This document shows positions 1 through 64,000 of a DNA stretch of 64,000 nt, piece by piece (the stretch's first letter is position 1; each line of letters begins with the position of its first letter). Under the pieces are notes generated by a model. It saw only the letters and a list, made by a program, of their open reading frames with translations. It had not been told where the DNA came from and did no database searches. Source of the DNA: Nocardioides sp. Root190 (GTDB lineage: Bacteria; Actinomycetota; Actinomycetes; Propionibacteriales; Nocardioidaceae); assembly GCF_001428565.1 (NCBI RefSeq), contig NZ_LMIA01000014.1, positions 38,951-102,950 of the forward strand, given 5' to 3'. Both the position numbers and the translations under genes were made by a program.

Positions 1-272
1 CTCGAGACCTGGTGGGTTGGTGCCGGGTCTTGCCCACAGGTAGGTGGGTGCATCGTGGCCAGGGGTCTCGAGACGGCCGCGGGCGGCCTCCTCGACCAAC
101 GGGTGAGGGGTGTCCGTTGGTCGAGGAGGTCGCGCAGCGACCGTCTCGAGACCTGGCGGGTTGGTGCCGGGTCTTGTACGGGTAGGTGGGTGCATCGTGG
201 CCAGGGGTCTCGAGACGGCCGCGGGCGGCCTCCTCGACCAACGGGGCCGCGGGCGGCCTCCTCGACCAGCGG
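1..272. repeat. REP-like imperfect direct and inverted repeats
   Basis: Two copies of a roughly 100-bp unit lie at 1-102 and 145-244, differing by a few substitutions and a short indel. A third partial copy (245-272) repeats only the GGCCGCGGGCGGCCTCCTCG end. Between the main copies, 114-152 is the reverse complement of 64-102 with few mismatches, so 64-152 can fold into a long hairpin of about 39 bp per arm. The motif pairs GGTCTCGAGACGG with CCTCCTCGACCA. It looks like a mobile intergenic palindrome of the REP/BIME kind. No coding potential is convincing here. From 273 to 396 I see only the leader of the next gene. Confidence 0.8.
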
Positions 273-408
273 CGGTGACGGCGTACGCGTACGCGCCGCT
301 CGCCAGTCCTGCGCACCTTTGCGCGTGAGCGCGGACGCGCGACGGGGCTGCGAATTCCTACCTTCGAGACATCGGCGGAACCACCGCCCGCACCCGAAGG
401 AGATCGTC

Positions 409-774
409 ATGTCGAACAAGGCAGTAGTCAGCCTGGCCACCGGGATGGAGGACCCCGAGCGGGTCACCGTCGCGTTCCTCGTCGCGCTCGGCGCGGCCGA
501 GCAGGGCCGGCCCACCTTGATGTTCCTGACCAAGGAGGCCGTCCGGCTCGCCGTCCCCGGCGTCGGCGTCGGGAAGGCCTGTGAGGGGTGTCCGCCGCTG
601 CCCGAGCTGCTCGCCCGCTACGAGGCCGCGGGCGGGAAGTACCTCGTGTGCCCCCTGTGCTTCAACGCCAAGGCGCTCGACCCGGAGAACCTGATCGGGA
701 GCGCCGAGATCGGCGGGACGATCCCGATGTGGCAGTGGATCGGTGACGAGGGCGCGACCAGCTTCAGCTACTGA
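409..774 (+). CDS. DsrE-family protein
   Basis: A protein of 121 residues with the small alpha/beta fold typical of DsrE/DsrF-like proteins, which in characterised members carry sulfur on cysteines or act as peroxiredoxin-like oligomers. It starts MSNKAVVSLATG, has a CEGCPPL motif near residue 60 and a CPLC motif near residue 84; these pairs are candidate sulfur-binding or redox cysteines. The ATG at 409 is preceded by AAGGAG at 397-402; the longer upstream frame lies in the repeats and was not used. Its stop overlaps the end of the convergent hydroxyacid dehydrogenase by 7 bp. The substrate cannot be read from sequence, but the adjacent SAM-controlled desulfurase-like gene makes a sulfur role plausible. 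Confidence 0.8.
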   Translation: MSNKAVVSLATGMEDPERVTVAFLVALGAAEQGRPTLMFLTKEAVRLAVPGVGVGKACEGCPPLPELLARYEAAGGKYLVCPLCFNAKALDPENLIGSAEIGGTIPMWQWIGDEGATSFSY

Positions 775-1727
775 TCGCGCGACATCTCGGGGATCGGCGT
801 GAGCAACGGCTCCCCGGCCAGCCAGGCCGCGAGGTTGTCGAGGGTGAGGGTCCGCATCGCGGCCCGGGTCTCCTCGGTGGCGGAGCCGACGTGGGGGAGG
901 AGCACCACGTTGTCGAGCGCGACCAGCGCCTTCGGCACGTGGGGCTCGTCCGCGAAGACGTCCAGCCCCGCGGCGCCCAGGCGTGCATCGGTGAGTGCCG
1001 CGAGGAGGGCGTCCTCGTCGACGACGGAGCCACGCGCGACGTTGACCAGGACGCCGTCCGGGCCGAGCGCGTCCAGCACCGGCCGGTCGACGAGCCCTGC
1101 TGTGGCCGGGCCTCCCGGCACGATCACGATCAGGTTGTCGACGGCGTCGGCGAGCCCGACCGCGGTCTGGTGGTAGGCGTAGGGGACACCGGGCACCTCG
1201 TGGCGGCTGTGATAGCTGACCTCGCAGCCGAGTGCCTCGAGCAGACCCGCGATGGTGCGCCCGATCCGGCCGAGTCCGAGGACGCCGACCTGGCTGCCGG
1301 AGACCTGACCGGTCAGCGGGAAGGACCCGTCCGCCCAGTGTCCGTCGCGGATGAAGCGGTCCGCGGCGACGAACCTGCGCCGGGTCGCGATCAGCAGCCC
1401 CAGCGCCGTCTCCGCGACCGCGGCGTCGAGGACGTCGGGCGTGTGGCTGACCGCGATCCCGCGGGCGAGGGCGGCGGGCACGTCGATGTTGTCGTAGCCG
1501 ACGCCCTGGTTGGCGATCATGGCGAGGTTCGGCAGTGCGGCGATCAGGTCGGCGTCGACGCGGCCGGAGTTGGAGCAGACGATCGCGACGACCTCGGAGC
1601 CGTGGGCCGTGAGGAAGTCGGCGCGCCCCTCCTCCGGCAGGTCGAGGGCGTCGTACGACGCACCGACAGCGTCGTGCAGCTGCTGGCTGAACGGGGGGAC
1701 CCGGAGGATGGTGCCGGTTCTCGTCAC
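768..1727 (-). CDS. D-isomer-specific 2-hydroxyacid dehydrogenase
   Basis: A 319-residue cytosolic NAD(P)-dependent oxidoreductase that interconverts 2-keto acids and 2-hydroxyacids. The Rossmann dinucleotide motif GLGRIG lies near residue 150. The catalytic triad is visible as Arg in NVARGSVV, Glu in FADEPHVP and His in LLPHVGSA, in the usual order. The start is GTG at 1725-1727. The gene follows the desulfurase-like gene on the same strand with 21 bp between them, so it is probably cotranscribed and under the same SAM riboswitch. The substrate (glyoxylate, hydroxypyruvate or another keto acid) is undetermined. Confidence 0.88.
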   Translation of the reverse strand: MTRTGTILRVPPFSQQLHDAVGASYDALDLPEEGRADFLTAHGSEVVAIVCSNSGRVDADLIAALPNLAMIANQGVGYDNIDVPAALARGIAVSHTPDVLDAAVAETALGLLIATRRRFVAADRFIRDGHWADGSFPLTGQVSGSQVGVLGLGRIGRTIAGLLEALGCEVSYHSRHEVPGVPYAYHQTAVGLADAVDNLIVIVPGGPATAGLVDRPVLDALGPDGVLVNVARGSVVDEDALLAALTDARLGAAGLDVFADEPHVPKALVALDNVVLLPHVGSATEETRAAMRTLTLDNLAAWLAGEPLLTPIPEMSRDQ

Positions 1728-1748
1728 CCCGCCAGCCTAGGACGCGCC

Positions 1749-3086
1749 CTACGAGCCGCAGGCTGAGGTGACGTCGGTGACCGACACCCATGCGGGCAGC
1801 TGGCGCGGGTCCGGGGTGGGCAGGTGGTCGGGGCCGTAGGTCCAGCGCGGGCCGCGGGCGACCAGGTCCTCGATCGCGTCGGCGAGGCGGTCGACGTCGT
1901 CGCTGGAGGAGCCCAGTCCGAGGCTCGCCCGAACGGCCGTGGCACCGCCGGTGAGTCGCCGGAGCAGCGGGTGCGCGCAGAAGCGGCCGTCACGCACGCC
2001 GATCCCGTGCTCGGCGGAGAGGTACTGCGCGACGAGCTCGGCGCAGTGGCCCTCGACGGTGAACGTCGCGAGGGCGAGCACGTCGACCTCCCCGCGCCAC
2101 AGCTGCAGGGTCCGGACCCCGTCGATGGCCTCCAGCCGGCCGATCAGCCGGTCGCGGAGATCCTCGTCGTGGCGCACCAGTGCGCCGTCCGGGAGAGCCG
2201 CGAGCACCTCGCAGGCAGCAGCGAGCGCGACCGCTCCGACGACATTGGGTGTCCCCGCCTCGTGGCGGGCCGGAGCAGCGCCCCACGTCACGGAGTCGGT
2301 GGTGACGTGGGTGACGGCGCCGCCGCCGGCGAGGTACGGGGGAGCGGCGTCGAGCCAGTCGCGACGTCCGACGAGCACGCCGGCGCCGTACGGCGCGAAG
2401 AGCTTGTGGCCCGAGAAGGCGAGGTAGTCGATGCCGAGCTCGGCGACGTGGATCCGGTGGTGGGGCACGAGCTGGGCGCCGTCGACGGCGATCCGGGCGC
2501 CGTGGCGGTGCGCGATCGCGACCAGCTCGGCCAACGGCAGGATCTCGCCGGTCACATTGGAGGCTCCCGTGACCGCCAGCAGCGCGGCGGGGGTCCGGGC
2601 GAGCTCGTGCTCGAGAGCCGCGAGAGTGGCGGCGACGGTGGGATGGGCGGGGACCGTACGGACCCCGTTGGCCCGCCAGGGCAGGAGATTCGCGTGGTGC
2701 TCGATGTCGAGGACGACCACGTCACCGGGCACTGCGCTCGCCAGCAGGTTCAGCGCGTCGGTGGTGTGTCGCACCACCTGGACGACGTCGTCGGGCCGGG
2801 CACCGACGAAGGCGCCGATCGTGCGGCGAGCCGTCTCGTAGGCCGCGGTGCTCACCGCAGAGGCGTACCCCGCGCCGCGGTGCACGCTCGAGTAGTGCGG
2901 AAGGAACTCGGCGACCCGGTCCGCGACCGCTTGGAGCGCGGGCGCGCTGGCGGCGATGTCGAGGTTCGCGTACGGCGTCGTCCCCCCGGTCACGAGGGGG
3001 ACCGGTGCGCCGGCGCCGACCAAGCCGGCGAGTGGGTCGATGCGGCGGGTTCGGCGAGTGCGGTCGGTGCGGGTGCCTGCGGTCAT
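1749..3086 (-). CDS. class V aminotransferase, cysteine desulfurase-like
   Basis: A 445-residue PLP enzyme of the NifS/SufS fold type. The Schiff-base lysine sits in FSGHKLFAPYG, the cofactor aspartate in VDGAQLVPHH, and a candidate catalytic cysteine in GRFCAHPLL near the C-terminus, as in group II desulfurases. Enzymes of this type remove sulfur from cysteine to form a persulfide and alanine. I chose ATG 3086 because it follows GAGGACACTCC. The longer frame would run into the riboswitch. No SufBCD or IscU partner is adjacent, so a role other than Fe-S cluster building is likely. A SAM-IV type riboswitch lies directly upstream. Confidence 0.85.
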   Translation of the reverse strand: MTAGTRTDRTRRTRRIDPLAGLVGAGAPVPLVTGGTTPYANLDIAASAPALQAVADRVAEFLPHYSSVHRGAGYASAVSTAAYETARRTIGAFVGARPDDVVQVVRHTTDALNLLASAVPGDVVVLDIEHHANLLPWRANGVRTVPAHPTVAATLAALEHELARTPAALLAVTGASNVTGEILPLAELVAIAHRHGARIAVDGAQLVPHHRIHVAELGIDYLAFSGHKLFAPYGAGVLVGRRDWLDAAPPYLAGGGAVTHVTTDSVTWGAAPARHEAGTPNVVGAVALAAACEVLAALPDGALVRHDEDLRDRLIGRLEAIDGVRTLQLWRGEVDVLALATFTVEGHCAELVAQYLSAEHGIGVRDGRFCAHPLLRRLTGGATAVRASLGLGSSSDDVDRLADAIEDLVARGPRWTYGPDHLPTPDPRQLPAWVSVTDVTSACGS

Positions 3087-3134
3087 GGAGTGTCCTCGGG
3101 TCGGGGACCCCGTGCCGGAGTCCGCGCTTGCCGA

Positions 3135-3238
3135 CCTGCGGTGCGCAGGAGGCCGTGTCCTCACCCGGGGCACCCCACCGCGGAGGAGGGTTGCCGGCCA
3201 GCAAGCCGGGGCTTCGCACTGGCACTCGTGACAGGGCC
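3135..3238 (-). promoter_or_regulatory. SAM-IV (SAM-I/IV clan) riboswitch
   Basis: Read on the minus strand, this leader contains GAGTGCCAGTGCGAAGCCCC, then CGGCTTGCTGGCCGGCAACC and GGTGGGGTGCCCCGGGTGAG, the conserved core of actinobacterial SAM-IV RNAs. The closing stem pairs GGCC-C-TGTC with GACA-C-GGCC (one C/C mismatch). A downstream hairpin, CCTGCG-CAC-CGCAGG at 3149-3135, matches the extra 3' element of the class. It ends about 50 bases before the ATG of the desulfurase-like gene. By family knowledge, SAM binding should lower expression of the downstream genes. Confidence 0.87.
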
Positions 3239-3273
3239 GAACGCTACCAGATCACTCGACAATGAGCTCCCGG

Positions 3274-4608
3274 TCAGGCGGGACGACCCACCCGCAGCAT
3301 CTCCTCGCGGCTGGCGACCTTGACCCGGGCCCGGCCGGCGGCCTCGCCGAGGGCGACCTCGTGCGCGTCGAGCAGCTCCCACGAGGTGTGCGTCGCCACG
3401 GCGACGTCACGCTCGGCGAAGTAGGCGTCCACGTCCTCGGGGCGACGCGCGGTCGCGGTCGGCACGGTGTCGGCGAGCAGGTGGCCGACGGTCTCGGCCG
3501 CGTCGCTCTTCGTGTGGCCGATCAGGCCGACCGGGCCGCGCTTGATCCAGCCGGTCACGAAGGTGCCGGGGATCGGGGTGCCATCCAGGTCGAGCACCCG
3601 GCCGCCGTCGTTCGGGATGACCGCGGCGCGGTCGTCGAAGGGGAGGCCCGGGAGGGCGGTGCTGCGGTAGCCGACGGCGCGGTAGACGCCCTGCACGTCC
3701 CAGTCGGTGAACTCGCCGGTGCCCACGACGTTGCCGTCGGCCTCGGGCGAGTGGGTGCGCTCGGTGCGCAGGCCGGTGACCCTGCCGTCGGCACCGGTGA
3801 TCTCGACCGGCGCCTCGGCGAAGTGCAGGTGGATCCGGTGGTCCTTGCCCACCGGGTCGGCACCGACCCAGCTGGTCAGGGTGTTGAGCACCATCTTCTG
3901 CGCCTTGTGCTGCGCGATGTGCTCCATGCCGTGCTCGTCCACGTCGAAGCCCTCCGGGTGCACGATCACCTCGACGTTGGGCGAGTGGTTGAGCTCTCGC
4001 AGCTCCAGCGGCGAGAACTTCGCGTACGCCGGGCCGCGGCGGGCGAAGACGTGCACGTCGGTGATCGTCTTGGCCTGCAGGCCCTCGTGCACGTGGGCGG
4101 GAATGTCGGTCACCAGCATCTCGTCGCCGGTCTTGGCGAGGACCCGGGCGACGTCGAGCGCCACGTTGCCGACGCCCACGACGGCCACGCTGGTCGCGTC
4201 GAGGGGCCAGGTGGTGGGGGCGTCGGGGTGGGCGTCGTACCAGGACACGAAGTCGGCGGCGCCGTACGACAGCTCCTCGCCGGGGATGCCGAGATCGCGG
4301 TCGGCCATCGCGCCGGTCGAGATCACGACGGCGTCGTAGAACTCGCGGAGGTCCTCGAGCTTCACGTCGACGCCGTACTCGACGTTGCCGAGGAAGCGGA
4401 CCTCGGGCTTCTCCAGCACGCGGTGGAGCGCCTTGATGATCTCCTTGATGCGGGGGTGGTCCGGAGCGACGCCGTACCGAACGAGCCCGAAGGGCGCCGG
4501 CAGGCGCTCGAGGATGTCGACGGAGACGTCGACGTCCGACTTGGTCAGGATGTCGGCCGCGTAGATGCCAGCCGGTCCGCCGCCCACGATCGCAACACGA
4601 AGAGTCAT
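3274..4608 (-). CDS. fprA: ferredoxin/adrenodoxin--NADP+ reductase (FprA-like)
   Basis: A 444-residue FAD flavoprotein close in length and motifs to mycobacterial FprA (about 456 residues). It moves electrons between NADPH and ferredoxins serving cytochromes P450 or other redox enzymes. The FAD motif GGGPAGIYAA lies at residues 8-17, followed by PAPFGLVRYGVAPDHP, typical of the family. A second dinucleotide site is GVGNVALDVARV near residue 150, and GWIKRGPVGLIGHTK near the C-terminus is the conserved FAD-pyrophosphate segment. The start is ATG 4608. It is divergent from the LysR gene with 76 bp between, and its stop lies 36 bp before the riboswitch of the next operon. Confidence 0.9.
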   Translation of the reverse strand: MTLRVAIVGGGPAGIYAADILTKSDVDVSVDILERLPAPFGLVRYGVAPDHPRIKEIIKALHRVLEKPEVRFLGNVEYGVDVKLEDLREFYDAVVISTGAMADRDLGIPGEELSYGAADFVSWYDAHPDAPTTWPLDATSVAVVGVGNVALDVARVLAKTGDEMLVTDIPAHVHEGLQAKTITDVHVFARRGPAYAKFSPLELRELNHSPNVEVIVHPEGFDVDEHGMEHIAQHKAQKMVLNTLTSWVGADPVGKDHRIHLHFAEAPVEITGADGRVTGLRTERTHSPEADGNVVGTGEFTDWDVQGVYRAVGYRSTALPGLPFDDRAAVIPNDGGRVLDLDGTPIPGTFVTGWIKRGPVGLIGHTKSDAAETVGHLLADTVPTATARRPEDVDAYFAERDVAVATHTSWELLDAHEVALGEAAGRARVKVASREEMLRVGRPA

Positions 4609-4661
4609 GGTGCAGAGTCTGCTGATCCACGGCGTCTCACAGAACGAGGTTGTGGTTGGGT

Positions 4662-4684
4662 GCTCACAAGATAGGCTTGTGAGC
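4662..4684. promoter_or_regulatory. perfect 9-5-9 inverted repeat, likely LysR operator
   Basis: GCTCACAAG and CTTGTGAGC flank the 5-bp centre ATAGG, and the ATG of the LysR gene follows immediately at 4685. The centre provides a plausible -10 element (TAGGCT), so the transcript may start at or near the ATG without a leader. LysR proteins commonly bind such dyads to regulate themselves and the divergent gene, here the ferredoxin reductase. Confidence 0.65.
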
Positions 4685-5611
4685 ATGTTGGGTCCGTACG
4701 TCCCGGATCTCCGGGCTCTCGAGCTGCTCGTCGTCGTGTCCCGCACCGGCAGCCTGGGGGCTGCGGCGAGCGAGCTCGGCATCTCCCAGCAGGCCGCGTC
4801 GTCGCGGGTACGGACCATGGAGTCGCTCGTCGGTGAGCCGCTGGTGGCGCGGAGCAAGCGCGGCTCGGAGCTCACCCCGACCGGCGAGCTCGTCGTGCAG
4901 TGGGCGGATCGGGTGCTCGATGCCGCCCAGGAGCTGGATGCCGGCATCGCTTCGATCCGTTCGGACCGCCGCGGCCACCTGACCATCGCCGCCAGTCTGA
5001 CGATCGCGGAGCACCTGCTGCCCGGGTGGCTGGTCGGACTCCGTGCCCAGCAGGCCCAGCTGGGACAGCAACCCACCGAGATCCGGATGACGGCGACCAA
5101 CACCGAGCGCGTGACCGAGCTGGTCACCTCCGGGGAGGTGGCGCTGGGCTTCGTCGAGGGACCGGATGCCCCCAAGGGACTGCGCCGTCGTCTGGTCGGC
5201 ACCGATGAGCTCGTGGTGGTCGTCGGCCCCACCCACCCCTGGGCGTCCCGCCCGCGCCGTCGGGTCACCGCCGCCACGTTGGCGGCCACGCCCCTCGTCG
5301 TACGGGAGGCCGGGTCGGGGACCAGGACCGTCCTGGAGCGGGCTCTCGCCGACATGCCGCAACCTCCGCCGATGCTGGAGCTGTCCAGCACGGCCTCGGT
5401 GCGCGCCGCCGTCGCAGCGGGGGCAGGTCCGGCTGCTGTCGGCGCCCACGCCGTCCGCGACGACCTCGCCACTGGCCGTCTGGTGCGGATCACCGTGGCC
5501 GGTCTGGACCTGACCCGCCGGCTGCACGCAGTGTGGCTCGGTGGCCCGCAACCCGCAGAGGGCCCCGCCCGCGAGCTCGTCGCCTGGGCCGCGCGGGGTG
5601 CGCGCGGCTGA
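4685..5611 (+). CDS. LysR-family transcriptional regulator
   Basis: A 308-residue protein of normal LysR length. The winged helix-turn-helix is at residues 8-65 (LELLVVVSRTGSLGAAASEL, then QQAASSRVRTMESLVG). A type 2 periplasmic-binding-like effector domain covers roughly residues 93-300. I chose the ATG at 4685, not the upstream in-frame start, because the domain begins right after it and a perfect operator-like dyad ends at 4684. The divergent neighbour is the ferredoxin reductase and the convergent neighbour is phenylalanine hydroxylase. The effector is unknown. Confidence 0.9.
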   Translation: MLGPYVPDLRALELLVVVSRTGSLGAAASELGISQQAASSRVRTMESLVGEPLVARSKRGSELTPTGELVVQWADRVLDAAQELDAGIASIRSDRRGHLTIAASLTIAEHLLPGWLVGLRAQQAQLGQQPTEIRMTATNTERVTELVTSGEVALGFVEGPDAPKGLRRRLVGTDELVVVVGPTHPWASRPRRRVTAATLAATPLVVREAGSGTRTVLERALADMPQPPPMLELSSTASVRAAVAAGAGPAAVGAHAVRDDLATGRLVRITVAGLDLTRRLHAVWLGGPQPAEGPARELVAWAARGARG

Positions 5612-5633
5612 GCGGCCCACCGACCGCGGGACC

Positions 5634-6530
5634 TCAGGTGTGGGCGGGGTGGCGCGCCGAGAGCCGGGCGATCGAGTCGTCGGTGCAGTCGGCCCAGAAG
5701 CCGCCGATCACGTCCTCGATCTGGGTGAAGGAGTCCGCGACGTAGAGGACGTCCTGGTAGTCGGTGATGTCGTAGACCTGACTGCCCATCTCGCCGATGT
5801 CGAGGGGGCGGATGGTCATCCCGCGGAACGCCTCGATCTCGCCGGGGGAGGAGAGGATGCCGGCGCCGTACGCCTTGAGGTCGCCTGCTTCCCAGAGGAT
5901 CCCGAACTCGAGGGTGAACCAGAAGACCTTGCTGATGAACTCCAGCGCCTCGGTGGTGCGGACCCGGCGAGAGGCCTGGCCGGCGAGCTCGTAGAGGGCC
6001 GTGAAGCGCGGGTTGGCGAGGGTGTTTCCGTGGCCGACGACCTCGTGGAGGACGTCCGGCTCGGGGGTGTAGAGCGGCACGGAGTGGTGGCGGACGTACT
6101 GCGTCGACCAGAAGCCCTTGTCGGCGAGCGAGCCGTAGAAGTCGCGGAGCGGCACGAGGCCGGCGGCGGGCTGGTAGCGGTAGCCGGTCAGGGGGCGCAG
6201 CCACTCGCTGACCTCGGCCAGCTGCGGGATGTGGTCGATCGGCAGCTCGAGGGACTCCTTGCCGTCGAGGAACTCGCGGCAGGCGTGGGCGCGGTGCTTG
6301 GTCACCAGCGCCTCGCTGACCACGCGCCACACGCGGTGCTCGGCATCGGTGTACTCCGCGAGCGGAGCCGGCGTGCCGGGCCGCCAGTTGCTCGCGAGGG
6401 TGGCGAGGGCGTCGCGCCGGGCGCGGTACGCCGGGTCGGCGAAGCCTGGGTGGTCGTCGCCCAGGTGCACCTTGAGGGATCCGTCCTCGTCGGCGGTGAC
6501 CGGGGCGAAGTGCTGCGCTTCCTCGAACAT
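5634..6530 (-). CDS. phhA: phenylalanine 4-monooxygenase
   Basis: A 298-residue single-domain aromatic amino acid hydroxylase, the usual length of bacterial enzymes that convert phenylalanine to tyrosine with tetrahydropterin and O2. The non-haem iron ligands are visible as H162 and H167 in HEVVGH and E208 in FTLEFG. The conserved SADKGFWSTQYVRH-like region and PEPDVLHEV precede them. The start is the ATG at 6530; longer frames upstream enter the divergent promoter region. No pterin carbinolamine dehydratase gene is adjacent. The divergent Lrp/AsnC gene is a likely regulator, typical for phenylalanine catabolism loci. Confidence 0.93.
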   Translation of the reverse strand: MFEEAQHFAPVTADEDGSLKVHLGDDHPGFADPAYRARRDALATLASNWRPGTPAPLAEYTDAEHRVWRVVSEALVTKHRAHACREFLDGKESLELPIDHIPQLAEVSEWLRPLTGYRYQPAAGLVPLRDFYGSLADKGFWSTQYVRHHSVPLYTPEPDVLHEVVGHGNTLANPRFTALYELAGQASRRVRTTEALEFISKVFWFTLEFGILWEAGDLKAYGAGILSSPGEIEAFRGMTIRPLDIGEMGSQVYDITDYQDVLYVADSFTQIEDVIGGFWADCTDDSIARLSARHPAHT

Positions 6531-6548
6531 GGCCCAAGTCTGTGATCT

Positions 6549-6595
6549 GGTCCACCGAATTGCCAGCATCCTCAGACGAATGGCTCCGGTGGACC
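6549..6595. promoter_or_regulatory. widely spaced dyad between phhA and the Lrp gene
   Basis: GGTCCACCG at 6549-6557 and CGGTGGACC at 6587-6595 form a perfect 9-bp inverted repeat with centres 38 bp apart, close to a whole number of helical turns. GCCA and TGGC lie inside it. Lrp/AsnC proteins bind such phased dyads as octamers, so this is a good candidate operator controlling both divergent genes. Confidence 0.6.
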
Positions 6596-6620
6596 CGACC
6601 TGAGTGGCAGACTGTCCGAC

Positions 6621-7052
6621 ATGGATGCGACCGACCGTGCAATTCTGGACGTCCTGCGCACCGATGCCCGGACCTCGATCCGGGACGTCGCCACCCAGGT
6701 CGGAGTCAGCCGGGCGAGTGCCTACGCGCGGGTGAAGCGGATGACCGACGCCAAGGTGATCCGCAGGTTCACCATCGACGTCGACCACGTCGCGCTGGGG
6801 CTCGGGCTGGCGGCGTACGTCCACGTCCGGACCAAGCAGAACTCGTGGAAGTCATTCCGCAAGAAGGTCTGGGAGCTGGAGGAGGCTGCGCACGTCGCCC
6901 TCGTCACCGGCGACTTCGACTGCGTGATCCTGGTGCGGGCCCGCGACGCCGACCACCTGCGCGAGCTCGTGCTGGAGCGGATCCAGTCGTTGCCCGAGGT
7001 CGTCGCGACCCAGACGGTGCTGGTGTTCGAGGAGCACGTCGGTCCGTCCTGA
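6621..7052 (+). CDS. Lrp/AsnC-family transcriptional regulator
   Basis: A 143-residue feast/famine regulator of standard length. It starts MDATDRAILDVLRTDARTSI, the conserved AsnC-type helix-turn-helix, with the recognition helix in GVSRASAYARVKRM. The RAM/effector domain covers about residues 65-143 and contains TGDFDCVILVRARD, matching the family GxxD pattern that binds amino acids. It lies divergent to phhA with 90 bp between them, so it probably senses phenylalanine or a related amino acid and controls phhA. The downstream SDR has its own promoter. Confidence 0.92.
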   Translation: MDATDRAILDVLRTDARTSIRDVATQVGVSRASAYARVKRMTDAKVIRRFTIDVDHVALGLGLAAYVHVRTKQNSWKSFRKKVWELEEAAHVALVTGDFDCVILVRARDADHLRELVLERIQSLPEVVATQTVLVFEEHVGPS

Positions 7053-7069
7053 GACCTGCGGCGCGCACG

Positions 7070-7087
7070 ACTGGAACAGGTTCTAGT
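7070..7087 (+). promoter_or_regulatory. KstR-like operator with overlapping leaderless promoter
   Basis: ACTGGAAC-AG-GTTCTAGT is a near-perfect inverted repeat (one mismatch) and 7072-7085 satisfies TnnAACnnGTTnnA, the published KstR site of mycobacterial sterol catabolism. TTCTAGT can serve as the -10 region for a transcript starting at the GTG near 7097. The 22 bases at 7074-7095 recur exactly at 61457-61478. Confidence 0.55.
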
Positions 7088-7096
7088 GTGGCGTCC

Positions 7097-7909
7097 GTGG
7101 ACAGACTCGACGGACGTGTTGCTGTGGTGACCGGTGCGGGCAGCGGCATCGGTCGGGTGACGGCGCGCCGGTTGGCGGCGAAGGGCTGCGACGTCGCGCT
7201 CGTCGACCTCCGACCCGACGGGCTCGAGGAGACGGCACGGCTGGTCCGCGCCGAGGGGCGCCTGGCAAGCACCCACCTCGCCGACGTGTCGGACGCCGAG
7301 CGGATGGCTGCCCTGCCCGAGGAGGTGCTCGCCCTCCACGATGCCGTGCACGTCCTGGTCAACAACGCCGGAGTGACCTCGGTCGGTCCCTTCGCCGACG
7401 AGCGGCTCGAGGACATCCGTCTCCTGGTCGACGTCAACATCTGGGGCGTCGTTCACGGGTGCCGCACCTTCCTCCCCGTGCTGCGCGAGCAGGAGGAGGC
7501 CCACATCGTCAACGTGTCCAGCATCGCCGGGCTGCTCGGACTGCCGCACACGGCGACGTACGCGCTCACCAAGGGCGCGGTGAAGGCGTTCTCGGAGGCC
7601 TTGCGTGGCGAGCTCGCGGGGACCACGGTCGGTGTCAGCGTTATCTACCCCGGCACCCACCGCACCGCGATCGCCGCCACCGCGCGAGGCTCCGACGGCG
7701 CCCGCGTCGCGAAGCTGTCCCAGGGCCGGCTGGGCGTGCTGATGCCGCCGCCCTCGCTCGTCGCCCGCCGGATCGTCAAGGCGATCGAGAAGGACCAGGC
7801 CCGCGCCGTCGTCGGACCCGACGCCCGCGTGATCGACCTGGCCTCCCGGATCGCTCCCGGCCGCACCCGGTTGATCGGTCGGGTCACCGGGAGGCTGTCG
7901 GGTCACTGA
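7097..7909 (+). CDS. SDR-family oxidoreductase
   Basis: A classical short-chain dehydrogenase of 270 residues. The NAD(P) motif TGAGSGIG is near residue 12, NNAG near residue 90, the catalytic Ser lies in NVSSIAG, and YALTKGA supplies the Tyr and Lys (YxxxK). The start is probably GTG 7097, which gives the usual SDR opening (VDRLDGRVAVVTGAG). An in-frame GTG at 7088 is the alternative. A KstR-like site overlaps its promoter, suggesting control by a sterol/lipid-responsive TetR regulator. The exact substrate is unknown; the long C-terminal tail with RIVKAIEKDQARAVVGPD is common in lipid-active members. Confidence 0.88.
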   Translation: MDRLDGRVAVVTGAGSGIGRVTARRLAAKGCDVALVDLRPDGLEETARLVRAEGRLASTHLADVSDAERMAALPEEVLALHDAVHVLVNNAGVTSVGPFADERLEDIRLLVDVNIWGVVHGCRTFLPVLREQEEAHIVNVSSIAGLLGLPHTATYALTKGAVKAFSEALRGELAGTTVGVSVIYPGTHRTAIAATARGSDGARVAKLSQGRLGVLMPPPSLVARRIVKAIEKDQARAVVGPDARVIDLASRIAPGRTRLIGRVTGRLSGH

Positions 7910-7933
7910 GGCGGGCGTTCGCGGCACCATCGT

Positions 7934-7952
7934 GACGACGGCCACCGTCGTC
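7934..7952. terminator. hairpin between convergent genes
   Basis: GACGACGG-CCA-CCGTCGTC forms a perfect 8-bp stem with a 3-base loop between the convergent SDR and PHA-synthase-like genes. It lacks a U-tract, as is usual for actinobacterial terminators, and could act on both strands. Confidence 0.5.
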
Positions 7953-7966
7953 CGTGGAGTGGCGGC

Positions 7967-9031
7967 CTACCGCTTCCGGTCGTGCTTCTCGAGGAACCCG
8001 TGGATCTCGACCCACGTCGTCTCGGGCGCCTTCGTCCCGGTGAGGACACCGAGGTGGCCGCCGGGGGCGAGGGGCAGCCGGACGTCGGTGGAGTTCGGCA
8101 GGAGCTCGCCGACGTGGTGGGCGGCAGCTGCTGGGACGAGGACGTCGGACTTTCCGGCGATGTTCATGACCGGCACCCTCACCGTGGCCAGGTCGACGAG
8201 GTGGTTGGGGCCCTGCACCTTGCCGGTGGCGAGCTCGTTGCGCAGCGCGAGGCGCTGGTAGACCTGCAGGGTCGCCCGCCCCGGGTAGGCCAGCATGTTG
8301 TTCATGATGTGATCGACCGCCTGGACCTGACCGAGGAACTCGCGGTCCTCGCGTCTCGACCACAGCGTGCGTGGCTTCTTCAGGTACGTCGGCAGGGCGG
8401 TCGCCTTGAAGCCGAGGCTCACGACCGGCGCCGGCACGGACCCGGCGACCTTGAGAGCACTGCCGACGATGCGACCACGTGTCACACGGCCAATCGCCTG
8501 CACCGGCCTGAGGATCGGCTGCTTGGAGAGGTCGAACGGACTGGCGACCATCGCGACCGTGCGGATGGGCAGGTCCTGGTGGACGGCTGCGGTCCCCAGC
8601 GACAGGAGCCCACCCATGCACCACCCGACCAGGTGCACGTCGCGGCCGCCGGCGTCCTCGGTCACCTTGCGGATCGCAGGCGGCAGGACGTCGTTGACGA
8701 AGTGCTCGATGCCGACCTTGCGGTCCACGCCCTTGAGCGGCCCGTAGTCGACGAGGTACGTCGGTCGGCCGCGGTTGACGAAGTCCTGGGCGAGCGAGAG
8801 CCCCTGGCGCAGGTCGAAGCAGGACGCCTGGGAACCGAGCGGCGGCACGAGGAGAACCGGGATCCCCTTGTTGCGCACTCCCTTGACCTTGTCGTAGCGG
8901 TGCAGCTCGCGGGTCTGTCCGGTGTCGATGATCTCCGACGGTGTCCGGGTCAGGTCGGCGATGCCGCCCTTGACCAGGAAGTCCCAGAGGTTGACCACGG
9001 ACTGCTTGCTGGGAGCTCTCGTCGTCGCCAC
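7967..9031 (-). CDS. PHA synthase-like alpha/beta hydrolase
   Basis: A 354-residue protein, the length of class III polyhydroxyalkanoate synthase PhaC. The lipase-like box is GWCMGG with cysteine as nucleophile, the PHA synthase signature (GxCxG), not the serine of true lipases. A candidate catalytic aspartate lies in GKSDVLVPA and a histidine in PGGHLGVLTG. The product could be polyester or an acyl transfer product; no PhaE, PhaA or PhaB gene is adjacent. The start is GTG at 9031, or GTG 9037 two codons earlier. Upstream residues of the longer frame (arginine-rich) look non-coding. Confidence 0.78.
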   Translation of the reverse strand: MATTRAPSKQSVVNLWDFLVKGGIADLTRTPSEIIDTGQTRELHRYDKVKGVRNKGIPVLLVPPLGSQASCFDLRQGLSLAQDFVNRGRPTYLVDYGPLKGVDRKVGIEHFVNDVLPPAIRKVTEDAGGRDVHLVGWCMGGLLSLGTAAVHQDLPIRTVAMVASPFDLSKQPILRPVQAIGRVTRGRIVGSALKVAGSVPAPVVSLGFKATALPTYLKKPRTLWSRREDREFLGQVQAVDHIMNNMLAYPGRATLQVYQRLALRNELATGKVQGPNHLVDLATVRVPVMNIAGKSDVLVPAAAAHHVGELLPNSTDVRLPLAPGGHLGVLTGTKAPETTWVEIHGFLEKHDRKR

Positions 9032-9166
9032 GGGCACAGTGTGGCCCAGATCACTGGCGAGGGAGCGGGAACTGCCGATGGGTCGTCTGCGGCGTCGGAT
9101 CCGAGGGTCCGGAGGCTGCCCATGGGCTCGATGCAGATGAGAGCGGACTTCGCTCGGTTTTCCCCA

Positions 9167-9188
9167 CAACCATCGGATCCGATGGTTG
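9167..9188. promoter_or_regulatory. perfect 22-bp palindrome upstream of pilin gene
   Basis: The 11-base arm CAACCATCGGA is followed by its exact complement, ending GATGGTTG at 9188. It lies 150 bp before the pilin ATG, and TTGACG, a possible -35 element, starts inside its right arm at 9186. It is either an operator for the pilus operon or part of a terminator for something read towards it. The rest of 9032-9338 is an AT-richer leader (AAAGTAAAGAAATG at about 9223-9236), with no gene visible. Confidence 0.5.
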
Positions 9189-9338
9189 ACGGAGGGCACC
9201 CTAACTCACCCCGGTCTAGACGCAAAGTAAAGAAATGTCGATAGCCATGACGAGGCATCGCATGCCGTCGTTTCCTGAGTGCACTGGCTCGGGCCACACG
9301 CCCTTCTCTCGTCTCTCTCTTCCAAAGAGGTATTTCAC

Positions 9339-9695
9339 ATGCGTCGAACCCTTGACCGCCTCCAGGCGGCTCGCCGCGAGGACCGCGGTTTCACCCTCAT
9401 CGAGCTCCTGATCGTCATCATCATCCTCGGCGTGCTCGCCGCGGTCGTGGTCTTCTCCGTGCGTGGCATCACTGACAACGGCGAGACGGCTGCTTGCCGG
9501 ACCGAGATTCGCACTGTGGAGACCGCCATCGAGGCGTACTACGCCGAGAACAACGACTACCCGGCCACCGTCGGCGACCTCGTCGGTGGCGCTGAGGGCT
9601 TCCTCCGCGAGGACCCGTCGGGCGCTTCCAGCATCGACCCGGCGGACACGATCAGCGCCACGACCGGCGAGATCACGCCGGCTCCCACCTGCTGA
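9339..9695 (+). CDS. pilA: type IV major pilin (PilA-like)
   Basis: A 118-residue type IVa pilin. The leader is 17 residues and positively charged; cleavage is predicted between G17 and F18 in RGFTLIELL, with the invariant Glu at mature position 5 (E22). A single hydrophobic helix covers residues 18-41. The two remaining cysteines, C53 and the C-terminal C118, could form a disulfide like the D-region of Gram-negative pilins. The short globular domain includes AYYAENNDYPATVGDL, common in small pilins. The ATG at 9339 follows AGAGG at 9326-9330. It is first in the pilus gene cluster and followed by a strong hairpin. Confidence 0.93.
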   Translation: MRRTLDRLQAARREDRGFTLIELLIVIIILGVLAAVVVFSVRGITDNGETAACRTEIRTVETAIEAYYAENNDYPATVGDLVGGAEGFLREDPSGASSIDPADTISATTGEITPAPTC

Positions 9696-9709
9696 TCCAG
9701 AATTTCTCC

Positions 9710-9741
9710 AGGAGGGTCGCCGCTCCGGCGGCGGCCCTCCT
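9710..9741 (+). terminator. strong hairpin with UNCG loop after pilin gene
   Basis: Fourteen nucleotides after the pilin stop, AGGAGGG-T-CGCCGC pairs with GCGGCG-G-CCCTCCT across the tetraloop TCCG, which fits the extra-stable UNCG class. The stem is 14 bp including one G-U pair. No U-tract follows. It probably attenuates read-through into pilT or protects the 3' end of the pilin mRNA, giving more pilin than machinery. Confidence 0.7.
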
Positions 9742-9764
9742 TCGGCCGTCCGTGAGGGGATCGG

Positions 9765-10865
9765 ATGTTCCACCACCCGCACCGCATCGGTGACCGCATC
9801 GACCAGCTCCTGGCCGCCCTCTGGGAGGTCCGCGGTACCGACCTGCTGCTGACGGTCGGCCTGCCGCCGATGCTCCGCGTCGACGGCACCCTCTCCCCGG
9901 TCCCCGGCCAGTCCGCGCTCAGCTCGGAGGAGACCGACGCGCTGCTCGCCGAGGTGCTGACCCCGGACCAGCACGGTGCGTGGGAGTCGAAGCACGAGTA
10001 CGACTTCTCCTTCTCGTGGCGCGAGCACGCCCGGATCCGGGGCAACGCGTTCACGCAGCGCGGCCTCACGGCTGTCGCGCTGCGGATGATCCCTCGTGAC
10101 GTGCCCACGCCTGACGCCCTCGGCCTGCCGCCGGCGCTGCGCAGCCTGGCGATGAAGCACCAGGGCTTGATCCTGATGACCGGTCCCACCGGGTCCGGCA
10201 AGTCGACGACCCTGGCGTCGCTGATCGACCTGATCAACACCAACCGCGGCTGCCACATCATCACCGTCGAGGACCCGATCGAGTACGTCCACGACCACAA
10301 GATGGCGGCGGTCAACCAGCGCGAGGTCGGCACCGACACCGACAGCTTCCCCAACGCGTTGCGATCCGTGCTCCGCGAGGACCCCGACGTCCTGCTCGTG
10401 GGTGAGATGCGCGACCTCGAGTCGATCGCCTTCGCGCTGACCGTGGCCGAGACCGGACACCTCGTCTTCGCCACCCTGCACACCAACGACACCGCCCAGT
10501 CGGTCGGCCGGATGATCGACGTCTTCCCTGCCGAGCAGCAGGCCCAGATCAGGGTGCAGCTCGCTTCTGCGCTCAGCTGTGTGGTCTACCAGCGCCTGGT
10601 CCCGCGCATCGGTGGCGGCATGATCGCGGCCTACGAGGTGCTCGTGGCCACGCCGGCGGTGCGCAACCTGATCAAGGAGGGCAAGACCCACCAGCTGCGC
10701 AACTCGCTGATCACCGGCTCCCAGGACGGGATGATCACGCTGGAGCAGTCGCTCTCGCAGCTCATCCAGGCCGGCATCGTGACCGAGGAGGACGCCAGCG
10801 CGCGCAGCCTCTACCCCAAGGACATCGAGGCCCGCCCGCGGTTCACCGCCGGCGCGGGCCGGTGA
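9765..10865 (+). CDS. pilT: type IV pilus retraction ATPase PilT
   Basis: A 366-residue cytoplasmic hexameric ATPase that powers pilus retraction. Walker A is GPTGSGKST at residues 140-148, the Asp box is VEDPIEY, Walker B is DPDVLLVGEMRD near 206-217, and the His box is TLHTNDTAQSVGRM. The PilT-specific C-terminal motif appears as AVRNLIKEGKTHQL, close to the classic AIRNLIRE, which separates it from PilB. It lies between pilin and pilB, an arrangement with the retraction motor ahead of the extension motor. The start is ATG 9765. Confidence 0.95.
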   Translation: MFHHPHRIGDRIDQLLAALWEVRGTDLLLTVGLPPMLRVDGTLSPVPGQSALSSEETDALLAEVLTPDQHGAWESKHEYDFSFSWREHARIRGNAFTQRGLTAVALRMIPRDVPTPDALGLPPALRSLAMKHQGLILMTGPTGSGKSTTLASLIDLINTNRGCHIITVEDPIEYVHDHKMAAVNQREVGTDTDSFPNALRSVLREDPDVLLVGEMRDLESIAFALTVAETGHLVFATLHTNDTAQSVGRMIDVFPAEQQAQIRVQLASALSCVVYQRLVPRIGGGMIAAYEVLVATPAVRNLIKEGKTHQLRNSLITGSQDGMITLEQSLSQLIQAGIVTEEDASARSLYPKDIEARPRFTAGAGR

Positions 10866-10878
10866 GGCGACTCCTTCC

Positions 10879-12615
10879 ATGCGACTGAAGGGCAAGCACA
10901 GCAAGGGCCCCGCTCCGGTCTCAGCGGCTCGAACTGACGAGGACGACGAGCGTCTCGGCCGGATCCTGGTCAGCGCCGGGCGGGTGCAGCCGTACCAGCT
11001 GGACGCTGCTCGCGAGCAGGACGGCCCCTCGCTCGGAGCCAAGCTGATCGCGAGCGGCGCCATCACCGACGAGACCCTCGCCCGGACGCTGTCGGAGCAC
11101 CACGGCGTCCCGCTGGTGGACTTCCGCGAGCAGACTCCGGCCGCGGAGGCGATCGCACTGCTCACCCGCGAGCAGGCAGCCCTCCTCCAGGCCCTGCCGA
11201 TGGACGTGGACGACGACGCCGTCACGCTGGCCGTGGTCGACCCGGCGCCGGAGCGACTCACCTCGCTCGCCGCGACGCTCGGCCGACCGGTCCGGGTGGC
11301 CGTCACCACCCTGCGCGACTTCGAGCGCGGCCTCGACACCGCCTACCGGGCGACCCAGCAGGTCGGCAGCCAGATCCAGGCCTTCGAGGCCCGCGACAAC
11401 TTGCGCCGCGAGGCGGCCAACCTCGAGGTGGCCAGCGCCAACGAGGAGGCGCCGGTCGTCCGCGTGGTGCAGATGGTGATCACCCAGGCCATGCGCGACC
11501 GGGCCTCCGACATCCACATCGAGCCGACCGGCGAGCGGGTCCGGGTGCGCTATCGCATCGACGGCGCCCTCACCGAGGTGCTCGACCTGCCCGGGTCGAT
11601 CGGTCCGGCCATCGTCAGCCGCATCAAGATCCTCGGTGGCATGAACATCGTTGAGCGGCGGCGCCCGCAGGACGGCCAGATCTCCATGGAGATCGAGGGC
11701 CGCGAGATCGACATCCGCGTGTCCACGACGGCGGTCGTCGGCGGGGAGAAGGTCGTCATGAGGGTGCTCGACAAGAGTCGCCCGCTCTTCAAGCTCGAGC
11801 AGCTCGGCATGCCCCCCGAGACCGCAGCTCGCTTCTCGGCCCTGATCCACGCGCCCTACGGCATGGTGATCTGCGCCGGACCGACCGGGGGTGGCAAGAC
11901 CACGACGCTCTATGCGTCGCTGGGTGAGCTGAACAGTCCCGAGCGCAACCTGATGACGATCGAGGACCCGGTCGAGTACAAGTTCGACTCGATCAACCAG
12001 ATCCAGATCAACGAGCAGGCCGGCATCACCTTCGCGGGTGGTCTCAAGTCCATCCTCCGGCAGGACCCGGACGTGATCCTCGTCGGCGAGATCCGTGACG
12101 TCGACACCGCTCGGATCGCCGTCCAGTCGGCGTTGACCGGCCACTTCGTGCTGTCCTCGCTCCACGCGACGGAAGCGGTCTCGGCGCTCTACCGCCTGCT
12201 CGACATGGGCATCGAGGCCTTCCTCATCGCCTCGTCCGTGACCGCGGTGGTGGCCCAGCGCCTCGTCCGCCGCAGCTGCACGTCGTGCCTGGCGCCGTAC
12301 GAACCCTCGCCGGACGAGCTCGCCTTCCTGCACACCTTTGGCGGCTCGGAGCCGATCGGCGGCTTCCAGCACGGCACCGGGTGCCACTTCTGCTCCCAGA
12401 CCGGCTACCTGGAGCGGATCGGTGTCTACGAGATGCTGGTCATCACCGACGAGGTTCGTGAGCTCATCGTCGACCATGCCCCCCACGACCAGATGCGCAA
12501 GCTCGCGCAGAACCAGGGGATGCGCACCCTGCAGCAGCAGGCGGCGCAGCTCGTCACCCACGGCACCACGACGGCTGCCGAAGTCATGCGTTCCATCTAC
12601 GTCGCGGGAGTCTGA
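10879..12615 (+). CDS. pilB: type IV pilus assembly ATPase PilB
   Basis: A 578-residue extension motor. The N-terminal MshEN/T2SSE-N domain (residues 24-160) has RLGRILVSAGRVQ and the following LGAKLIASGAI pattern, a fold that binds c-di-GMP in some relatives. The ATPase core has DIHIEPTGERVRVRYRIDG, a Walker A at 334-341, Walker B DPDVILVGEIRD near 397-407 and SSLHATEAVSALYRL. Walker A reads GPTGGGKT; most relatives have GPTGSGKT. Four zinc-type cysteines are C467, C470, C502 and C505. It starts 13 bp after pilT and is followed 2 bp later by pilC. Confidence 0.95.
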   Translation: MRLKGKHSKGPAPVSAARTDEDDERLGRILVSAGRVQPYQLDAAREQDGPSLGAKLIASGAITDETLARTLSEHHGVPLVDFREQTPAAEAIALLTREQAALLQALPMDVDDDAVTLAVVDPAPERLTSLAATLGRPVRVAVTTLRDFERGLDTAYRATQQVGSQIQAFEARDNLRREAANLEVASANEEAPVVRVVQMVITQAMRDRASDIHIEPTGERVRVRYRIDGALTEVLDLPGSIGPAIVSRIKILGGMNIVERRRPQDGQISMEIEGREIDIRVSTTAVVGGEKVVMRVLDKSRPLFKLEQLGMPPETAARFSALIHAPYGMVICAGPTGGGKTTTLYASLGELNSPERNLMTIEDPVEYKFDSINQIQINEQAGITFAGGLKSILRQDPDVILVGEIRDVDTARIAVQSALTGHFVLSSLHATEAVSALYRLLDMGIEAFLIASSVTAVVAQRLVRRSCTSCLAPYEPSPDELAFLHTFGGSEPIGGFQHGTGCHFCSQTGYLERIGVYEMLVITDEVRELIVDHAPHDQMRKLAQNQGMRTLQQQAAQLVTHGTTTAAEVMRSIYVAGV

Positions 12616-12617
12616 GC

Positions 12618-13823
12618 ATGCCCAAGTTCGCCTATGTCGGAGTCGACCTGGCCGGGGAGAAGGTCAAGGGCACCCAGAAGGCGCCGAGCCGCGGTGACGC
12701 GGAAGTGGTGCTGTACGAGCAGGAGCTGCGGGACCTCCGGGTCACCGAGAAGAAGAGCATCCTGCAGTACGAGATCTCCGGGCCTCGCATCAAGCGCGAG
12801 CAGGTCATGCACCTGTCCCGACAGATCGCGGCCTTCCTCCGGGCCGGGCTGCCGATCCTCGACGCAGTCCACGCGATCGGCGCGGAGAGTGACAACTCCT
12901 CGGTGCGCCGGATGATGCACGAGATCGAGGACGGCCTGCGGACCGGGGAGCGCTTCTCCGACACACTGGAGCACTACCCCAAGGTGTTCCCAGAGTTCTA
13001 CCGCGGCATCGTCCGCTCTGCAGAGTTGACGGGTGAGCTCGACACCGTGCTCAGCCGGCTCTCGCGCTACATCGAGCGCGACATCGAGGCCCGGCGCAAG
13101 ATCAAGTCCGCGATGCTCTACCCGATGGTCGTGGCCGGCATGTCCGTGGCCACAGTCCTGGTGCTGGCCATCTACGTCCTCCCGAAGTTCGACGACTTCT
13201 TCAACGACCTCGATGCCGAGCTGCCGCTGCCGACTCGCATGCTGCTCAACACGACCGGCTTCCTCGGCACCTGGTGGTGGGCGATCCTCGCCGGCATGGC
13301 CGCACTGACCCTGATCTTCGTCATCGGCACCCGGTTCGAGAAGGGCAAGTACGCCCGCGACACGGTCCTGCTCAAGGTGCCGGTGCTGGGGGAGACGATC
13401 CAGTACGCCCTGGTCGAGCGCTTCTGCCGGGTGCTCGCATCGATGGTTGGTGCTGGGGTCAACCTGACCGAGGGACTTCGGGTCTCGACCGACTCGTTGC
13501 GCAACCGCGTCTTCATGAGGCGGCTGAACCAGGTCAACGAGGCGATGCTCGAAGGGCAGGGGATCGCCGGACCGCTGGCACGCACCCGCCTGTTCCCCGG
13601 GACGGCCACGTCGATGCTGCGTGTGGGCGAGGAGACCGGCTCGATGGACACCCAGCTCGAGGTGACCGCGCAGTATTACGAGGACGAGCTCGACTACAAG
13701 ATCGCCAAGCTCACCGCGCTCATCGAGCCGATCGTCATCATCGTGATGGGGGGCATCGTCGGATTCGTCGCCATTGCTCTGGTGTCCGCGATGTACGGCA
13801 TCTTCGAACAAGTGGAAATGTGA
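12618..13823 (+). CDS. pilC: type IV pilus inner-membrane platform protein PilC
   Basis: A 401-residue polytopic protein that couples the ATPases to pilin polymerisation. It has two repeated GspF/T2SSF domains, near residues 70-195 and 270-395. Each contains a helical bundle with FLRAGLPILDAV or SMVGAGVNLTEGL, followed by membrane segments (MVVAGMSVATVLVLAIYVLP; IVIIVMGGIVGFVAIALV). Length matches the family (about 400). It starts 2 bp after the pilB stop and its stop overlaps the ATG of the next pseudopilin gene by one base, so the genes are translationally coupled. Confidence 0.94.
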   Translation: MPKFAYVGVDLAGEKVKGTQKAPSRGDAEVVLYEQELRDLRVTEKKSILQYEISGPRIKREQVMHLSRQIAAFLRAGLPILDAVHAIGAESDNSSVRRMMHEIEDGLRTGERFSDTLEHYPKVFPEFYRGIVRSAELTGELDTVLSRLSRYIERDIEARRKIKSAMLYPMVVAGMSVATVLVLAIYVLPKFDDFFNDLDAELPLPTRMLLNTTGFLGTWWWAILAGMAALTLIFVIGTRFEKGKYARDTVLLKVPVLGETIQYALVERFCRVLASMVGAGVNLTEGLRVSTDSLRNRVFMRRLNQVNEAMLEGQGIAGPLARTRLFPGTATSMLRVGEETGSMDTQLEVTAQYYEDELDYKIAKLTALIEPIVIIVMGGIVGFVAIALVSAMYGIFEQVEM

Positions 13824-14290
13824 TGCTGCGCCCGCGCGATCTCCGCTCCGACGGCGGTGCCACGCTGGTGGAGATGCTGGTTGCGATTGTCATCCTCAGC
13901 ACCGCCGGACTTGCCGTGATGGCGGGCCTGCAGCTCAGCATCAAGACCGCTGACATCCACCGCAAGCAGTCGACCGGTGGGGCCTACGTGCGCAGCTATG
14001 CCGAAGCCATCGAGAAGTACGTGTCCACCTCGGATGCCAACTACAAGCCCTGCGCGGGTGCCAATGCCTACAATCCAGCCACCATCGGGTTCACCGCTCC
14101 GTCGGGCTACACGGCCGGACAGGCACAGGCGGTGCCGCTGAACGGTCTGGGCGTCACAGGATCGTGCCCCGGCGGTGACGTCGGCACGCAGCGGCTGACC
14201 CTGTCCATGCGCAGCAACGACGGTCGTGCCACCGAGCGACTCACCATCGTGCTGCGCAAGACGTGCGGACCGGGGTCGTCATGCCCGTGA
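13823..14290 (+). CDS. prepilin-like minor pilin (PilV/PulG type)
   Basis: A 155-residue class III signal protein. The leader is MLRPRDLRSDGG, with predicted cleavage between G12 and A13 and Glu at mature position 5 (E17) in ATLVEML. One hydrophobic helix covers residues 13-33. The C-terminal domain has four cysteines, two of them in the last ten residues. It overlaps pilC by 1 base and the next prepilin gene by 10 bases. Minor pilins of this kind prime pilus assembly and modify the tip. No sequence subtype can be assigned with certainty. Confidence 0.85.
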   Translation: MLRPRDLRSDGGATLVEMLVAIVILSTAGLAVMAGLQLSIKTADIHRKQSTGGAYVRSYAEAIEKYVSTSDANYKPCAGANAYNPATIGFTAPSGYTAGQAQAVPLNGLGVTGSCPGGDVGTQRLTLSMRSNDGRATERLTIVLRKTCGPGSSCP

Positions 14291-14925
14291 TCGAACGTCT
14301 TCGCCGTCGGCTACGTGACGAGTTGGGCTTCACCCTGATCGAACTCTTGGCCACCGTCATCATCATGGGCGTCATCGGTGCCGGCATCGTCGGCGTGGTG
14401 GTCAGCTACCTGCGCTTCACCGTGGACACCCAGTCGCGGATGACCGAGTCCCAGGACGTGCAATTCGCGGCGGTCTACTGGCAGCGTGACGTGGCCAGCA
14501 TCGGCGTGCGAAGGGCTTACGACGAAGACTCGAAGACCTTCCCGCTGGACCCGTCCGTCGAGGTCGATCCAGACTGTGTGCTCCCGTCGGGCGACACGGT
14601 CGTGACCCTGGCCTGGAGTGACTACGAGACCCCGGACTCAACCTCCACGCCGACCAAGATCACTGTCACCTACGTTGCCCGGTCGAACGCCACCGACAAT
14701 TACGAACTCATCCGGGTGCGGTGCACCGGGGCGAATGTCGACTCCACCATCGAGGTGGCGCACAGCCTCAACGTGGTGCCCACGGCGACCTGCGACGTGG
14801 CGTGCACGGGCTCCGGGGCGAACGTCCCGAGGCTCGTCTACCTCCATCTCTCGGTGCTCGACCCTGACGGCAACGGCACCACCGCCTACACCGCCACGCT
14901 CACCGGCGAACGGAGACAGACATGA
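14281..14925 (+). CDS. prepilin-like minor pilin (PilW-like)
   Basis: A 214-residue protein with a textbook prepilin site: cleavage between G16 and F17 in LGFTLIELLATV, and Glu at mature position 5. A hydrophobic helix follows to about residue 38. The soluble domain is beta-rich and contains a CDVACTGSG segment near its end. ATG 14281 is preferred to the in-frame ATG at 14263 because it gives a normal leader length. It overlaps the previous gene by 10 bases and the next by 4 (ATGA). Likely part of the minor pilin priming complex. Confidence 0.85.
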   Translation: MPVIERLRRRLRDELGFTLIELLATVIIMGVIGAGIVGVVVSYLRFTVDTQSRMTESQDVQFAAVYWQRDVASIGVRRAYDEDSKTFPLDPSVEVDPDCVLPSGDTVVTLAWSDYETPDSTSTPTKITVTYVARSNATDNYELIRVRCTGANVDSTIEVAHSLNVVPTATCDVACTGSGANVPRLVYLHLSVLDPDGNGTTAYTATLTGERRQT

Positions 14926-17081
14926 TCGATCTACTGCGCAGCAGGGTTCGACAGGCCCGCAGCGACCGTGGAGCGATCCTGCTCATCGCGATCATCATCG
15001 TCACGGTCGTCTCGGTCGTGACGGGTCTCGTGCTGACCCGTGGCGACGGCAGTCTCCGGGCCACCGTCGCGCTTCGGGACGCCGCGCGGACGTCGTACGC
15101 CGCGGACGCCGGGGCGAAGGTGGCCATCAATGCACTGCGTACCGGCGCGAACGCTGGCACCGGGACGTCTCCCTCCTACTTCACCAATGTCGACGGCACA
15201 GGGTGCTTCGGCTTCAACGGCACCGTTGCGAACCCCACCAATCCGCGCAGCACGCTGGTCCTCAACAACCTGATGCCGAAGGCGGCGGGAGAGACCCAGC
15301 AGGCCATGTCGGCGAGGGTCGAGTGTGCACCCGACGATGACACCGGAGCGCAGGGGTCGGCTGTCCCGATCAACAACTCGAACAAGCCCGGCTACGCGAT
15401 CGTGACCCTCGGAGGCCCGCTGCGGACCGCGGACACGCTCAAGGTCCACGGCGGCGTCTACTCCAACAGCACCATCAACGGTGCGGTCGCGCTCGATGCA
15501 GGTGATGTCCGCGCGGTGGGCGCGTGCGCCCAGACGACGGTCACGGCACCGGGGACGAAGCAGTGCAACACGGGCTCGCCGATCGCGGACCCGAACTACG
15601 GCGACGAGCTCGGCGGCAGCGTGCCGCCACTCCGCAGGCCACCGACGTCCTGCTCGGGCAATGTCGCGACCTTCGAGCCCGGCTACTACGACAATGCGGC
15701 GGCGCTGAGCACGGCTTCCAACCTGTGCGCGCTGGCGTGGTTCAAGCCCGGCACCTACTACTTCGACTTCCACAACGACAGCTGTGCGAACGTCTGCCCG
15801 ACGAGCATCTTCGGGTCCGCTGGCAACACGTGGCGGTTGAACGGAAGGAAGCTCATCGGCGGCACCTGGCGTGGCGCCGGCGGCAACACGAACACGCCCC
15901 CGCCGAGCAACATCGACATGAACCTCGAGCAGGACGGCGTGCGTGTGCCGACCTGCGTCAGCCCGATCACCGACGTCAACGCGCAGGGCGTGCAGTTCGT
16001 GTTCGGTGGAACCAGTCGGCTCTACATCGACCAGAACACCGAGATGGAGCTGTGCGGCAGCTACCACGCCGACCGGCCGCCAATCGTGATCCACGGGCTC
16101 AAGAACGGCGGCACTCCGTCTGCGGCCAACATCAACGACCTCTCGGCAAGTGCCAACCCCACGGCAGCCGGTGACGGGACCTGGACCGGCCTGACCGCAC
16201 CCAACGTCACATCGGTGGCCAACGGCAACGCGAGCTGGGCTCCCGGTTCAGCCAGCGCCAGGAGCACCACCGTGACCGCAAACGGGTTCGTGCCGAGCAC
16301 CGCGATTCCTGCCGGGGCGGTGGTCACCTCCGCGACCCTGCGGGTGCGCCACCAGAACGCGGATGCGACCACCAACTCGGCGGCGAGCGCGACGCTCAGG
16401 GTGGGCACGACGACCTCGGCGTCGCTGTCGTTGGCGGACGGAACGGGGAAGGGCTATTCCGTGATGACCACGTCCAGCGTCACCTTCAACAGCTCGACGA
16501 ACCCGGGCGTCTTCAACGCGTTGCAGCGGGCGGTCTACGACGGCACCTACACGGGAGCAACCGTCGCCTACACGGCGCGGTCCCGGGCGAACGTCTCCTC
16601 GACCCTCGATGCCGTCCTCCTCGACCTGACCTACTACGTCCCGGTCCTGCGCGGGCAGACCGGAACGTGCGTGGCCACCGGGACCAGCTGCCCGATGGTC
16701 AGCATGAAGAACGGCAACAACAAGATCCTGCTGTACCTCCAGGGCACGACCTATGCACCGTTGGGCTACTTCGACATCCTCCTCGGCAACTTCAGCGCCG
16801 AGGTCGCCAAGTTCGGCATCGTCGCTCGAGAGCTCGACTTCGCGATCACCAACGGCAATCCCAGTCACACGGGGCCGATCTTCGAGATCCCCGACAATTC
16901 GCCGGGCTTCGGGTTCAACACGACGCTGGTGAACCTGGACGTGTATGTCTGTCCCGGGACGAGTTGTACGTCCGGGGGAGAGCTGGCCCTGAACACGAAG
17001 GTGAAGGTCTTCGACGATGGCGACCCGTCGGCCGGCGGGGACCGCGAGATGTCCGTCCTGAGCTGGAGCCACACGCGCTGA
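14922..17081 (+). CDS. large PilX-like pilus-associated protein, candidate tip adhesin
   Basis: A 719-residue protein, several times longer than ordinary PilX proteins. The N-terminus RSDRGAILLIAIIIVTVVSV looks like a PilX/class III-type leader (cleavage after G17) and membrane helix but has no Glu at position 5. Residues 40-70 (YAADAGAKVAINAL) match the helical neck of PilX-type proteins. The rest is Thr/Asn/Ser-rich and beta-like with many paired cysteines. A segment near residues 425-570 (SATLRVRHQNAD, then AVLLDLTYYVPV) resembles a carbohydrate-binding-type jelly roll. It ends the minor pilin block just before prepilin peptidase. Tip adhesin is inference from size and position. Confidence 0.75.
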   Translation: MIDLLRSRVRQARSDRGAILLIAIIIVTVVSVVTGLVLTRGDGSLRATVALRDAARTSYAADAGAKVAINALRTGANAGTGTSPSYFTNVDGTGCFGFNGTVANPTNPRSTLVLNNLMPKAAGETQQAMSARVECAPDDDTGAQGSAVPINNSNKPGYAIVTLGGPLRTADTLKVHGGVYSNSTINGAVALDAGDVRAVGACAQTTVTAPGTKQCNTGSPIADPNYGDELGGSVPPLRRPPTSCSGNVATFEPGYYDNAAALSTASNLCALAWFKPGTYYFDFHNDSCANVCPTSIFGSAGNTWRLNGRKLIGGTWRGAGGNTNTPPPSNIDMNLEQDGVRVPTCVSPITDVNAQGVQFVFGGTSRLYIDQNTEMELCGSYHADRPPIVIHGLKNGGTPSAANINDLSASANPTAAGDGTWTGLTAPNVTSVANGNASWAPGSASARSTTVTANGFVPSTAIPAGAVVTSATLRVRHQNADATTNSAASATLRVGTTTSASLSLADGTGKGYSVMTTSSVTFNSSTNPGVFNALQRAVYDGTYTGATVAYTARSRANVSSTLDAVLLDLTYYVPVLRGQTGTCVATGTSCPMVSMKNGNNKILLYLQGTTYAPLGYFDILLGNFSAEVAKFGIVARELDFAITNGNPSHTGPIFEIPDNSPGFGFNTTLVNLDVYVCPGTSCTSGGELALNTKVKVFDDGDPSAGGDREMSVLSWSHTR

Positions 17082-17893
17082 CCGAGCACGAGTTCCTCTC
17101 CGTCGCCGTCCCGGTGTTCGTCGGCCTTCTCGGGTTGGCGATCGGGTCGTTCCTCAACGTCGTCGCGCACCGCGTGCCGGCGGGGGAGTCGATCGTCCAC
17201 CCGTCGTCGGCGTGCCCGAAGTGCGGGCACGAGATCCGCAACCGGCACAACGTGCCGGTGCTGGGATGGCTGGTGCTGCGCGGCAGGTGCTTCGACTGCG
17301 GTGAGCCGATCAGCGGGCGCTACCCGTTGGTCGAGGCCGGGACGGGGATTCTCTTCGCGCTGGTCGCCGTACGGCTGATGAGCGACGGGCTGGGGCTGGA
17401 CGACCAGGGACTGCGACTGTTGCCGGCCTATCTCGCGTTCGCCGGGATCGGGATCGCGCTCGCGCTGATCGACCTGGACGTCCAGCGGCTGCCGGACGTG
17501 ATCGTGCTGCCGTCGTACCCGGTGCTCGCCGCTCTGCTGCTGATCGGGTGGGACGGCGACGCGTTGCTCCGGGCGCTGATCGGGGCAGCGATCCTGTTCG
17601 TGTTCTTCTTCGTCGTCTGGTTCCTCGCGCCCGGCGGGATGGGCTTCGGCGACGTCAAGCTGTCCGGGCTGGTGGGTGCGATGACGGCCTGCCTGTCGTG
17701 GGGCACGTTCCTCGTCGGCGCCTTCATGGGCTTCCTGCTCGGCGCCGTGGTCGGTGTCCTGCTGATGGCCAACGGGAAGGCCGGCCGCAAGACGGCAGTG
17801 CCCTTCGGGCCGTTCATGATCCTCGGCGCCTTCACGGCGATCCTCGGGGCGGGTGGGCTCGGGGACTACTACCTGGAGCTTCTCCGTTTTTGA
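17078..17893 (+). CDS. pilD: prepilin peptidase (PilD-like)
   Basis: A bifunctional aspartic peptidase/N-methylase, about 271 residues, in the membrane. The methylase-type N-terminal domain starts with GSFLNVVAHRVP and has the zinc cysteines C46, C49, C71 and C74. The two catalytic aspartates are in LIDLDVQRLPD (near 132) and GFGDVK (near 192). Seven or eight hydrophobic segments follow. The start is uncertain: CTG at 17078 overlaps the stop of the preceding gene, and GTG at 17114 would begin inside the first membrane helix. It closes the pilus locus and processes the four prepilins upstream. Confidence 0.9.
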   Translation: MTEHEFLSVAVPVFVGLLGLAIGSFLNVVAHRVPAGESIVHPSSACPKCGHEIRNRHNVPVLGWLVLRGRCFDCGEPISGRYPLVEAGTGILFALVAVRLMSDGLGLDDQGLRLLPAYLAFAGIGIALALIDLDVQRLPDVIVLPSYPVLAALLLIGWDGDALLRALIGAAILFVFFFVVWFLAPGGMGFGDVKLSGLVGAMTACLSWGTFLVGAFMGFLLGAVVGVLLMANGKAGRKTAVPFGPFMILGAFTAILGAGGLGDYYLELLRF

Positions 17894-17896
17894 GTG

Positions 17897-17925
17897 TTGC
17901 GCGGACATTCGAACATGTCTACGAT
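17897..17925 (+). promoter_or_regulatory. sigma-70-type promoter with partial LexA-like box
   Basis: TTGCGC at 17897-17902 and TACGAT at 17920-17925 are separated by 17 bp, an ideal spacing. The spacer and -10 overlap TCGAAC-ATGT-CTACGA (17909-17924), whose left half matches the actinobacterial SOS box (TCGAACnnnnGTTCGA) exactly and right half at 4 of 6 positions. DUF222/13E12 proteins belong to the LexA regulon in M. tuberculosis, which fits the gene downstream. Confidence 0.5.
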
Positions 17926-18087
17926 CGTGCCACGGCCGACGGCCGGGACGCACCGAGAGGTCCCGGGCACCCGAGGTCTCAGTTCGTCAGGACATGACAC
18001 GCACCGTCCGGGTGTGGAGTCGCTGCACCACCGGTGCCTCCTGGAGGGCGACAACCCTGTTGTCGTGCCTGCCCGAGGAGCCCCCGG

Positions 18088-19398
18088 ATGTCCGTCGCCA
18101 CCGCCACCCGCACCCACCCGATCCTGGGATGCGTGGACGAGGTACGCGCGGCACTCGCTGCGGTGGGCGAGGTCCAGCCGGTCTTCATGGACACCGCAGA
18201 CAAGCAGACCGCCCTGGTTGAGCTCGCCCAGGCCGAGGCCCAGCTCACCGAGCTACGGCTCCGGGTCCTCGCAGCAGCAGACGACATCGGCCAGGAGTCC
18301 GGTGCCCGCGACCGGTCCGCGTGGGTGTCCCACGCCACCCGGACCGACCCCGCCACCGCCCGCGCCGACACCACCCTCGCTCAGCACCTCGACCACCGAC
18401 CCCAGCTGGCCGCAGCGATGCGTCGAGGACACCTCACCGCTGCACAGGCCCGGGTCATCGCGAACGCCCTGGACGACCTGCCCACCCACCTGCCCGCCCA
18501 GGTCGCCCTCGATGCCGAGGCCACCCTGGTCACGTTCGCCGCCGACTTCCGCCCCCTCGAGCTGCGACGCCTGGCCCGACGACTGCTGGACGTCGTCGCC
18601 CCCGAGATCGCCGAAGCCGAAGAGGCCCGACGACTCGAGGAAGAAGAACGCCGCGCGTACGCAACAGCGTCCCTGAAGTTCCACGACCAACCCGACGGAC
18701 TCACCCGGATCCGGGGACTCCTGCCCACCACCGTCACCGAACGACTCAAGCGCTACCTGCAGGCCCACACCTCACCACGCAAGCAGGGCCACTCGGGCCA
18801 GGACAACGGCACCACTGGCGAGAAGAGGGTGCCGCAGCACCGCGCCTACGCCCGCGCCCTGGCCGCACTCCTCGAACACCTCGACCCCGACCAGCTCCCC
18901 GAACACGGCGGGGAACCCACCACCGTCATCGTCACCATGACCCTCGACCAGCTCCGCACCGACCTCGCGACCGCCGACATGATCACCGGCGAGGACGCCC
19001 ACACCATCAGCGCCAGCCACGCCCGACGACTCGCCTGCACCGCCCAGATCATCCCCGCCGTCCTCGGCACCGACAGCCAACCCCTCGACATCGGCCGCAC
19101 CGCCCGCCTCCACCGCCCCCACCAACGACGAGCAATCCGGCTACGCGACCGCCGATGTCGCGGCGAGGGCTGCACCATCCCCGCCGCCTGGTGCGAGATC
19201 CACCACAAGGTCCCCTGGAGCCAAGGCGGGCCAACAAGCGTCGAGGACGGCGTCTGCTTCTGCTCCCATCACCACCACCTCATCCACGACACCACCTACG
19301 ACCACACCTGGCTCCCCAACGGCGACGTCCGCTTCCACCGACGACAACGTCGCTCGGTGGAGGTCCGAGCGCTGCACCTCGAGCTCATCGGCTTCTGA
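18088..19398 (+). CDS. DUF222 / HNH endonuclease-domain protein (13E12 family)
   Basis: A 436-residue protein with the DUF222 helical domain (about residues 30-300) followed by a C-terminal HNH nuclease motif. The motif is built from CTIPAAWCEIHHKVPWSQGG and CFCSHHHHLIH near residues 365-410, with metal-binding cysteines and histidines. Proteins of this family occur in many copies in actinobacteria and in the REP13E12 elements of mycobacteria. Their function is unproven. ATG 18088 has GAGGAG just upstream. Codon use is richer in CAC/ACC runs than its neighbours, which is typical of the family. Its stop sits in a hairpin shared with the convergent kinase gene. Confidence 0.88.
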   Translation: MSVATATRTHPILGCVDEVRAALAAVGEVQPVFMDTADKQTALVELAQAEAQLTELRLRVLAAADDIGQESGARDRSAWVSHATRTDPATARADTTLAQHLDHRPQLAAAMRRGHLTAAQARVIANALDDLPTHLPAQVALDAEATLVTFAADFRPLELRRLARRLLDVVAPEIAEAEEARRLEEEERRAYATASLKFHDQPDGLTRIRGLLPTTVTERLKRYLQAHTSPRKQGHSGQDNGTTGEKRVPQHRAYARALAALLEHLDPDQLPEHGGEPTTVIVTMTLDQLRTDLATADMITGEDAHTISASHARRLACTAQIIPAVLGTDSQPLDIGRTARLHRPHQRRAIRLRDRRCRGEGCTIPAAWCEIHHKVPWSQGGPTSVEDGVCFCSHHHHLIHDTTYDHTWLPNGDVRFHRRQRRSVEVRALHLELIGF

Positions 19399-19412
19399 GC
19401 GACGGAGCTCAG
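19395..19412. terminator. compact hairpin holding both convergent stop codons
   Basis: CTGAGC-GACGGA-GCTCAG is a 6-bp stem. Its left arm contains the TGA of the HNH gene and its right arm the TGA (complement) of the kinase gene. It may end transcription on both strands; short stem, so weak on its own. Confidence 0.4.
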
Positions 19413-20809
19413 GCGACCGAGCGGACCTGCTCGACTGCAGCGCTGATCCGCGCCACGGCGTCGGCTGACGCCTCGCCCTTCTCGACGCCGTCACCGAGCT
19501 TCTTCTCGAGGTCGTCGAGCGCCTTGTCGATGCCCTTGCCGGGCTTGTCCTCCTCGACCGCCTTGTCCAGGTCCTCCAGCCTCTTGGTGAGGTCCTCGGC
19601 GAGCTTGCCGTCCAGGTCGCCGGAGGCCACGGAGTCGTCGATGGCGGAACGGAGCTCGGCGATCGCCGTCGTGAGGTCGTCCTGTCCTTCCGGCTCGGCG
19701 TCGTCCGAGGGGGTCGACGCAGGGGGAGTCGCCGCCGGAGGAGAGTTCGTCGGTGTCTCGCTCGCCTCGGTCGTCGGCGACTGCGGGGCGCTCGTCGAGT
19801 CGGAGGCAGCGTCGACCGGGTCGTCGCCGTCGTCACCCTGCAGGAGGACGACCACGAGCAGGACGAGAGCCAGGAGCACCGCGGCCGCGACGGCGATGGC
19901 CGCGAGGGGCACCCGGGAGCGCGGGGGAGCAGAAGGCGGGGGATCGGGTCGCGGGGCAGCGGGCGGTGGGACGACCGGCATCACCCTGGTGCCCGCGGTG
20001 ACTGCTCGGTTCGCGAGGAGCGCGGCGACGCCGAGCTGCCGTCGGGCGGGGTCCTTGGCCAGCAGGTCGTCGACCAGGTCGTCCAGCCAGACGGGTACGT
20101 CGGGCCGGCGGTCCCGCACGCGCGGGGGCGCCTCGTCGATGTGCTGGCGCAGGACGGCGAGCGGGTGCTCCCCGGCAAACGGAGGCTCGCCGGTCAGCAG
20201 CGTCATCAGCGTGCACCCGAGCGCGTAGTGGTCGCTGGCCGGTGTGGCCGGCCCGCCGCTTGCCTGCTCCGGTGAGAGGTAGCCGGCACTGCCGACGACC
20301 GTGCCGCTCGCCGTCACCTGGGTGCCGGTCGACTCGGCCAGGCGGGCGATCCCGAAGTCGACCACCTTCACCTGGCCGTGCTGGTCCAGGACCAGGTTGC
20401 CGGGCTTGATGTCGCGGTGGACGAGGCCGGCGCGGTGCACCGCCTCGAGCCCGGAAGCGGCCTGTGCGACGAGCTCGACCACCCGCTCGTGGTCGAGCAG
20501 GCCCTCGCTGCGCAGGAGTGCAGCCAGCGTGGGTCCGGGCAGCAGCTCCATGACCAAGTAGGCGTGGGAGTCCTCGACGTCGGCGTCGTGGACGCCGACC
20601 ACGTGGGGATGGCTCAGGGCTGCGGCCGCGCGGGTCTCCTGCCGGAACCTGCGGACGACGGTGTCGTCCGCGGCCGGGACGTCCACGACCTTGACGGCGA
20701 CGGCCCGCCCCAGGACCCGGTCCCGGGCCTGCCACACCTCGCCGCTGCCGCCGCGACCGATCGCTCGCTCCAGCTCGTAGCGCCCTCCGAGGACGTCGTG
20801 AGGGCTCAT
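19409..20809 (-). CDS. membrane Ser/Thr protein kinase (PknB type)
   Basis: A 466-residue Hanks-type kinase. The kinase domain covers residues 10-270: glycine loop GRGGSGEVW, ATP lysine K40 in VAVKVV, catalytic HRDIKPGN (D133), DFG at 151-153 and the SPEQASG segment. A proline-rich linker leads to one membrane helix at about 301-324. The extracellular part is a Ser/Thr/Pro-rich stretch and then a charged helical segment (about 376-466), not PASTA repeats. It probably senses a surface signal and phosphorylates cytoplasmic targets. The neighbours on the same strand are three small proteins of unknown role. Confidence 0.93.
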   Translation of the reverse strand: MSPHDVLGGRYELERAIGRGGSGEVWQARDRVLGRAVAVKVVDVPAADDTVVRRFRQETRAAAALSHPHVVGVHDADVEDSHAYLVMELLPGPTLAALLRSEGLLDHERVVELVAQAASGLEAVHRAGLVHRDIKPGNLVLDQHGQVKVVDFGIARLAESTGTQVTASGTVVGSAGYLSPEQASGGPATPASDHYALGCTLMTLLTGEPPFAGEHPLAVLRQHIDEAPPRVRDRRPDVPVWLDDLVDDLLAKDPARRQLGVAALLANRAVTAGTRVMPVVPPPAAPRPDPPPSAPPRSRVPLAAIAVAAAVLLALVLLVVVLLQGDDGDDPVDAASDSTSAPQSPTTEASETPTNSPPAATPPASTPSDDAEPEGQDDLTTAIAELRSAIDDSVASGDLDGKLAEDLTKRLEDLDKAVEEDKPGKGIDKALDDLEKKLGDGVEKGEASADAVARISAAVEQVRSVA

Positions 20810-20837
20810 GGCACCATCCTGCCCGTGAAGGCAGTGG

Positions 20838-20969
20838 TCACAGCGCCAAGGTCACGACCACGGCCAGCACGATCATGATGCCGAGAACCAACCAGAGGCC
20901 TTCGGCCTCTGCGGCGAGATCGAGGCGCGGACGTCGTCGAGCGTGACGTCCGGTGGGCAGGGTGCTCAT
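20838..20969 (-). CDS. small single-pass membrane protein (43 aa)
   Basis: A short frame encoding 43 residues: a basic N-terminus (TGRHARRRPRLDL), then one hydrophobic helix (LWLVLGIMIVLAVVVTLAL) ending at the stop. The clear N-in topology supports a real gene. It lies between the kinase and a DUF6458 protein, all on one strand. Function is unknown; it could be a small regulator of a membrane complex. Confidence 0.5.
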   Translation of the reverse strand: MSTLPTGRHARRRPRLDLAAEAEGLWLVLGIMIVLAVVVTLAL

Positions 20970-20977
20970 GTCGAGGC

Positions 20978-21184
20978 TCAACGAATGGGGCTGTCGTCAC
21001 GCACCACGCGGTCGCGGCGCCACGGCGGGGCGATGACGAGGGACAGCACGATCGCGAGCACGCCGGCCACGATCAGGATCATGCCCAGCCTGTCGTCGTT
21101 GATGAACTCGAGGTCGACGGTGATGACGTCCAGGGCCAGGATGAGGCCGAGGACGAGGAGCACGATGCCAAGTCCGATGTACAT
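20978..21184 (-). CDS. DUF6458-type small membrane protein
   Basis: A 68-residue protein with two hydrophobic segments. The first is at residues 2-20 (YIGLGIVLLVLGLILAL), followed by a VDLEFINDDRLG loop, and the second at about 34-52. The C-terminus is basic. The order of helix, acidic turn, GMILIVAGV and basic tail matches the DUF6458 family, common in actinobacteria and without known function. ATG 21184 begins the conserved part; the longer upstream frame is not supported. Confidence 0.7.
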   Translation of the reverse strand: MYIGLGIVLLVLGLILALDVITVDLEFINDDRLGMILIVAGVLAIVLSLVIAPPWRRDRVVRDDSPIR

Positions 21185-21323
21185 GGGCTGTTGGTGCCCG
21201 CAAAAGCGCTGGGCATACCGATCCGGTGCCCCTCGGAAACGATGGTCGCCGAGGCAGACCGACGCCGCGACGGTGCCACGCCGCCCCACTCGACGCGTGG
21301 TGCGCCGCCGCGACTGCTCGGGG

Positions 21324-21533
21324 TCAGCGGCTGCCGAAGCAGACCAGGCAGGAGGCCGGGTCGTGCTGGATGTTGCTGTCGTGCAGGCGGTCGGCTCGGG
21401 TCAGCAGGTCGTCGAGGGCGCGCTCCGATGCAGCGATCTCGAGGACGGCTGCCTCCAGCTCCGGCGTCAGACGCGGGCCGGCCTGACGCTCCCTGGGAGA
21501 CTCCTCGACCGTGGTGTAGGCAAGTGCGCTCAT
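21324..21533 (-). CDS. hypothetical small soluble protein
   Basis: A 69-residue protein, MSALAYTTVEESP at its start, mostly helical, with DPASCLVCFGSR at the C-terminus. The CxxC pair could bind a metal. The ATG at 21533 follows GGAGGACCCC, a good ribosome-binding site, which supports translation. I do not recognise a family. From 21534 to 21685 I see no further gene. Confidence 0.5.
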   Translation of the reverse strand: MSALAYTTVEESPRERQAGPRLTPELEAAVLEIAASERALDDLLTRADRLHDSNIQHDPASCLVCFGSR

Positions 21534-21685
21534 GGGGTCCTCCACTCATGTCCGAGATGACGATGTGCTTCGAGCATCGGGGGTCGCAGTGGGCGGGAGC
21601 AATGGCCGTGGGGCAGGTCTGGGCGTTGGATTCCCGGGGGTGGTTCTTTGTGACCACGACCTCGGGACGAGGGTCTCTGGTGCGG

Positions 21686-23158
21686 CTACTGGAGGGCAGC
21701 GGTCAGCCGCATGACGTTGTCGACGTACTTCGTGCGCGCCGGGCGCTTCTCCCACTCGGGGAGGGTGAGCTCCCGTGAGATCGAGCGGTAGCCGTCCTCG
21801 ACCTCGCGCAACCGGGTGACCAGGTGCGGGTCCGGGAGCATCAAGGAGATCTCGTAGTTCAGGCCGAAGGAACGCATGTCCATGTTGCTCGAACCGATGA
21901 CGGCGACGTCGTCGTCGATGGTGAAGTGCTTGGCGTGCAGGACGTACGGCGCGGGGTACTGGAAGATGCGCACGCCGGCCTCCAGCAGGGCGCGGTAGTA
22001 GGACGCCTGCGCGTGCCCGACCATGAACTGGTCGGACACCTCGCTCACGAACAGCTCGACGTCGAGGCCACGCTCGGCGGCCGTCGTGACGGCGTACAAC
22101 AGCGACTCGTCGGGCACGAAGTACGGCGAGGTCAGCGAGATCCGCCTGGTGGCGGCGTAGATCAGCGTGGTGAACATCCGCAGGTTGTTCTCCGCGACGA
22201 CGCCCGGCCCGCTCGGCACGACCTGGCACGGCACGTCCAGGAGCTCGTCGGGACGGATGTCGGGTTCGCCGAAGACGGGCACCAGCTCGACGACCTCGCC
22301 GGTCTCGACGTACCAGTCGGAGGCGAAGACCGCGTTGAGCCCGCCGACGACCGGGCCCTCCAGACGCACCATCAGCTCGACCCACTCCCGCCCGAGCCGG
22401 TGGTTCTTCGGCTTGTTGTAGCCGGGCTCGGTGAGGTTGAGCGAGCCGGTGAAGCCGACGCTGCCGTCCACGACGAGGATCTTGCGGTGGTTGCGCAGGT
22501 CGGGGCGGCGGAACCGGCCCTTGAGCGGCTTGATGGGCAGCATCGGGTGCCACTCGATGTCGGTGTCGCGCAGCTTCCTGAGCATCGCGCGGTAGCTCGG
22601 CAGGCCGCGGGAGCCCAGGTGGTCGAACAGGAGGCGTACGTCGACGCCCCGCTTCGTCGCGCGCACCAGCGCCTGGAAGAGCGGGTCGGTGACCTCGTCC
22701 CAGGCGGTGATGTAGAACTCGACGTGCACGTGGCTGCGTGCCCGCTCGACCTCGCGGGCCATCTCCTCGATGACGCCGGCGTAGTCGGGCCACAGCTGAA
22801 CCTCGTTGCCTCCGGTCAGGGGAAGTGCGCCGAGGTGCTGGTTGAGGCCCGCGACGCGGGCGATGTGGGGCGGCAGTCGCGAGGTGTCGAAGGACAACGG
22901 CAGCTTGTCGGCGCGTTCCCGGATCGCTGCGGAGGCGCTGCGCTGGCGGGCGATGCGCCGGTTGCCCAGTCGGGTGCGGCCGAAGAGCAGGAAGATCGAG
23001 AAGCCGACGATCGGCTCGACCATGATGAGCAGCAGCCAGGCCATGCCCGTCGACGGCTTCCGGTTGCCCGGGATGATCCCGAGCGCGATCAGGCGCAGCA
23101 CCATGTCGAGCCCGAAGATGATCCAACCGAGGGTGGACGTCGGAACGGGCCAGTTCAT
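21686..23158 (-). CDS. cls: cardiolipin synthase (phospholipase D superfamily)
   Basis: A 490-residue membrane enzyme that condenses phosphatidylglycerol (or CDP-DAG) into cardiolipin. Two N-terminal membrane helices (residues 10-30 and 38-58) are followed by two PLD domains with HKD motifs: H224-K226-D231 in NHRKILVVD with downstream GFTGSLN, and H408-K410-D415 in LHAKHFTIDDD with GSSNMD. The length and layout match bacterial ClsA (about 480-500). It is transcribed after the MerR-DICT gene on the same strand, 109 bp away across a tandem repeat, so it probably has its own promoter. Confidence 0.93.
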   Translation of the reverse strand: MNWPVPTSTLGWIIFGLDMVLRLIALGIIPGNRKPSTGMAWLLLIMVEPIVGFSIFLLFGRTRLGNRRIARQRSASAAIRERADKLPLSFDTSRLPPHIARVAGLNQHLGALPLTGGNEVQLWPDYAGVIEEMAREVERARSHVHVEFYITAWDEVTDPLFQALVRATKRGVDVRLLFDHLGSRGLPSYRAMLRKLRDTDIEWHPMLPIKPLKGRFRRPDLRNHRKILVVDGSVGFTGSLNLTEPGYNKPKNHRLGREWVELMVRLEGPVVGGLNAVFASDWYVETGEVVELVPVFGEPDIRPDELLDVPCQVVPSGPGVVAENNLRMFTTLIYAATRRISLTSPYFVPDESLLYAVTTAAERGLDVELFVSEVSDQFMVGHAQASYYRALLEAGVRIFQYPAPYVLHAKHFTIDDDVAVIGSSNMDMRSFGLNYEISLMLPDPHLVTRLREVEDGYRSISRELTLPEWEKRPARTKYVDNVMRLTAALQ

Positions 23159-23216
23159 GGGTGAACACTAGGGGCGGGGACTGCCGGCGCCGCGGAGCCT
23201 CCGCCCGCGTCCGATG

Positions 23217-23300
23217 CTCAGGTGGGCTCAGGTGGGCTCAGGTGGGCTCAGGTGGGCTCAGGTGGGCTCAGGTGGGCTCAGGTGGGCTCAGGTGGGCTGA
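23217..23300. repeat. 10-bp tandem repeat GGTGGGCTCA at the 3' end of the MerR gene
   Basis: Seven perfect copies of GGTGGGCTCA (23221-23290) plus an eighth ending CTGA and a partial CTCA at the left edge. The MerR gene reads into the array and stops at the TGA in 23268-23270. Every unit contains a TGA on the minus strand, but only one copy in three is in frame, so changes in copy number could alter the last residues. The period is close to one helical turn. Confidence 0.9.
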
Positions 23301-24179
23301 GTGGGCCATCCGGTCGACGTACGCGACGACGCGGCTGTAGAGCGCGGTGCCGTCGGGCGAGCCCGCCGACCGTGGGGCGGGCGCCTCGGCGAGGTCCTGG
23401 ATCAGGGCGCCGGCGGACACGACGCCGGCTGCTCCGGCCACGCCGGCAGCGACGCGGGCGGCGTCGCGCACGACGACCGGGTCGAGGGTCCACGCGGCCT
23501 CGAAGACGCGATCGAGATCGGGGACCCGGTGCTGGCCGGGGAGCTCCCAGGCGGTCAGGCACGCGGTGCTGTCGACGGCGTCGCAGACCACCGCCCACTC
23601 GCGTCGCATCGGGGCGTCCTCCGCGAGGGTGGCGCGCAGCGGGCCGCGGTCGTCCGTGGAGTCGCCCCAGTCGGCGGCGAGGACGATCGTGCTGCGGGCG
23701 ACGCGGTCCAGCTCGCGCCAGCGGGCTGCGGCGGGACGGTAGAACTCGGCGCGCTGGAAGGCGCCGAAGAGCACGGGGCGCTCGGCGAGCGCGCAGCACT
23801 CGTCCTCGATCGCCCACGAGAGGGCGAGCAGGGTCGACTTGCGCAGGCGGTGCGAGGGCAGCGAGGGGTGGCGTCGCCGCAGCTCGGCGTACACCGACGG
23901 GCTGGCGGGGGCGCCGGTCGCGGAGACCTCGGCGATGGCGGCCTCGAGGCGGATCCCCGCGTCGCGGCGGCGGATCACCTGGCGCACCAGCCCGATGTCG
24001 GCCGTGGTGTAGCGGCGGTGGCCGCTCGTGAGTCGCTGGGGGACCGGGAACCCGTGGCGGGTCTCCCACATGCGCAGCACCGCGGGACTCACGCCGGCCT
24101 CCCGGGCCAGGTCCCCGATGCTCAGGCCGGCGGGGTCGTCCTGCGCTGGGGTGTCGGGGTGGTCCATGTCTGCCATCAT
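23268..24179 (-). CDS. MerR-family regulator with DICT sensory domain
   Basis: A 303-residue regulator. The MerR helix-turn-helix covers residues 18-87 (LSIGDLAREAGVSPAVLRMW, ETRHGFPVPQRLTSGHRRY). The C-terminal half (about 120-290) resembles the DICT domain, found with GGDEF, HD-GYP and two-component proteins and thought to sense light or a related cue. LLALSWAIEDECCALAERP is its conserved beginning. It diverges from a region-2-only sigma gene, with a TAAACA/TGTTTA dyad between. A photolyase gene lies nearby. Photosensing is inference; no B12 domain is present. It may start at ATG 24179 or at 24176 or 24167. Confidence 0.83.
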   Translation of the reverse strand: MMADMDHPDTPAQDDPAGLSIGDLAREAGVSPAVLRMWETRHGFPVPQRLTSGHRRYTTADIGLVRQVIRRRDAGIRLEAAIAEVSATGAPASPSVYAELRRRHPSLPSHRLRKSTLLALSWAIEDECCALAERPVLFGAFQRAEFYRPAAARWRELDRVARSTIVLAADWGDSTDDRGPLRATLAEDAPMRREWAVVCDAVDSTACLTAWELPGQHRVPDLDRVFEAAWTLDPVVVRDAARVAAGVAGAAGVVSAGALIQDLAEAPAPRSAGSPDGTALYSRVVAYVDRMAHSAHLSPPEPT

Positions 24180-24184
24180 AAATC

Positions 24185-24212
24185 TAAACAGTCAGTTCAC
24201 GTAGTGTGTTTA
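24185..24212. promoter_or_regulatory. TAAACA-N16-TGTTTA dyad between MerR and sigma genes
   Basis: A perfect 6-bp inverted repeat with a 16-bp spacer in an AT-rich patch, unusual in this GC-rich window, between the divergent MerR-DICT and sigma-2 genes. It is a candidate MerR operator covering both promoters. Confidence 0.5.
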
Positions 24213-24257
24213 ACTATTGTCCGATCAGTCGATCCGACATCGCAGGAGCCGAGACCG

Positions 24258-24533
24258 ATGAGCACGACAGCCGATCCGGAGACGCTGCTGGGCCGCGCTG
24301 CCCGGGGCGACCGGGACGCGTTCGCCTCGTTCTACGACCAGACCTCGCACCACGTCTACCGGTTCGCGCTCCTGACAGCCGGGGCGCCGGAGCCTGCCGA
24401 ACAGGTGTGCCGCACGACGTACCTCCGTGCGTGGCATCGCGCCGGACAGTACGACGCGCGCTCGGCCTCGCCGATCGCCTGGCTCATCTCGCTGGCCCGC
24501 GACGCCGGCCCGGAGCACACCACCGCGGCCTGA
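24258..24533 (+). CDS. sigma-70 region 2-only protein
   Basis: A 91-residue protein that matches region 2 of ECF sigma factors (DRDAFASFYDQTSHHVYRFAL, TTYLRAWHRAGQYD, AWLISLARD) and then ends. Region 4, needed for -35 recognition, is missing. It is not an obvious frameshift remnant, because the convergent hydrolase gene starts its coding 22 bp later and no region 4 follows in any frame. It may modulate RNA polymerase or be the degenerate half of an ECF factor. Divergent from the MerR-DICT regulator. The start is ATG 24258. Confidence 0.72.
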   Translation: MSTTADPETLLGRAARGDRDAFASFYDQTSHHVYRFALLTAGAPEPAEQVCRTTYLRAWHRAGQYDARSASPIAWLISLARDAGPEHTTAA

Positions 24534-24555
24534 GCCGGTCCCGTGGGCCGGTGGC

Positions 24556-25209
24556 TCACACGCCGACGAGGATCTCCCGGACACTCGCCACGGCGACGGC
24601 GTTCCACAGCGGGACGCGCCGCAGGAGGTAGTGCCCCACCCGGCCCATGTCGGTGAAGTCGGCATCCGCGATGGCGCTCGCGCGCTCCACGTAGGCGCGG
24701 GTCGCGCGGGCGGAGGTGATCTTGTCCGAACGGCCGTGGGCGGCGCGCAGGAACTTGCCGGCGAGGGGGTCGATCGGCTCGTCCTTCGGCAGCCACGGTG
24801 CGAGGGCGACCACGCCGCGGACCGCCGGGTCGTCGGCGACGGCGACACCGGTGCGCGCTCCCATCGAGTGACCGACGATGACCACCGGCAGGTCGTGGCG
24901 GGAGCGGAGTTCCTCGAGTGCCCAGCGGGCGTCCGGCACGGGCGAGGGCAGGCCGCCCGGCCCGGCGTTCCAGCCCTTCAGCTTGTAGCGCAGGAGGACC
25001 ACGCCGATCCCGTCGGCGACCAGGATCGGCGAGATCTGCCGGGCCAGGCCGCGGCCTCGACGCCAGGACAGGCTGCGGCCGCCCACTGGCTCCTCGTTGG
25101 TCTCGGCGCCCCCGTGGAGCACGAGCGCGATCGCACGGGGTCGGGCAGGCAGGTACGCGTCCGTGAACGCAGGCACGGTGCCGGGCAGGGGTGTCGTCAC
25201 GTCAACCAT
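24556..25209 (-). CDS. alpha/beta hydrolase
   Basis: A 217-residue hydrolase of the small dienelactone-hydrolase/esterase fold. The nucleophile elbow is GHSMGA near residue 114, the oxyanion region is LVLHGGAE near residue 31, and a candidate Asp and His lie in the C-terminal half (for example MGRVGHYLL). Substrate unknown. ATG 25209 follows GGAAGAG; the GTG one codon earlier is less likely. Lies 40 bp downstream of the photolyase gene and is probably cotranscribed with it. Confidence 0.8.
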   Translation of the reverse strand: MVDVTTPLPGTVPAFTDAYLPARPRAIALVLHGGAETNEEPVGGRSLSWRRGRGLARQISPILVADGIGVVLLRYKLKGWNAGPGGLPSPVPDARWALEELRSRHDLPVVIVGHSMGARTGVAVADDPAVRGVVALAPWLPKDEPIDPLAGKFLRAAHGRSDKITSARATRAYVERASAIADADFTDMGRVGHYLLRRVPLWNAVAVASVREILVGV

Positions 25210-25249
25210 CACTCTTCCTTCGTCAGCGACCGGCCGGGCGGATTGGTCC

Positions 25250-26596
25250 TCATCCGTGGCGACGCAGCAACTGGTACGCCTCGAGCGCCTCGGCCCGGGC
25301 CTCGGCGTGGTCGACGATCGGGTCGGGGTAGCCCTCGGGCGGTCCGGAGCGCCACGGCTGGTGCACGTCCTTGCCCCTCTGGCCGGCGAGCTCCGGCACC
25401 CAGCGCCGGATGTACTCGCCGTCGGGATCGAACTTCTCGCCCTGGGTGATCGGGTTGAAGATCCGGAAGTACGGCGCCGCGTCCGTGCCGCAACCGGCGA
25501 CCCACTGCCAGTTGTGCTGGTTGCTGGCGAGGTCGCCGTCGACGAGCTGCTCCATGAAGTGGGCCGCCCCGTGCTGCCACTCGACCTGGAGGTGCTTGAC
25601 CAGGAAGGACGCCACGATCATCCGGACCCGGTTGTGCATCCAGCCTTCGCCGAGCAGCTGGCGCATCCCGGCGTCGACCATCGGATAGCCGGTCCGGCCG
25701 GCCTTCCACGCCGCGAGCCGGGTGTCCAGCTCCTTGCCCTGGACGTAGGGGAGCCCCTTGAGCTCGGGGCGGAAGTAGTCGCGCGCGCTGTCCGGCCAGT
25801 GGTGCAGCACCTGCGCGTAGAACTCGCGCCAGGCGAGCTCGCGCCGGTAGGTCTCCTGGTGCGGGTTGCGGGCGTCGATGTCGGCCAGCAGCGTGCGGGG
25901 GTGGATGGCACCCCAGCGCAGGTACGTCGACAGGCGGGAGGTCTCGTCGAGGTCGGGGCGGTCGCGGATGTCCTCGTAGTCGGTGCCGTGGAACTCCCGC
26001 CAGCGCGCCAGTGCGGCGGCCTCGCCGGCCTCGGGCAGCTCGACCTCGCCCAGGTCCGGCTCGTCCGGCAGGTCCTCGGACGGGGCGCCGACCCACTCGA
26101 CGTCAGCGGGGTCGGACTCGGCGGGCGCCCGCCAGCCGTGCCCCGCCCAGGCCTTGTAGAACGGGGTGAAGACCTTGTACGGGCTGCCGCTCCCGGTCGC
26201 GACCCGACCCGGCGCGACGGCGTACGGCGACCCGGTTGCCACCAGCGGCACGTCCCCGAGGGCCCGGGCCACCGCCTCGTCGCGCTGGGCGCCGTACGGC
26301 CCGAAGTCCGCGCTGATGTGCACTGCACCGGCCGAGATCTCGCGCGCCAGCTCGGGAAGGACGTCCTCGGGCCGGCCGTGGCGCACGACCAGGCCCGGGC
26401 CGTGCTGGCGCAGGTCCTGGTCCAGGGCACGCAAGGACTGGACCAGGAACGCGATCCGCGCAGGTCCGGACGGTCCCAGCAGCGAGTCGTCGAGGACGAA
26501 GAGGGGGAGCACCGGTCCGGCATCCGCCGCTGCGAGGAGGGCGGGATGGTCGCCGAGCCGGAGATCGCGCCGGAACCAGAGGATGCTCGGGGTCAC
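25250..26596 (-). CDS. phr: deoxyribodipyrimidine photolyase (class I CPD)
   Basis: A 448-residue cryptochrome/photolyase-family protein that repairs cyclobutane pyrimidine dimers with blue light, using FAD and an antenna chromophore. It opens ILWFRRDLRLGDHPALL, the conserved antenna-domain start. The FAD-binding helical domain contains WREFYAQVLHHWP, GYPMVDAGMRQL, NRVRMIVASFLVKHL and WQWVAGCGTDAAPYFRIFNP, all signature segments. The start is GTG 26596. It is the likely functional target of the MerR-DICT/sigma neighbourhood, as light-responsive regulators often control photolyases. Confidence 0.95.
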   Translation of the reverse strand: MTPSILWFRRDLRLGDHPALLAAADAGPVLPLFVLDDSLLGPSGPARIAFLVQSLRALDQDLRQHGPGLVVRHGRPEDVLPELAREISAGAVHISADFGPYGAQRDEAVARALGDVPLVATGSPYAVAPGRVATGSGSPYKVFTPFYKAWAGHGWRAPAESDPADVEWVGAPSEDLPDEPDLGEVELPEAGEAAALARWREFHGTDYEDIRDRPDLDETSRLSTYLRWGAIHPRTLLADIDARNPHQETYRRELAWREFYAQVLHHWPDSARDYFRPELKGLPYVQGKELDTRLAAWKAGRTGYPMVDAGMRQLLGEGWMHNRVRMIVASFLVKHLQVEWQHGAAHFMEQLVDGDLASNQHNWQWVAGCGTDAAPYFRIFNPITQGEKFDPDGEYIRRWVPELAGQRGKDVHQPWRSGPPEGYPDPIVDHAEARAEALEAYQLLRRHG

Positions 26597-26627
26597 CGGC
26601 CCATCGTGGCACGGCGGACAACGGGCC

Positions 26628-27386
26628 TCAGATCAGGCTGGACGTCAGGCCGCCGTCGAGGGTGAGTGCCGTCCCCGTCATCCAGGTCTGCGCGGGATCC
26701 GAGAGGAAGCCGACCACCCGCGCGACGTCGTCCGGCGAGCCGAAGCGCCCCTGCTTGGTCTCGATGACCTGTCCGAAGGCGCCGGCCTCCATGCCGAGGT
26801 ACCGCTCGAACTCGGGCGCCGCCTCGGTGACCAGGTCGGTGCCGATGAACCCGGGCAGCACGGCGTTGACCCGCACCCCGTGCGGGCGCAGCTCCATCGC
26901 GGCGGTCTTGGTCAGGTTGATGACCGCTGCCTTGGCAGCGGCGTAGGAGGCGATGAGGGGCGTGCCCGTCGTACCGCTGACCGAGGCGATGGACACGATC
27001 GAGCCGCCGCCGGAGGCGATGATCGCCGGTGCTGCCCAGCGCAGGGACAGGAAGACCCCGTCCAGGTTGACCGAGGTGACCTGCCTCCAGGCCGCGAGAT
27101 CGGTCTCGAGGATCGGCGCCACGACACCGATGCCGGCGTTCGGCACCATCAGGTCGAGGTGGCCGTGGTGCGCGACGGTGTCGGCCACCAGTGCCTTGAC
27201 CTGGTCCTCGTCGCGCACGTCGCAGGGGATGGCGATCGCGTCGTCGAGCTCCTTGGCCGAGATCTCGGCGGCAGCGGCGTCGATGTCGGAGATCACCACG
27301 CGGTAGCCGCGAACGGACAGCTCATGGGCGATGCTGAGGCCGATGCCCTTGGCGGAGCCGGTGACGATGGCGACGGGTGAGGACAT
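26628..27386 (-). CDS. SDR-family oxidoreductase
   Basis: A 252-residue classical SDR. Motifs are VTGSAKGIG at residues 8-16, a NAG triplet in MVPNAGIG, catalytic Ser in SIASVSG, and YAAAKAAV with Tyr and Lys. The ending MTGTALTLDGGLTSSLI is typical of FabG-like and acetoin/diol dehydrogenases, and the sequence resembles acetoin/diacetyl reductases in tone, but the substrate is not defined. ATG 27386 begins at the conserved N-terminus; an upstream in-frame start adds a non-conserved tail. It precedes phr on the same strand with 31 bp between. Confidence 0.87.
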   Translation of the reverse strand: MSSPVAIVTGSAKGIGLSIAHELSVRGYRVVISDIDAAAAEISAKELDDAIAIPCDVRDEDQVKALVADTVAHHGHLDLMVPNAGIGVVAPILETDLAAWRQVTSVNLDGVFLSLRWAAPAIIASGGGSIVSIASVSGTTGTPLIASYAAAKAAVINLTKTAAMELRPHGVRVNAVLPGFIGTDLVTEAAPEFERYLGMEAGAFGQVIETKQGRFGSPDDVARVVGFLSDPAQTWMTGTALTLDGGLTSSLI

Positions 27387-27428
27387 GGGCGTCACTCCTG
27401 TGCTGGTGGGATGTGGTCCCACGGCACG

Positions 27429-27902
27429 CTAGGCACCGACGCGGCGGACCGGACCGGTCCTGCGCACCAGAGTCCTGCGGGGCCTTTGGCTGCTCACGAC
27501 AACACGGCGTGATGCGACCGCTCCGGTGATCGCGCCGACGATCACCGCGGTGAGCGCGGTCTGCGCGATCTGCTGGAGGTCGCGGCCCTGCTCGAAGGGC
27601 AGGAGCAGGGGGAGGACGAGCGCGTAGGACAGCAGCGCGGCGAAGATCCCGTGCAGGGCGGGGATGCCGGCCCGCTGACTACGTCGTGCCGCGATCGCGA
27701 AGGCGACGATCGCGACCAGCGCCAGCCAGATCCCCGCAGTCAGGGTCGAGACCAGGGTCAGCATCGGTGCGAGGAAGCCACCGATGAGCAGGATGCTGAA
27801 CCCCGTCGACGCGCCACGGACGGCGTTCGGGACGTCGATCCGGCCCACCGGCACAGGGACTGGCGCGGGCGCGGGCGCGTTCTTTCGTGAGGTCTGCGGC
27901 AT
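27429..27902 (-). CDS. hypothetical polytopic membrane protein
   Basis: A 157-residue protein with a Pro/Ala-rich N-terminus (about residues 9-21) and about four hydrophobic segments: STGFSILLIGGFLAPMLTLV, GIWLALVAIVAFAIAA, GIFAALLSYALVLPLLLPF and TALTAVIVGAITGAVA. The C-terminus is basic. I do not recognise a family. It is divergent from the mce operon with 149 bp between, so the dyad there could also affect it. Confidence 0.7.
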   Translation of the reverse strand: MPQTSRKNAPAPAPVPVPVGRIDVPNAVRGASTGFSILLIGGFLAPMLTLVSTLTAGIWLALVAIVAFAIAARRSQRAGIPALHGIFAALLSYALVLPLLLPFEQGRDLQQIAQTALTAVIVGAITGAVASRRVVVSSQRPRRTLVRRTGPVRRVGA

Positions 27903-27971
27903 GACGTCGACGCTAGGTCAGCGCCCTCGCCCTGGCGTTGCTAACCGCTGACAAAACCGTGAGTGGGATTT

Positions 27972-27998
27972 GTGACCTGGGACTATGTCCCGGGTCAC
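27972..27998. promoter_or_regulatory. 12-3-12 dyad upstream of the mce operon
   Basis: GTGACCTGGGAC-TAT-GTCCCGGGTCAC is an inverted repeat with one mismatch, 54 bp before the YrbE-A ATG. TATGTC in its centre could be a -10 hexamer. It is the best operator candidate for the whole mce operon; the cognate regulator is unknown. Confidence 0.6.
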
Positions 27999-28051
27999 AC
28001 GTCGCTGAAAGGTTGTGCAGGACTTCAACCGAGGCAGGCGGTGAACCATTC

Positions 28052-28864
28052 ATGGGGAATGCGACACGCAAGGCTCCGGCTCCAGGAACTCTTGCAGCCG
28101 GCGTGGCCGAGCTGGGCGAGATGACCAAGCTCGGGGGCTCCGTGATCTGGATGGCCGTACGCGGACCGTTCGACTACTGGCACGACACCGTCGACCAGAT
28201 GTTCCAGATCCTCAAGCAGTGCTGGATCCCGATGGCCGTGTCCTGCACGTTCTTCGGACTCGGCGCACCGGGACTGCAGGGCGGCAACATCTACGCGCTG
28301 TTCGGCATGCCGGAGCGGCTCGGCTCCTTCTTCATCATGGCCAGCATCCGTGAGTTCGCCCCCTGGGTGAACGCGATGGTGGTCGCCGGGGTCGTCGGCT
28401 CGGCCATCACCGCCGACCTCGGCGCCCGACGGATCCGCGACGAGATCGACGCGATGGAGGTCCTCGGCGTCGACCCGATCCGGGCGCTGGCCCTGCCGCG
28501 CATCGTCGCGGTCACCATCATCACCGGGCTGATGGACATCATCGCCCTCTGCTTCGGCCTGCTCGGCGGCTTCATCGCGGCGGTGCCGATCCTGGGCGCG
28601 AACCCGTGGGCGTTCTACAACAGCCTGTTCGCCAACCTCACCACACCGGACATCTGGGGGAGCGTCGTGAAGACGACGCTCTTCGGCCTGATCATCGGCG
28701 TCGTGTGCTGCTACAAGGGCATGTACGCCAAGGGCGGCGCGATCGGCGTGGGCCGCGCGGTGAACCAGGCGGTCGTCATCGCCTTCGCCCTGATCTGGAT
28801 CGTCAACGTCGTCTTCACCAACATCCTGCTCGGGCTCAACCCCGAGATGCAGGTCTTCAAGTAG
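28052..28864 (+). CDS. yrbEA: MlaE/YrbE-family ABC permease (mce operon, A)
   Basis: A 270-residue polytopic permease of the Mce lipid-import system, equivalent to YrbE1A of mycobacteria. The conserved cytoplasmic coupling region is GARRIRDEIDAMEVLGVDPI at about residues 128-147. Five or so hydrophobic segments surround it. It pairs with YrbE-B to form the membrane channel energised by the ATPase two genes downstream. The ATG at 28052 is preferred to the longer frame because the leader dyad lies upstream. First gene of a twelve-gene operon. Confidence 0.93.
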   Translation: MGNATRKAPAPGTLAAGVAELGEMTKLGGSVIWMAVRGPFDYWHDTVDQMFQILKQCWIPMAVSCTFFGLGAPGLQGGNIYALFGMPERLGSFFIMASIREFAPWVNAMVVAGVVGSAITADLGARRIRDEIDAMEVLGVDPIRALALPRIVAVTIITGLMDIIALCFGLLGGFIAAVPILGANPWAFYNSLFANLTTPDIWGSVVKTTLFGLIIGVVCCYKGMYAKGGAIGVGRAVNQAVVIAFALIWIVNVVFTNILLGLNPEMQVFK

Positions 28865-28877
28865 TGGGGGCGCAACG

Positions 28878-29741
28878 ATGACAACGACTCCCGAGAAGCC
28901 GGCCGCCGAGCGGCCGAGCGCACCGACGCCCAAGGACAGCGAGCTCTCGCTGTCCAGCGCGGCCGGGTCGGTCCGGGCCGCGCTGACGACGGGCGGTGAG
29001 ATCCTCCGCTTCTCCTGGGAGGTGACCCGCAGCCTCCCCGAGGTGCGGATCCACTGGACCGAGGTGGTCCGCCAGGCGGCGATCCTCGTCCTGTCCAGCG
29101 CGCTGATCATCTGGGCGATGCAGTTCGTCGTCGGGACGGTGTGCGGGACCGAGGCGATCTACACGCTCAAGCAGGTCGGTGCGCCGATCTACTCCGGCAT
29201 CTTCAACGCCTGGTGCGCGGTCCGCGAGCTGGTTCCCTACATGTGGGGCTACATCCTCGCGGCCAAGATCGGCTGCGGTCTGGTCGCCGAGATCGGGTCG
29301 ATGCGGATCGCCGAGGAGGTGGACGCCCTCGAGGTGATGGGCGTCGACTCCCGCAGCTACCTGGTCGGCACCCGCGTCGTCGCGGCCTGGCTGGCGATGC
29401 CGTTCCTGTACGCCGTCAGCCTCGCGATGATGTCGCTCGGGGAGATCCTGGTGACGGTCTACTACGTCGGTGGGGTGTCGCCTGGTGGGCACATGTACAT
29501 CTTCTGGCTCTACCAGAACCCACTCGACTTCCTCTACTCGATGATCAAGGGCATGACGATGGGCACGGCCATCGTGTTCGTCGCCTGCTACTACGGCTAC
29601 ACCGTTCGTGGGGGATCAGTCGAGGTCGGCAAGAACACCGCCAGATCCATGGTCCTGAACATGGTCCTGATCCACATGATCGGGGCTCTCGGAACCCAGC
29701 TCTTCTGGGGCCTCTCGCCGAATGCGCCCATCGGCAACTAG
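28878..29741 (+). CDS. yrbEB: MlaE/YrbE-family ABC permease (mce operon, B)
   Basis: A 287-residue partner of the preceding permease, equivalent to YrbE1B. Its coupling helix has EIGSMRIAEEVDALEVMGVD at about 134-153. A charged N-terminal stretch of about 50 residues precedes the first membrane helix. Starts 13 bp after YrbE-A. Together they form the heterodimeric permease of the importer. Substrates of Mce systems include fatty acids and sterols in mycobacteria. Confidence 0.93.
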   Translation: MTTTPEKPAAERPSAPTPKDSELSLSSAAGSVRAALTTGGEILRFSWEVTRSLPEVRIHWTEVVRQAAILVLSSALIIWAMQFVVGTVCGTEAIYTLKQVGAPIYSGIFNAWCAVRELVPYMWGYILAAKIGCGLVAEIGSMRIAEEVDALEVMGVDSRSYLVGTRVVAAWLAMPFLYAVSLAMMSLGEILVTVYYVGGVSPGGHMYIFWLYQNPLDFLYSMIKGMTMGTAIVFVACYYGYTVRGGSVEVGKNTARSMVLNMVLIHMIGALGTQLFWGLSPNAPIGN

Positions 29742-29780
29742 CGCACGCTCCCGTCCGCACCTCACGCAGAGGAACTCCAC

Positions 29781-30608
29781 ATGACCACTCTTGCTCCCCT
29801 CCCCGACGCCGCTGCACCGTTCGGCTCCGCCACTCCTGCCGGGACCTCCGGCAACCAGCACTCGATGGAGGTCCGCAACGTCCACAAGAGCTTCGGACCG
29901 TACGACATCCTGACCGGCCTGAACCTGAACTTCGTCGACGACGCGATCACCACGATCCTGGGCCCGTCCGGCACGGGGAAGAGCGTCCTGATCAAGCACC
30001 TCGTCGGTCTGCTGGAGCCCGACGAGGGCGAGGTCCTGATCTTCGGCCAGGACATCTGGAACATCAGCAAGCCCGAGCGCTACGAGCTGCGCAAGCGGTT
30101 CGGCGTGCTCTTCCAGGACGGCGCCCTGTTCGGGTCGATGAACATCTTCGACAACGTCGCCTTCCCGTTGCGCAAGCACACCGACACCCCGGAGTCCGAG
30201 GTCCGCGACATGGTCATGGACCGCCTGCAGGAGGTCGGCCTCGAAGGGGCCGCGGCCAAGCTCCCCAGCGAGGTCTCGGGCGGCATGCGCAAGCGCGCCG
30301 GGTTCGCCCGGGCGCTCATCCTCGACCCGGACATCGTCCTGTTCGACGAGCCCGACTCGGGTCTCGACCCGGTGCGCACCAGCCTGCTCAACGACGTCAT
30401 CCTCGACATGCACGAGCGGCACAAGGGCACCTACATGGTGGTCACCCACGACATCCGCACGGCTCGCAAGGTCAGTGACTACGTCGGCGTGATCTGGAAG
30501 GGCAAGGCCGTCCACTACAGCGACGCGGACTCCGCCTTCAACTCCGAGAACCCGTTCGTCCGGCAGTTCCTGGCCGGCGACTCCGCCGGCCCGCTGGGGA
30601 TGGACTGA
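29781..30608 (+). CDS. mceG: Mce-system ABC ATPase (MceG/Mkl/MlaF type)
   Basis: A 275-residue ATPase. Walker A is GPSGTGKS at residues 61-68, the ABC signature VSGGMRKRAG lies near 168-177, Walker B is IVLFDEPDSGLDP, and the H-loop is VVTHDIRTA. The RKRAG version of the signature is typical of MlaF/MceG rather than of sugar importers. In mycobacteria the ATPase is encoded away from the mce operons; here it sits between the permeases and the Mce genes, as in other non-mycobacterial actinobacteria. Its last base is shared with the ATG of the next gene. Confidence 0.94.
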   Translation: MTTLAPLPDAAAPFGSATPAGTSGNQHSMEVRNVHKSFGPYDILTGLNLNFVDDAITTILGPSGTGKSVLIKHLVGLLEPDEGEVLIFGQDIWNISKPERYELRKRFGVLFQDGALFGSMNIFDNVAFPLRKHTDTPESEVRDMVMDRLQEVGLEGAAAKLPSEVSGGMRKRAGFARALILDPDIVLFDEPDSGLDPVRTSLLNDVILDMHERHKGTYMVVTHDIRTARKVSDYVGVIWKGKAVHYSDADSAFNSENPFVRQFLAGDSAGPLGMD

Positions 30609-31861
30609 TGAGCAGGACTCGACCCCGGATCCGACCCGGACTGGCGATCGGCGTGCTCGGCATCGCCCTGGTGGCCGGTGCGGTGGTGACCCTCGACCAG
30701 AGCGACGGGTACCGCGTCAGCGCGGTGCTGCCCAACGCCGGCAACCTCTTCATCGGCAGCTCGGTGATGTACGACGGCTACGAGGCCGGCAGCGTGACGG
30801 GCATCGAGGTCCGTGACGGCAAGGCCATGGTCGAGCTCTCGCTCGACGACGAGTTCGGCCCGCTCCACGACGGCGCCACCGTCGAGGTGGTCTGGAAGGC
30901 GGCACTCGGCGAGCGCCTGGTCCGGATCGTCGACGGCGCGGACAAGAACCCCGAGCTGCCCGAGGGCGCGATGCTCGCGGGCGTCCAGCGGGAGCCCGTC
31001 GAGCTCGATTCCGTGCTCTCGGCGCTCGACGCACCGACCCGCAAGCACCTGTCCTCGCTCGTCGGACGGCTGCAGGAGACCCTCGATGGGCGCGAGGCGG
31101 ACGCCAACGCCAGCCTGCAGGCGGCCGGTCCGGCGCTGGAGGAGCTCGGCGCGGTGCTGCGCGAGGTCGACACCGACGGCGAGGCGATCAAGCAGATCGT
31201 CGTCCAGTTCAACGACACGATGAAGATCCTCGGCTCGCGCGGTGAGAGCCTCGAGCAGGTGGTGAGCTCGCTGGCCTCGGCGACGGCCACCATCGCCGCC
31301 CAGGAGCGCAGTGTCGGCAGCACGTTGCAGAAGCTGCCGCCGGTCCTGGAGAAGGCCGACGAGACGCTCGCCCGGGTCCCCGGCACCGTCGAGGTGACCC
31401 TGCCGCTGCTGGAGGACCTGGCTCCCGCCACTGGAAGCCTGACGTCGGTGTCGCGCAACCTGCGGCCGCTGCTGCAGGACCTGCGTCCCACCGTCGGCGA
31501 CCTCCGGCCGACCCTGGACCAGCTGTCGACGTTGCTCGGCCTGACGCCCGGCCTCCTCGACGGCAGCACCGCGACCGCCCCGGACGCCGACGACGCGATG
31601 ACGGGTCTCACCCCGGTGATCGACTTCCTCCGGCCGTACACGCCCGAGCTCGCCGGCTGGGCCACCAACTGGGGCTCGGCAGCCGGCAACCGCGACAACC
31701 AGGGCCACTACACCCGGTTCCTGATCCAGGCCGGGCTCGAGAGCGTCATCCCCAACCCGACCGGCACCCCCGGTCCGGGAGTGACCCAGAACCTGACGCC
31801 GGACCCCGGTGCCCCGGTGGGGCAGCCGTGGACCGACGCCTACGGAAGCGGAATGCGATGA
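30608..31861 (+). CDS. mceA: Mce-family protein A (MlaD domain)
   Basis: A 417-residue substrate-channel subunit. An N-terminal membrane helix (residues 12-27) is followed by the MlaD/MCE domain at about 33-113 (VLPNAGNLFIGSSVMYDGYEAGSVTGIEV). A long helical region then forms the tube, with many LxxLxPxLxxL-like segments. The C-terminus has DNQGHYTRFLIQAGLESV, matching the tail domain of this group. No lipobox is seen. Stop and start overlap with the next gene (ATGA). Confidence 0.9.
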   Translation: MSRTRPRIRPGLAIGVLGIALVAGAVVTLDQSDGYRVSAVLPNAGNLFIGSSVMYDGYEAGSVTGIEVRDGKAMVELSLDDEFGPLHDGATVEVVWKAALGERLVRIVDGADKNPELPEGAMLAGVQREPVELDSVLSALDAPTRKHLSSLVGRLQETLDGREADANASLQAAGPALEELGAVLREVDTDGEAIKQIVVQFNDTMKILGSRGESLEQVVSSLASATATIAAQERSVGSTLQKLPPVLEKADETLARVPGTVEVTLPLLEDLAPATGSLTSVSRNLRPLLQDLRPTVGDLRPTLDQLSTLLGLTPGLLDGSTATAPDADDAMTGLTPVIDFLRPYTPELAGWATNWGSAAGNRDNQGHYTRFLIQAGLESVIPNPTGTPGPGVTQNLTPDPGAPVGQPWTDAYGSGMR

Positions 31862-33216
31862 ACGCGATGAGCGACGTCGGTCGCGCGGCCCTGGTGGCCG
31901 TGCTGATCGCGGCAGGAGTCGCGGGGGTCGCGACCCAGCTGGGCAGCGACAGGGACGACGAGATGGTCCGCGCCACGTTCCTCTCCGCAGCGCCCCTCGT
32001 CGAGGGCAACCAGGTCAAGATCGACGGCGTGGTCGTCGGCTCGGTCAAGAGCCTGACGGTCGAGGACGGTGTGGCCGAGGTGGGCCTCGACCTCGACGAG
32101 GAGGCCCGCCCGCTCCACGAGGACGTGAAGCTCACGATCCGGCCGGTCAGCCTGCTGGGGGAGCGGTACGTCGACCTGGACCGCGGCAGCCCCGACGCCC
32201 CGCTCCTCGCCGAGGGCACGGTCATCCCGGTCGAGCAGACGGCCACCTCGGTCGGGCTCGACGAGGTGCTCAACACCGTCGACCAGCCGACCGGCGACGG
32301 TCTCCGCGCGCTGGTGAGCACGCTCGGCGAGGGCCTGCAGGGCAACGGCGAGAACGTCGACGAGACCCTGAAGCTGCTGTCCCCGAGCCTCAAGGACGTC
32401 ACCGCGATGGCGTCGGTGCTCGACGAGCACAACGAGCTCCTCGCCCGCCTGATCACCAACTTCGAGCCCGTGGCCAGTGCACTGGCCACCCGCGACGGCG
32501 AGGCGATGGACCAGCTGGTCGACTCCTCCGACACGGTGCTGACCGCTGTGCGGGAGCGCCAGGTCAAGCTCGAGCGCACGCTCGCCAAGCTCCCCGGCAC
32601 GCTGCGGGTGCTGCGCACCACGCTGGGCAACCTGCGTGCCGCCGCGGACGACACGGCGCCGACGCTCAAGGAGCTCCGCCCCCTCACCGATGCCCTGCCC
32701 GACCTGGCCGAGGAGCTGCGGGCGTTCTCCGACGTCCTCGACCCGGCCCTGGCCACGTCCGAACCGGTGATGCGCAAGGCGGACGAGCTGCTCAAGGCTG
32801 CGGCGCCCGTCGCGAAGGACGTGCGGGAGTCCGGTGGCGGGCTCGCCACCACCACGTCCGGCCTGCAGGAGGTCACCGGTGCCCTCACCCGCAACCGGGA
32901 CCACCTGTTCGACTACATCCGGTTCTGGGCGCTGACCACCAACGGTCACGACGGCCTGTCGCACTACTTCCGTGCCCACTACGTCGTGGACCCCGACACC
33001 GTCCTGGGCCTGCTGCCGGTCACGCCGGGCGACAAGCCGGCGGCCGCCAAGCCGGCGAAGACTCCCGCCGCACCGAAGGATTCGGCGCCGCGCGGTCTTC
33101 TCGACGGACTCAACGACGTCCTCGGTGGACTGCTGCAGCCCAAGGGCGCCAGCGCCACCGGACTGAGCGAGAAGCAGGAGCTCAACCTGCTCGGACTGCT
33201 TCTCGGAGGGAAGTGA
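31858..33216 (+). CDS. mceB: Mce-family protein B (MlaD domain)
   Basis: A 452-residue paralogue of the previous gene. N-terminal membrane helix at about residues 9-24, MCE domain at about 36-115 (APLVEGNQVKIDGVVVGSVK), a long helical region, a tail with TNGHDGLSHYFRAHYVVDP and then a Pro/Ala/Lys-rich linker. ATG 31858 overlaps the upstream stop; an in-frame GTG at 31828 would extend into the upstream gene and is less likely. Six such subunits assemble as a hetero-hexamer in mycobacteria. Confidence 0.9.
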   Translation: MNAMSDVGRAALVAVLIAAGVAGVATQLGSDRDDEMVRATFLSAAPLVEGNQVKIDGVVVGSVKSLTVEDGVAEVGLDLDEEARPLHEDVKLTIRPVSLLGERYVDLDRGSPDAPLLAEGTVIPVEQTATSVGLDEVLNTVDQPTGDGLRALVSTLGEGLQGNGENVDETLKLLSPSLKDVTAMASVLDEHNELLARLITNFEPVASALATRDGEAMDQLVDSSDTVLTAVRERQVKLERTLAKLPGTLRVLRTTLGNLRAAADDTAPTLKELRPLTDALPDLAEELRAFSDVLDPALATSEPVMRKADELLKAAAPVAKDVRESGGGLATTTSGLQEVTGALTRNRDHLFDYIRFWALTTNGHDGLSHYFRAHYVVDPDTVLGLLPVTPGDKPAAAKPAKTPAAPKDSAPRGLLDGLNDVLGGLLQPKGASATGLSEKQELNLLGLLLGGK

Positions 33217-33217
33217 C

Positions 33218-34453
33218 ATGACCGACAACGCCCTGTTCTCCTGGCTGCGCAGCCCGCTGGGCATCGGCACCGCAGTGCTCGTGCTCTTCGGTGGAGCGGT
33301 GGTCTTCGGCCTCAACTCCACCCACGGCATGCCGCTCGCCGAGCGCCGTGAGGTCCTGGTCGCCTTCGAGGACCTCAGCGGCCTCAACACCGGCGACGAC
33401 GTGCGCATCGCGGGCAACCGGGTCGGCTACGTCGAGGACCTGCGACTCGAGGACGGCCAGGCCGTCGCCGTGCTCAAGCTCGACGACCCCGACACCGAGC
33501 TGTACGAGAACGCGCAGGCCGCGCGGATCTCGGACCGGTCGGGTCTCGGTCAGAAGTTCGTGACCCTGGACCCGGGTGACCCCTCCACCGGCGCCCTCCG
33601 CTCCGACGCGATCATCCCGGCCGACCAGACGGTCAAGACCGAGGACATCAACGAGCTGCTCGACACCTTCGACGAGGCGACCCGGGCCGAGGCCGCGACC
33701 GCCCTGCAGAACCTCGGCGGCGGCATGATCGGCCACAGCGAGGACCTGCACGCCGTCACCCGTAACGCGCCGGAGATCCTCCGCTCGACCGGCGAGGTGT
33801 CCCGGGCGCTGGCCGCCGGCAAGGGAGCGCCCCTCGAGGACCTGCTCCTCTCGGCGGACCGGCTCAGCGGACGCCTGGCGACCCGGGACGAGGAGCTCGC
33901 GGCCCTGATCGACGAGATGGCGGTGACGGTCGATGCCTTCGCCGCCGACGACGGCAACCAGGTCCGGGCCTCCCTCGACCAGGCGCCGGACACCCTCGAC
34001 GCCGCGCACTCGGCACTGACCGGGCTCGACACGCCCCTCGCCGACCTCGCGGTCGCGATGCGCCAGGTCCGCCCGGGCGCCACTGCGCTCGGCCGCTCCA
34101 CCCCCGACCTGCGCGCCTTCCTCCGGGAGGCGGTGACGCCGCTCGCGAAGATGCCGGACGTCAACAAGGACGCCGAGACCGGCGTCGTGGCGCTGGACCG
34201 CCTCGTGGGCGATGCCCGACCGCTGGCCCAGCAGTTGCTCAAGACCGCGAGCAGTGCCGCTCCTCTCGCGAGCGTGCTCGGCGACTACGCCGAGGACATC
34301 GCCTACTTCCACACGAACGCTTCCGGCGCCCTCGGGCGTGGCGACAGCGCCGGCCACTGGCTGCGGATCCTGCTGCTGCCCGGCGTGGAGTCGGTGGGCC
34401 TGCCCGGCGCCGCCACGCGTGACCCGTACCCGGCCCCCGGAGAGACCTGGTGA
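33218..34453 (+). CDS. mceC: Mce-family protein C (MlaD domain)
   Basis: A 411-residue Mce subunit. Membrane helix about residues 14-31, MCE domain about 39-117 (FEDLSGLNTGDDVRIAGNRVGYVEDL), helical stalk, and a C-terminus with AGHWLRILLLPGVESVGLP that echoes MceA. It begins 1 bp after the mceB stop. The sequence ends TRDPYPAPGETW, a short proline-rich tail also seen in MceF. Confidence 0.9.
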   Translation: MTDNALFSWLRSPLGIGTAVLVLFGGAVVFGLNSTHGMPLAERREVLVAFEDLSGLNTGDDVRIAGNRVGYVEDLRLEDGQAVAVLKLDDPDTELYENAQAARISDRSGLGQKFVTLDPGDPSTGALRSDAIIPADQTVKTEDINELLDTFDEATRAEAATALQNLGGGMIGHSEDLHAVTRNAPEILRSTGEVSRALAAGKGAPLEDLLLSADRLSGRLATRDEELAALIDEMAVTVDAFAADDGNQVRASLDQAPDTLDAAHSALTGLDTPLADLAVAMRQVRPGATALGRSTPDLRAFLREAVTPLAKMPDVNKDAETGVVALDRLVGDARPLAQQLLKTASSAAPLASVLGDYAEDIAYFHTNASGALGRGDSAGHWLRILLLPGVESVGLPGAATRDPYPAPGETW

Positions 34454-35805
34454 GGACGATGTCGAAGAGGTCGAACACGTCGAAGACGTCGAAGACGTCG
34501 AGGAGAAGGAGCGCCGTGAAGCGCGGACCGCGTCGTCCCCGCCTGACGACGCTGCAGCTGGGCAAGATCTTCGTGGCGGTGGCGGCCGTGTCCGGCGCGC
34601 TGCTGTTCCAGAAGGCACAGCTCGCCGCGATGCTGCGACCGGGCGACACCGTCCAGATCCAGTTCACCGAGGCGCACCGGCTGCGCAGCGCCGTGTCGGA
34701 CGTGAAGATGTCCGGGGTCGAGGTCGGCATCGTCCGGTCCATCGAGGACGAGAACGGGCTGACCACGGTCGAGGTCAAGGTCGACGGTGATGCGCGCAAG
34801 GCCATGGGTACGGCGCCGTCGGCGCGGGTCCGGCCGACCACGTTGCTCGGTGGCAACTACTACCTCGAGATCATCCCCGGTGGCCGTCGTGGCGAGTTCA
34901 AGGGAACGATCCCCGTCGAGCGGACCCAGCTGCCGGTCGAGCTGGACGGCGTCGCCAGCGCCTTCGCCGCGGACGCCCGCACGGGTGTCCGCAGCAGCAC
35001 CAAGGCCCTCGACGCAACGCTCGAGGCCGACGGCACCCGCGCGCTGCGGGACCTGCTCGAGTCGGCGCCCGGAACGCTGCGCTCAACCGACGAGGTGCTG
35101 CGTGCGTTGCAGGGAACCCAGCCTGATCGCGACCTCTCCGCCCTGGTCGACGGCGGCGAGAACGCCTCGACCGTCCTCTCCTCGGAGAACGTCCGTCTCG
35201 GCGAGACCGTCGAGGACCTCGCCACGACCGCGGAGGTGCTCGACGGGCGCCGCAACGACATCGCCGAGGCGGCCCGCACGATGCCCTCGAGCCTCGATGA
35301 GACGGCCACCCTGCTGGACAGCCTCGACGGTGTCCTGACCTCGCTCGAGGACACCGCGGACCCGGCGCGTCCGGCGGTCCAGGAGCTGTCGCGCCTGCTC
35401 GAGCAGGCCGACCCGGTCCTGGCCCGGGCCCGGCCGGTCGTCCGCGACCTGCGCGGAGTCCTCCGTGACGCCAGGCCGCTGGTGACGACGCTGATCCCGA
35501 TCAGCCGTGACCTCGACGCGACGGTCGACAACCTGCAGGGACCGGTGCTCGACCGGGTGAACGGTCCGGTGCTGGAACAGCTGATGTCGCCGTGGCACGG
35601 CACGGGTGAGTACGCCGGTGGCGGCGCCGACCGGCCGCTCTACAAGGAGACGGGCTACATGTTCTCCAACCTGGCCCAGGCCAACATGACCGACGAGAAC
35701 GGCTCGATGGTCTCCTTCCTCCCCGGCGTCGGTCCCGGCTCGCTCGCCGGTCTGCCGATCAGCCTCGAACAACTGATCAACGCTGTCGTGAAGGGGGAGC
35801 GGTGA
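34450..35805 (+). CDS. mceD: Mce-family protein D (MlaD domain)
   Basis: A 451-residue Mce subunit. It has an unusual basic, low-complexity start (SKTSKTSRRRSAVKRGPRRP, encoded by a tcgaagacg repeat), then a membrane helix about 37-52 and the MCE domain about 60-140 (AHRLRSAVSDVKMSGVEVGIV). The GTG at 34450 overlaps the upstream stop; an ATG at 34459 is the alternative. The tail differs from A-C (YMFSNLAQANMTDENGSMVS). Confidence 0.9.
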   Translation: MRTMSKRSNTSKTSKTSRRRSAVKRGPRRPRLTTLQLGKIFVAVAAVSGALLFQKAQLAAMLRPGDTVQIQFTEAHRLRSAVSDVKMSGVEVGIVRSIEDENGLTTVEVKVDGDARKAMGTAPSARVRPTTLLGGNYYLEIIPGGRRGEFKGTIPVERTQLPVELDGVASAFAADARTGVRSSTKALDATLEADGTRALRDLLESAPGTLRSTDEVLRALQGTQPDRDLSALVDGGENASTVLSSENVRLGETVEDLATTAEVLDGRRNDIAEAARTMPSSLDETATLLDSLDGVLTSLEDTADPARPAVQELSRLLEQADPVLARARPVVRDLRGVLRDARPLVTTLIPISRDLDATVDNLQGPVLDRVNGPVLEQLMSPWHGTGEYAGGGADRPLYKETGYMFSNLAQANMTDENGSMVSFLPGVGPGSLAGLPISLEQLINAVVKGER

Positions 35806-37022
35806 TGAAGCGCTCACTGACCAAGTTCTGGGAGCGGGCCCGCAGCGAGCCCGGCCTCGGTCGCAACCTGATCGCCTACGCCGTCCTGGTGGCGCTCGGC
35901 ACGACCGTCGGCGGGTACTTCCTCGCGAACCAGCGGTTCAACCCGCCGTGGGAGGACCGCTACACGCTCTACGTCGAGCTCGACGAGGCGGCCGGCATCA
36001 GCCCCGGCAACGGCCAGGAGGTCCGGATCGCGGGGGTCCAGGTGGGCGACATCCGCTCGGCCGGCATCACCGACGAGGGCATGGCACGCCTGGAGCTGCG
36101 CATCGACAACGGCCAGGTCGTGCGCGACGACGCGCAGCTGCTGCTGCGGCCCAAGAGCCCGCTCAACGACATGTACATCGAGATCAGCCCCGGGACGGCG
36201 GACGCACCGGCCCTCGAGGACGGCGACACCATCACGGCCGACCGGACGGTCTCGCCGATCCAGGTCGACGACGTGCTCGCCCACCTCGACTCGAACACCC
36301 AGGCCGCGATGAGCTCGCTGTTCGCCGAGTCGGACGTGGCGCTGGTCAACGCGCCGAAGAAGCTGCCCGCCGGCCTCGACCGGACCAACGAGCTCCTCGT
36401 GGAGCTCGCGCCGGTCATGGAGCGGCTGGAGACCCGGCGCAAGAGCCTGGCCCGCCTGGTCAACGCCCTGGCCGACGTCTCCGAGGCCGCCGGCAAGAAC
36501 GACGTACGGCTGGAGCGGATGGCGACGTCGCTGAACCTCACCCTCGGCACGCTGTCGGGGGAGCGCGAGAACCTCGACGCCACCCTGGCCCAGCTCCCCG
36601 AGCTGTCGCGTGAGCTGCGCTCGACGTCGAGCAGTGTGGTGCGCCTGGCGAACCAGCTCGACCCGACGCTGGCCAACGTCCGCAAGGCCAGCGACGAGCT
36701 GCCCGGGGCGCTGAAGAGCTTCAACGGCAGCGTCGACGAGCTGGACGACTTCATCCGCGAGGCCGAGCCGGTGCTGGACAAGGCCGGTCCGGTGGTCAGT
36801 GATCTCCGGGCCGTGGCGCCCGACCTGCGCACCATCGCGGGCGACCTGCGTCCGCTGAGCGCGGACGCCCGACCGCTGACCCAGATGCTCGTGCCGCGAC
36901 TCGACGACGTCGCTGCCTTCGTCTACAACACGAACTCGGTCGTCAGCCTCCGCGACGCCAACCGCGGGATCCTGCGAGGGCTCTTCCAGCTCTCGCCCGA
37001 GACGATCGGAGGGCTGGGCTGA
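35802..37022 (+). CDS. mceE: Mce-family protein E (MlaD domain)
   Basis: A 406-residue Mce subunit. Membrane helix at about residues 22-40 and MCE domain about 55-130 (DEAAGISPGNGQEVRIAGVQ). In mycobacteria the fifth mce gene encodes a lipoprotein (LprK type); here no lipobox cysteine is present, so it is anchored by a helix like its paralogues. It starts at GTG 35802 or ATG 35805, both overlapping the previous stop, and ends overlapping the next ATG. Confidence 0.9.
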   Translation: MMKRSLTKFWERARSEPGLGRNLIAYAVLVALGTTVGGYFLANQRFNPPWEDRYTLYVELDEAAGISPGNGQEVRIAGVQVGDIRSAGITDEGMARLELRIDNGQVVRDDAQLLLRPKSPLNDMYIEISPGTADAPALEDGDTITADRTVSPIQVDDVLAHLDSNTQAAMSSLFAESDVALVNAPKKLPAGLDRTNELLVELAPVMERLETRRKSLARLVNALADVSEAAGKNDVRLERMATSLNLTLGTLSGERENLDATLAQLPELSRELRSTSSSVVRLANQLDPTLANVRKASDELPGALKSFNGSVDELDDFIREAEPVLDKAGPVVSDLRAVAPDLRTIAGDLRPLSADARPLTQMLVPRLDDVAAFVYNTNSVVSLRDANRGILRGLFQLSPETIGGLG

Positions 37023-38311
37023 TGCGCATTCCGTACCAGAGCGTGCCGAAGCTGCGTGGACTCGTGCTCGTGGCCTTCCTCGCCGTGTGCGCGACGGTCT
37101 TCAGCTTCCTGTGGCTCCAGGCCGGCGGCAAGCTCCCGCTGCTCTCCAAGGCCGGCTACCAGGTGACGGTGCCGTACGACGACATCGACAACCTCGTCTT
37201 CCAGTCCGACGTCCGCATCGCGGGTGTCGAGGTGGGCGCGATCGAGCGGATCGAGATCAAGGACGACAAGGCGATGGTCACCCTCGACCTCGACCCCGAG
37301 GCCGTTCCCCTCCACGAGGGCGCGATCATCACGGTCCGCAACAAGACGATGATCGAGGAGACCTATCTCGAGATCGTCGACGGTGACGGCGCGGCCTACG
37401 CCGACGGGGCCACGCTTCCCGCGAGTGTCGCCCGGGGCAGCGTCCAGCTCAACGACGTCCTGACCAGCCTCGACGCGACCACCCGCAAGGACCTCTCGGC
37501 CCTGATCCGCTCCGGCGGGGCCGCGACGAAGGACACCCGGGAGGACGTCGACGCCGTCCTCACCGGGCTCGGCGACCTGGGCGAGAACTCGGGCGCGCTC
37601 GAGGCGCTCGCCGCACAGTCGGAGGACCTGCGCTCGCTGGTGCAGTCCTCGACGACGGTCCTCGACGCCCTCGACACCCAGCAGGGTCGGATCGTGGACC
37701 TGACCCGCGACGCGCAGACCCTCACGGCCGTGACGGCCGGGCACGAGGACGACGTCAAGGCGATCATGCGGGCCCTGCCCTCGTTGCTCGTCTCGACCGA
37801 GCGGGCCAGCGACAGCCTCGCCACGCTGACCTCGCCGCTGGGCACGGTGTCGCGCAACCTCCGCGCGGCCTCGCCGGACCTCAGCGCCGCGCTGCTGGAG
37901 CTGCCGGCCACGACCGAGGACCTGCGCGGGATGCTGCCCTCGCTGGACACGACGCTCGACCGGGCGCCGGCCACGCTGACCAGGCTGAGCCCGATGCAGA
38001 AGGCCACCAGCCCGCTGCTGGAGACGCTCCAGGTCAACGTCGCCGACCTCAACCCGATGCTCGCCTACCTCAAGCCGTACGGCCGTGACCTGGTCTCCTA
38101 CTGGACGAACTTCATCGGCTTCGTCGGGTCCTCGGACCAGAACGGGCCGATCGCACGGGTCAAGCCGATCCTGGGGTTGAGCTCGCTGAACCTCCCGGTC
38201 GGCGCCAGCCCGACGACGATGTACAACCCCTACCCGGCGCCGGGCACCCACAACGACCCGGCCGAGTTCACCGGCGAGTACCCGCGAATCACCGAGGACC
38301 CGATCCCGTAA
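37022..38311 (+). CDS. mceF: Mce-family protein F (MlaD domain)
   Basis: A 429-residue sixth Mce subunit. Membrane helix about 12-30, MCE domain about 40-120 (DDIDNLVFQSDVRIAGVEVG), long helical part, and tail SSDQNGPIARVKPILGLSS, related to those of MceA and MceC. Its last base is shared with the ATG of the RND-type transporter gene. With A-E it should build the channel across the envelope. Confidence 0.9.
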   Translation: MRIPYQSVPKLRGLVLVAFLAVCATVFSFLWLQAGGKLPLLSKAGYQVTVPYDDIDNLVFQSDVRIAGVEVGAIERIEIKDDKAMVTLDLDPEAVPLHEGAIITVRNKTMIEETYLEIVDGDGAAYADGATLPASVARGSVQLNDVLTSLDATTRKDLSALIRSGGAATKDTREDVDAVLTGLGDLGENSGALEALAAQSEDLRSLVQSSTTVLDALDTQQGRIVDLTRDAQTLTAVTAGHEDDVKAIMRALPSLLVSTERASDSLATLTSPLGTVSRNLRAASPDLSAALLELPATTEDLRGMLPSLDTTLDRAPATLTRLSPMQKATSPLLETLQVNVADLNPMLAYLKPYGRDLVSYWTNFIGFVGSSDQNGPIARVKPILGLSSLNLPVGASPTTMYNPYPAPGTHNDPAEFTGEYPRITEDPIP

Positions 38312-40614
38312 TGCGCACCTTCCGCGCCCTGAGGACACCGCGGCCACGCTACCTGCCTGGCGTGGCCGCGGCCCTCGGCGTGCTCGCGCTGATCGTGGTC
38401 GGGCTGCTGCGCGTCGAGGTCGAGACGGGCGTCGACGAGTTCGTCCCCCGTGACGACCGGGTGGTCCGGGCGACCGCCGCGATGGCCGAGCAGTTCGGGG
38501 GCGACCCGATCGTCGTGCTCCTCGAATCGGCGCAGGCGGGACAGCTGCTCCTCAAGGACAACCTCCCGGCGCTGCTCCAGCTCGAGGGGGAGCTGGCCGC
38601 ACTGCCACACGTGAAGGCGGTCTACGGTCCCGGCACGGTGCTGAACCAGATCGCCGGCCAGGCGCAGGACCTGCTCGCCGAGCTGGGCGGCTACCGGGAC
38701 GGGCTGCGGGCCAAGGCCGAGAACGATGCCCGGGAGGCCGGGGGAACGGCGAAGGAGGTCGAGGCGGCTGGCAGCCGTGCGACCCGCGGGTTCGACGAGC
38801 GCTACTCCGCCTTGCTCTCCCGCGGCATGCCCGGCGGTCTCCCGACGCTGCACAACCAGACGTTCGTCAACCGGGTGATCTTCAACGACGAGGGTGATCC
38901 TCGCCCCCAGTGGGACTTCCTCGTGCCCCGACCCGACGCCGTCGCGGTGCTGGTCCGGCCCGATCCGTCCCTGGCCCAGAGCGACACGGAGGACCTCGTC
39001 GCCGCGGTCGAGGCCGCGGTCGACGACAGCGCCGTCGACACCCGTCGTACGACGGTCACCGGCATCCCTGCCGTGGTCGCGGCGCTGGGCGAGCAGGTCC
39101 GCCACGAGGTCCCGCTCCTCGGCGGGGTCGCCGTGCTGGCGGTGGGCGCGTGGTTCCTCCTGACCAGCTGGACCCGTCGCCGCCTGCGCCTGCTGCCCCT
39201 CGCCGCGACACTGCTCGGCACCGGCGCCACCCTCTCGGTGGCCGGCTGGGTCGGTCGTCCGCTGGCGCTCACGGCGGTCGCCTTCCTGCCGGTCCTGCTG
39301 GGGATCGGCTCCGACTTCATGACCTACCTGCACCGTGGTGCCGGGCGTCGTACGGTCGTGGCCGCGGCCCTGGCTTCTGCAGCCGGCTTCGGTGCGCTCG
39401 CCGTCGCGCCGGTGCCCGCGGTCGCCGACCTCGGGATCAGCCTCGCGATCGGCCTCGTCGTCACCGTCCTGGCCTCCCTGGCCGTGCACCGCTGGGGTCC
39501 GCAGGAGGTCGCCGAGGAGATCGTTCCCCTGCCCGCCCCCGTGCGTCGGGGACGCACGATCCGGCGCCGGGACCGTCGCCTGCTGTTGCTGGTCCCGGTG
39601 GTCGGTGCCGCCGTCGGCTGGGCGCTGTTCCCCTCGCTCACCATGCAGTCCGACTTCACCGCCCTCGCGGACGGTCTGGGGGAGTACGACGATGCGCGTG
39701 ACGTCGAGCGGGTGATCGGCGCCTCGGGCGAGGTCGCGCTCGTCGTACGCGGCGACGACGTGCTCGACGCCGAGACGTTCGCATGGATGAGCGAGACCCG
39801 ACGCGACGTGATCGCGCGGCACGGCGACGAGCTCAGTGCTGTCCTCTCGCCCGCGGACGTGCTGTCCTTCCTCGGGACCGAGCCGGAGCCGTCCGAGGTC
39901 GACGCGGCACTGCGGCTGCTGCCGGGCTACCTCGCATCGAGCGTGGTCAGCGACGACCGTCAGATGGCCGTGATGACCTACGGCGTGGATCTGCGCGACG
40001 TGGAGCGTCTGGCGACGCTGCGCGACTACCTCGAGGAGGTCGCGGCGAGCGCCCCGGCGGGCGTCGAGGTCGATGTCGCCGGACTGCCGATGGTCGCGGT
40101 CTCCGCCCAGGAGGCGATGGACGACGAGCGACTGCTCGGTGCCCTGCTGGGCATCGGCGCCGCCGGCATCGCCCTGCTCCTCCTGCTCCGTGACCACAAG
40201 GTCGCGCTGGTCGCCATGATGTCGGCCGCTCTCGCCTCGGGACTGGTCGCGCTGGGGATCGCCGTCACCGGGGCCACGCTGACCCCGATGACCGCCGGCC
40301 TGGGCTCACTGACCGCGGCGGTGGCGTGCGAGTTCACGGTGCTGTTGGCCCTCGGGCAGCGACGCGGTGATCCGCGGATCGGCCGCGCGGTGGACCTCGC
40401 CGCCGCCGCATCGGCCACCGGGTACGCCGTGCTCGTCCTCTCCGACCTCGGGCTCATCCAGGGCTTCGGACTGCTGCTCGCCCTCACCGTGGCCGTGGCG
40501 CTGGGTGTCTCCCGCCTGCTGGTGTGGGCCTTGTTGCCCGAAGCGGTCGAGCAGCCGGAGGACGAGAGCGCCGAGGCGGCCGTTCCCGAGGTCAAGATCC
40601 TGGAGAAGGTGTGA
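38311..40614 (+). CDS. MMPL/HAE3-family RND transporter
   Basis: A 767-residue polytopic transporter of the hydrophobe/amphiphile efflux-3 type, related to mycobacterial MmpL. The first membrane helix (about 14-30) is followed by a large extracytoplasmic loop (PRDDRVVRATAAMAEQFGGD), then helix blocks such as LGIGSDFMTYLHRGAG and GLGSLTAAVACEFTVLLALG with the charged residues of the proton relay. The second loop starts near residue 445. It is translationally coupled to MceF upstream and to the foldase gene downstream. It likely moves lipids together with the Mce system. Confidence 0.9.
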   Translation: MRTFRALRTPRPRYLPGVAAALGVLALIVVGLLRVEVETGVDEFVPRDDRVVRATAAMAEQFGGDPIVVLLESAQAGQLLLKDNLPALLQLEGELAALPHVKAVYGPGTVLNQIAGQAQDLLAELGGYRDGLRAKAENDAREAGGTAKEVEAAGSRATRGFDERYSALLSRGMPGGLPTLHNQTFVNRVIFNDEGDPRPQWDFLVPRPDAVAVLVRPDPSLAQSDTEDLVAAVEAAVDDSAVDTRRTTVTGIPAVVAALGEQVRHEVPLLGGVAVLAVGAWFLLTSWTRRRLRLLPLAATLLGTGATLSVAGWVGRPLALTAVAFLPVLLGIGSDFMTYLHRGAGRRTVVAAALASAAGFGALAVAPVPAVADLGISLAIGLVVTVLASLAVHRWGPQEVAEEIVPLPAPVRRGRTIRRRDRRLLLLVPVVGAAVGWALFPSLTMQSDFTALADGLGEYDDARDVERVIGASGEVALVVRGDDVLDAETFAWMSETRRDVIARHGDELSAVLSPADVLSFLGTEPEPSEVDAALRLLPGYLASSVVSDDRQMAVMTYGVDLRDVERLATLRDYLEEVAASAPAGVEVDVAGLPMVAVSAQEAMDDERLLGALLGIGAAGIALLLLLRDHKVALVAMMSAALASGLVALGIAVTGATLTPMTAGLGSLTAAVACEFTVLLALGQRRGDPRIGRAVDLAAAASATGYAVLVLSDLGLIQGFGLLLALTVAVALGVSRLLVWALLPEAVEQPEDESAEAAVPEVKILEKV

Positions 40615-41633
40615 TGAAGCAGAAGGTCCTCATCGCGGTCGCCGTGCTGGCCGTCGTCACCGCCGGACTGCTGGTCTGGCGTCCCTGGGCCGACGAGGCA
40701 CCGGACGGGACCGCCTTCCGTGTCGGCGAGGACGTCGTGAGCATCGACGACCTCGACGCCCGCAACGATTCGCTGCGCGCCCTCTACGGCATCCAGGAGC
40801 CGCTCGGCGACGAGGGCCTCGACGACTTCCGCCGCCAGGCAGCGAAGTCGATGGCGATCAGCCTGGTCCTGGACGGTGCGGTGGACGATGCCGGGATCGA
40901 GGTGTCCCAGGCCGAGGTGGACGAGGCGGTCACCGCCTTCGTCGCCAGCAGGTTCGAGGGCGATCGGGACCAGTTCCTCGACTCCTTGGGCAACGTGAAC
41001 ACCTCCGAGGACGCCGTCATCGAGGAGGTACGACGCCAGCTCGAGCTCCGTGCGCTCCTCGCCGAGGTCTCCGGCGAGGTCACCGTGAGCGACGCCGACG
41101 TGGCGGTCGCCTTCGAGGAGCGCAAGGCCGACCTCGGCACGCCGGAACGGCGCGTCATCAGCAACATCGTCGTCGAGAGCCGGGCCGAGGGCCAGGAGGT
41201 GCGGACCGAGCTCGACGGCGGCGCCGACGTCGTGGCCCTGGCCCGCCGGGTGAGCATCGACGCGGCGACCCGCGAGAAGGGCGGCGACCTCGGGGCGGTG
41301 TCCCGAGCCGACCTGCTGCCGGACGTCGCCGACGCGGTCTTCCGCACCGGAGCCGGCAAGGCCTACGGCCCGGTGGAGGGCACCCAGGGCTGGAACGTCG
41401 GGGTCGTCAGCCGCGTGCAGCAGCCCGCCGCTGCGACGCTCGCCGGCGTGCGCGAGGACCTCCGTGCCGTGCTCGTGTCGGAGCGGACCCAGGCGATCTG
41501 GAGCGAGTGGCTCGCCGGCGAGCTGCGGGAGGCCGACATCCGCTACGAGGCGGCCTACCGGCCCAGCGACCCCTACGACATCACCTCGTGGGAGCAGCCT
41601 CTCGGGACCGACCAGGCGGGAGCCGACAAGTGA
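40614..41633 (+). CDS. SurA/PrsA-like peptidyl-prolyl isomerase
   Basis: A 339-residue exported foldase. The N-terminal helix (residues 4-20) acts as a membrane anchor; no lipobox is seen. SurA_N-like helices cover about residues 40-165 and a parvulin domain about 176-275, with RRVISNIVVES and KGGDLGAVSRADLLPDVADA characteristic of parvulins. It may help fold Mce or MMPL loops. The ATG at 40614 overlaps the upstream stop, with GTG 40611 possible. Confidence 0.85.
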   Translation: MKQKVLIAVAVLAVVTAGLLVWRPWADEAPDGTAFRVGEDVVSIDDLDARNDSLRALYGIQEPLGDEGLDDFRRQAAKSMAISLVLDGAVDDAGIEVSQAEVDEAVTAFVASRFEGDRDQFLDSLGNVNTSEDAVIEEVRRQLELRALLAEVSGEVTVSDADVAVAFEERKADLGTPERRVISNIVVESRAEGQEVRTELDGGADVVALARRVSIDAATREKGGDLGAVSRADLLPDVADAVFRTGAGKAYGPVEGTQGWNVGVVSRVQQPAAATLAGVREDLRAVLVSERTQAIWSEWLAGELREADIRYEAAYRPSDPYDITSWEQPLGTDQAGADK

Positions 41634-41851
41634 GCAGCGTCCTCGATGCCCTGACCTGCCTGGTGATCGGCGTTTTCCTCTTCACCCTCGGCGCCTGGGG
41701 GAGGTCGCACGTCTCGACCCTCGTCGTCGACGCCATCCAGGGCGAGGAGCGGCTGCAACGGATCGCGGTCCTGAAGCGGGGCGCGACCACCTGTCAGGTG
41801 GTGGCCGGTGTGTTCGTCGTCGTCGCGTTCTTCCTGCTCGCCACCCGCTGA
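41630..41851 (+). CDS. small two-helix membrane protein
   Basis: A 73-residue protein beginning at GTG 41630, overlapping the foldase stop by 4 bases. Two hydrophobic segments (LTCLVIGVFLFTLGAWG and CQVVAGVFVVVAFFLLATR) flank a charged loop. I recognise no family, but coupling to the mce operon suggests a role in the importer. It is convergent with the FAD oxidoreductase, 11 bp away. Confidence 0.75.
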   Translation: MSSVLDALTCLVIGVFLFTLGAWGRSHVSTLVVDAIQGEERLQRIAVLKRGATTCQVVAGVFVVVAFFLLATR

Positions 41852-41862
41852 CCCGCCGGGGC

Positions 41863-43275
41863 TCAGCCCAGGCGGAGGTCGCGGATCGCGAGCTGGGCGG
41901 CGCGGTAGCCGACCATGCCGTGCGCACCGGGGCCCGGAGGGGCGGCGGCGGAGCACAGGTAGACGCCGGGAACGCCCGTCCGGTAGGGATTGCGGCCCGG
42001 ACGAGGTCCGAACAGCAGGGCCCCGGGCGTCTTCGACCCGGTGAGGATGTCCCCGGAGACGTAGTTGGCGTTGAAGGCCGTGAACTGGGCGGGGCTGGTG
42101 ACGTGCTGGTCCACGATCCGCTCCCGGAAGCCCGGCGCGAAGCGTTCGACCTGGGCGATGACGGCTTCGGTGGCGTCCCCGTCGTACCCGGCCGGCACGT
42201 GGGCGTAGCTGTAGACGGGGTGCACGTTCCCGCGGGAGCGGGAGGGATCGGCGAGGTACTGCTGGGCGAGCAGGACGAAGGGCCGCACCGGGAGCCGGCC
42301 CGCGGCGATGGTCTTCTCGTTGGCGATGATCTCCTCGGCGCCGCCGGAGAGATGGACGGTGCCCGCACGGCCGACGTCGGGATCGCGCCACGGGATGCCG
42401 CCCTCGACGGCGAAGTCGACCTTGAAGGCCGCCGGGCCGTAGCGGTACCTGCGGTACGAGCGGCGGGTGCCTGCGGGCAGCTGGTCGCCGTACAGGTCGA
42501 GCGCCGCGGTGGGGGAGAGGTTCAGCAGCACGGCGTCCGCGCGTGGCAGCTGCGTGAGCGAGGTGACGCGCACCCCGGTCTCGATCTTGCCGCCCGCCTC
42601 GACCAGCGCCGAGGCCATCGCGGTGGAGATCGACTGGGTGCCGCCGACGGCGACGGCCCAGCCGTCGTGGTGACCGGCGGTCAGGATGCCCACGCCGATC
42701 GCGGAGGAGACGACCTCGGTCAACGGCCGCATCGCGTGCGCCGTCGTACCCAGGAACAGGGCGCGTGCCTTCTCGGTGCGGAAGTACCGCGCGAGCAGCG
42801 CCGCCGGCAGGACGGTCGGCGCGCCGAAGCGGCCCATCAGCAGGGGGTGACGGGGGACGTGCACCACGGGGCCGAGGATGTCCGGCGCGAGCCGGTCGTA
42901 GGCACGCGACGGCGACCCGAACAGTCGCTGCCAGCGACGGCCGTCCGCGCCCAGCCCGGCGGCGGTCTCCTCGAGGGAGCGGTGCAACAGGCCTGCCGGA
43001 CCCTCGTCGAGCGGGTGGGCGGCGTCGATCTCCGGCCACGCCCACGCCAGCCCGTGCGCGTCCAGGCCCGCCATCGCCGGCGACTGGTGCGCCATCGGGT
43101 GGATGGCTGCGCAGTGGTCGACGAGCATCCCGTCGCCGAACGGCTGGACCGTCCGCGTGCCGCCCCCGATCTCGTCGTTCGCCTCGAGAACGGTCACATC
43201 GGCCCCGGCCCGGGCCAGGGTCAGTGCAGCAGCAAGCCCGTTGGGGCCGCTGCCGATCACGATCACGTCAGCCAT
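41863..43275 (-). CDS. phytoene desaturase-like FAD oxidoreductase
   Basis: A 470-residue flavoprotein of the CrtI/phytoene dehydrogenase-like family. The FAD motif VIGSGPNGLAAALTLARAG lies at residues 6-24, followed by VLEANDEIGGGTRT. The C-terminus has LCSAAAPPGPGAHGMVGYRA, the conserved end of the family. No phytoene synthase or other crt gene is near, so it is more likely a general lipid or isoprenoid oxidoreductase, common in actinobacteria. It follows a 22-bp-period repeat. Confidence 0.85.
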   Translation of the reverse strand: MADVIVIGSGPNGLAAALTLARAGADVTVLEANDEIGGGTRTVQPFGDGMLVDHCAAIHPMAHQSPAMAGLDAHGLAWAWPEIDAAHPLDEGPAGLLHRSLEETAAGLGADGRRWQRLFGSPSRAYDRLAPDILGPVVHVPRHPLLMGRFGAPTVLPAALLARYFRTEKARALFLGTTAHAMRPLTEVVSSAIGVGILTAGHHDGWAVAVGGTQSISTAMASALVEAGGKIETGVRVTSLTQLPRADAVLLNLSPTAALDLYGDQLPAGTRRSYRRYRYGPAAFKVDFAVEGGIPWRDPDVGRAGTVHLSGGAEEIIANEKTIAAGRLPVRPFVLLAQQYLADPSRSRGNVHPVYSYAHVPAGYDGDATEAVIAQVERFAPGFRERIVDQHVTSPAQFTAFNANYVSGDILTGSKTPGALLFGPRPGRNPYRTGVPGVYLCSAAAPPGPGAHGMVGYRAAQLAIRDLRLG

Positions 43276-43376
43276 GACACGAACCTACGGTGCGGGCGAG
43301 GGCCGGTGCATGGGCCGGCGCGATGGACTTCGTCGGTGGGTGTGGTCGCCGCGCACAAATCCGCCGCTCCCGTTGT

Positions 43377-43442
43377 CCCGCGAAGTGCGCGTGCTTCTCC
43401 CGCGAAGTGCGCCGTTTTCTCCACCGAGGTGCGTGGTCCTCT
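43377..43442 (+). repeat. three tandem 22-bp units (CGAAGTGCG family)
   Basis: Three consecutive 22-bp units (43377, 43399, 43421) share the pattern CCnCCGAAGTGCGnGnTTTTCT, with the first two carrying GCGAAGTGCGC. The same unit appears six times at 57372-57514. No spacer sequences exist, so it is not a CRISPR array. It lies between the PucR gene's 3' end and the FAD oxidoreductase. Confidence 0.8.
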
Positions 43443-43474
43443 CCGTCACCCGGTGACCAGCCGCGCTCGCGCCG

Positions 43475-44749
43475 TCACACCAGCACAGCAGGGCCCAGCC
43501 AGTTGCACGCCGTGAGGGCGAGCTCGATCGCCTGGCGGTCGGTGCTGATGGAGCGGCCGAGGGCCTTCTCCGCGGAGGCGATGCGGTACTTGACGGAGTT
43601 CTTGTGCATCAGCATCGCCTCGGCCGTGGCGGTGTAGCTGCTCTCGTGCTGGAAGAACAGCAGGAGGGTGTGCCGGAGGCGGTCGTGGTGCTCGTCGTCG
43701 AGTGCGAGCTCGCGAAGGGTGTCGTGGATCCAGTCGCGGGTCAGGTCGAGGTCGTGCGCCAGGAGGGAGGCGACCTTGAGGCCGGGCTCGCCGAAGCTGG
43801 TGACGGGGTGCGTCGGGTCGTCGCGGATGGTCGTGACCTGCTGGGCCTTGACCGCCTCCTCGTGGGTACGACGGAAGCCGGCGAGTCCGGACTGCGGGCG
43901 ACCGAAGGCCACCATCGGGACGGGCGGCCCACCGGCTTCGCCGAGCAGGGAGCGGATCACGTCGAGGTCGGGCTCGACGTCCTCCCGTACGGCGAACCAG
44001 GCCCACGCGCTCGCTCGGTCGCGCGGGATGACGAGGGGGATCCGCTTGGAGCCGAGGTGCTCGGCGATCGCGCCGGCCGCCTTGGTGAAGCGGGAGAGCT
44101 GGTCCTGTTGGGTGCCGGTCTCGTGGACCCACAGGACGGCGCCGAGGTGGGGGACACGGAGCCGGTAGCCGATCACGGATTCGGCGGCGTCGACGTCGGT
44201 CTCGGTGCCGGCGAGGATGTCGTCGACCCGGCTGGCCCGCGCGCTGCTCCGCTCGGCCAGCCAGCGTTCGCGCTCGCTCTCGTAGACGGTGATGACACGC
44301 TGGGAGATCCAGTCGATGTAGTCGAAGGTGACCGCGACGACGCGCTCGAGGCCGGCTGCCCGCTGCTCAGGCTCGGCGTCCACCGTCTCGAACTCGTGGA
44401 ACGCCTGCTCGAGCAGGAACTGCTGTCCGAGGCGGTAGGCGCGGACCAGTGCGCTGACCGGGACGCCACGCTGGGCCAGGCGACGGGCGTACTCGTAGGC
44501 CGCCGACGGTGGCTCGATGTTGTCCACCACGATGTCGTGGCGCAGCGAGTGGAGGATGTTCTCGACGTTGCCCTCGATGCTCGCGTAGAGCAGGTCGAAG
44601 ATCGCGCCCTCGCCCTCGAGCTCGACGATCCGGGTCGAGAGACGGTCCCGCATCGCGTTGCTCAGCTCGCCGATCTTGTCGTGCAGGTTGGCGGCGACCT
44701 TCTCGACCAGGGCGCTCGTCGTGAACCTGTCGGTCATCACGTCTGGCAT
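43475..44749 (-). CDS. PucR-family (CdaR-like) transcriptional regulator
   Basis: A 424-residue regulator with no GAF or PucR N-terminal purine domain evident. The central region is helical and the C-terminal helix-turn-helix (about 365-410) reads LLLFFQHESSYTATAEAMLM then HKNSVKYRIASAEKALG, the PucR signature. Regulators of this kind sense small metabolites, often in lipid and purine catabolism. The start is ATG 44749 or ATG 44737. An 18-bp palindrome lies 21 bp upstream and may be its own operator. The acyl-CoA ligase gene is upstream on the same strand. Confidence 0.88.
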   Translation of the reverse strand: MPDVMTDRFTTSALVEKVAANLHDKIGELSNAMRDRLSTRIVELEGEGAIFDLLYASIEGNVENILHSLRHDIVVDNIEPPSAAYEYARRLAQRGVPVSALVRAYRLGQQFLLEQAFHEFETVDAEPEQRAAGLERVVAVTFDYIDWISQRVITVYESERERWLAERSSARASRVDDILAGTETDVDAAESVIGYRLRVPHLGAVLWVHETGTQQDQLSRFTKAAGAIAEHLGSKRIPLVIPRDRASAWAWFAVREDVEPDLDVIRSLLGEAGGPPVPMVAFGRPQSGLAGFRRTHEEAVKAQQVTTIRDDPTHPVTSFGEPGLKVASLLAHDLDLTRDWIHDTLRELALDDEHHDRLRHTLLLFFQHESSYTATAEAMLMHKNSVKYRIASAEKALGRSISTDRQAIELALTACNWLGPAVLV

Positions 44750-44770
44750 CTCCGCATCGTGGCATAAGTG

Positions 44771-44788
44771 CAGTGACGTACGTCACTG
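44771..44788. promoter_or_regulatory. perfect 18-bp palindrome upstream of PucR gene
   Basis: CAGTGACGT and ACGTCACTG abut to give a perfect palindrome 22 bp before the PucR start and 67 bp after the acyl-CoA ligase stop. It is a candidate operator for autoregulation. Confidence 0.6.
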
Positions 44789-44808
44789 TCTGAAGGATAC
44801 GAACGAAC

Positions 44809-44826
44809 GGGACCGGGTTTGGTCCC
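44809..44826 (-). terminator. hairpin downstream of acyl-CoA ligase gene
   Basis: GGGACC-GGGTTT-GGTCCC, a 6-bp stem 29 bp beyond the stop of the ligase gene. It is a plausible weak terminator without a U-tract on this strand. Confidence 0.45.
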
Positions 44827-44854
44827 GCCGCACAAAGAGGGAACTGCGCCGGTG

Positions 44855-46354
44855 TCAGTCGTTGGCGGGCTCCCGCAGGCGTGCCTTGACCAGCTTGCCG
44901 ACGGAGTTCTTCGGCAGCTCGGCCAGGACGTGGACGGCCTCGGGGACCTTGTAGCGCGCCAGGGACGCCGCGCAGTGGGCCCTCAGCTCGTCCTCGCTGA
45001 CCGCCAGGCCGGGCTTGGCGGCGACGTACGCGACCGGCACCTCGCCGAGCACGGGGTCGGGCTGGCCGACGACCGCCGCCTCGAGGACGGCCGGGTGGCC
45101 GTAGAGGCACTCCTCGATCTCCTTGGGGTAGATGTTCTCGCCGCCGCGGATGATCAGCTCCTTGATCCGGTCGACGATGCGCAGGTAGCCGTCCTCGTCG
45201 ATGGTGCCGACGTCGCCGGTGTGCAGCCAGCCGTTGCGGAGCACCTTGGTGGTCTCCTCGGGGCGCCCGAGGTAGCCCCGCATGACGTTCGCACCCCGGA
45301 TCACCACCTCGCCGCGCAGTCCTGTCGGCAGGTGCTCGCCGGTGGTGGAGATGACGGCCACCTCCTGGCCGGGCAGCGCGATGCCCACCGTGCCGGGCTT
45401 GCGCGGCCCGGTTACCGGGTTGATGGTCGAGGCGACGCTGCCCTCGGAGAGGCCGTACCCCTCCACGACGGCGATGCCGAAGCGCTGCTCGAAGCGGGTG
45501 ATCAGCTCGGCCGGCATCGGGGCCGCACCGCAGATCACGAACCGCAGCGAGGAGGTGTCGACCTCGCGCTCGGTGGTGGCGTCGAGGACGGCGTACATCG
45601 TCGGCACGGCCGAGAAGTACGTCGGGCGGTGGGCCTCGACGAGGTCCCAGAAGGTCGACGGCGAGAAGCGTGGGGCGACCACGACGTCCCCTCCGGCGCG
45701 CAGCACCGAGACCACGCTGGCGATGAGCCCGTTCGCGTGGAAGAGGGGGAGCACGAGCAGGCTGGTGTCGTCGGCCGTGAGCTGGAAGTGCTCGACGAGG
45801 GACGAGCTCATCGCCGAGATGTTGGCGTGGTCGAGCAGCACCCCCTTGGGACGCCCGGTCGTGCCGCTCGTGTAGATCACCAGGGCGAAGTCGTCGGGTT
45901 GGGCCAGGGGCGGACTCTCCGGCAGGTGGCTGCCGGGGCCGGCGTGCGAGCCGGCGTGGATCGAGCTGACGTCCACCCAGGCGATCTCGAGCTGCTCGGC
46001 CAGGGCTCGTGCCCGCTCCTCACCCACGAGCACGGCCGAGGCCGAGTCCTCCAGCTGGTAGAGGGCCTCGTCGTCGGTCAGTGCCGGGTTCACGGGCGTG
46101 AGCGCCGAGCCGTGGTGCCACGCCGCGAACATCGTGGTGACGATCTCCGCGCAGTTCGGCAGCATCACTGCGACGTTGTCGCCGGGGGAGATGCCCAGCT
46201 CGGCGAGCCGACCTGCGAGGCGTCGTACTGCTGCGGCGAAGGCCGCGTTGTCGAGGGTGCGCTCGCCATCGCCGAGGCAGCGACCGCCCGGATCCCGCTC
46301 CTCACGGAGGAACGGGATCCGGGCGAGGCTGTCGGCGGTGGCCGTCGTGGTCAT
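44855..46354 (-). CDS. AMP-dependent acyl-CoA synthetase/ligase (FadD-like)
   Basis: A 499-residue member of the ANL adenylating family. The P-loop is YTSGTTGRPKG near residue 180, followed by GYGLSEG, TGDVG and the catalytic lysine region LPKNSVGKLVKARLRE at the C-terminus. It activates a carboxylic acid to acyl-AMP and acyl-CoA. The ATG at 46354 overlaps the DUF3556 stop by 4 bases (ATGA), so the two are translationally coupled. The longer same-frame run upstream lies inside DUF3556 and is not coding. The substrate is unknown; fatty or terpenoid acids are plausible. Confidence 0.92.
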   Translation of the reverse strand: MTTTATADSLARIPFLREERDPGGRCLGDGERTLDNAAFAAAVRRLAGRLAELGISPGDNVAVMLPNCAEIVTTMFAAWHHGSALTPVNPALTDDEALYQLEDSASAVLVGEERARALAEQLEIAWVDVSSIHAGSHAGPGSHLPESPPLAQPDDFALVIYTSGTTGRPKGVLLDHANISAMSSSLVEHFQLTADDTSLLVLPLFHANGLIASVVSVLRAGGDVVVAPRFSPSTFWDLVEAHRPTYFSAVPTMYAVLDATTEREVDTSSLRFVICGAAPMPAELITRFEQRFGIAVVEGYGLSEGSVASTINPVTGPRKPGTVGIALPGQEVAVISTTGEHLPTGLRGEVVIRGANVMRGYLGRPEETTKVLRNGWLHTGDVGTIDEDGYLRIVDRIKELIIRGGENIYPKEIEECLYGHPAVLEAAVVGQPDPVLGEVPVAYVAAKPGLAVSEDELRAHCAASLARYKVPEAVHVLAELPKNSVGKLVKARLREPAND

Positions 46355-48150
46355 GCGTGGGCTCGTGGCGGCTGGGCGAGCTCCGGGTGGTGGTCCGGGT
46401 GGCGGTAGGTCACCTCGACGGGGACCGGGCCGTCGGGCAACCACGGCTGCGTCTTGACGCAGTCGGCGACGAGCCACGTGCCGCGCTCCACGATGCCGAG
46501 CGCCGCGTCCATCACGAAGTACTCCTGCGTCTTCTTGTGCAGGGGCTGCGACTCGACCCACACCACGACGAACTCGCCGGGCTCGAAGCCGATCCGCTTC
46601 TGGATGGCCTCGATGAGCTGGTCGTCGTGCAGGTGGCCGTCGCCGAAGTTCCAGCCGATGATCGCGTTGCAGCAGAACTCCGCCTCGCGCAGCGAGTAGG
46701 TCTCGTACTCCTCGCCCAGGTAGTTCTGCATGACGGAGAACAGGCCGCGGCCCTGGGCGTGCATCGCCCGCCAGGCAAGCGTCATCTGCATCGTCATCTC
46801 GGCAACGTCGGGCTCGTAGCCCATGCCCTCGATGAGCTGGTCGACCTGGTTCTTCGCGGGCTTCTTGAGCTGGTTGAGCTTGGCCTCGGCGCCGGGCTTG
46901 AACGCCCAGGTGGCCGACGCCCAGTTGCCCGAGTACTGGCGCATCGAGGGCAGGAAGGACACCAGGTCGGGCCGGAGGTTGCCCAGGACGGGGAAGAAGA
47001 CGAGGAGCGCGACGAGCACGGGCAGCATCCAGCCCTCGCTGAAGTCGCCGACACCGTAGCCGTCGCCCGCGAAGTGGCCGGCGAACAGGAAGATCGTGAT
47101 GTAGGAGAAGACGATGTTCCACTCCAACGGGACCGCCAGCGGGAACGTCTGGGTGATGAAGAGGTGGAACAGCACCATCGAGCTGACGGCGAGCAGCGTG
47201 ATCGTCCAGTTCGTGCTGAACAGCAGGACGAGCGGGACGGCGAGCTCGGCCAGCGTGCCCAGGACGTGCGCCATGACCCACGCCAGCCGCGACGGGTTCA
47301 GGTCGTCGGGCAGGGAGCGGAAGTGGGCACGCTTGAGGGCCTTCGGCACGAAGGGCGCGTTGGAGACCATCGGCGGGATGACCAGCTCGAAGAGCGGGGT
47401 GAGCTTGGAGATCGAGGCGCCGACCCAGACGATCACGATGATCACCTTGGCCGCGACGATGAAGTCGGTGAAGGTGAGCACGCTGCCGGCGAGTGCGGAG
47501 ATGACCAGGATCGGCACGTACTGCTCGCCGCGGGCGGCGAGGAAGAGGATCTTGTCGCGCAGGCCGCACAGGACCAGAAGGCCGGCGGAGACCGCCATCA
47601 GGACGGGGTCGACCATCTCGATGCCGCCCAGGCCGCCGATGCTGGTCGAGCTGCCGGCGACGATGGCATACATGAAGCTGCCGAGCGTCACGAGGTAGAG
47701 CAGCACGTCGAAGACGCTGCGGTTGTCGCCCGCTGTGAAGGGGACCTTGCCCGGCCACGGGGGGAGCCGGATGGTGTCCGGTCGCGCCCAGTAGGCGATG
47801 CCGCCGGTCATCGGCTTGAAGTGCGCCGCGAGCGGGCCCCACGTGCCGCCGATCCCGAACAGCTCGAGGAACAGCGTCCAGAGCACGATCTTCTGGTAGA
47901 TCACCGGCTCGTCCCACCACGCACCGACGTCGAACATGCCTCCGACGTCGGAGGTGAGCGTCGCGAGAGCGATGCCGCCGCCGATGGACAGGACCAGCAG
48001 CTTCACGATGTAGATCGTGTGCACCATCTTGGGGGTGCCGAAGCCGAACTCGGCCCAGAACGTGGCGAGGAAGTGGATCCGCTCCTGCCGGGGTCGGGTG
48101 AGGAACTCTGCCGGATCGGCCGGCGGTGCGTCGGGGGTGAGGAAAGGCAT
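46351..48150 (-). CDS. DUF3556 membrane protein
   Basis: A 599-residue polytopic protein of the DUF3556 family, common in Mycobacteria and relatives. The opening FLTRPRQERIHFLATFWAEF is conserved. About nine hydrophobic segments fill residues 45-380, and the last 200 residues are soluble (EEYETYSLREAEFCCNAIIG). Function is unknown; it is often linked to lipid loci. Translational coupling to an acyl-CoA ligase supports a lipid role. Confidence 0.85.
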   Translation of the reverse strand: MPFLTPDAPPADPAEFLTRPRQERIHFLATFWAEFGFGTPKMVHTIYIVKLLVLSIGGGIALATLTSDVGGMFDVGAWWDEPVIYQKIVLWTLFLELFGIGGTWGPLAAHFKPMTGGIAYWARPDTIRLPPWPGKVPFTAGDNRSVFDVLLYLVTLGSFMYAIVAGSSTSIGGLGGIEMVDPVLMAVSAGLLVLCGLRDKILFLAARGEQYVPILVISALAGSVLTFTDFIVAAKVIIVIVWVGASISKLTPLFELVIPPMVSNAPFVPKALKRAHFRSLPDDLNPSRLAWVMAHVLGTLAELAVPLVLLFSTNWTITLLAVSSMVLFHLFITQTFPLAVPLEWNIVFSYITIFLFAGHFAGDGYGVGDFSEGWMLPVLVALLVFFPVLGNLRPDLVSFLPSMRQYSGNWASATWAFKPGAEAKLNQLKKPAKNQVDQLIEGMGYEPDVAEMTMQMTLAWRAMHAQGRGLFSVMQNYLGEEYETYSLREAEFCCNAIIGWNFGDGHLHDDQLIEAIQKRIGFEPGEFVVVWVESQPLHKKTQEYFVMDAALGIVERGTWLVADCVKTQPWLPDGPVPVEVTYRHPDHHPELAQPPRAHA

Positions 48151-48274
48151 GTCGTGACTCCTTCGGGGCGGACCGGCCGGCGGCCCGCGCGAGTCGAAAG
48201 TAGGCCGCGGGAGGTGTCGTGCATCACGGCCCCGAAGACCGACGATTGGTGGGGTTCTTCGTGCCTGGCGGACA

Positions 48275-48351
48275 AATGGCCGAGGAATGGCCGAGGAATG
48301 GCCGAGGAATGGCCGAGGAATGGCTGAGGACCGGCCGACGAATGGCGCGGG
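48275..48351 (+). repeat. 11-bp tandem repeat (AATGGCCGAGG)
   Basis: Four perfect copies of AATGGCCGAGG (48275-48318) are followed by degenerate copies to about 48351. The period is near one helical turn, so the repeat presents the same DNA face. It sits between the divergent DUF3556 gene and the small gene at 48388. Nothing else is seen in 48151-48387. Confidence 0.85.
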
Positions 48352-48387
48352 CTGGTCTGGTCACGACGCAGCGCTATCGTCGGCCCC

Positions 48388-48786
48388 ATGCGGACCCCAG
48401 CTTTCAGCGACGAGCAGCTGGCCGTTGCGATCGCGGCGGCCGCGGCCGAGCTGGGGGAGCCGCTCACCGCGTCGTCGTACGACGCCTGGCAACGCGGCCG
48501 CGAAGCGGCCTCCCCGGCGCTGGTGATCCGGCGGTTCGGGTCGTGGAACGAAGCGTGCTCACGCGCGGGCGTCGCGACGAACAAGACCCGGTCGACCTCG
48601 CGGCGCTGGAGCGACCAGGACGTCGTGGACATCGTCACGGCCTACCTCGCGTCGCCCGGCAGTGCCGGCACCTTCGCCGACTACAGCGAGTGGGCCAGGG
48701 AGCAGGTGGGTGCACCCAGCGGGGCGACCCTGCGGCAGCGATTCGCCTGGGCCGAGGTCAAGCAGCGGGCCAGTGCACACGAATGA
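48388..48786 (+). CDS. homing-endonuclease-associated repeat protein
   Basis: A 132-residue protein with two copies of a helical repeat found beside HNH homing endonucleases, the first around SDEQLAVAIAAAAAELGEPLT and RRFGSWNEACSRAG, the second around WSDQDVVDIVTAYLASP and TLRQRFAWAEVK. It lacks a nuclease motif. Such stand-alone repeat proteins may bind DNA. ATG 48388. It is followed 24 bp later by the next gene. Confidence 0.7.
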   Translation: MRTPAFSDEQLAVAIAAAAAELGEPLTASSYDAWQRGREAASPALVIRRFGSWNEACSRAGVATNKTRSTSRRWSDQDVVDIVTAYLASPGSAGTFADYSEWAREQVGAPSGATLRQRFAWAEVKQRASAHE

Positions 48787-48810
48787 CCGCTCACGGGACA
48801 CAATGACAGC

Positions 48811-49356
48811 ATGACTGTCATTCCCGCTGTCCGACTGGCTGAGCTCGAGCCCGCCTGCGACCTCGCCGACGCCCTCGAGCTGTTCGACTCGCTGCCGGCC
48901 GTGCGGGCCGAGGAGATCACCGGCCGCTGGCACGGGCGAGAGCTCGGGACCGGTCACCCGATGGACGGACTCCTGGAGGCGTCGGGCTGGTACGGAAAGC
49001 AGTTCGACTCCGTCGACGAGGTCCACCCGCTGCTGTTCCGCACCCCCGCCGGCAAGATCGTGTCCGTCGACCCCCGCCGGATCCCCTTCGGCATCGTGGA
49101 CAAGATCCCCGAGGGCGTCATCACCCGGGGACGCCAGGTCATGGGCGCGGCCCTTCCGGCGCTGCGCACGAAGAAGGCGCGGGCCCGCTTGCGCAACGTG
49201 GAGTACCGCGGCGTCGTCACGGCCGGGATGAGCTACGACCACCTGCCGATCATCGACCTGTTCCGCCGCATCGACGAGCGGACCCTGCTCGGCTGCATGG
49301 ACCTGCGCGACGCGCCGCCGTACTTCTTCGTGCTGGAGGCCGACGCCCCCGCCTGA
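48811..49356 (+). CDS. GXWXG/DUF4334 domain protein
   Basis: A 181-residue protein. The N-terminal GXWXG motif is GRWHGRELG near residue 38, and the DUF4334 part covers about 105-178 (ARLRNVEYRGVVTAGMSYDHLPI then IDLFRRIDERTLLGCMD). Proteins of this type are small, cytosolic and of unknown function. ATG 48811. Convergent with the flavin reductase gene 21 bp away. Confidence 0.8.
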   Translation: MTVIPAVRLAELEPACDLADALELFDSLPAVRAEEITGRWHGRELGTGHPMDGLLEASGWYGKQFDSVDEVHPLLFRTPAGKIVSVDPRRIPFGIVDKIPEGVITRGRQVMGAALPALRTKKARARLRNVEYRGVVTAGMSYDHLPIIDLFRRIDERTLLGCMDLRDAPPYFFVLEADAPA

Positions 49357-49377
49357 CGCCCCCCTGACGGCAGGAGC

Positions 49378-50004
49378 TCAGGCCGGCGGGTAGGGCGCCG
49401 CTCGCAGCAGCGACGCGAGGTGTGCGAGGTTGGCGGCCAGGGTGGTCGTCGTCGCGGCGGTCTTCTCGGGCTCGGGATCGAGGTCCTGGTAGTCCGTGCC
49501 CTGCATGGCTTCGCCGACCCAGTAGGTCACGGCGTTGGCCGGCAGGCTGAAGCCGACGTCGTTGAGCGCCTGGTAGACCTCTGCCGACACGTGGTGGGCG
49601 CCGTCCTCGTTGCCGACGACCGCCACTCCGGCGACCTTGCCCGAGGTCAGCGTCCGGCCCTCGTCGTCTGTCTCGCCGAGCTCGGCGTCCAACCGCTCGA
49701 GCACCAGCTTGCACACCGACGCGGGCTGGCCCATCCAGATGGGTGTCGAGATCACCAGGATGTCGGCGGCAAGCATCTTCGCGCGCAGCTCCGGCCAGGT
49801 GTCGCCGTCGCCCTCGTCCACCCCGACGCCGAACGCCACCTGCTGGTCCACGACGCGGACCTGCTCACCCTCGACGCCGTGGGCGCGCAAGGCCTCCAGG
49901 AGGCGCCGGCCGATCAGCTCCGAGCTGGATCTCGACGGCGACTTCCGCAAGGTGCAGCAGAGCACCAGTGCGCGCAGGGACTCGGTCGGCTGGTTCTCGT
50001 CCAT
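49378..50004 (-). CDS. NADPH-dependent FMN reductase/flavodoxin-like protein
   Basis: A 208-residue flavodoxin-fold protein. The phosphate-binding loop is CCTLRKSPSRSSSEL at about residues 16-30, and the flavin region contains STPIWMGQPASVCKLVLERLD, typical of NADPH-dependent FMN reductases and WrbA-like proteins. The start is ATG 50004; the longer frame adds a non-conserved tail. Likely a stand-alone flavin reductase supplying reduced FMN or detoxifying quinones. Confidence 0.83.
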   Translation of the reverse strand: MDENQPTESLRALVLCCTLRKSPSRSSSELIGRRLLEALRAHGVEGEQVRVVDQQVAFGVGVDEGDGDTWPELRAKMLAADILVISTPIWMGQPASVCKLVLERLDAELGETDDEGRTLTSGKVAGVAVVGNEDGAHHVSAEVYQALNDVGFSLPANAVTYWVGEAMQGTDYQDLDPEPEKTAATTTTLAANLAHLASLLRAAPYPPA

Positions 50005-50147
50005 GGAGGTCGGGTACCCGCCCAGGGGTCGGGCAGTCGTCCCGGGTGCCATGGCCCGTTGTGGCGTCCCAGCCGTGCCCGTTCGACCCTGCTGGAGGCC
50101 GGTTCGTCGCGCCTACGCTCACAGGACCTTCCGGGGGGAGGGTCGAG

Positions 50148-51719
50148 GTGAGGAGGCTCGGGGTGGGCGCTGCATCGCGTCGCGCGCTGGTCGCGCTCCC
50201 GGCTGTCGGAGCCGTGGCGGTGTCCGCCGGCGTCGCCTCGCCGGCCGAGGCGGCCGTCTACCTGCCGCGCGCCTGGACCCGGACCGCGATCCCGACCGCG
50301 GCCACCCTGCACCAGCTGAAGAGGTTCACCAGCGGCTACACGCCTGCGCTGAACAAGCAGGTGATCGCTGCCGGTGGCTTCACCAAGTGGTTCGAGAAGC
50401 AGCTGGGCGGCTCCTACAGCGACGGCTGGTCCTCCGACACGTCGCGGTGGTGGACCTCGATCAACGCGTCCGCGAGCGAGATCTGGCGACGCGACCAGGA
50501 GGGCATCGAGGGGATGTGGCTGGCCGACGCCAACTACGAGCGCTGGACGCTCGTGCGGCGACTCGGCTCCCAGCGCCAGGTGCTCGAGACGATGACCGAC
50601 TTCTGGGAGAACCACCTCCACGTGCCGGCCAAGGGCGAGGTCGGGCCCTTCCGTTCGTCGTACGGCAAGACCATCCGGCGCTTCGCGCTCGGTCGGTACG
50701 ACGACATGCTCGCCGCGGCGATCACGCACCCGGCGATGGCGGTCTACCTCGGCAACGCGAACTCCTCGAAGGTGGCTCCGAACGAGAACCTCGGTCGCGA
50801 GCTTCTGGAGCTCCACACCGTGGGGCGCGGCAACTTCGACGAGGACGACGTCAAGACCTCCGCCCGCATCCTCACCGGCTACCGCATCGACAGCTGGCGC
50901 ACGTGGACCTTCTCCTACGACCCTGCCCACCACTGGACCGGGCCGGTCGGGGTCCTCGGCTTCTCCCACGCCAACGCCGCACCGGACGGGCGGGCGGTCC
51001 TCACGGCGTACCTCCGCCATCTCGCGCGCCACCCCGCGACGGCACGCCGGATCGCGTTCAAGCTCGCCCGACGCTTCGTCTCCGACACCCCGACGGACGC
51101 GCTCGTCGCCAGGCTGGCGAAGGTCTACCTCGCCAGCAACACCGACATCCGGCCCGTGCTGCGCAGCCTGGTCACCTCGACCGAGTTCCGCGGCGCCTAC
51201 GGGACCGGCAAGAAGGTCCGCAACCCCACCGAGGACGTCGTCGCCACCTGGCGCTCCCTCGGAGCCACGATCACCGCCGCGCCGCGGGACGGTGAGGCCG
51301 AGGTCGCCGCCAACGAGATCCTCTGGCAGACCTCCTCGCTCGGGCTGCGCCCGTTCTCCTGGCAGCCGCCCGACGGGCGACCAGACACGGCCGCCGCGTG
51401 GTCCTCGACGTCGCGGTTCCTGAACTCGCTCGACCTCCACTACACGATGTCCGGAGGCTGGTGGCCGCAGGTCGGCGTCCGCTTCCGTACGGCGCGGTCG
51501 TGGCTGCCCGCCGACAGGATCCGCTTCGACCAGCTCGTCGACCACCTCGCGCGGACCATCCACGGTCGCGGCTCGACCTCGTTGCTCCTGCAGGCCGCCT
51601 GCGAGGCGACCGGCTGCACACCCGCGACGTCCATCACGGCGAACCACCAGGTCGTGAAGTACGAGATGGCGCGCCTGCTGACGGTGTTCCTCGACTGCCC
51701 GACCCACATGACGAGGTGA
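50148..51719 (+). CDS. Tat-exported DUF1800 protein
   Basis: A 523-residue protein starting at GTG 50148 with a GGGGGAGG site just upstream. The N-terminus has VRRLGVGAASRRALVALPAV, a Tat-type (RR) signal ending near AEA. The DUF1800 body shows DFWENHLHVP, ENLGRELLELHTVG and FKLARRFVSDTP, all conserved family segments. DUF1800 genes are almost always paired with DUF1501, as here with 3 bp between; both are thought to act outside the membrane. The function is unknown. Confidence 0.88.
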   Translation: MRRLGVGAASRRALVALPAVGAVAVSAGVASPAEAAVYLPRAWTRTAIPTAATLHQLKRFTSGYTPALNKQVIAAGGFTKWFEKQLGGSYSDGWSSDTSRWWTSINASASEIWRRDQEGIEGMWLADANYERWTLVRRLGSQRQVLETMTDFWENHLHVPAKGEVGPFRSSYGKTIRRFALGRYDDMLAAAITHPAMAVYLGNANSSKVAPNENLGRELLELHTVGRGNFDEDDVKTSARILTGYRIDSWRTWTFSYDPAHHWTGPVGVLGFSHANAAPDGRAVLTAYLRHLARHPATARRIAFKLARRFVSDTPTDALVARLAKVYLASNTDIRPVLRSLVTSTEFRGAYGTGKKVRNPTEDVVATWRSLGATITAAPRDGEAEVAANEILWQTSSLGLRPFSWQPPDGRPDTAAAWSSTSRFLNSLDLHYTMSGGWWPQVGVRFRTARSWLPADRIRFDQLVDHLARTIHGRGSTSLLLQAACEATGCTPATSITANHQVVKYEMARLLTVFLDCPTHMTR

Positions 51720-51722
51720 CCC

Positions 51723-52997
51723 ATGGCCGAGAGCACTGACGACACCGACTGCGGCTGCCCGGAGTTCTCCGGCATGTCGCGGCGCGGCCTCTTCCGGGGT
51801 GCCCTGAGTGCCGGCCTGACCACGACGGCGCTCTTCGGCTCGACCTTCGTCGAGACGTCGTGGGCGCAGCCGCTCGCGACGGGCGCCCCGTCGGCCCCGT
51901 CCGTGCTGGTCGTGCTGTCGATGCGTGGCGCGGTCGACGGGATGAGCCTGGTCGTCCCGCACGGTGATCCTGCGTACTACGCCGCCCGACCGCGGATCGC
52001 GATCCCGGCCTCGCAGCTGCTCGCGAAGGACTCCTTCTTCGGACTCCACCCCCAGCTGGCGCCCCTGCTGCCGATGTGGAACGACGGCAGGATCGCCGCC
52101 GTCCACGCGGCAGGTCTGCCTGCGCCGAACCGTTCGCACTTCGCCGCGATGGAGGAGGTGGAGGACGCCGCCCCGGGTTCGCTCACGCGCACCGGCTGGC
52201 TCAACCGGCTGATCGGGCGCGACACCTTCACCAGCCCGCTGCAGGCCGTGCACCTCGGCGGATCACTCCCGCCGGCCTCGCTCAGCGGACCGCAGCCGAC
52301 GGTCGCGCTCGAGACGATCGGGGACATGCGGCTCGCCGGCGTCGACAAGTGGGACGTCGGCGGCCGGCGGACCAGGTCGATGCAGACCACCTGGCGCAGC
52401 TTCGGTGGATCGTTGGGGGCGGGCGCACGCTCCGCGATGCAGGCGATCGACGACTTCACGCCGGTGAAGGCGACCTCGGCGACGCCGGCCAACGGGGCGT
52501 CGTACCCCTCGACCGACCTCGGCAAGGCATTGGCCGCAACGGCCCGGACCATCCGTGGTGACGTCGGCGCCGAGGTGATCACCGTCGACTCCGGCTCCTG
52601 GGACCACCACGTCGACCTCGGCACCCTGGCCTGGGGCCAGATGCAACGGATGGCCGAGGAGTTCGCCACGGCGCTCGCGGCCTTCTTCACCGACCTCGGT
52701 GGGCTCGGTGGCAAGGTGACGGTCGTGGCGTTCTCGGAGTTCGGTCGGCGTACCAAGGAGAACAACAACTACGGCCTCGACCACGGCTGGGGCAACGTGA
52801 TGCTGCTCCTCGGCGCCGGCGTCAAGGGCGGGCACCACGGCCAGTGGCCCGGCCTGGTCAACGAGGCCAACGGGGACCTCTCCGTGACCACCGACTACCG
52901 CAGCGTGCTCGCGGAGGTCGTGGTGAAGCGGATGGGCGCGTCCTCGGCGGCCGTGTTCCCCGGCTTCACGCCGAGCACCGTCGGTGCGCTGCTCTAG
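51723..52997 (+). CDS. Tat-exported DUF1501 protein
   Basis: A 424-residue protein with the Tat-type signal MSRRGLFRGALSAG near residues 18-31, ending near SWAQ. The body resembles the alkaline-phosphatase-like fold of DUF1501: LVVLSMRGAVDGMSLVVPHG, LNRLIGRD, WDHHVDLG and FSEFGRRTKEN with conserved histidines and aspartates. It forms a pair with DUF1800. Substrate unknown. Its stop lies in a hairpin shared with the convergent gene. Confidence 0.87.
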   Translation: MAESTDDTDCGCPEFSGMSRRGLFRGALSAGLTTTALFGSTFVETSWAQPLATGAPSAPSVLVVLSMRGAVDGMSLVVPHGDPAYYAARPRIAIPASQLLAKDSFFGLHPQLAPLLPMWNDGRIAAVHAAGLPAPNRSHFAAMEEVEDAAPGSLTRTGWLNRLIGRDTFTSPLQAVHLGGSLPPASLSGPQPTVALETIGDMRLAGVDKWDVGGRRTRSMQTTWRSFGGSLGAGARSAMQAIDDFTPVKATSATPANGASYPSTDLGKALAATARTIRGDVGAEVITVDSGSWDHHVDLGTLAWGQMQRMAEEFATALAAFFTDLGGLGGKVTVVAFSEFGRRTKENNNYGLDHGWGNVMLLLGAGVKGGHHGQWPGLVNEANGDLSVTTDYRSVLAEVVVKRMGASSAAVFPGFTPSTVGALL

Positions 52998-53014
52998 GGA
53001 GACGCGCCCTAGAG
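52992..53014. terminator. hairpin holding both convergent stop codons
   Basis: CTCTAGGG-AGACGCG-CCCTAGAG is a perfect 8-bp stem with a 7-base loop. The TAG of the DUF1501 gene is in the left arm and the TAG of the minus-strand DUF1304 gene in the right. Likely a bidirectional terminator. Confidence 0.6.
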
Positions 53015-53389
53015 ACCGATCGCCAGCAGGACGACCGCGACGACCGGGAAGGCACCCTGCGTGATCGCGGCGCGGGCCTTGTCGGGCGAGGACAGCAGGA
53101 GCACGAGCGCGGCCGCCACCATCGAGCCTGCGCCAGCGAGGACCAACGTGGTCCCGACGGTGTCCTCGTCGGCCGCGAATGCGCCGAGACCGACGGCGAT
53201 CGCGACGGCCAGGAAGAGGTTGTAGAAGCCCTGGTTGAAGGCGAGCTCCTTGGTCGCCTCGGCCTCCGCCTCGCTCGTGCCGAAGGTCGCCCGGGTCCTC
53301 GGGCTGGTCCAGGTCAACGACTCCATCACCCAGATGTAGACGTGGAGCAGGGCAGCGAGCCCCGCGAACACGAGCGCGACCGCGGTCAT
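53009..53389 (-). CDS. DUF1304 membrane protein
   Basis: A 126-residue membrane protein with four hydrophobic segments and the motif YIWVMESLTWTSPRTRATF, then TKELAFNQGFYNLFLA, typical of DUF1304. Function is unknown. ATG 53389 overlaps the stop of the NmrA-like gene by 4 bases, so they form a two-gene operon. Confidence 0.85.
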   Translation of the reverse strand: MTAVALVFAGLAALLHVYIWVMESLTWTSPRTRATFGTSEAEAEATKELAFNQGFYNLFLAVAIAVGLGAFAADEDTVGTTLVLAGAGSMVAAALVLLLSSPDKARAAITQGAFPVVAVVLLAIGL

Positions 53390-54228
53390 GGCTGCTCCTT
53401 CGAGTCGAGGTACGACGCCAGCCCGGTGGGGGCGCGTCCGGTGAGCCGCTGCACGTGGTCGGTCACGCCGGCCAGCTCACCGCGGGCGATCGCAGTGTAG
53501 GTGGAGACCCAGGCGTCGTACTGCCACTGAGGGGCGGGCCAGCGCAGCCGGGACGCGTAGGCCTCCTCGAGGGTCTCGTCGTGGTAGGTCACCGGTCGGC
53601 CGGTGTGGGCCGTCAGGATGGTCGCGACCTCGGCGAGCGAGACCGACTCGGGGCCGGTGAGGTCCCAGGTGGTCCCGGCATGGGCGCCGACATCGGTGAG
53701 CACGGCGACCGCGCTGCGGGCGATGTCGTCGCGGGTCACCGCAGCCACCCGGCCGTCGCCGGCGGGGCCGCGGATGACGCCGTCCTCGCCGACCAGGTCG
53801 GGCAGGAAGTCGAGGTAGAAGTTGTCGCGCAGGAACGTGAACGCCATGCCGCTGGAGCGCAGGTGTTCCTCGGTGGCCCAGTGGTCGCGGCCCAGCGTGA
53901 AGGCGCAGTCGACGGCGGCGCCGTAGAAGGAGGTGTAGACGACGTGGCCGACGCCCGCCTCGGCGGCGGCGTCGATGAAGGTGCGGTGCTGGTCGAGCCG
54001 GTCCGCGGCCTCGGCGCCCGAGACCATGAACAGCGTCGTGACGCCCTCGAGGGAGCGTCGGGCGAGTTCGCGGTCGGCGTACGACGTCGTGGCGAGGGTG
54101 GCGCCCTCCAGGTCGGGTGCCCGCGACGGGTCCCGGACCAGCAGGCGTTGCTCGAGTCCGCGCTCCGAGAGCGCCCGGGCGATGATCTGCCCGAGCGCTC
54201 CCGTGGAGCCGGTGATGCCGAGGGTCAC
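53386..54228 (-). CDS. NmrA/QorB-like NAD(P)-binding protein
   Basis: A 280-residue atypical SDR. The N-terminal motif is ITGSTGALGQIIARALSERG. Conserved features include FMVSGAEAADRLDQHRTFID and the VGHVVYTSFYGA segment, placing it with QorB-type quinone reductases or NmrA redox sensors. It lacks the YxxxK motif of classical SDRs. The start is GTG 54228. It is coupled to the DUF1304 gene. Confidence 0.8.
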   Translation of the reverse strand: MTLGITGSTGALGQIIARALSERGLEQRLLVRDPSRAPDLEGATLATTSYADRELARRSLEGVTTLFMVSGAEAADRLDQHRTFIDAAAEAGVGHVVYTSFYGAAVDCAFTLGRDHWATEEHLRSSGMAFTFLRDNFYLDFLPDLVGEDGVIRGPAGDGRVAAVTRDDIARSAVAVLTDVGAHAGTTWDLTGPESVSLAEVATILTAHTGRPVTYHDETLEEAYASRLRWPAPQWQYDAWVSTYTAIARGELAGVTDHVQRLTGRAPTGLASYLDSKEQP

Positions 54229-54240
54229 GGAGGGTGACTC

Positions 54241-55152
54241 TCAGCCGAGGTCGTTCTCGGCGAGCCAGTCCTTGGCGATGGTCGCGGCCGGCAGCTTCTC
54301 GTCGACGCTGCGCTGGTTGAGCGCGATCAGGTCCTCGGGCGTCATCGCCGCACTGATCTCGTTGATGATCGCGGCGGCATCGTCGCTGACGTCGTCGCTC
54401 GCCACGGGGACCACGGCAGAGGCGAGGAACAGGCCCTTGGTGTCCTCGAGGGTGACCAGGTCGTTCTTCTTGATCGAGGGGTCCGCGGTGTAGATCAGGC
54501 CGACCTGGATGTCGCCGTCGTTGAGCGCCTTGACGGTCAGCGGGCCGCCGCTGTCCTCGATCGGCGTGAAGGTGACGTCGACGCCGTAGGTGTCCTTGAG
54601 GCCCTTCGGGCCGTTGGGCCGGGACTCCGCCTCGGAGTTGGCGCCGAACACCAGCGGATCGGTGACCTTGGCGAGGTCCTCGATCGTCGTGATGTCCCAC
54701 TTGTCCGCGAACTCCTTGGTGATGACGTAGGAGTCCTGGTCCGTGGCGGGGGAGGCGTCGAGCAGGCGCAGGCCCTCGGGGAGCGCGTCACCGAGGGCGG
54801 CGTAGGCCTCCTCCGGCTTGGTGGCCGTCGCGTCCGGCTCCAGCGCGATGAGGAGCGGGCCGGTGTACTCCGGGAACAGGTCGATGTCGCCGGACTCGAT
54901 GTCGGGCAGGTAGGCCTCGCGCTGGCCGATCCTGAACGTGCGCTCGACCTCGATGTCGTCGGCCTCGAGTGCCTGGGCGTAGATCTCGGCGATGATCTCG
55001 TTGGAGTAGTAGTCCTGAGAGCCGATCACGATGGTCTCGCCGTCGCCACCGCCGGAGGCCAGCGGGTCGGAGTCGCCGCACGCGGACAGCGCGAGGCTGC
55101 CGGCGGCAACCAGGGCGAGCACGGGGCCGAACCCCTTGCGGATGCGGGTCAT
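54241..55152 (-). CDS. osmoprotectant/choline ABC substrate-binding lipoprotein
   Basis: A 303-residue exported lipoprotein (lipobox LALSACG near residues 19-25). The mature part is an OpuAC/ProX-type domain with IVIGSQDYYSNEIIAEIYAQ and QREAYLPDIESGDIDLFPEY, which binds glycine betaine, choline or other quaternary amines. It lies last in a four-gene minus-strand operon with two permeases and an ATPase. Spacing to the upstream permease is 2 bp. Confidence 0.9.
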   Translation of the reverse strand: MTRIRKGFGPVLALVAAGSLALSACGDSDPLASGGGDGETIVIGSQDYYSNEIIAEIYAQALEADDIEVERTFRIGQREAYLPDIESGDIDLFPEYTGPLLIALEPDATATKPEEAYAALGDALPEGLRLLDASPATDQDSYVITKEFADKWDITTIEDLAKVTDPLVFGANSEAESRPNGPKGLKDTYGVDVTFTPIEDSGGPLTVKALNDGDIQVGLIYTADPSIKKNDLVTLEDTKGLFLASAVVPVASDDVSDDAAAIINEISAAMTPEDLIALNQRSVDEKLPAATIAKDWLAENDLG

Positions 55153-55154
55153 GG

Positions 55155-55862
55155 TCAACCTTTCGAAGGCGCAGCCCCAGCGGGGCTGCGGGTCGGGGAG
55201 ACGTCGCCACGGGGAGGGCGCCGGCTCGCACGCTGGAGAGAGCCCAGCGCGAGATCGAGGAGGAGTGCCAGCAGCGCGACGAGGATCGCGCCGGCCAGCA
55301 TCTGGGGGTAGTCGCGGGTCTTGAGACCGGCGAACAGGTAGCGGCCGAGGCCGTTGTCGGAGATGTAGGCCACGAGTGTGGCCGTGGCGACGATCTGCAG
55401 TGTCGCCGCGCGCAGGCCCCCGAGGATGACGTCGGCGCCGAGGGGGATCTCGACCCGCGTCACCAGCTGCCACTCGCTCATCCCGATGGCGCGGGCGGCG
55501 TCGACGGCACCGCGGTCGGCCGCCTCGATACCGGCGTAGGCGCCGGCGAGCAGGGACGGGAAGCCGAGCGTGACGAGGGCGAGCAGGGGCGCCTCGATGC
55601 CGATGCCGAGCCAGAGGCCGAGCAGGGTGAGCAGGCCGAGGGTGGGTACGGCGCGGACGGCGCCGGCCAGTCCGACGACGAGCAGTCGGCCGCGTCCGGT
55701 GTGGCCGATCACGATGCCGAGCGGGAGCGCGAGGACCGCGGCGACGAGGACGGCGGCGAAGGTGATCCACAGGTGCTGCAGCAGACGCGCATCGATGCCG
55801 CCGGGACCACCCCAGTGGGAGCCGTCCCCGATCCAGGCGATGGCGTCGCCGAACAGGCTCAT
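55155..55862 (-). CDS. osmoprotectant ABC permease (ProW/OpuCB type)
   Basis: A 235-residue permease of the BPD inner-membrane family with about five or six hydrophobic segments. The EAA-type loop is DRGAVDAARAIGMSEWQLVTRV near residue 122. ATG 55862 overlaps the upstream permease stop by 4 bases. It works with the second permease and the ATPase to import compatible solutes. Confidence 0.9.
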   Translation of the reverse strand: MSLFGDAIAWIGDGSHWGGPGGIDARLLQHLWITFAAVLVAAVLALPLGIVIGHTGRGRLLVVGLAGAVRAVPTLGLLTLLGLWLGIGIEAPLLALVTLGFPSLLAGAYAGIEAADRGAVDAARAIGMSEWQLVTRVEIPLGADVILGGLRAATLQIVATATLVAYISDNGLGRYLFAGLKTRDYPQMLAGAILVALLALLLDLALGSLQRASRRPPRGDVSPTRSPAGAAPSKG

Positions 55863-56512
55863 GTCGTCGCCCCTGCCTTCGTGCGCTGCTGCCACGGGGT
55901 GAGGACGGCGCCCAGTGCCACGATCAGGAGGTCGAGGGCCATGGCGAGCAGCATCGTGCCGACCACGCCGATGGCGACCTCCTCGCGGATGTTGCGCTGG
56001 AAGCCGTCGGTGAGCAGGCTGCCGAGGCTCGAGATCCCGACCAGTGCCCCGATGGTGACCAGGCTGACGGTGCTCACCGCGACCACGCGGATGCCGGACA
56101 GCAGCACGGGCAGCGAGAGCGGCAGGTCCACGCGCCAGAAGATCCCGGTGGGGGAGTGGCCCATCGCCTCGGCCGCTTCCCGCACCCGGATGTCGACGGA
56201 CCGGAAGGCGTCGGCCGCCGTACCCGCGAGGAGGGCCGTGCCGTAGACGGAGAGGGCGATGACCAGGTTGGTCTCGCTGCGCAACGGCACGGACAGGATC
56301 ACCGGGATCACGATGAGCAGGGGGAGTGCGGGCACGGAGTAGAGCAGGCTCGAGATGCCGAGCACCACGGAACCGACGCGGGGCCAGCGCCACGCGATCC
56401 GTCCCAGCACGATCGCGATCACCACGCTGATCAGGACCGCAGGGATGGCCAGTCGTGCGTGCCGTCCGAGCAGGTCCCAGACCAGATCCTGGTTGAGCTC
56501 GAACCAGGTCAT
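55859..56512 (-). CDS. osmoprotectant ABC permease (second subunit)
   Basis: A 217-residue permease with the EAA-type loop SVDIRVREAAEAMGHSPTG near residue 107 and five or so membrane segments. I chose ATG 56512 because it lies just after the ATPase stop and begins the conserved part. It forms the heterodimeric channel with the neighbouring permease. Confidence 0.9.
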   Translation of the reverse strand: MTWFELNQDLVWDLLGRHARLAIPAVLISVVIAIVLGRIAWRWPRVGSVVLGISSLLYSVPALPLLIVIPVILSVPLRSETNLVIALSVYGTALLAGTAADAFRSVDIRVREAAEAMGHSPTGIFWRVDLPLSLPVLLSGIRVVAVSTVSLVTIGALVGISSLGSLLTDGFQRNIREEVAIGVVGTMLLAMALDLLIVALGAVLTPWQQRTKAGATT

Positions 56513-56522
56513 CCGCGGCGCC

Positions 56523-57335
56523 TCATGACAGCACCCCGACCGGACGGTCGTCACCGTCGACGACGACCTGTCGACCGTCGAGGTCGACGGTGCGCAGGGT
56601 GCGTTCGGCGCGGTCCGCGCCGATGAAGTCGCGGACGAAGTCGTTGGCCGGCGCGGCCACGATCTCCTGCGGACTGCCGGACTGGGCGATGATCCCGCCG
56701 GTGCGGAGGATGATCACCTGGTCACCGAGCCGGAAGGCCTCGTCGATGTCGTGGGTCACCAGGACGATCGTCTTGCCGAGCTCGGACTGGAGTGCCAGGA
56801 GCTGGTCCTGGAGGTCGCGGCGCACGATGGGGTCCACCGCCCCGAAGGGCTCGTCCATCAGCAGGATGTTGGGATCGGCCGCGAGCGCGCGTGCCACGGC
56901 GACGCGTTGCTGCTGGCCGCCGGAGAGCTGACCCGGGTAGCGCTTCGCGAGCGAGGGGTCGAGACCGACCTTGGCGAGCAGCTCCAGGGCATCCGCGCGG
57001 GCCTGCGCCTTCGGCGTACCGCAGAGCACCGGCACGGTGGTCACGTTGTCGATCACCTTGCGGTGGGGCAGCAGGCCGCCCGCCTGCGGGACGTAGCCGA
57101 TCGACCGGCGCAGGGCGACCTTGTCGAGGTCACGGACGTCGCTCCCGTCGATGAGCACGGTGCCCGTCGTCGGATCGATCATCCGGTTGACCATCCGCAT
57201 CAGCGTCGTCTTGCCCGACCCGGACGTCCCGACCAGTGCGAGGGTGCGGTGCGACGGGACGGAGCAGGAGAACTCGGCAACCGCCTCCGTGCCGTCGGGA
57301 TAGGTCTTGCTGACCCCACTGAACTCGATCCCCAT
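56523..57335 (-). CDS. osmoprotectant ABC ATP-binding protein (ProV/OpuCA type)
   Basis: A 270-residue ATPase. Walker A is GTSGSGKT near residues 36-43, the signature LSGGQQQR lies near 135, Walker B is ILLMDEPFGAVDP and the H-loop is VTHDIDEA. It lacks the C-terminal CBS pair seen in ProV, so it is likely of the shorter type. The start is ATG 57335; it heads the operon. A large repeat lies directly upstream. Confidence 0.92.
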   Translation of the reverse strand: MGIEFSGVSKTYPDGTEAVAEFSCSVPSHRTLALVGTSGSGKTTLMRMVNRMIDPTTGTVLIDGSDVRDLDKVALRRSIGYVPQAGGLLPHRKVIDNVTTVPVLCGTPKAQARADALELLAKVGLDPSLAKRYPGQLSGGQQQRVAVARALAADPNILLMDEPFGAVDPIVRRDLQDQLLALQSELGKTIVLVTHDIDEAFRLGDQVIILRTGGIIAQSGSPQEIVAAPANDFVRDFIGADRAERTLRTVDLDGRQVVVDGDDRPVGVLS

Positions 57336-57371
57336 GCCCGCCACCCTAGAGGGACGGACGGACAACTCGGG

Positions 57372-57514
57372 GGCACGAAGTGCGTGGTTTTCTCTACCGA
57401 AGTGTCACGTTGTCTCCTCCGAGGTGCGCCCTCTGCGTCGTACGACGAGGAGAAACCGGCGTACGTCGGGGGAGAAACCCTCGCACTTCGGGGGAGAAAA
57501 CCGCGCACTTCGCG
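57372..57514. repeat. inverted array of six 22-bp units
   Basis: Three tandem 22-bp units run forward (57372, 57394, 57416), then an 11-bp centre (TCGTACGACGA at 57438-57448), then three units in reverse (57449, 57471, 57493). The unit matches that at 43377-43442. The arms can fold into one long hairpin. It lies upstream of the ABC ATPase gene and downstream of the SnoaL-like gene. Confidence 0.8.
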
Positions 57515-57520
57515 GGGGAT

Positions 57521-57919
57521 TCAGGCCCCGGAAGCCTGTTCCACGATCCGGTCGAACCGGGCACCCATCGCATCGGCCAGGGCGTTGGCTGCCTTCAACG
57601 GGCGCACCATCACCATGAAGTCGGTGATCAGGCCGGCGTCGTCGATCACGAGGAAGTCGCAGCCGGTGATGTCGAGGCCGTTGACCTTCGCCTCGAAGAC
57701 CAGTGCGTGGCCGTCGGCGTCGCCGAGCTCGCGGACGTAGCGGAAGTCCTCGAAGACCTCGACGACGTTCGCGAGGATCGCAGCCGTGATCGCCTTGCCC
57801 TCGTAGGGCTTGTGGGCCACGGGGCTGCGGAAGACGACGTCCTCGGCGAGCGACGCCTGCATGGCCGCCACGTCACCGGACTCGACGGCGGCGCGGAACC
57901 CTCCCGTCGTGGCGCTCAC
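57521..57919 (-). CDS. SnoaL/NTF2-like protein
   Basis: A 132-residue alpha+beta barrel protein of the SnoaL/NTF2-like superfamily. Features include an N-terminal helix, DVVFRSPVAHKPYEGKAI, FEDFRYVRELGDADGHALVF and the C-terminal strand DFLVIDDAGLITDFMVMVRP. GTG 57919 overlaps the dienoyl-CoA reductase stop by 3 bases. Could be an isomerase or binding protein acting on the reductase product; last gene of the PadR operon. Confidence 0.82.
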   Translation of the reverse strand: MSATTGGFRAAVESGDVAAMQASLAEDVVFRSPVAHKPYEGKAITAAILANVVEVFEDFRYVRELGDADGHALVFEAKVNGLDITGCDFLVIDDAGLITDFMVMVRPLKAANALADAMGARFDRIVEQASGA

Positions 57920-59919
57920 AGCGTTGCCGCCAGCTCGGTGCCCTGCTTGATGGCGCGCTTGGCGTCCAGCTCGGCGGCGACGTCGGCGCCGCCGATGAGG
58001 TGGACCGTCCCGGGGAAGGCCGAGGCGAGCAGCTCGTCGTACAGGCCGCGCACCGACTCCTGTCCCGCGCACACGACGACGTGGTCGACGTCGAGCACCT
58101 GGGCGCTGCCGTCGACGGTGATGTGCAGGCCGGCGTCGTCGACCTTGTCGTAGGAGACGCCGCTGATCTGGTGCACGCCGAGGTCCTTGACGGCCGCACG
58201 GTGCACCCAGCCGGACGTCTTGCCCAGACCCTTGCCCTGCGCGGACTCCTTGCGCTGGAGCAGCCACACCTCGCGCCTGGGGGTGCGGGGCAGCTTGTCG
58301 GTGATGCCTCCGCGTACGACGGCAGGGTCGGCCACGCCCCAGTGCGCCTTCCACTGCTCGAGGGTCTCCGGCTCGTGCGCCAGCAGCTCGCTGACGTCGA
58401 AGCCGATGCCGCCGGCACCCATCACGGCGACGCGGCCACCGACGGGGACCCGACCGGTGATCGCGTCGGGGTAGGACACGACCTTCGCGTGGTCGATGCC
58501 GGGGATCGAGGGCGTCCGCGGGGCGACGCCCGTGGCGACGACGACCTCGTCGAACCCGCTGAGCAGGTCGGGGGTGGCGCGGGTCGAGAGCTTCACGTTG
58601 ACGCCCAGCACCTCCATCCGGCGGCGGTAGTAGCGCAGCGTCTCGGCGAACTCCTCCTTGCCGGGGATCTGCATGGCGAGGCGGAACTGGCCGCCCAGCT
58701 CGTCGCTCGCCTCGAACAGCGTCACGTCGTGGCCGCGCTCTGCGGAGCTGACGGCGGTGGCGAGCCCCGCCGGTCCGGCGCCCACGATCGCGACGCGCTT
58801 GGCGCGACGGGTCGGGGTGAGCACCAGCGTGGTCTCGTGGCAGGCGCGGGGGTTGACCAGGCAGGACGCGCGCTGCGCCTTGAACGTGTGGTCCAGGCAG
58901 GCCTGGTTGCAACCGATGCAGGTGTTGATCTCGTCGGCACGGCCGTCGCGGGCCTTCGCGACGAGGTCGGGGTCGGCGAGGAACGGGCGCGCCATCGAGA
59001 CCAGGTCGATGCCCTGCTCGAGGATCGACTCGGCGAGGTCGGGGGTGTTGATCCGGTTGCTGGCGCACACCGGGATCGAGACGGCCTCCTTGAGTCGCAG
59101 GGTGCTGTCGACCCAGGCGCCGCGCGGGACGCTCGTGACGATCGTGGGCACTCGCGCCTCGTGCCAGCCGATGCCGGTGTTGAAGACGCTCGCGCCGGCC
59201 TCCTCCAGCTGGTGCGCGAGGTCGAGGGTCTCGGCCCAGGTCTGGCCGTCGGGGACCAGGTCCAGCAACGACATCCGGTACATCACGAAGAAGTCCGGCA
59301 TCTCCTGGCGGATCCGGCGCACGATCTCGACCGGGAAGCGCATCCGCGCCTCGGCGGAGCCGCCCCACTTGTCGGTACGACGGTTGGTGCGCTCGGCGAG
59401 GAACTGGTTGATCAGGTAGCCCTCGGACCCCATCACCTCGATGCCGTCGTAGCCGGCCTTGCGGGCGAGCTTCGCGGAGGCGACGAAGTCGTCGACCGTC
59501 TTGTCCACGGCACGCGTCGACAGGGCCGAGGCCTTGAACGGGGTGATGGGGGACTTCGTCGCGCTGGCGGACACGCTGAAGGGCGTGTAGCCGTAGCGGC
59601 CTGCGTGCAGCAGCTGCAGCGCGATCTTGCCGCCGTGCTCGTGCACCGCTTCCGTGACGCGCTGGTGCCGGTGGGCGTTCATCCGGGTGGTCATCTGCGA
59701 GCCGAAGGGCAGCAGCCAGCCGCGCACGTTCGGCGCGTAGCCGCCGGTGACGATGAGGCCGACCCCACCGCGGGCGCGCTCGGCGAAGTAGGCCGCCATC
59801 TCGTCGACGTGCCAGGGCCGGTCCTCGAGGCCGGTGTGCATCGAGCCCATCACGGCACGGGACTGGAGCTCCAGGCCGCCGACGACCGCCTTCGAGGTGA
59901 GCAGGGGATAGCTGGTCAT
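57916..59919 (-). CDS. fadH: 2,4-dienoyl-CoA reductase (FadH-like)
   Basis: A 667-residue iron-sulfur flavoprotein of the Old Yellow Enzyme family that reduces 2,4-dienoyl-CoA in unsaturated fatty acid oxidation. An FMN TIM barrel covers residues 1-340 (GFDGIEVMGSEG-like segment reads GYDGIEVMGSEGYLINQFL). The 4Fe-4S cysteines are in CIGCNQAC and a later RASC. The FAD and NADPH domains contain GAGPAGLATAVSSAERGHDV and VMGAGGIGFDV. ATG 59919 shares one base with the PadR stop. Steroid or terpenoid dienes are alternative substrates. Confidence 0.9.
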   Translation of the reverse strand: MTSYPLLTSKAVVGGLELQSRAVMGSMHTGLEDRPWHVDEMAAYFAERARGGVGLIVTGGYAPNVRGWLLPFGSQMTTRMNAHRHQRVTEAVHEHGGKIALQLLHAGRYGYTPFSVSASATKSPITPFKASALSTRAVDKTVDDFVASAKLARKAGYDGIEVMGSEGYLINQFLAERTNRRTDKWGGSAEARMRFPVEIVRRIRQEMPDFFVMYRMSLLDLVPDGQTWAETLDLAHQLEEAGASVFNTGIGWHEARVPTIVTSVPRGAWVDSTLRLKEAVSIPVCASNRINTPDLAESILEQGIDLVSMARPFLADPDLVAKARDGRADEINTCIGCNQACLDHTFKAQRASCLVNPRACHETTLVLTPTRRAKRVAIVGAGPAGLATAVSSAERGHDVTLFEASDELGGQFRLAMQIPGKEEFAETLRYYRRRMEVLGVNVKLSTRATPDLLSGFDEVVVATGVAPRTPSIPGIDHAKVVSYPDAITGRVPVGGRVAVMGAGGIGFDVSELLAHEPETLEQWKAHWGVADPAVVRGGITDKLPRTPRREVWLLQRKESAQGKGLGKTSGWVHRAAVKDLGVHQISGVSYDKVDDAGLHITVDGSAQVLDVDHVVVCAGQESVRGLYDELLASAFPGTVHLIGGADVAAELDAKRAIKQGTELAATL

Positions 59920-60488
59920 CAGGACTCCTTGCCAGAGGTGGCGATGTCGGTCGCAATTGAGGTGTGGGCGTCGATGTACTCGCTCAGCCAGCGGATCCAG
60001 AACTCCTCCATGAGGAGGCCGCCACGCAGCACGAGGTAGATGTCGAGGTCGGCGTCACGCAGCGCGCCGGGGTCCGGGAAGTCGCGGGTCGCGAGGAACT
60101 CGTAGAGCGAGAGCCGCTTGGTGTGCTCGTCGAGCTGGCGGCGCAGGTCCTCGAGCAGGGCCGCCCGGTCGCCGTACGACGCCCCGCGCATCCGCACGCT
60201 GACGCTGCTGCGCATCGCATCGGGTGTGCTCGGCTCACCGATCCAGCGGGTCAGCTCGGCGCGGCCGGCGTCGGTGACGTCGTAGACCTTCTTCGTGGGG
60301 CGGTCGGGCTGGGGAACGGTCTCGGCCGTGATCCATCCGTCGCTCTCCATCCGGCCCAGCACCCGGTAGATCTGCTGGTGCGTCGCGCTCCAGAAGAAGC
60401 CGATCGACGCGTCGAAGCGCCGGACCAGTTCCGATCCCGACGCGGCGCGCTCGCTGAGCGAGACGAGGATCGCGTGCTCGAGTGCCAT
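59919..60488 (-). CDS. PadR-family transcriptional regulator
   Basis: A 189-residue regulator. The winged helix covers about residues 1-85 (LEHAILVSLSERAASGSELVRRF and HQQIYRVLGRMESDGWI) and a helical dimerisation domain follows. Its gene heads the operon with the dienoyl-CoA reductase and SnoaL-like genes. A palindrome upstream (60520) is a likely autoregulatory operator. PadR regulators are often relieved by aromatic or lipid ligands. Confidence 0.9.
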   Translation of the reverse strand: MALEHAILVSLSERAASGSELVRRFDASIGFFWSATHQQIYRVLGRMESDGWITAETVPQPDRPTKKVYDVTDAGRAELTRWIGEPSTPDAMRSSVSVRMRGASYGDRAALLEDLRRQLDEHTKRLSLYEFLATRDFPDPGALRDADLDIYLVLRGGLLMEEFWIRWLSEYIDAHTSIATDIATSGKES

Positions 60489-60519
60489 GACAGCAGGATG
60501 CCTCAGCCGGGACCGCTAT

Positions 60520-60531
60520 GCAACTAGTTGC
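60520..60531. promoter_or_regulatory. PadR operator candidate GCAACTAGTTGC
   Basis: A perfect 12-bp palindrome, followed directly by a second degenerate copy (GCAACTTGTTTC, 60532-60543), 32 bp before the PadR start. The tandem arrangement resembles PadR-type operators with ATGC-n-GCAT-like spacing. Confidence 0.6.
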
Positions 60532-60571
60532 GCAACTTGTTTCACGTCACGTGGCTGGGCGCCAGCAACCG

Positions 60572-61444
60572 TCAAGAAGTCCGGCTGGCGCGCCGCTGCG
60601 CCCCGAACTCCTTCATCCGGCCGACGTAGCGCCGCAGCTGGCGAGCCGGGACCGGTCGCGGCCAGTCGGCAGCCCGGAACCACGCGTCCGAGCCGCCGTC
60701 GACGAACACGACACTGCCGCACAGGAAGTCGGCCGCGTCGGACAGCATGAAGACCACCCAGGCGGCGAGCTGGTCGGCATCGCCGAAGCCCCCGATCGGG
60801 ACCGGGAACGACCGGATCCGCTTCGCCTCGGCGGGGGTCGCCAGCTGCTGTTCGAGCAGGGGAGTCATGATCGCGCCGGGCGCGAGGGCGTTGAGCCGGA
60901 TGCCCTCGCCGGCCCATCCGGGTGTCACGGCGTGGCCTCGGACCCACTGGCTGACCGCGATCTTGCTGGCGGCGTACGCGAACGTCGGCGCGGCCCTGCC
61001 GTAGACGCGCAGCACTCGCACGGCGCGTTCGACGTCGCCCTCGAGAAGGGCTCGCACGGCACGCTTCGGGACCAGTGGCACGGTGGTCGTGGAGTTGCTC
61101 GCGAACACGACGACCTTGGCCCGGTCGGCCCGGGCGAGCGCGGGGCGCCAGGCCTCGAGCAGGTCGGTGACGCCCAGGACGTTGACCTGGCCGATCAGTC
61201 GCGAGCGGTCCCGTCCCGGTGCCGGGCCCAGCCCCGCGGCGAGCACGGCGCCGTCGAGTACGCCGCCCGCTCGCTCCAGCACCGTCTTCGCCGCCGTACG
61301 ACGGCCTGCTGGACTCGAGAGGTCGGCCACGACGTCTGCGTCCTTGATGTCCACGCCGATGACCGTGTGGCCGTCACGGACGAGGATGTCGACGACGGAC
61401 CGGCCCATGCCGGACGCGGATCCGGTGACTGCGTAGGTGCCCAC
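60572..61444 (-). CDS. SDR related to 3-alpha-hydroxysteroid dehydrogenase
   Basis: A 290-residue SDR whose opening resembles 3-alpha-hydroxysteroid dehydrogenase/carbonyl reductase of Comamonas: TGSASGMG at residues 7-14, then VIGVDIKDADVVADLSSPAG. Catalytic residues are Ser in FASNSTTT and YAASKIAV for Tyr and Lys. The end SVVFVDGGSDAWFR matches the family. The GTG at 61444 abuts a 36-bp KstR-like inverted repeat, suggesting steroid- or lipid-responsive expression. Leaderless translation is likely. Substrate assignment to steroids is inference. Confidence 0.85.
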   Translation of the reverse strand: MGTYAVTGSASGMGRSVVDILVRDGHTVIGVDIKDADVVADLSSPAGRRTAAKTVLERAGGVLDGAVLAAGLGPAPGRDRSRLIGQVNVLGVTDLLEAWRPALARADRAKVVVFASNSTTTVPLVPKRAVRALLEGDVERAVRVLRVYGRAAPTFAYAASKIAVSQWVRGHAVTPGWAGEGIRLNALAPGAIMTPLLEQQLATPAEAKRIRSFPVPIGGFGDADQLAAWVVFMLSDAADFLCGSVVFVDGGSDAWFRAADWPRPVPARQLRRYVGRMKEFGAQRRASRTS

Positions 61445-61479
61445 GACGCCACACTAGAACAGGTTCTAGTGTGGCGTCG
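61444..61479. promoter_or_regulatory. 36-bp inverted repeat with KstR-like core
   Basis: Two perfect 17-bp arms flank AG; the core TAGAAC-AG-GTTCTA fits TnnAACnnGTTnnA. It overlaps the GTG of the SDR at 61444 and the TAG stop of the HxlR gene (61466-61468). TTCTAG on the minus strand may be the -10 of the SDR promoter, giving a leaderless mRNA. The right half repeats at 7074-7095. Confidence 0.65.
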
Positions 61480-62194
61480 CGATCTGCCCGTCCAGGACCG
61501 GCGGGGCAGCCCGGTCGGCGCGCTCGCGGGTGACGTCCGCCCACGGGCTCCAGAGGAACCAGCGCGGCAGCGAGTCGACCAACCGGGGCGGCCCGGCCAC
61601 CTCGATCCGGTTGCCGTCGACGGCTTCGCGCCAGGTGCAGTACCCCTGGAACACGTCGGCGAGTGCGGGCGTCGAGGCGCTGACCTCCACGCTGCTCTCG
61701 AAGCCGGGGTGCTGGAGGCAGACCGACACCTCGCCGTGGTCCGCGACCAGCCAGATCGTCGTCGGGTCCGGCGCCGTGTGGCGGAACTCGATGACCGTGC
61801 GCCCCGGCGGCAGCGCCGAGGTGTCCACGCGACGGTGCATCCACCACATCAGCGTGGTCGGCGCGACGTCGTGCGGCCGCAGCTCGTCGAAGAGCCACTC
61901 GATCGCCCAGCGGCCGAGGCTGTCGATGACCCGCTCGAGGTCGCGGCCGGCGGCGGTGAGGTGGTACTCGCTGCCGCGGCCGGTCGGAGCCGGCCAGGTC
62001 TCGAGCACGCCGCGGCGTTCGAGGTGGCGCAGCCGCTGGACGAGCAGTGAGCGCGAGATGCCCGGCATGGCGCGGGCGATGTCGTTGAAGCGGGTGTTGC
62101 CCAGGACCATCTCCCTGATGATCAGGGGCGTCCAGCGATCGGCGACGACCTCGGCCGCCATGGACACAGGGCAGTAGTTGCCGTAGTCGGGCAT
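61466..62194 (-). CDS. HxlR-family transcriptional regulator
   Basis: A 242-residue protein. The HxlR winged helix is at about residues 1-100 (YCPVSMAAEVVADRWTPLII and SRSLLVQRLRHLERRGVLE). The C-terminal domain (about 105-242) is an SCP2-like or ligand-binding fold (RTVIEFRHTAPDPTTIWLVAD). ATG 62194 is chosen; the longer frame is not conserved. Divergent from an acyl-CoA dehydrogenase gene. Its stop codon lies in the KstR-like inverted repeat. Confidence 0.87.
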   Translation of the reverse strand: MPDYGNYCPVSMAAEVVADRWTPLIIREMVLGNTRFNDIARAMPGISRSLLVQRLRHLERRGVLETWPAPTGRGSEYHLTAAGRDLERVIDSLGRWAIEWLFDELRPHDVAPTTLMWWMHRRVDTSALPPGRTVIEFRHTAPDPTTIWLVADHGEVSVCLQHPGFESSVEVSASTPALADVFQGYCTWREAVDGNRIEVAGPPRLVDSLPRWFLWSPWADVTRERADRAAPPVLDGQIATPH

Positions 62195-62241
62195 GGCCCC
62201 ATGGTGCTCCCGTCGGCGGCCGGCGGGTAGTCCCGAATCTG

Positions 62242-62271
62242 GACCAGCGGAGTCACTTTCGTGGACTGGTC
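62242..62271. promoter_or_regulatory. GACCAG...CTGGTC dyad, HxlR/ACAD intergenic
   Basis: A 6-bp inverted repeat (GACCAG at 62242, CTGGTC at 62266) with AGTCAC...GTGGACT inside, in the 107-bp region between the divergent HxlR and acyl-CoA dehydrogenase genes. Candidate HxlR operator; weak. Confidence 0.35.
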
Positions 62272-62301
62272 GCGGGAGCGCCGCCGGCGGACGGTGGATC
62301 C

Positions 62302-63444
62302 ATGACCACACTCACCCAGCCGACCGGGGCAACGGCCACCTCCACCCCGCTGGCACGAGCTGCCGAGCTCGGACCCCGCATCGCGGCTCACGCCTCCCGC
62401 CACGACCTCGACGGCAGCTTCGTCGCCGAGGCCTACGACGAGCTCCGTGCCTCCGGACTGCTCCGGGCCGCCGTCCCGGTGGAGCTCGGTGGCGACGGTG
62501 CGACCATCGCCGAGCTGACCGCGCTCCAGCGCGAGCTCGCCCACCACTGCGGCTCGACCGCCCTCGCCAGCGCGATGCACCAGCACGTCGTCGCCTTCAC
62601 CGCCTGGCGGTACCGGCGCGGCCTGCCCGGGGCGGAGGCGACGCTGCGCCGGGTCGCCGAGGAACAGATCCTCCTGGTCTCGACCGGCGGCGGCGACTAC
62701 ACCCACCCCCACGGCGACGCCGTGCGCGTCGAGGGCGGCTACCGGGTCACCGGCCGCAAGCGCTTCGCCAGCCAGTCGTCACACGGCGCCGTGATGTCGA
62801 CGATGTTCTGTCTGGACGACCCGGACCAGGGCCGACGGGTGCTGAACATGGCGATCCCGATCGCCACGTCCGGTGTCGCGGTCGCCGACAACTGGGACAC
62901 GCTGGGCATGCGCGGCACGGCCAGCAACGACATCGACCTGGTCGACGTCTTCGTGCCGGAGGAGAAGGTCCTGGCGAACCGGCCGTGGGGCGTGCTCGAC
63001 GCGCCACTGCAGGTGATCTCGAGCATCGCCTTCCCGATCGTCACGGGCGTCTACCTCGGCATCGCCGAGGCGGCGTACGCCGCCGCGGTGAGCGCTGCGG
63101 GTCGCCGCTCCGGTGACCCGTCGACCCAGCGCCAGATCGGGGTGATGCGGGGACGGCTGCAGGTTGCGGGTTGGGCCTTGGACGGCGCGCTGGCCGCGGT
63201 GGGCGAGGACCCCACGCCGTCGTACGACACCGTGCTCGCCGTGATGGCCGCCAAGGCCGAGGTCGCCCGCGCCGGCATCGAGGTCTGCGACCTGGCGATG
63301 GAGGTCGCCGGGGGACCGGCCTTCTTCCGTGGGTCGGTCATCGAGCGGGCCTACCGCGACATCCGTGCGGTCAAGTTCCACCCGTTCACCCCCGAGGACA
63401 CGCTTCTCGCGCTGGGCCGCGACGCGCTCGGGGTCGAGGGCTGA
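62302..63444 (+). CDS. acyl-CoA dehydrogenase-family protein
   Basis: A 380-residue flavoprotein of the acyl-CoA dehydrogenase fold. The N-terminal helical part, a beta domain (TGRKRFASQSSHGAVMSTMF; NWDTLGMRGTASNDIDLVDV) and the C-terminal helical part (MEVAGGPAFFRGSVIERAYRD) are in the usual order. The WDTLGMRGTASND motif is typical of the type 2/DszC-like group, so it may be a dehydrogenase or an FMN-dependent monooxygenase. Divergent from HxlR. ATG 62302. Confidence 0.87.
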   Translation: MTTLTQPTGATATSTPLARAAELGPRIAAHASRHDLDGSFVAEAYDELRASGLLRAAVPVELGGDGATIAELTALQRELAHHCGSTALASAMHQHVVAFTAWRYRRGLPGAEATLRRVAEEQILLVSTGGGDYTHPHGDAVRVEGGYRVTGRKRFASQSSHGAVMSTMFCLDDPDQGRRVLNMAIPIATSGVAVADNWDTLGMRGTASNDIDLVDVFVPEEKVLANRPWGVLDAPLQVISSIAFPIVTGVYLGIAEAAYAAAVSAAGRRSGDPSTQRQIGVMRGRLQVAGWALDGALAAVGEDPTPSYDTVLAVMAAKAEVARAGIEVCDLAMEVAGGPAFFRGSVIERAYRDIRAVKFHPFTPEDTLLALGRDALGVEG

Positions 63445-63453
63445 TCGCCCGGC

Positions 63454-63505
63454 GCGGATGTCATGCGATGTGGCGGCCAGAGCGACCACATCGCATGACA
63501 TCCGC
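63454..63505. terminator. 20-bp perfect stem-loop between convergent genes
   Basis: GCGGATGTCATGCGATGTGG at 63454-63473 pairs exactly with its complement at 63486-63505 across a 12-base loop. It lies between the acyl-CoA dehydrogenase stop (63444) and the stop of the minus-strand gene (63520). Strong bidirectional terminator or a mobile palindrome. Confidence 0.75.
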
Positions 63506-63519
63506 CGCGGCGCGCCAGC

Positions 63520-64000
63520 TCAGCGCCGCCCGAGCACCCCGGCGTCGTACGCCTTGAGCACCGACGCCTTGTCGCCGTCGGTCAGCTCGCCGTCCTCGAC
63601 CGCCTGGTCCAGCCGCTCCTCGAGGTCGGTGCGCCGCTCCGTCCTCGCCGCCGACTGCAGGCCCTCCAGCGCGTCGCTGACCTTCGCCTCGTCGATGCCG
63701 AGCTCGTCGGCGAGTGCCTTCGCGAGCGCCGCGCTGCGCTCCTCGCGCTCGGCCTCGGTCGGAGGCGTGGGCCGCTCCCCGTCGGCGGGCTTCTTCGCCG
63801 CGTCGGGCTTCAGGTCCTCCCGTACGGCGTCCAGCGCGCTCTCGAGCTCGTCCTCGGAGACTCCGAGGGCCGTGGCCAGGGCGGCGATGTCGACGTGCGC
63901 CCCGCCGCGGCCGTGACCGCCCGGTCCGCGTCCCTCGTCGGCGCTGGCGCTCGCTCCCGATCCGGTGTCGTCGGCGGTGGCCGACAGGGTGACGGCCGTG
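63520..64000 (-). CDS. partial hypothetical helical protein (C-terminal part)
   Basis: About 159 residues of a protein whose N-terminus lies beyond the right edge of the window. The visible part begins with a Thr/Ser/Ala-rich stretch, then GGHGRGGAHVDIAALATALG. After it come two or three copies of a helical pattern (LGVSEDELESALDAVREDLK; LGIDEAKVSDALEGL), and the end KAYDAGVLGRR. The repeated short helices resemble small actinobacterial exported proteins of unknown function. The stop at 63520 is 15 bp after the terminator-like stem. Confidence 0.7.
   Translation of the reverse strand, partial: TAVTLSATADDTGSGASASADEGRGPGGHGRGGAHVDIAALATALGVSEDELESALDAVREDLKPDAAKKPADGERPTPPTEAEREERSAALAKALADELGIDEAKVSDALEGLQSAARTERRTDLEERLDQAVEDGELTDGDKASVLKAYDAGVLGRR

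Follow-up and report, generated by a model that had tools for sequence, protein, structure and literature searches.

The window, i.e., the whole 64,000-nt stretch of Nocardioides sp. Root190 DNA analyzed here, carries on its minus strand a SAM-IV riboswitch, followed at a distance of 32 nt by the ATG codon of a gene encoding a cysteine desulfurase-like protein. Behind this gene lies that of a D-2-hydroxyacid dehydrogenase, probably co-transcribed with it in the window, and a DsrE-like gene converges on the two (Table 1). All three genes had been named in an earlier note on this DNA, and all three are present.

Table 1. Features of the riboswitch locus, in window coordinates.
Feature	Position	Strand	Basis
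DsrE/DsrF-like protein, convergent	409..774	+	PF02635, 25.1 bits vs. cut-off 22.7
D-2-hydroxyacid dehydrogenase, GTG start, 21 nt behind the desulfurase gene	768..1727	-	PF02826/PF00389
SufS-like (group II) cysteine desulfurase-like protein, 445 aa, C-terminal extension ending ACGS	1749..3086	-	PF00266, fold, residues
Shine-Dalgarno-like GAGGAC	3092..3097	-	sequence
Hairpin directly 3' of the aptamer, GGACUCC (3123-3117) / GGGGUCC (3111-3105)	3105..3123	-	pairing kept through sequence change
SAM-IV riboswitch aptamer (RF00634)	3119..3233	-	cmscan, 103 bits
PK-2 3' strand CGCGGA, complementary to P3-loop UCCGCG	3121..3126	-	sequence and PK-2 layout in the available part of PMC6890682
Putative -10 box TAGCGT (TANNNT), ends 7 nt before the aptamer	3241..3246	-	sequence and count over relatives
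FAD/NAD(P) oxidoreductase, upstream gene, ends 40 nt before the aptamer	3274..4608	-	

The class of the riboswitch, as proposed in the earlier note, was borne out by a cmscan search of the whole window against all Rfam families, in which SAM-IV was the sole match above any gathering score. The match (3233..3119, minus strand) is full length, covering model positions 1-116 of 116 without being cut off, and reaches 103 bits against a gathering score of 38 (E 8.2e-18). The same 103 bits were obtained in a search of the 5.0-Mb genome of the strain, which found no second SAM-IV copy. The published SAM-IV structure comprises five helices and two pseudoknots, of which PK-2 is made by the 3' end, according to the available part of that report (PMC6890682). 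By inspection, both PK-2 strands are readable in the window, 5'-UCCGCG-3' in the P3 loop and 5'-CGCGGA-3' in the tail, giving six pairs. The interval previously assigned to the riboswitch (3135-3238, with no strand named) falls on the right element but omits its last 16 nt (3134-3119), which hold the 3' strand of PK-2. The element is an ordinary, complete SAM-IV riboswitch and, judging from its sequence, would bind SAM and control the gene behind it.

The oxidoreductase gene upstream lies on the same strand as the aptamer and ends only 40 nt before it, so the presence of a separate promoter needed checking. A scan of the region with the sigma-70 consensus found no promoter; the candidate box came from counting over relatives. 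Of 141 distinct SAM-IV upstream stretches (those left after eight near-duplicate named loci had been excluded by hand, and then identical stretches), 68 have a TANNNT box ending 5-9 nt before the aptamer, compared with 0, 0, 0, 1, 2, and 0 in control windows of equal width placed further upstream. The recurrence of the box at this distance across relatives indicates that the leader most likely begins with the aptamer, and the transcript in the window probably starts at the aptamer's 5' edge, from a promoter of its own.

The leader continues with a hairpin, whose 5' strand shares 3 nt with the PK-2 strand. In a swapped-partner test, which like the folding test described below used 96 distinct enzyme leaders of 36-120 nt, the hairpin's own partner paired better than swapped ones in 30 of 36 sequence types. 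For the comparison with shuffled sequences, 6 of 153 leaders without a recognizable tail or start were left out, then duplicates, which left 140; the mean z was -1.5 (103 leaders), and in 40 leaders at most 5 of 100 shuffles were as good. The window's own hairpin does not beat its shuffles (19 of 100 as good). Folding gave no support to a translational switch in which the hairpin competes with masking of the ribosome site, its partner strand being released for that masking once PK-2 forms: with the PK-2 strand blocked, mean accessibility of the ribosome site was 0.342 vs. 0.342 (96 leaders, 29 of them showing a decrease and 32 an increase), while blocking other stretches instead changed it by +0.036 on average. 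Complementarity between the partner region and the ribosome site is weak (mean z -0.73, 102 leaders). Positions 2950-3450 were searched for a canonical intrinsic terminator and none was found. For Streptomyces clavuligerus, the part of the account available records a premature transcript from a SAM-IV riboswitch that stands ahead of a gene for a class V-fold PLP enzyme (PMC8269248); this points to transcriptional control there.

The gene behind the riboswitch encodes a class V PLP protein (PF00266, 268.6 bits), whose best curated family is SufS (TIGR01979). With 284.1 bits the protein stays under the cut-off of this family (475.1), as does a distant member (249.2 bits); the strain's other SufS, to which it is 34% identical, scores above it (527.6 bits). 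The AlphaFold model has a mean pLDDT of 93.7, and within its C-terminal extension only the last four residues fall below 50. Residues ~15-416 match the fold of SufS 4w91_G (Z 47.8, rmsd 1.8, 384 aligned), and every one of the 50 best fold matches listed is a SufS/CsdB-type enzyme or a relative, either a cysteine desulfurase or a selenocysteine lyase. The protein was aligned with 120 relatives of at least 44% identity over more than 300 residues, giving 121 rows, 116 of them distinct (five genes are present twice, from two collections). Lys228, Cys370, His130, His131, Arg365, and Arg386 are invariant in all 121 rows and occur also in four SufS rows. The catalytic roles of these Lys, Cys, His, and Arg positions were taken over from Escherichia coli SufS.

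The subfamily also has features of its own. The HHC of the four SufS rows, beside the catalytic Cys, is replaced by [RK]FC in 114 of the 121 rows, and position 390 is Gly in every row, compared with Tyr in those SufS rows. A Cys lies no more than 12 residues from the C-terminus in 101 of 121 rows (97 of the 116 distinct ones). The idea that this tail Cys is essential was rejected, since 20 rows have no Cys in the last 12 residues; three of these 20 carry one further in. The missed SufS cut-off, the changed motif beside the catalytic Cys and the Gly for Tyr at position 390 could indicate that the protein is not a desulfurase and catalyzes another class V reaction of sulfur amino acid metabolism (as a C-S lyase or a methionine-salvage aminotransferase). 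This we regard as very improbable, in view of the invariance of the catalytic Cys, both His, the Lys, and both Arg in 121 of 121 rows and of the SufS/CsdB character of the 50 best fold matches listed. By sequence and model, the protein appears to represent a subfamily of group II (SufS-type) cysteine desulfurases and would have desulfurase activity, which agrees with what had been noted for the first gene behind the riboswitch.

In the earlier note, the desulfurase and 2-hydroxyacid dehydrogenase genes, with the DsrE-like gene converging on them, were taken to imply SAM-repressed sulfur mobilization or a salvage pathway. The first two genes indeed lie on the same strand, 21 nt apart. However, the surroundings of the enzyme in relatives speak against a common pathway: 34 other same-family stretches were inspected, nine of which lack the enzyme, and in none of the 25 that carry it does a homologue of the dehydrogenase or of the DsrE-like protein (E up to 1e-8) lie beside it. 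Being unconserved, neither neighbor informs about a conserved pathway, and we give almost no credence to a single pathway formed by the riboswitch, the desulfurase and the 2-hydroxyacid dehydrogenase, with or without DsrE. Nothing was found pointing to a salvage pathway, the salvage genes themselves lying outside the searches.

Several other neighbors were recorded. An SDF-family symporter gene adjoins or lies near the desulfurase gene in 10 of 35 same-family stretches (L040, L041, L042, L045, L047, L048, L050, L051, L052, and L059); PF00375 was tested on L042, and weaker NCBIfam matches were obtained for L040, L045, L048, and L059. The SDF family includes cystine carriers, and a cystine carrier beside the desulfurase would fit a cysteine-using enzyme. 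In 23 loci of L075-L154, mostly from Rhodococcus, the desulfurase gene is followed on the same strand by a gene for a short protein (~170-240 aa), which weakly resembles part of luciferase-like monooxygenases. Elsewhere in the window, a ~120-base stretch (ctcgagacctgg...cctcctcgacc) is present, by eye, in near-identical direct copies at the left edge (1-260) and looks like an intergenic repeat, and at 5634-7052 a phenylalanine 4-monooxygenase gene (minus strand, NF008877 over cut-off) stands beside a divergent Lrp/AsnC-like regulator gene (plus strand, by reading only).

Pairing of SAM-IV with the enzyme recurs throughout the relatives. Within the genus, the enzyme is encoded in 17 of 118 genomes (at least 56% identity) and absent from 101; SAM-IV precedes it in 14 of the 17, Root190 included, and three have it without the riboswitch. 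Among 149 genomes of the family, 18 contain SAM-IV, at 19 sites, 10 of which lie by the enzyme. In the 80 best loci from named records, ranging from Rhodococcus to Cellulomonas, SAM-IV lies directly upstream of the enzyme in 78 (two are without it), a share that leans high, the loci being the best matches of a longer list obtained with a query from relatives of the window and thus tending to be close ones. A sample of 296 genomes of the class comprises 188 with SAM-IV, 115 with the enzyme (at a chosen threshold of E 1e-65 or better; two matches, in G249 and G322, are less than 45% identical) and 106 with both.

Published SAM-IV targets include methionine genes: in the available parts of the papers, SAM-IV is said to regulate metXY in Actinomycetales (PMC4239095) and O-acetylhomoserine sulfhydrylase in Mycobacterium avium (PMC3774663). 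In our set of 61 SAM-IV sites (60 stretches), picked among the best matches listed in the class sample with a preference for high scores and multi-site genomes, (i) 25 precede the enzyme, (ii) 30 precede metY, metX, or metZ, and (iii) six precede other or unassigned genes, namely ABC transporters (amino acid, sulfonate-like, peptide), a luciferase-like monooxygenase and one unassigned gene. Both the enzyme and met genes are targets in 12 of the 13 genomes with at least two fetched sites. In this chosen set the enzyme and the met genes make up the two most frequent kinds of target; the remark in the earlier note that the riboswitch heads something other than the usual methionine synthesis genes does not hold as an oddity.

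Some other SAM-IV arrangements were encountered. In G095, of the same family, the riboswitch (L005, 1501-1619) precedes a nitrite/sulfite reductase-like gene (1-1224, minus strand; PF01077, PF03460). A Frankiales MAG (L086) has three SAM-IV matches within ~5 kb, at 2654-2767 (-), 4116-4225 (+), and 7789-7901 (+), one preceding an ABC-permease-like gene and another the desulfurase gene. In Nakamurella leprariae (L083), a second SAM-IV riboswitch, located behind the desulfurase gene (9508-9619, plus strand), precedes a luciferase-like monooxygenase gene.

What the enzyme is used for was approached through the company it keeps. A role as a substitute for sulfate assimilation was rejected within the genus, because an APS/PAPS-reductase-like gene (E 1e-30 or better) is present in 117 of its 118 genomes, Root190 included; the curated cut-off of the APS/PAPS-reductase family is passed in only three of the 118. 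Given its SufS fold and residues, the enzyme might be a second desulfurase that supplies sulfur to Fe-S clusters or to thio-cofactors (lipoate or thiamine), with SAM signaling the demand of radical-SAM enzymes. In eight loci of the genus (L061-L066, L071, L073) the desulfurase gene is followed, 37-94 nt on and in the same orientation, by a gene for a lipoate-protein-ligase-like protein, which fits a thio-cofactor role as well as, or better than, a role in methionine synthesis; this neighbor raised our estimate of the cofactor role and lowered our confidence in the methionine one. The S. lividans gene behind SAM-IV was placed under thiamine metabolism, in the part of the report available (PMC8079986). 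On the other hand, the strain has another SufS that passes the family cut-off (527.6 vs. 475.1 bits), the ligase neighbor is found in these eight related loci only, and the chosen SAM-IV sites that remain when those of the enzyme are set aside mostly precede methionine genes (30 of 36), so a cofactor role seems quite improbable. A HemQ gene follows the desulfurase gene in two further loci of the genus, which likewise speaks against a role in methionine synthesis.

In Streptomyces, a MetM/MetO route, reportedly described by Hasebe et al. in 2024, is said to form homocysteine from O-phosphohomoserine and a thiocarboxylated carrier. The metM gene of Streptomyces albulus has an upstream SAM riboswitch, as stated in the available part of a paper that cites the MetM/MetO work (PMC12172450). 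No sulfur donor of this route was found in the portions of the open-licence literature searched. Outside the window, the Root190 genome contains a SAM-I riboswitch (G000:C8:494442-494589; 67.6 bits vs. a gathering score of 44.4), followed by a threonine-synthase-like (metM-like) gene (L233:1601-2872) and a ThiS-like carrier gene (2904-3182) ending GGC; the same order of SAM-I, metM-like gene and ThiS-like carrier gene was seen in nine of nine genomes inspected. The metM-like protein is over the cut-off of TIGR00260 (threonine synthase), and no MetM model is among its matches; by resemblance, the SAM-I-headed pair (G000:C8:494442-495868) is a probable metM-metO pair. The genome also encodes MoeZ (NF005902, 650.2 bits vs. 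cut-off 647), with E1 (PF00899) and rhodanese (PF00581) domains, and metY and metX, located together and both over their family cut-offs.

Every one of the 115 enzyme-bearing genomes of the class has MetY, MetZ, or a MetM-like protein, the term "MetM-like" here meaning similarity to one protein at a chosen E of 1e-90 or better, which may include threonine synthases: 55 have the MetM-like protein only, 19 MetY/MetZ only, 41 both, and none neither. Among the 181 genomes without the enzyme, nine have neither route (Fisher p 0.014), a state that is rare anyway. The MetM-like protein is commoner with the enzyme (96/115) than without it (97/181; odds ratio 4.4, p 1e-7, phylogeny ignored), whereas MetY/MetZ are slightly anti-correlated with it (60/115 vs. 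121/181, p 0.014, phylogeny ignored). Of the 193 genomes with the MetM-like protein, 97 lack the enzyme, so other sulfur donors must suffice in those.

These counts bear on a further possibility, that the sulfide or persulfide which the enzyme releases from cysteine is used by MetY/MetZ alone, in direct sulfhydrylation, with MetM/MetO uninvolved. It is suggested by metYX, metX, and metZ being the other main SAM-IV targets, by the metY-metX pair of the strain itself, and by 14 of the 80 named loci, many of them from Cellulomonas and relatives, in which the opposite strand carries a metZ-like gene no more than ~5 kb from the enzyme (the one member of this group that was tested is over the O-succinylhomoserine sulfhydrylase cut-off). 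However, 55 of the 115 enzyme genomes, mostly of three families (20 of f20, 17 of f18, and 9 of f21), are without MetY and MetZ over cut-off, and all 55 have the MetM-like protein; as the only partners of the enzyme, MetY/MetZ were rejected as a general rule. Since the enzyme does not track MetY/MetZ, it does not appear to serve those sulfhydrylases only, and we consider this explanation unlikely.

The reading that we prefer, with a probability of about 0.58, is that of a SAM-repressed cysteine desulfurase that feeds sulfur to homocysteine synthesis and hence to methionine and SAM, with MoeZ as the likely receiver. It builds on what was computed for the aptamer and promoter box, the pairing of SAM-IV with the subfamily, the active site and fold, the homocysteine-synthase-like company and the MetM/MetO/MoeZ-like genes. 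The SAM-IV riboswitch would sense SAM and repress the desulfurase gene behind it; at low SAM the enzyme would be made, draw sulfur off cysteine to form a persulfide at Cys370, and hand that sulfur over. In Root190 the likely receiver would be MoeZ, with its E1 and rhodanese parts, which could turn the MetO-like carrier into the thiocarboxylate that the MetM-like enzyme would use, carrier and enzyme both being encoded behind SAM-I; MetY would be a second possible receiver. The desulfurase is proposed as the donor for MetM/MetO because both operons would be under SAM control. SAM-repressed sulfur mobilization, as suggested in the earlier note, would accordingly be the most likely role; that the leader binds SAM, that SAM lowers expression, that the protein is an active desulfurase, and which acceptor takes the sulfur are its predicted elements.

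A bolder version of the preferred reading, which we put forward tentatively and think somewhat doubtful, is that actinomycetes possess a methionine-dedicated cysteine desulfurase and that, in genomes such as that of Root190, both ends of the relay are under SAM, through SAM-I on metM/metO and SAM-IV on the donor, the persulfide passing to MoeZ and MetO, perhaps via the near-terminal Cys as a mobile arm. If true, the methionine role would assign a function to an enzyme that is widespread in the class (115 of 296 genomes sampled) and for which the accessible portions of the literature found give no more than an annotation, cysteine desulfurase or class V-fold PLP enzyme; it would name a candidate sulfur donor for the MetM/MetO homocysteine route and explain why a cysteine desulfurase stands under a SAM riboswitch. 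The riboswitch class and its pairing with such an enzyme were already known; new is a reasoned, testable role for the enzyme. In the available parts of the open-licence literature, no paper was found to connect the desulfurase behind SAM-IV to the MetM/MetO route.

Compared with known systems, the aptamer is like SAM-IV RF00634 in its full-length match and in both readable PK-2 strands and has no notable differences, while the conserved hairpin of the window leader overlaps the PK-2 strand. The enzyme has the fold (Z up to 47.8) and active-site residues of the group II desulfurases SufS/CsdB and differs from them in [RK]FC for HHC, in its C-terminal extension and in a score under the SufS cut-off. 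With the MetM/MetO route of Streptomyces, the Root190 genome has in common the SAM-I riboswitch and the threonine-synthase-like and ThiS-like genes, whose function in this strain is suggested by resemblance only. The protein repressor MetJ uses SAM as corepressor. In Vibrionales, MetJ is predicted to control the cysteine desulfurase gene csd, according to the part of the report available (PMC4239095), so that there too a methionine regulator would act on a cysteine desulfurase, through a protein and in unrelated bacteria, which speaks for the reading preferred here. The closest precedents are the SAM-IV riboswitches upstream of the cysteine desulfurase SLIV_26975 of S. lividans (PMC8079986) and of the class V-fold PLP enzyme CRV15_21540 of S. 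clavuligerus (PMC8269248); they share with the window the riboswitch class before a like enzyme, likened here by annotation and not by sequence, and the available parts of both accounts annotate the pairing without a link to homocysteine synthesis, which is the link proposed for it here.
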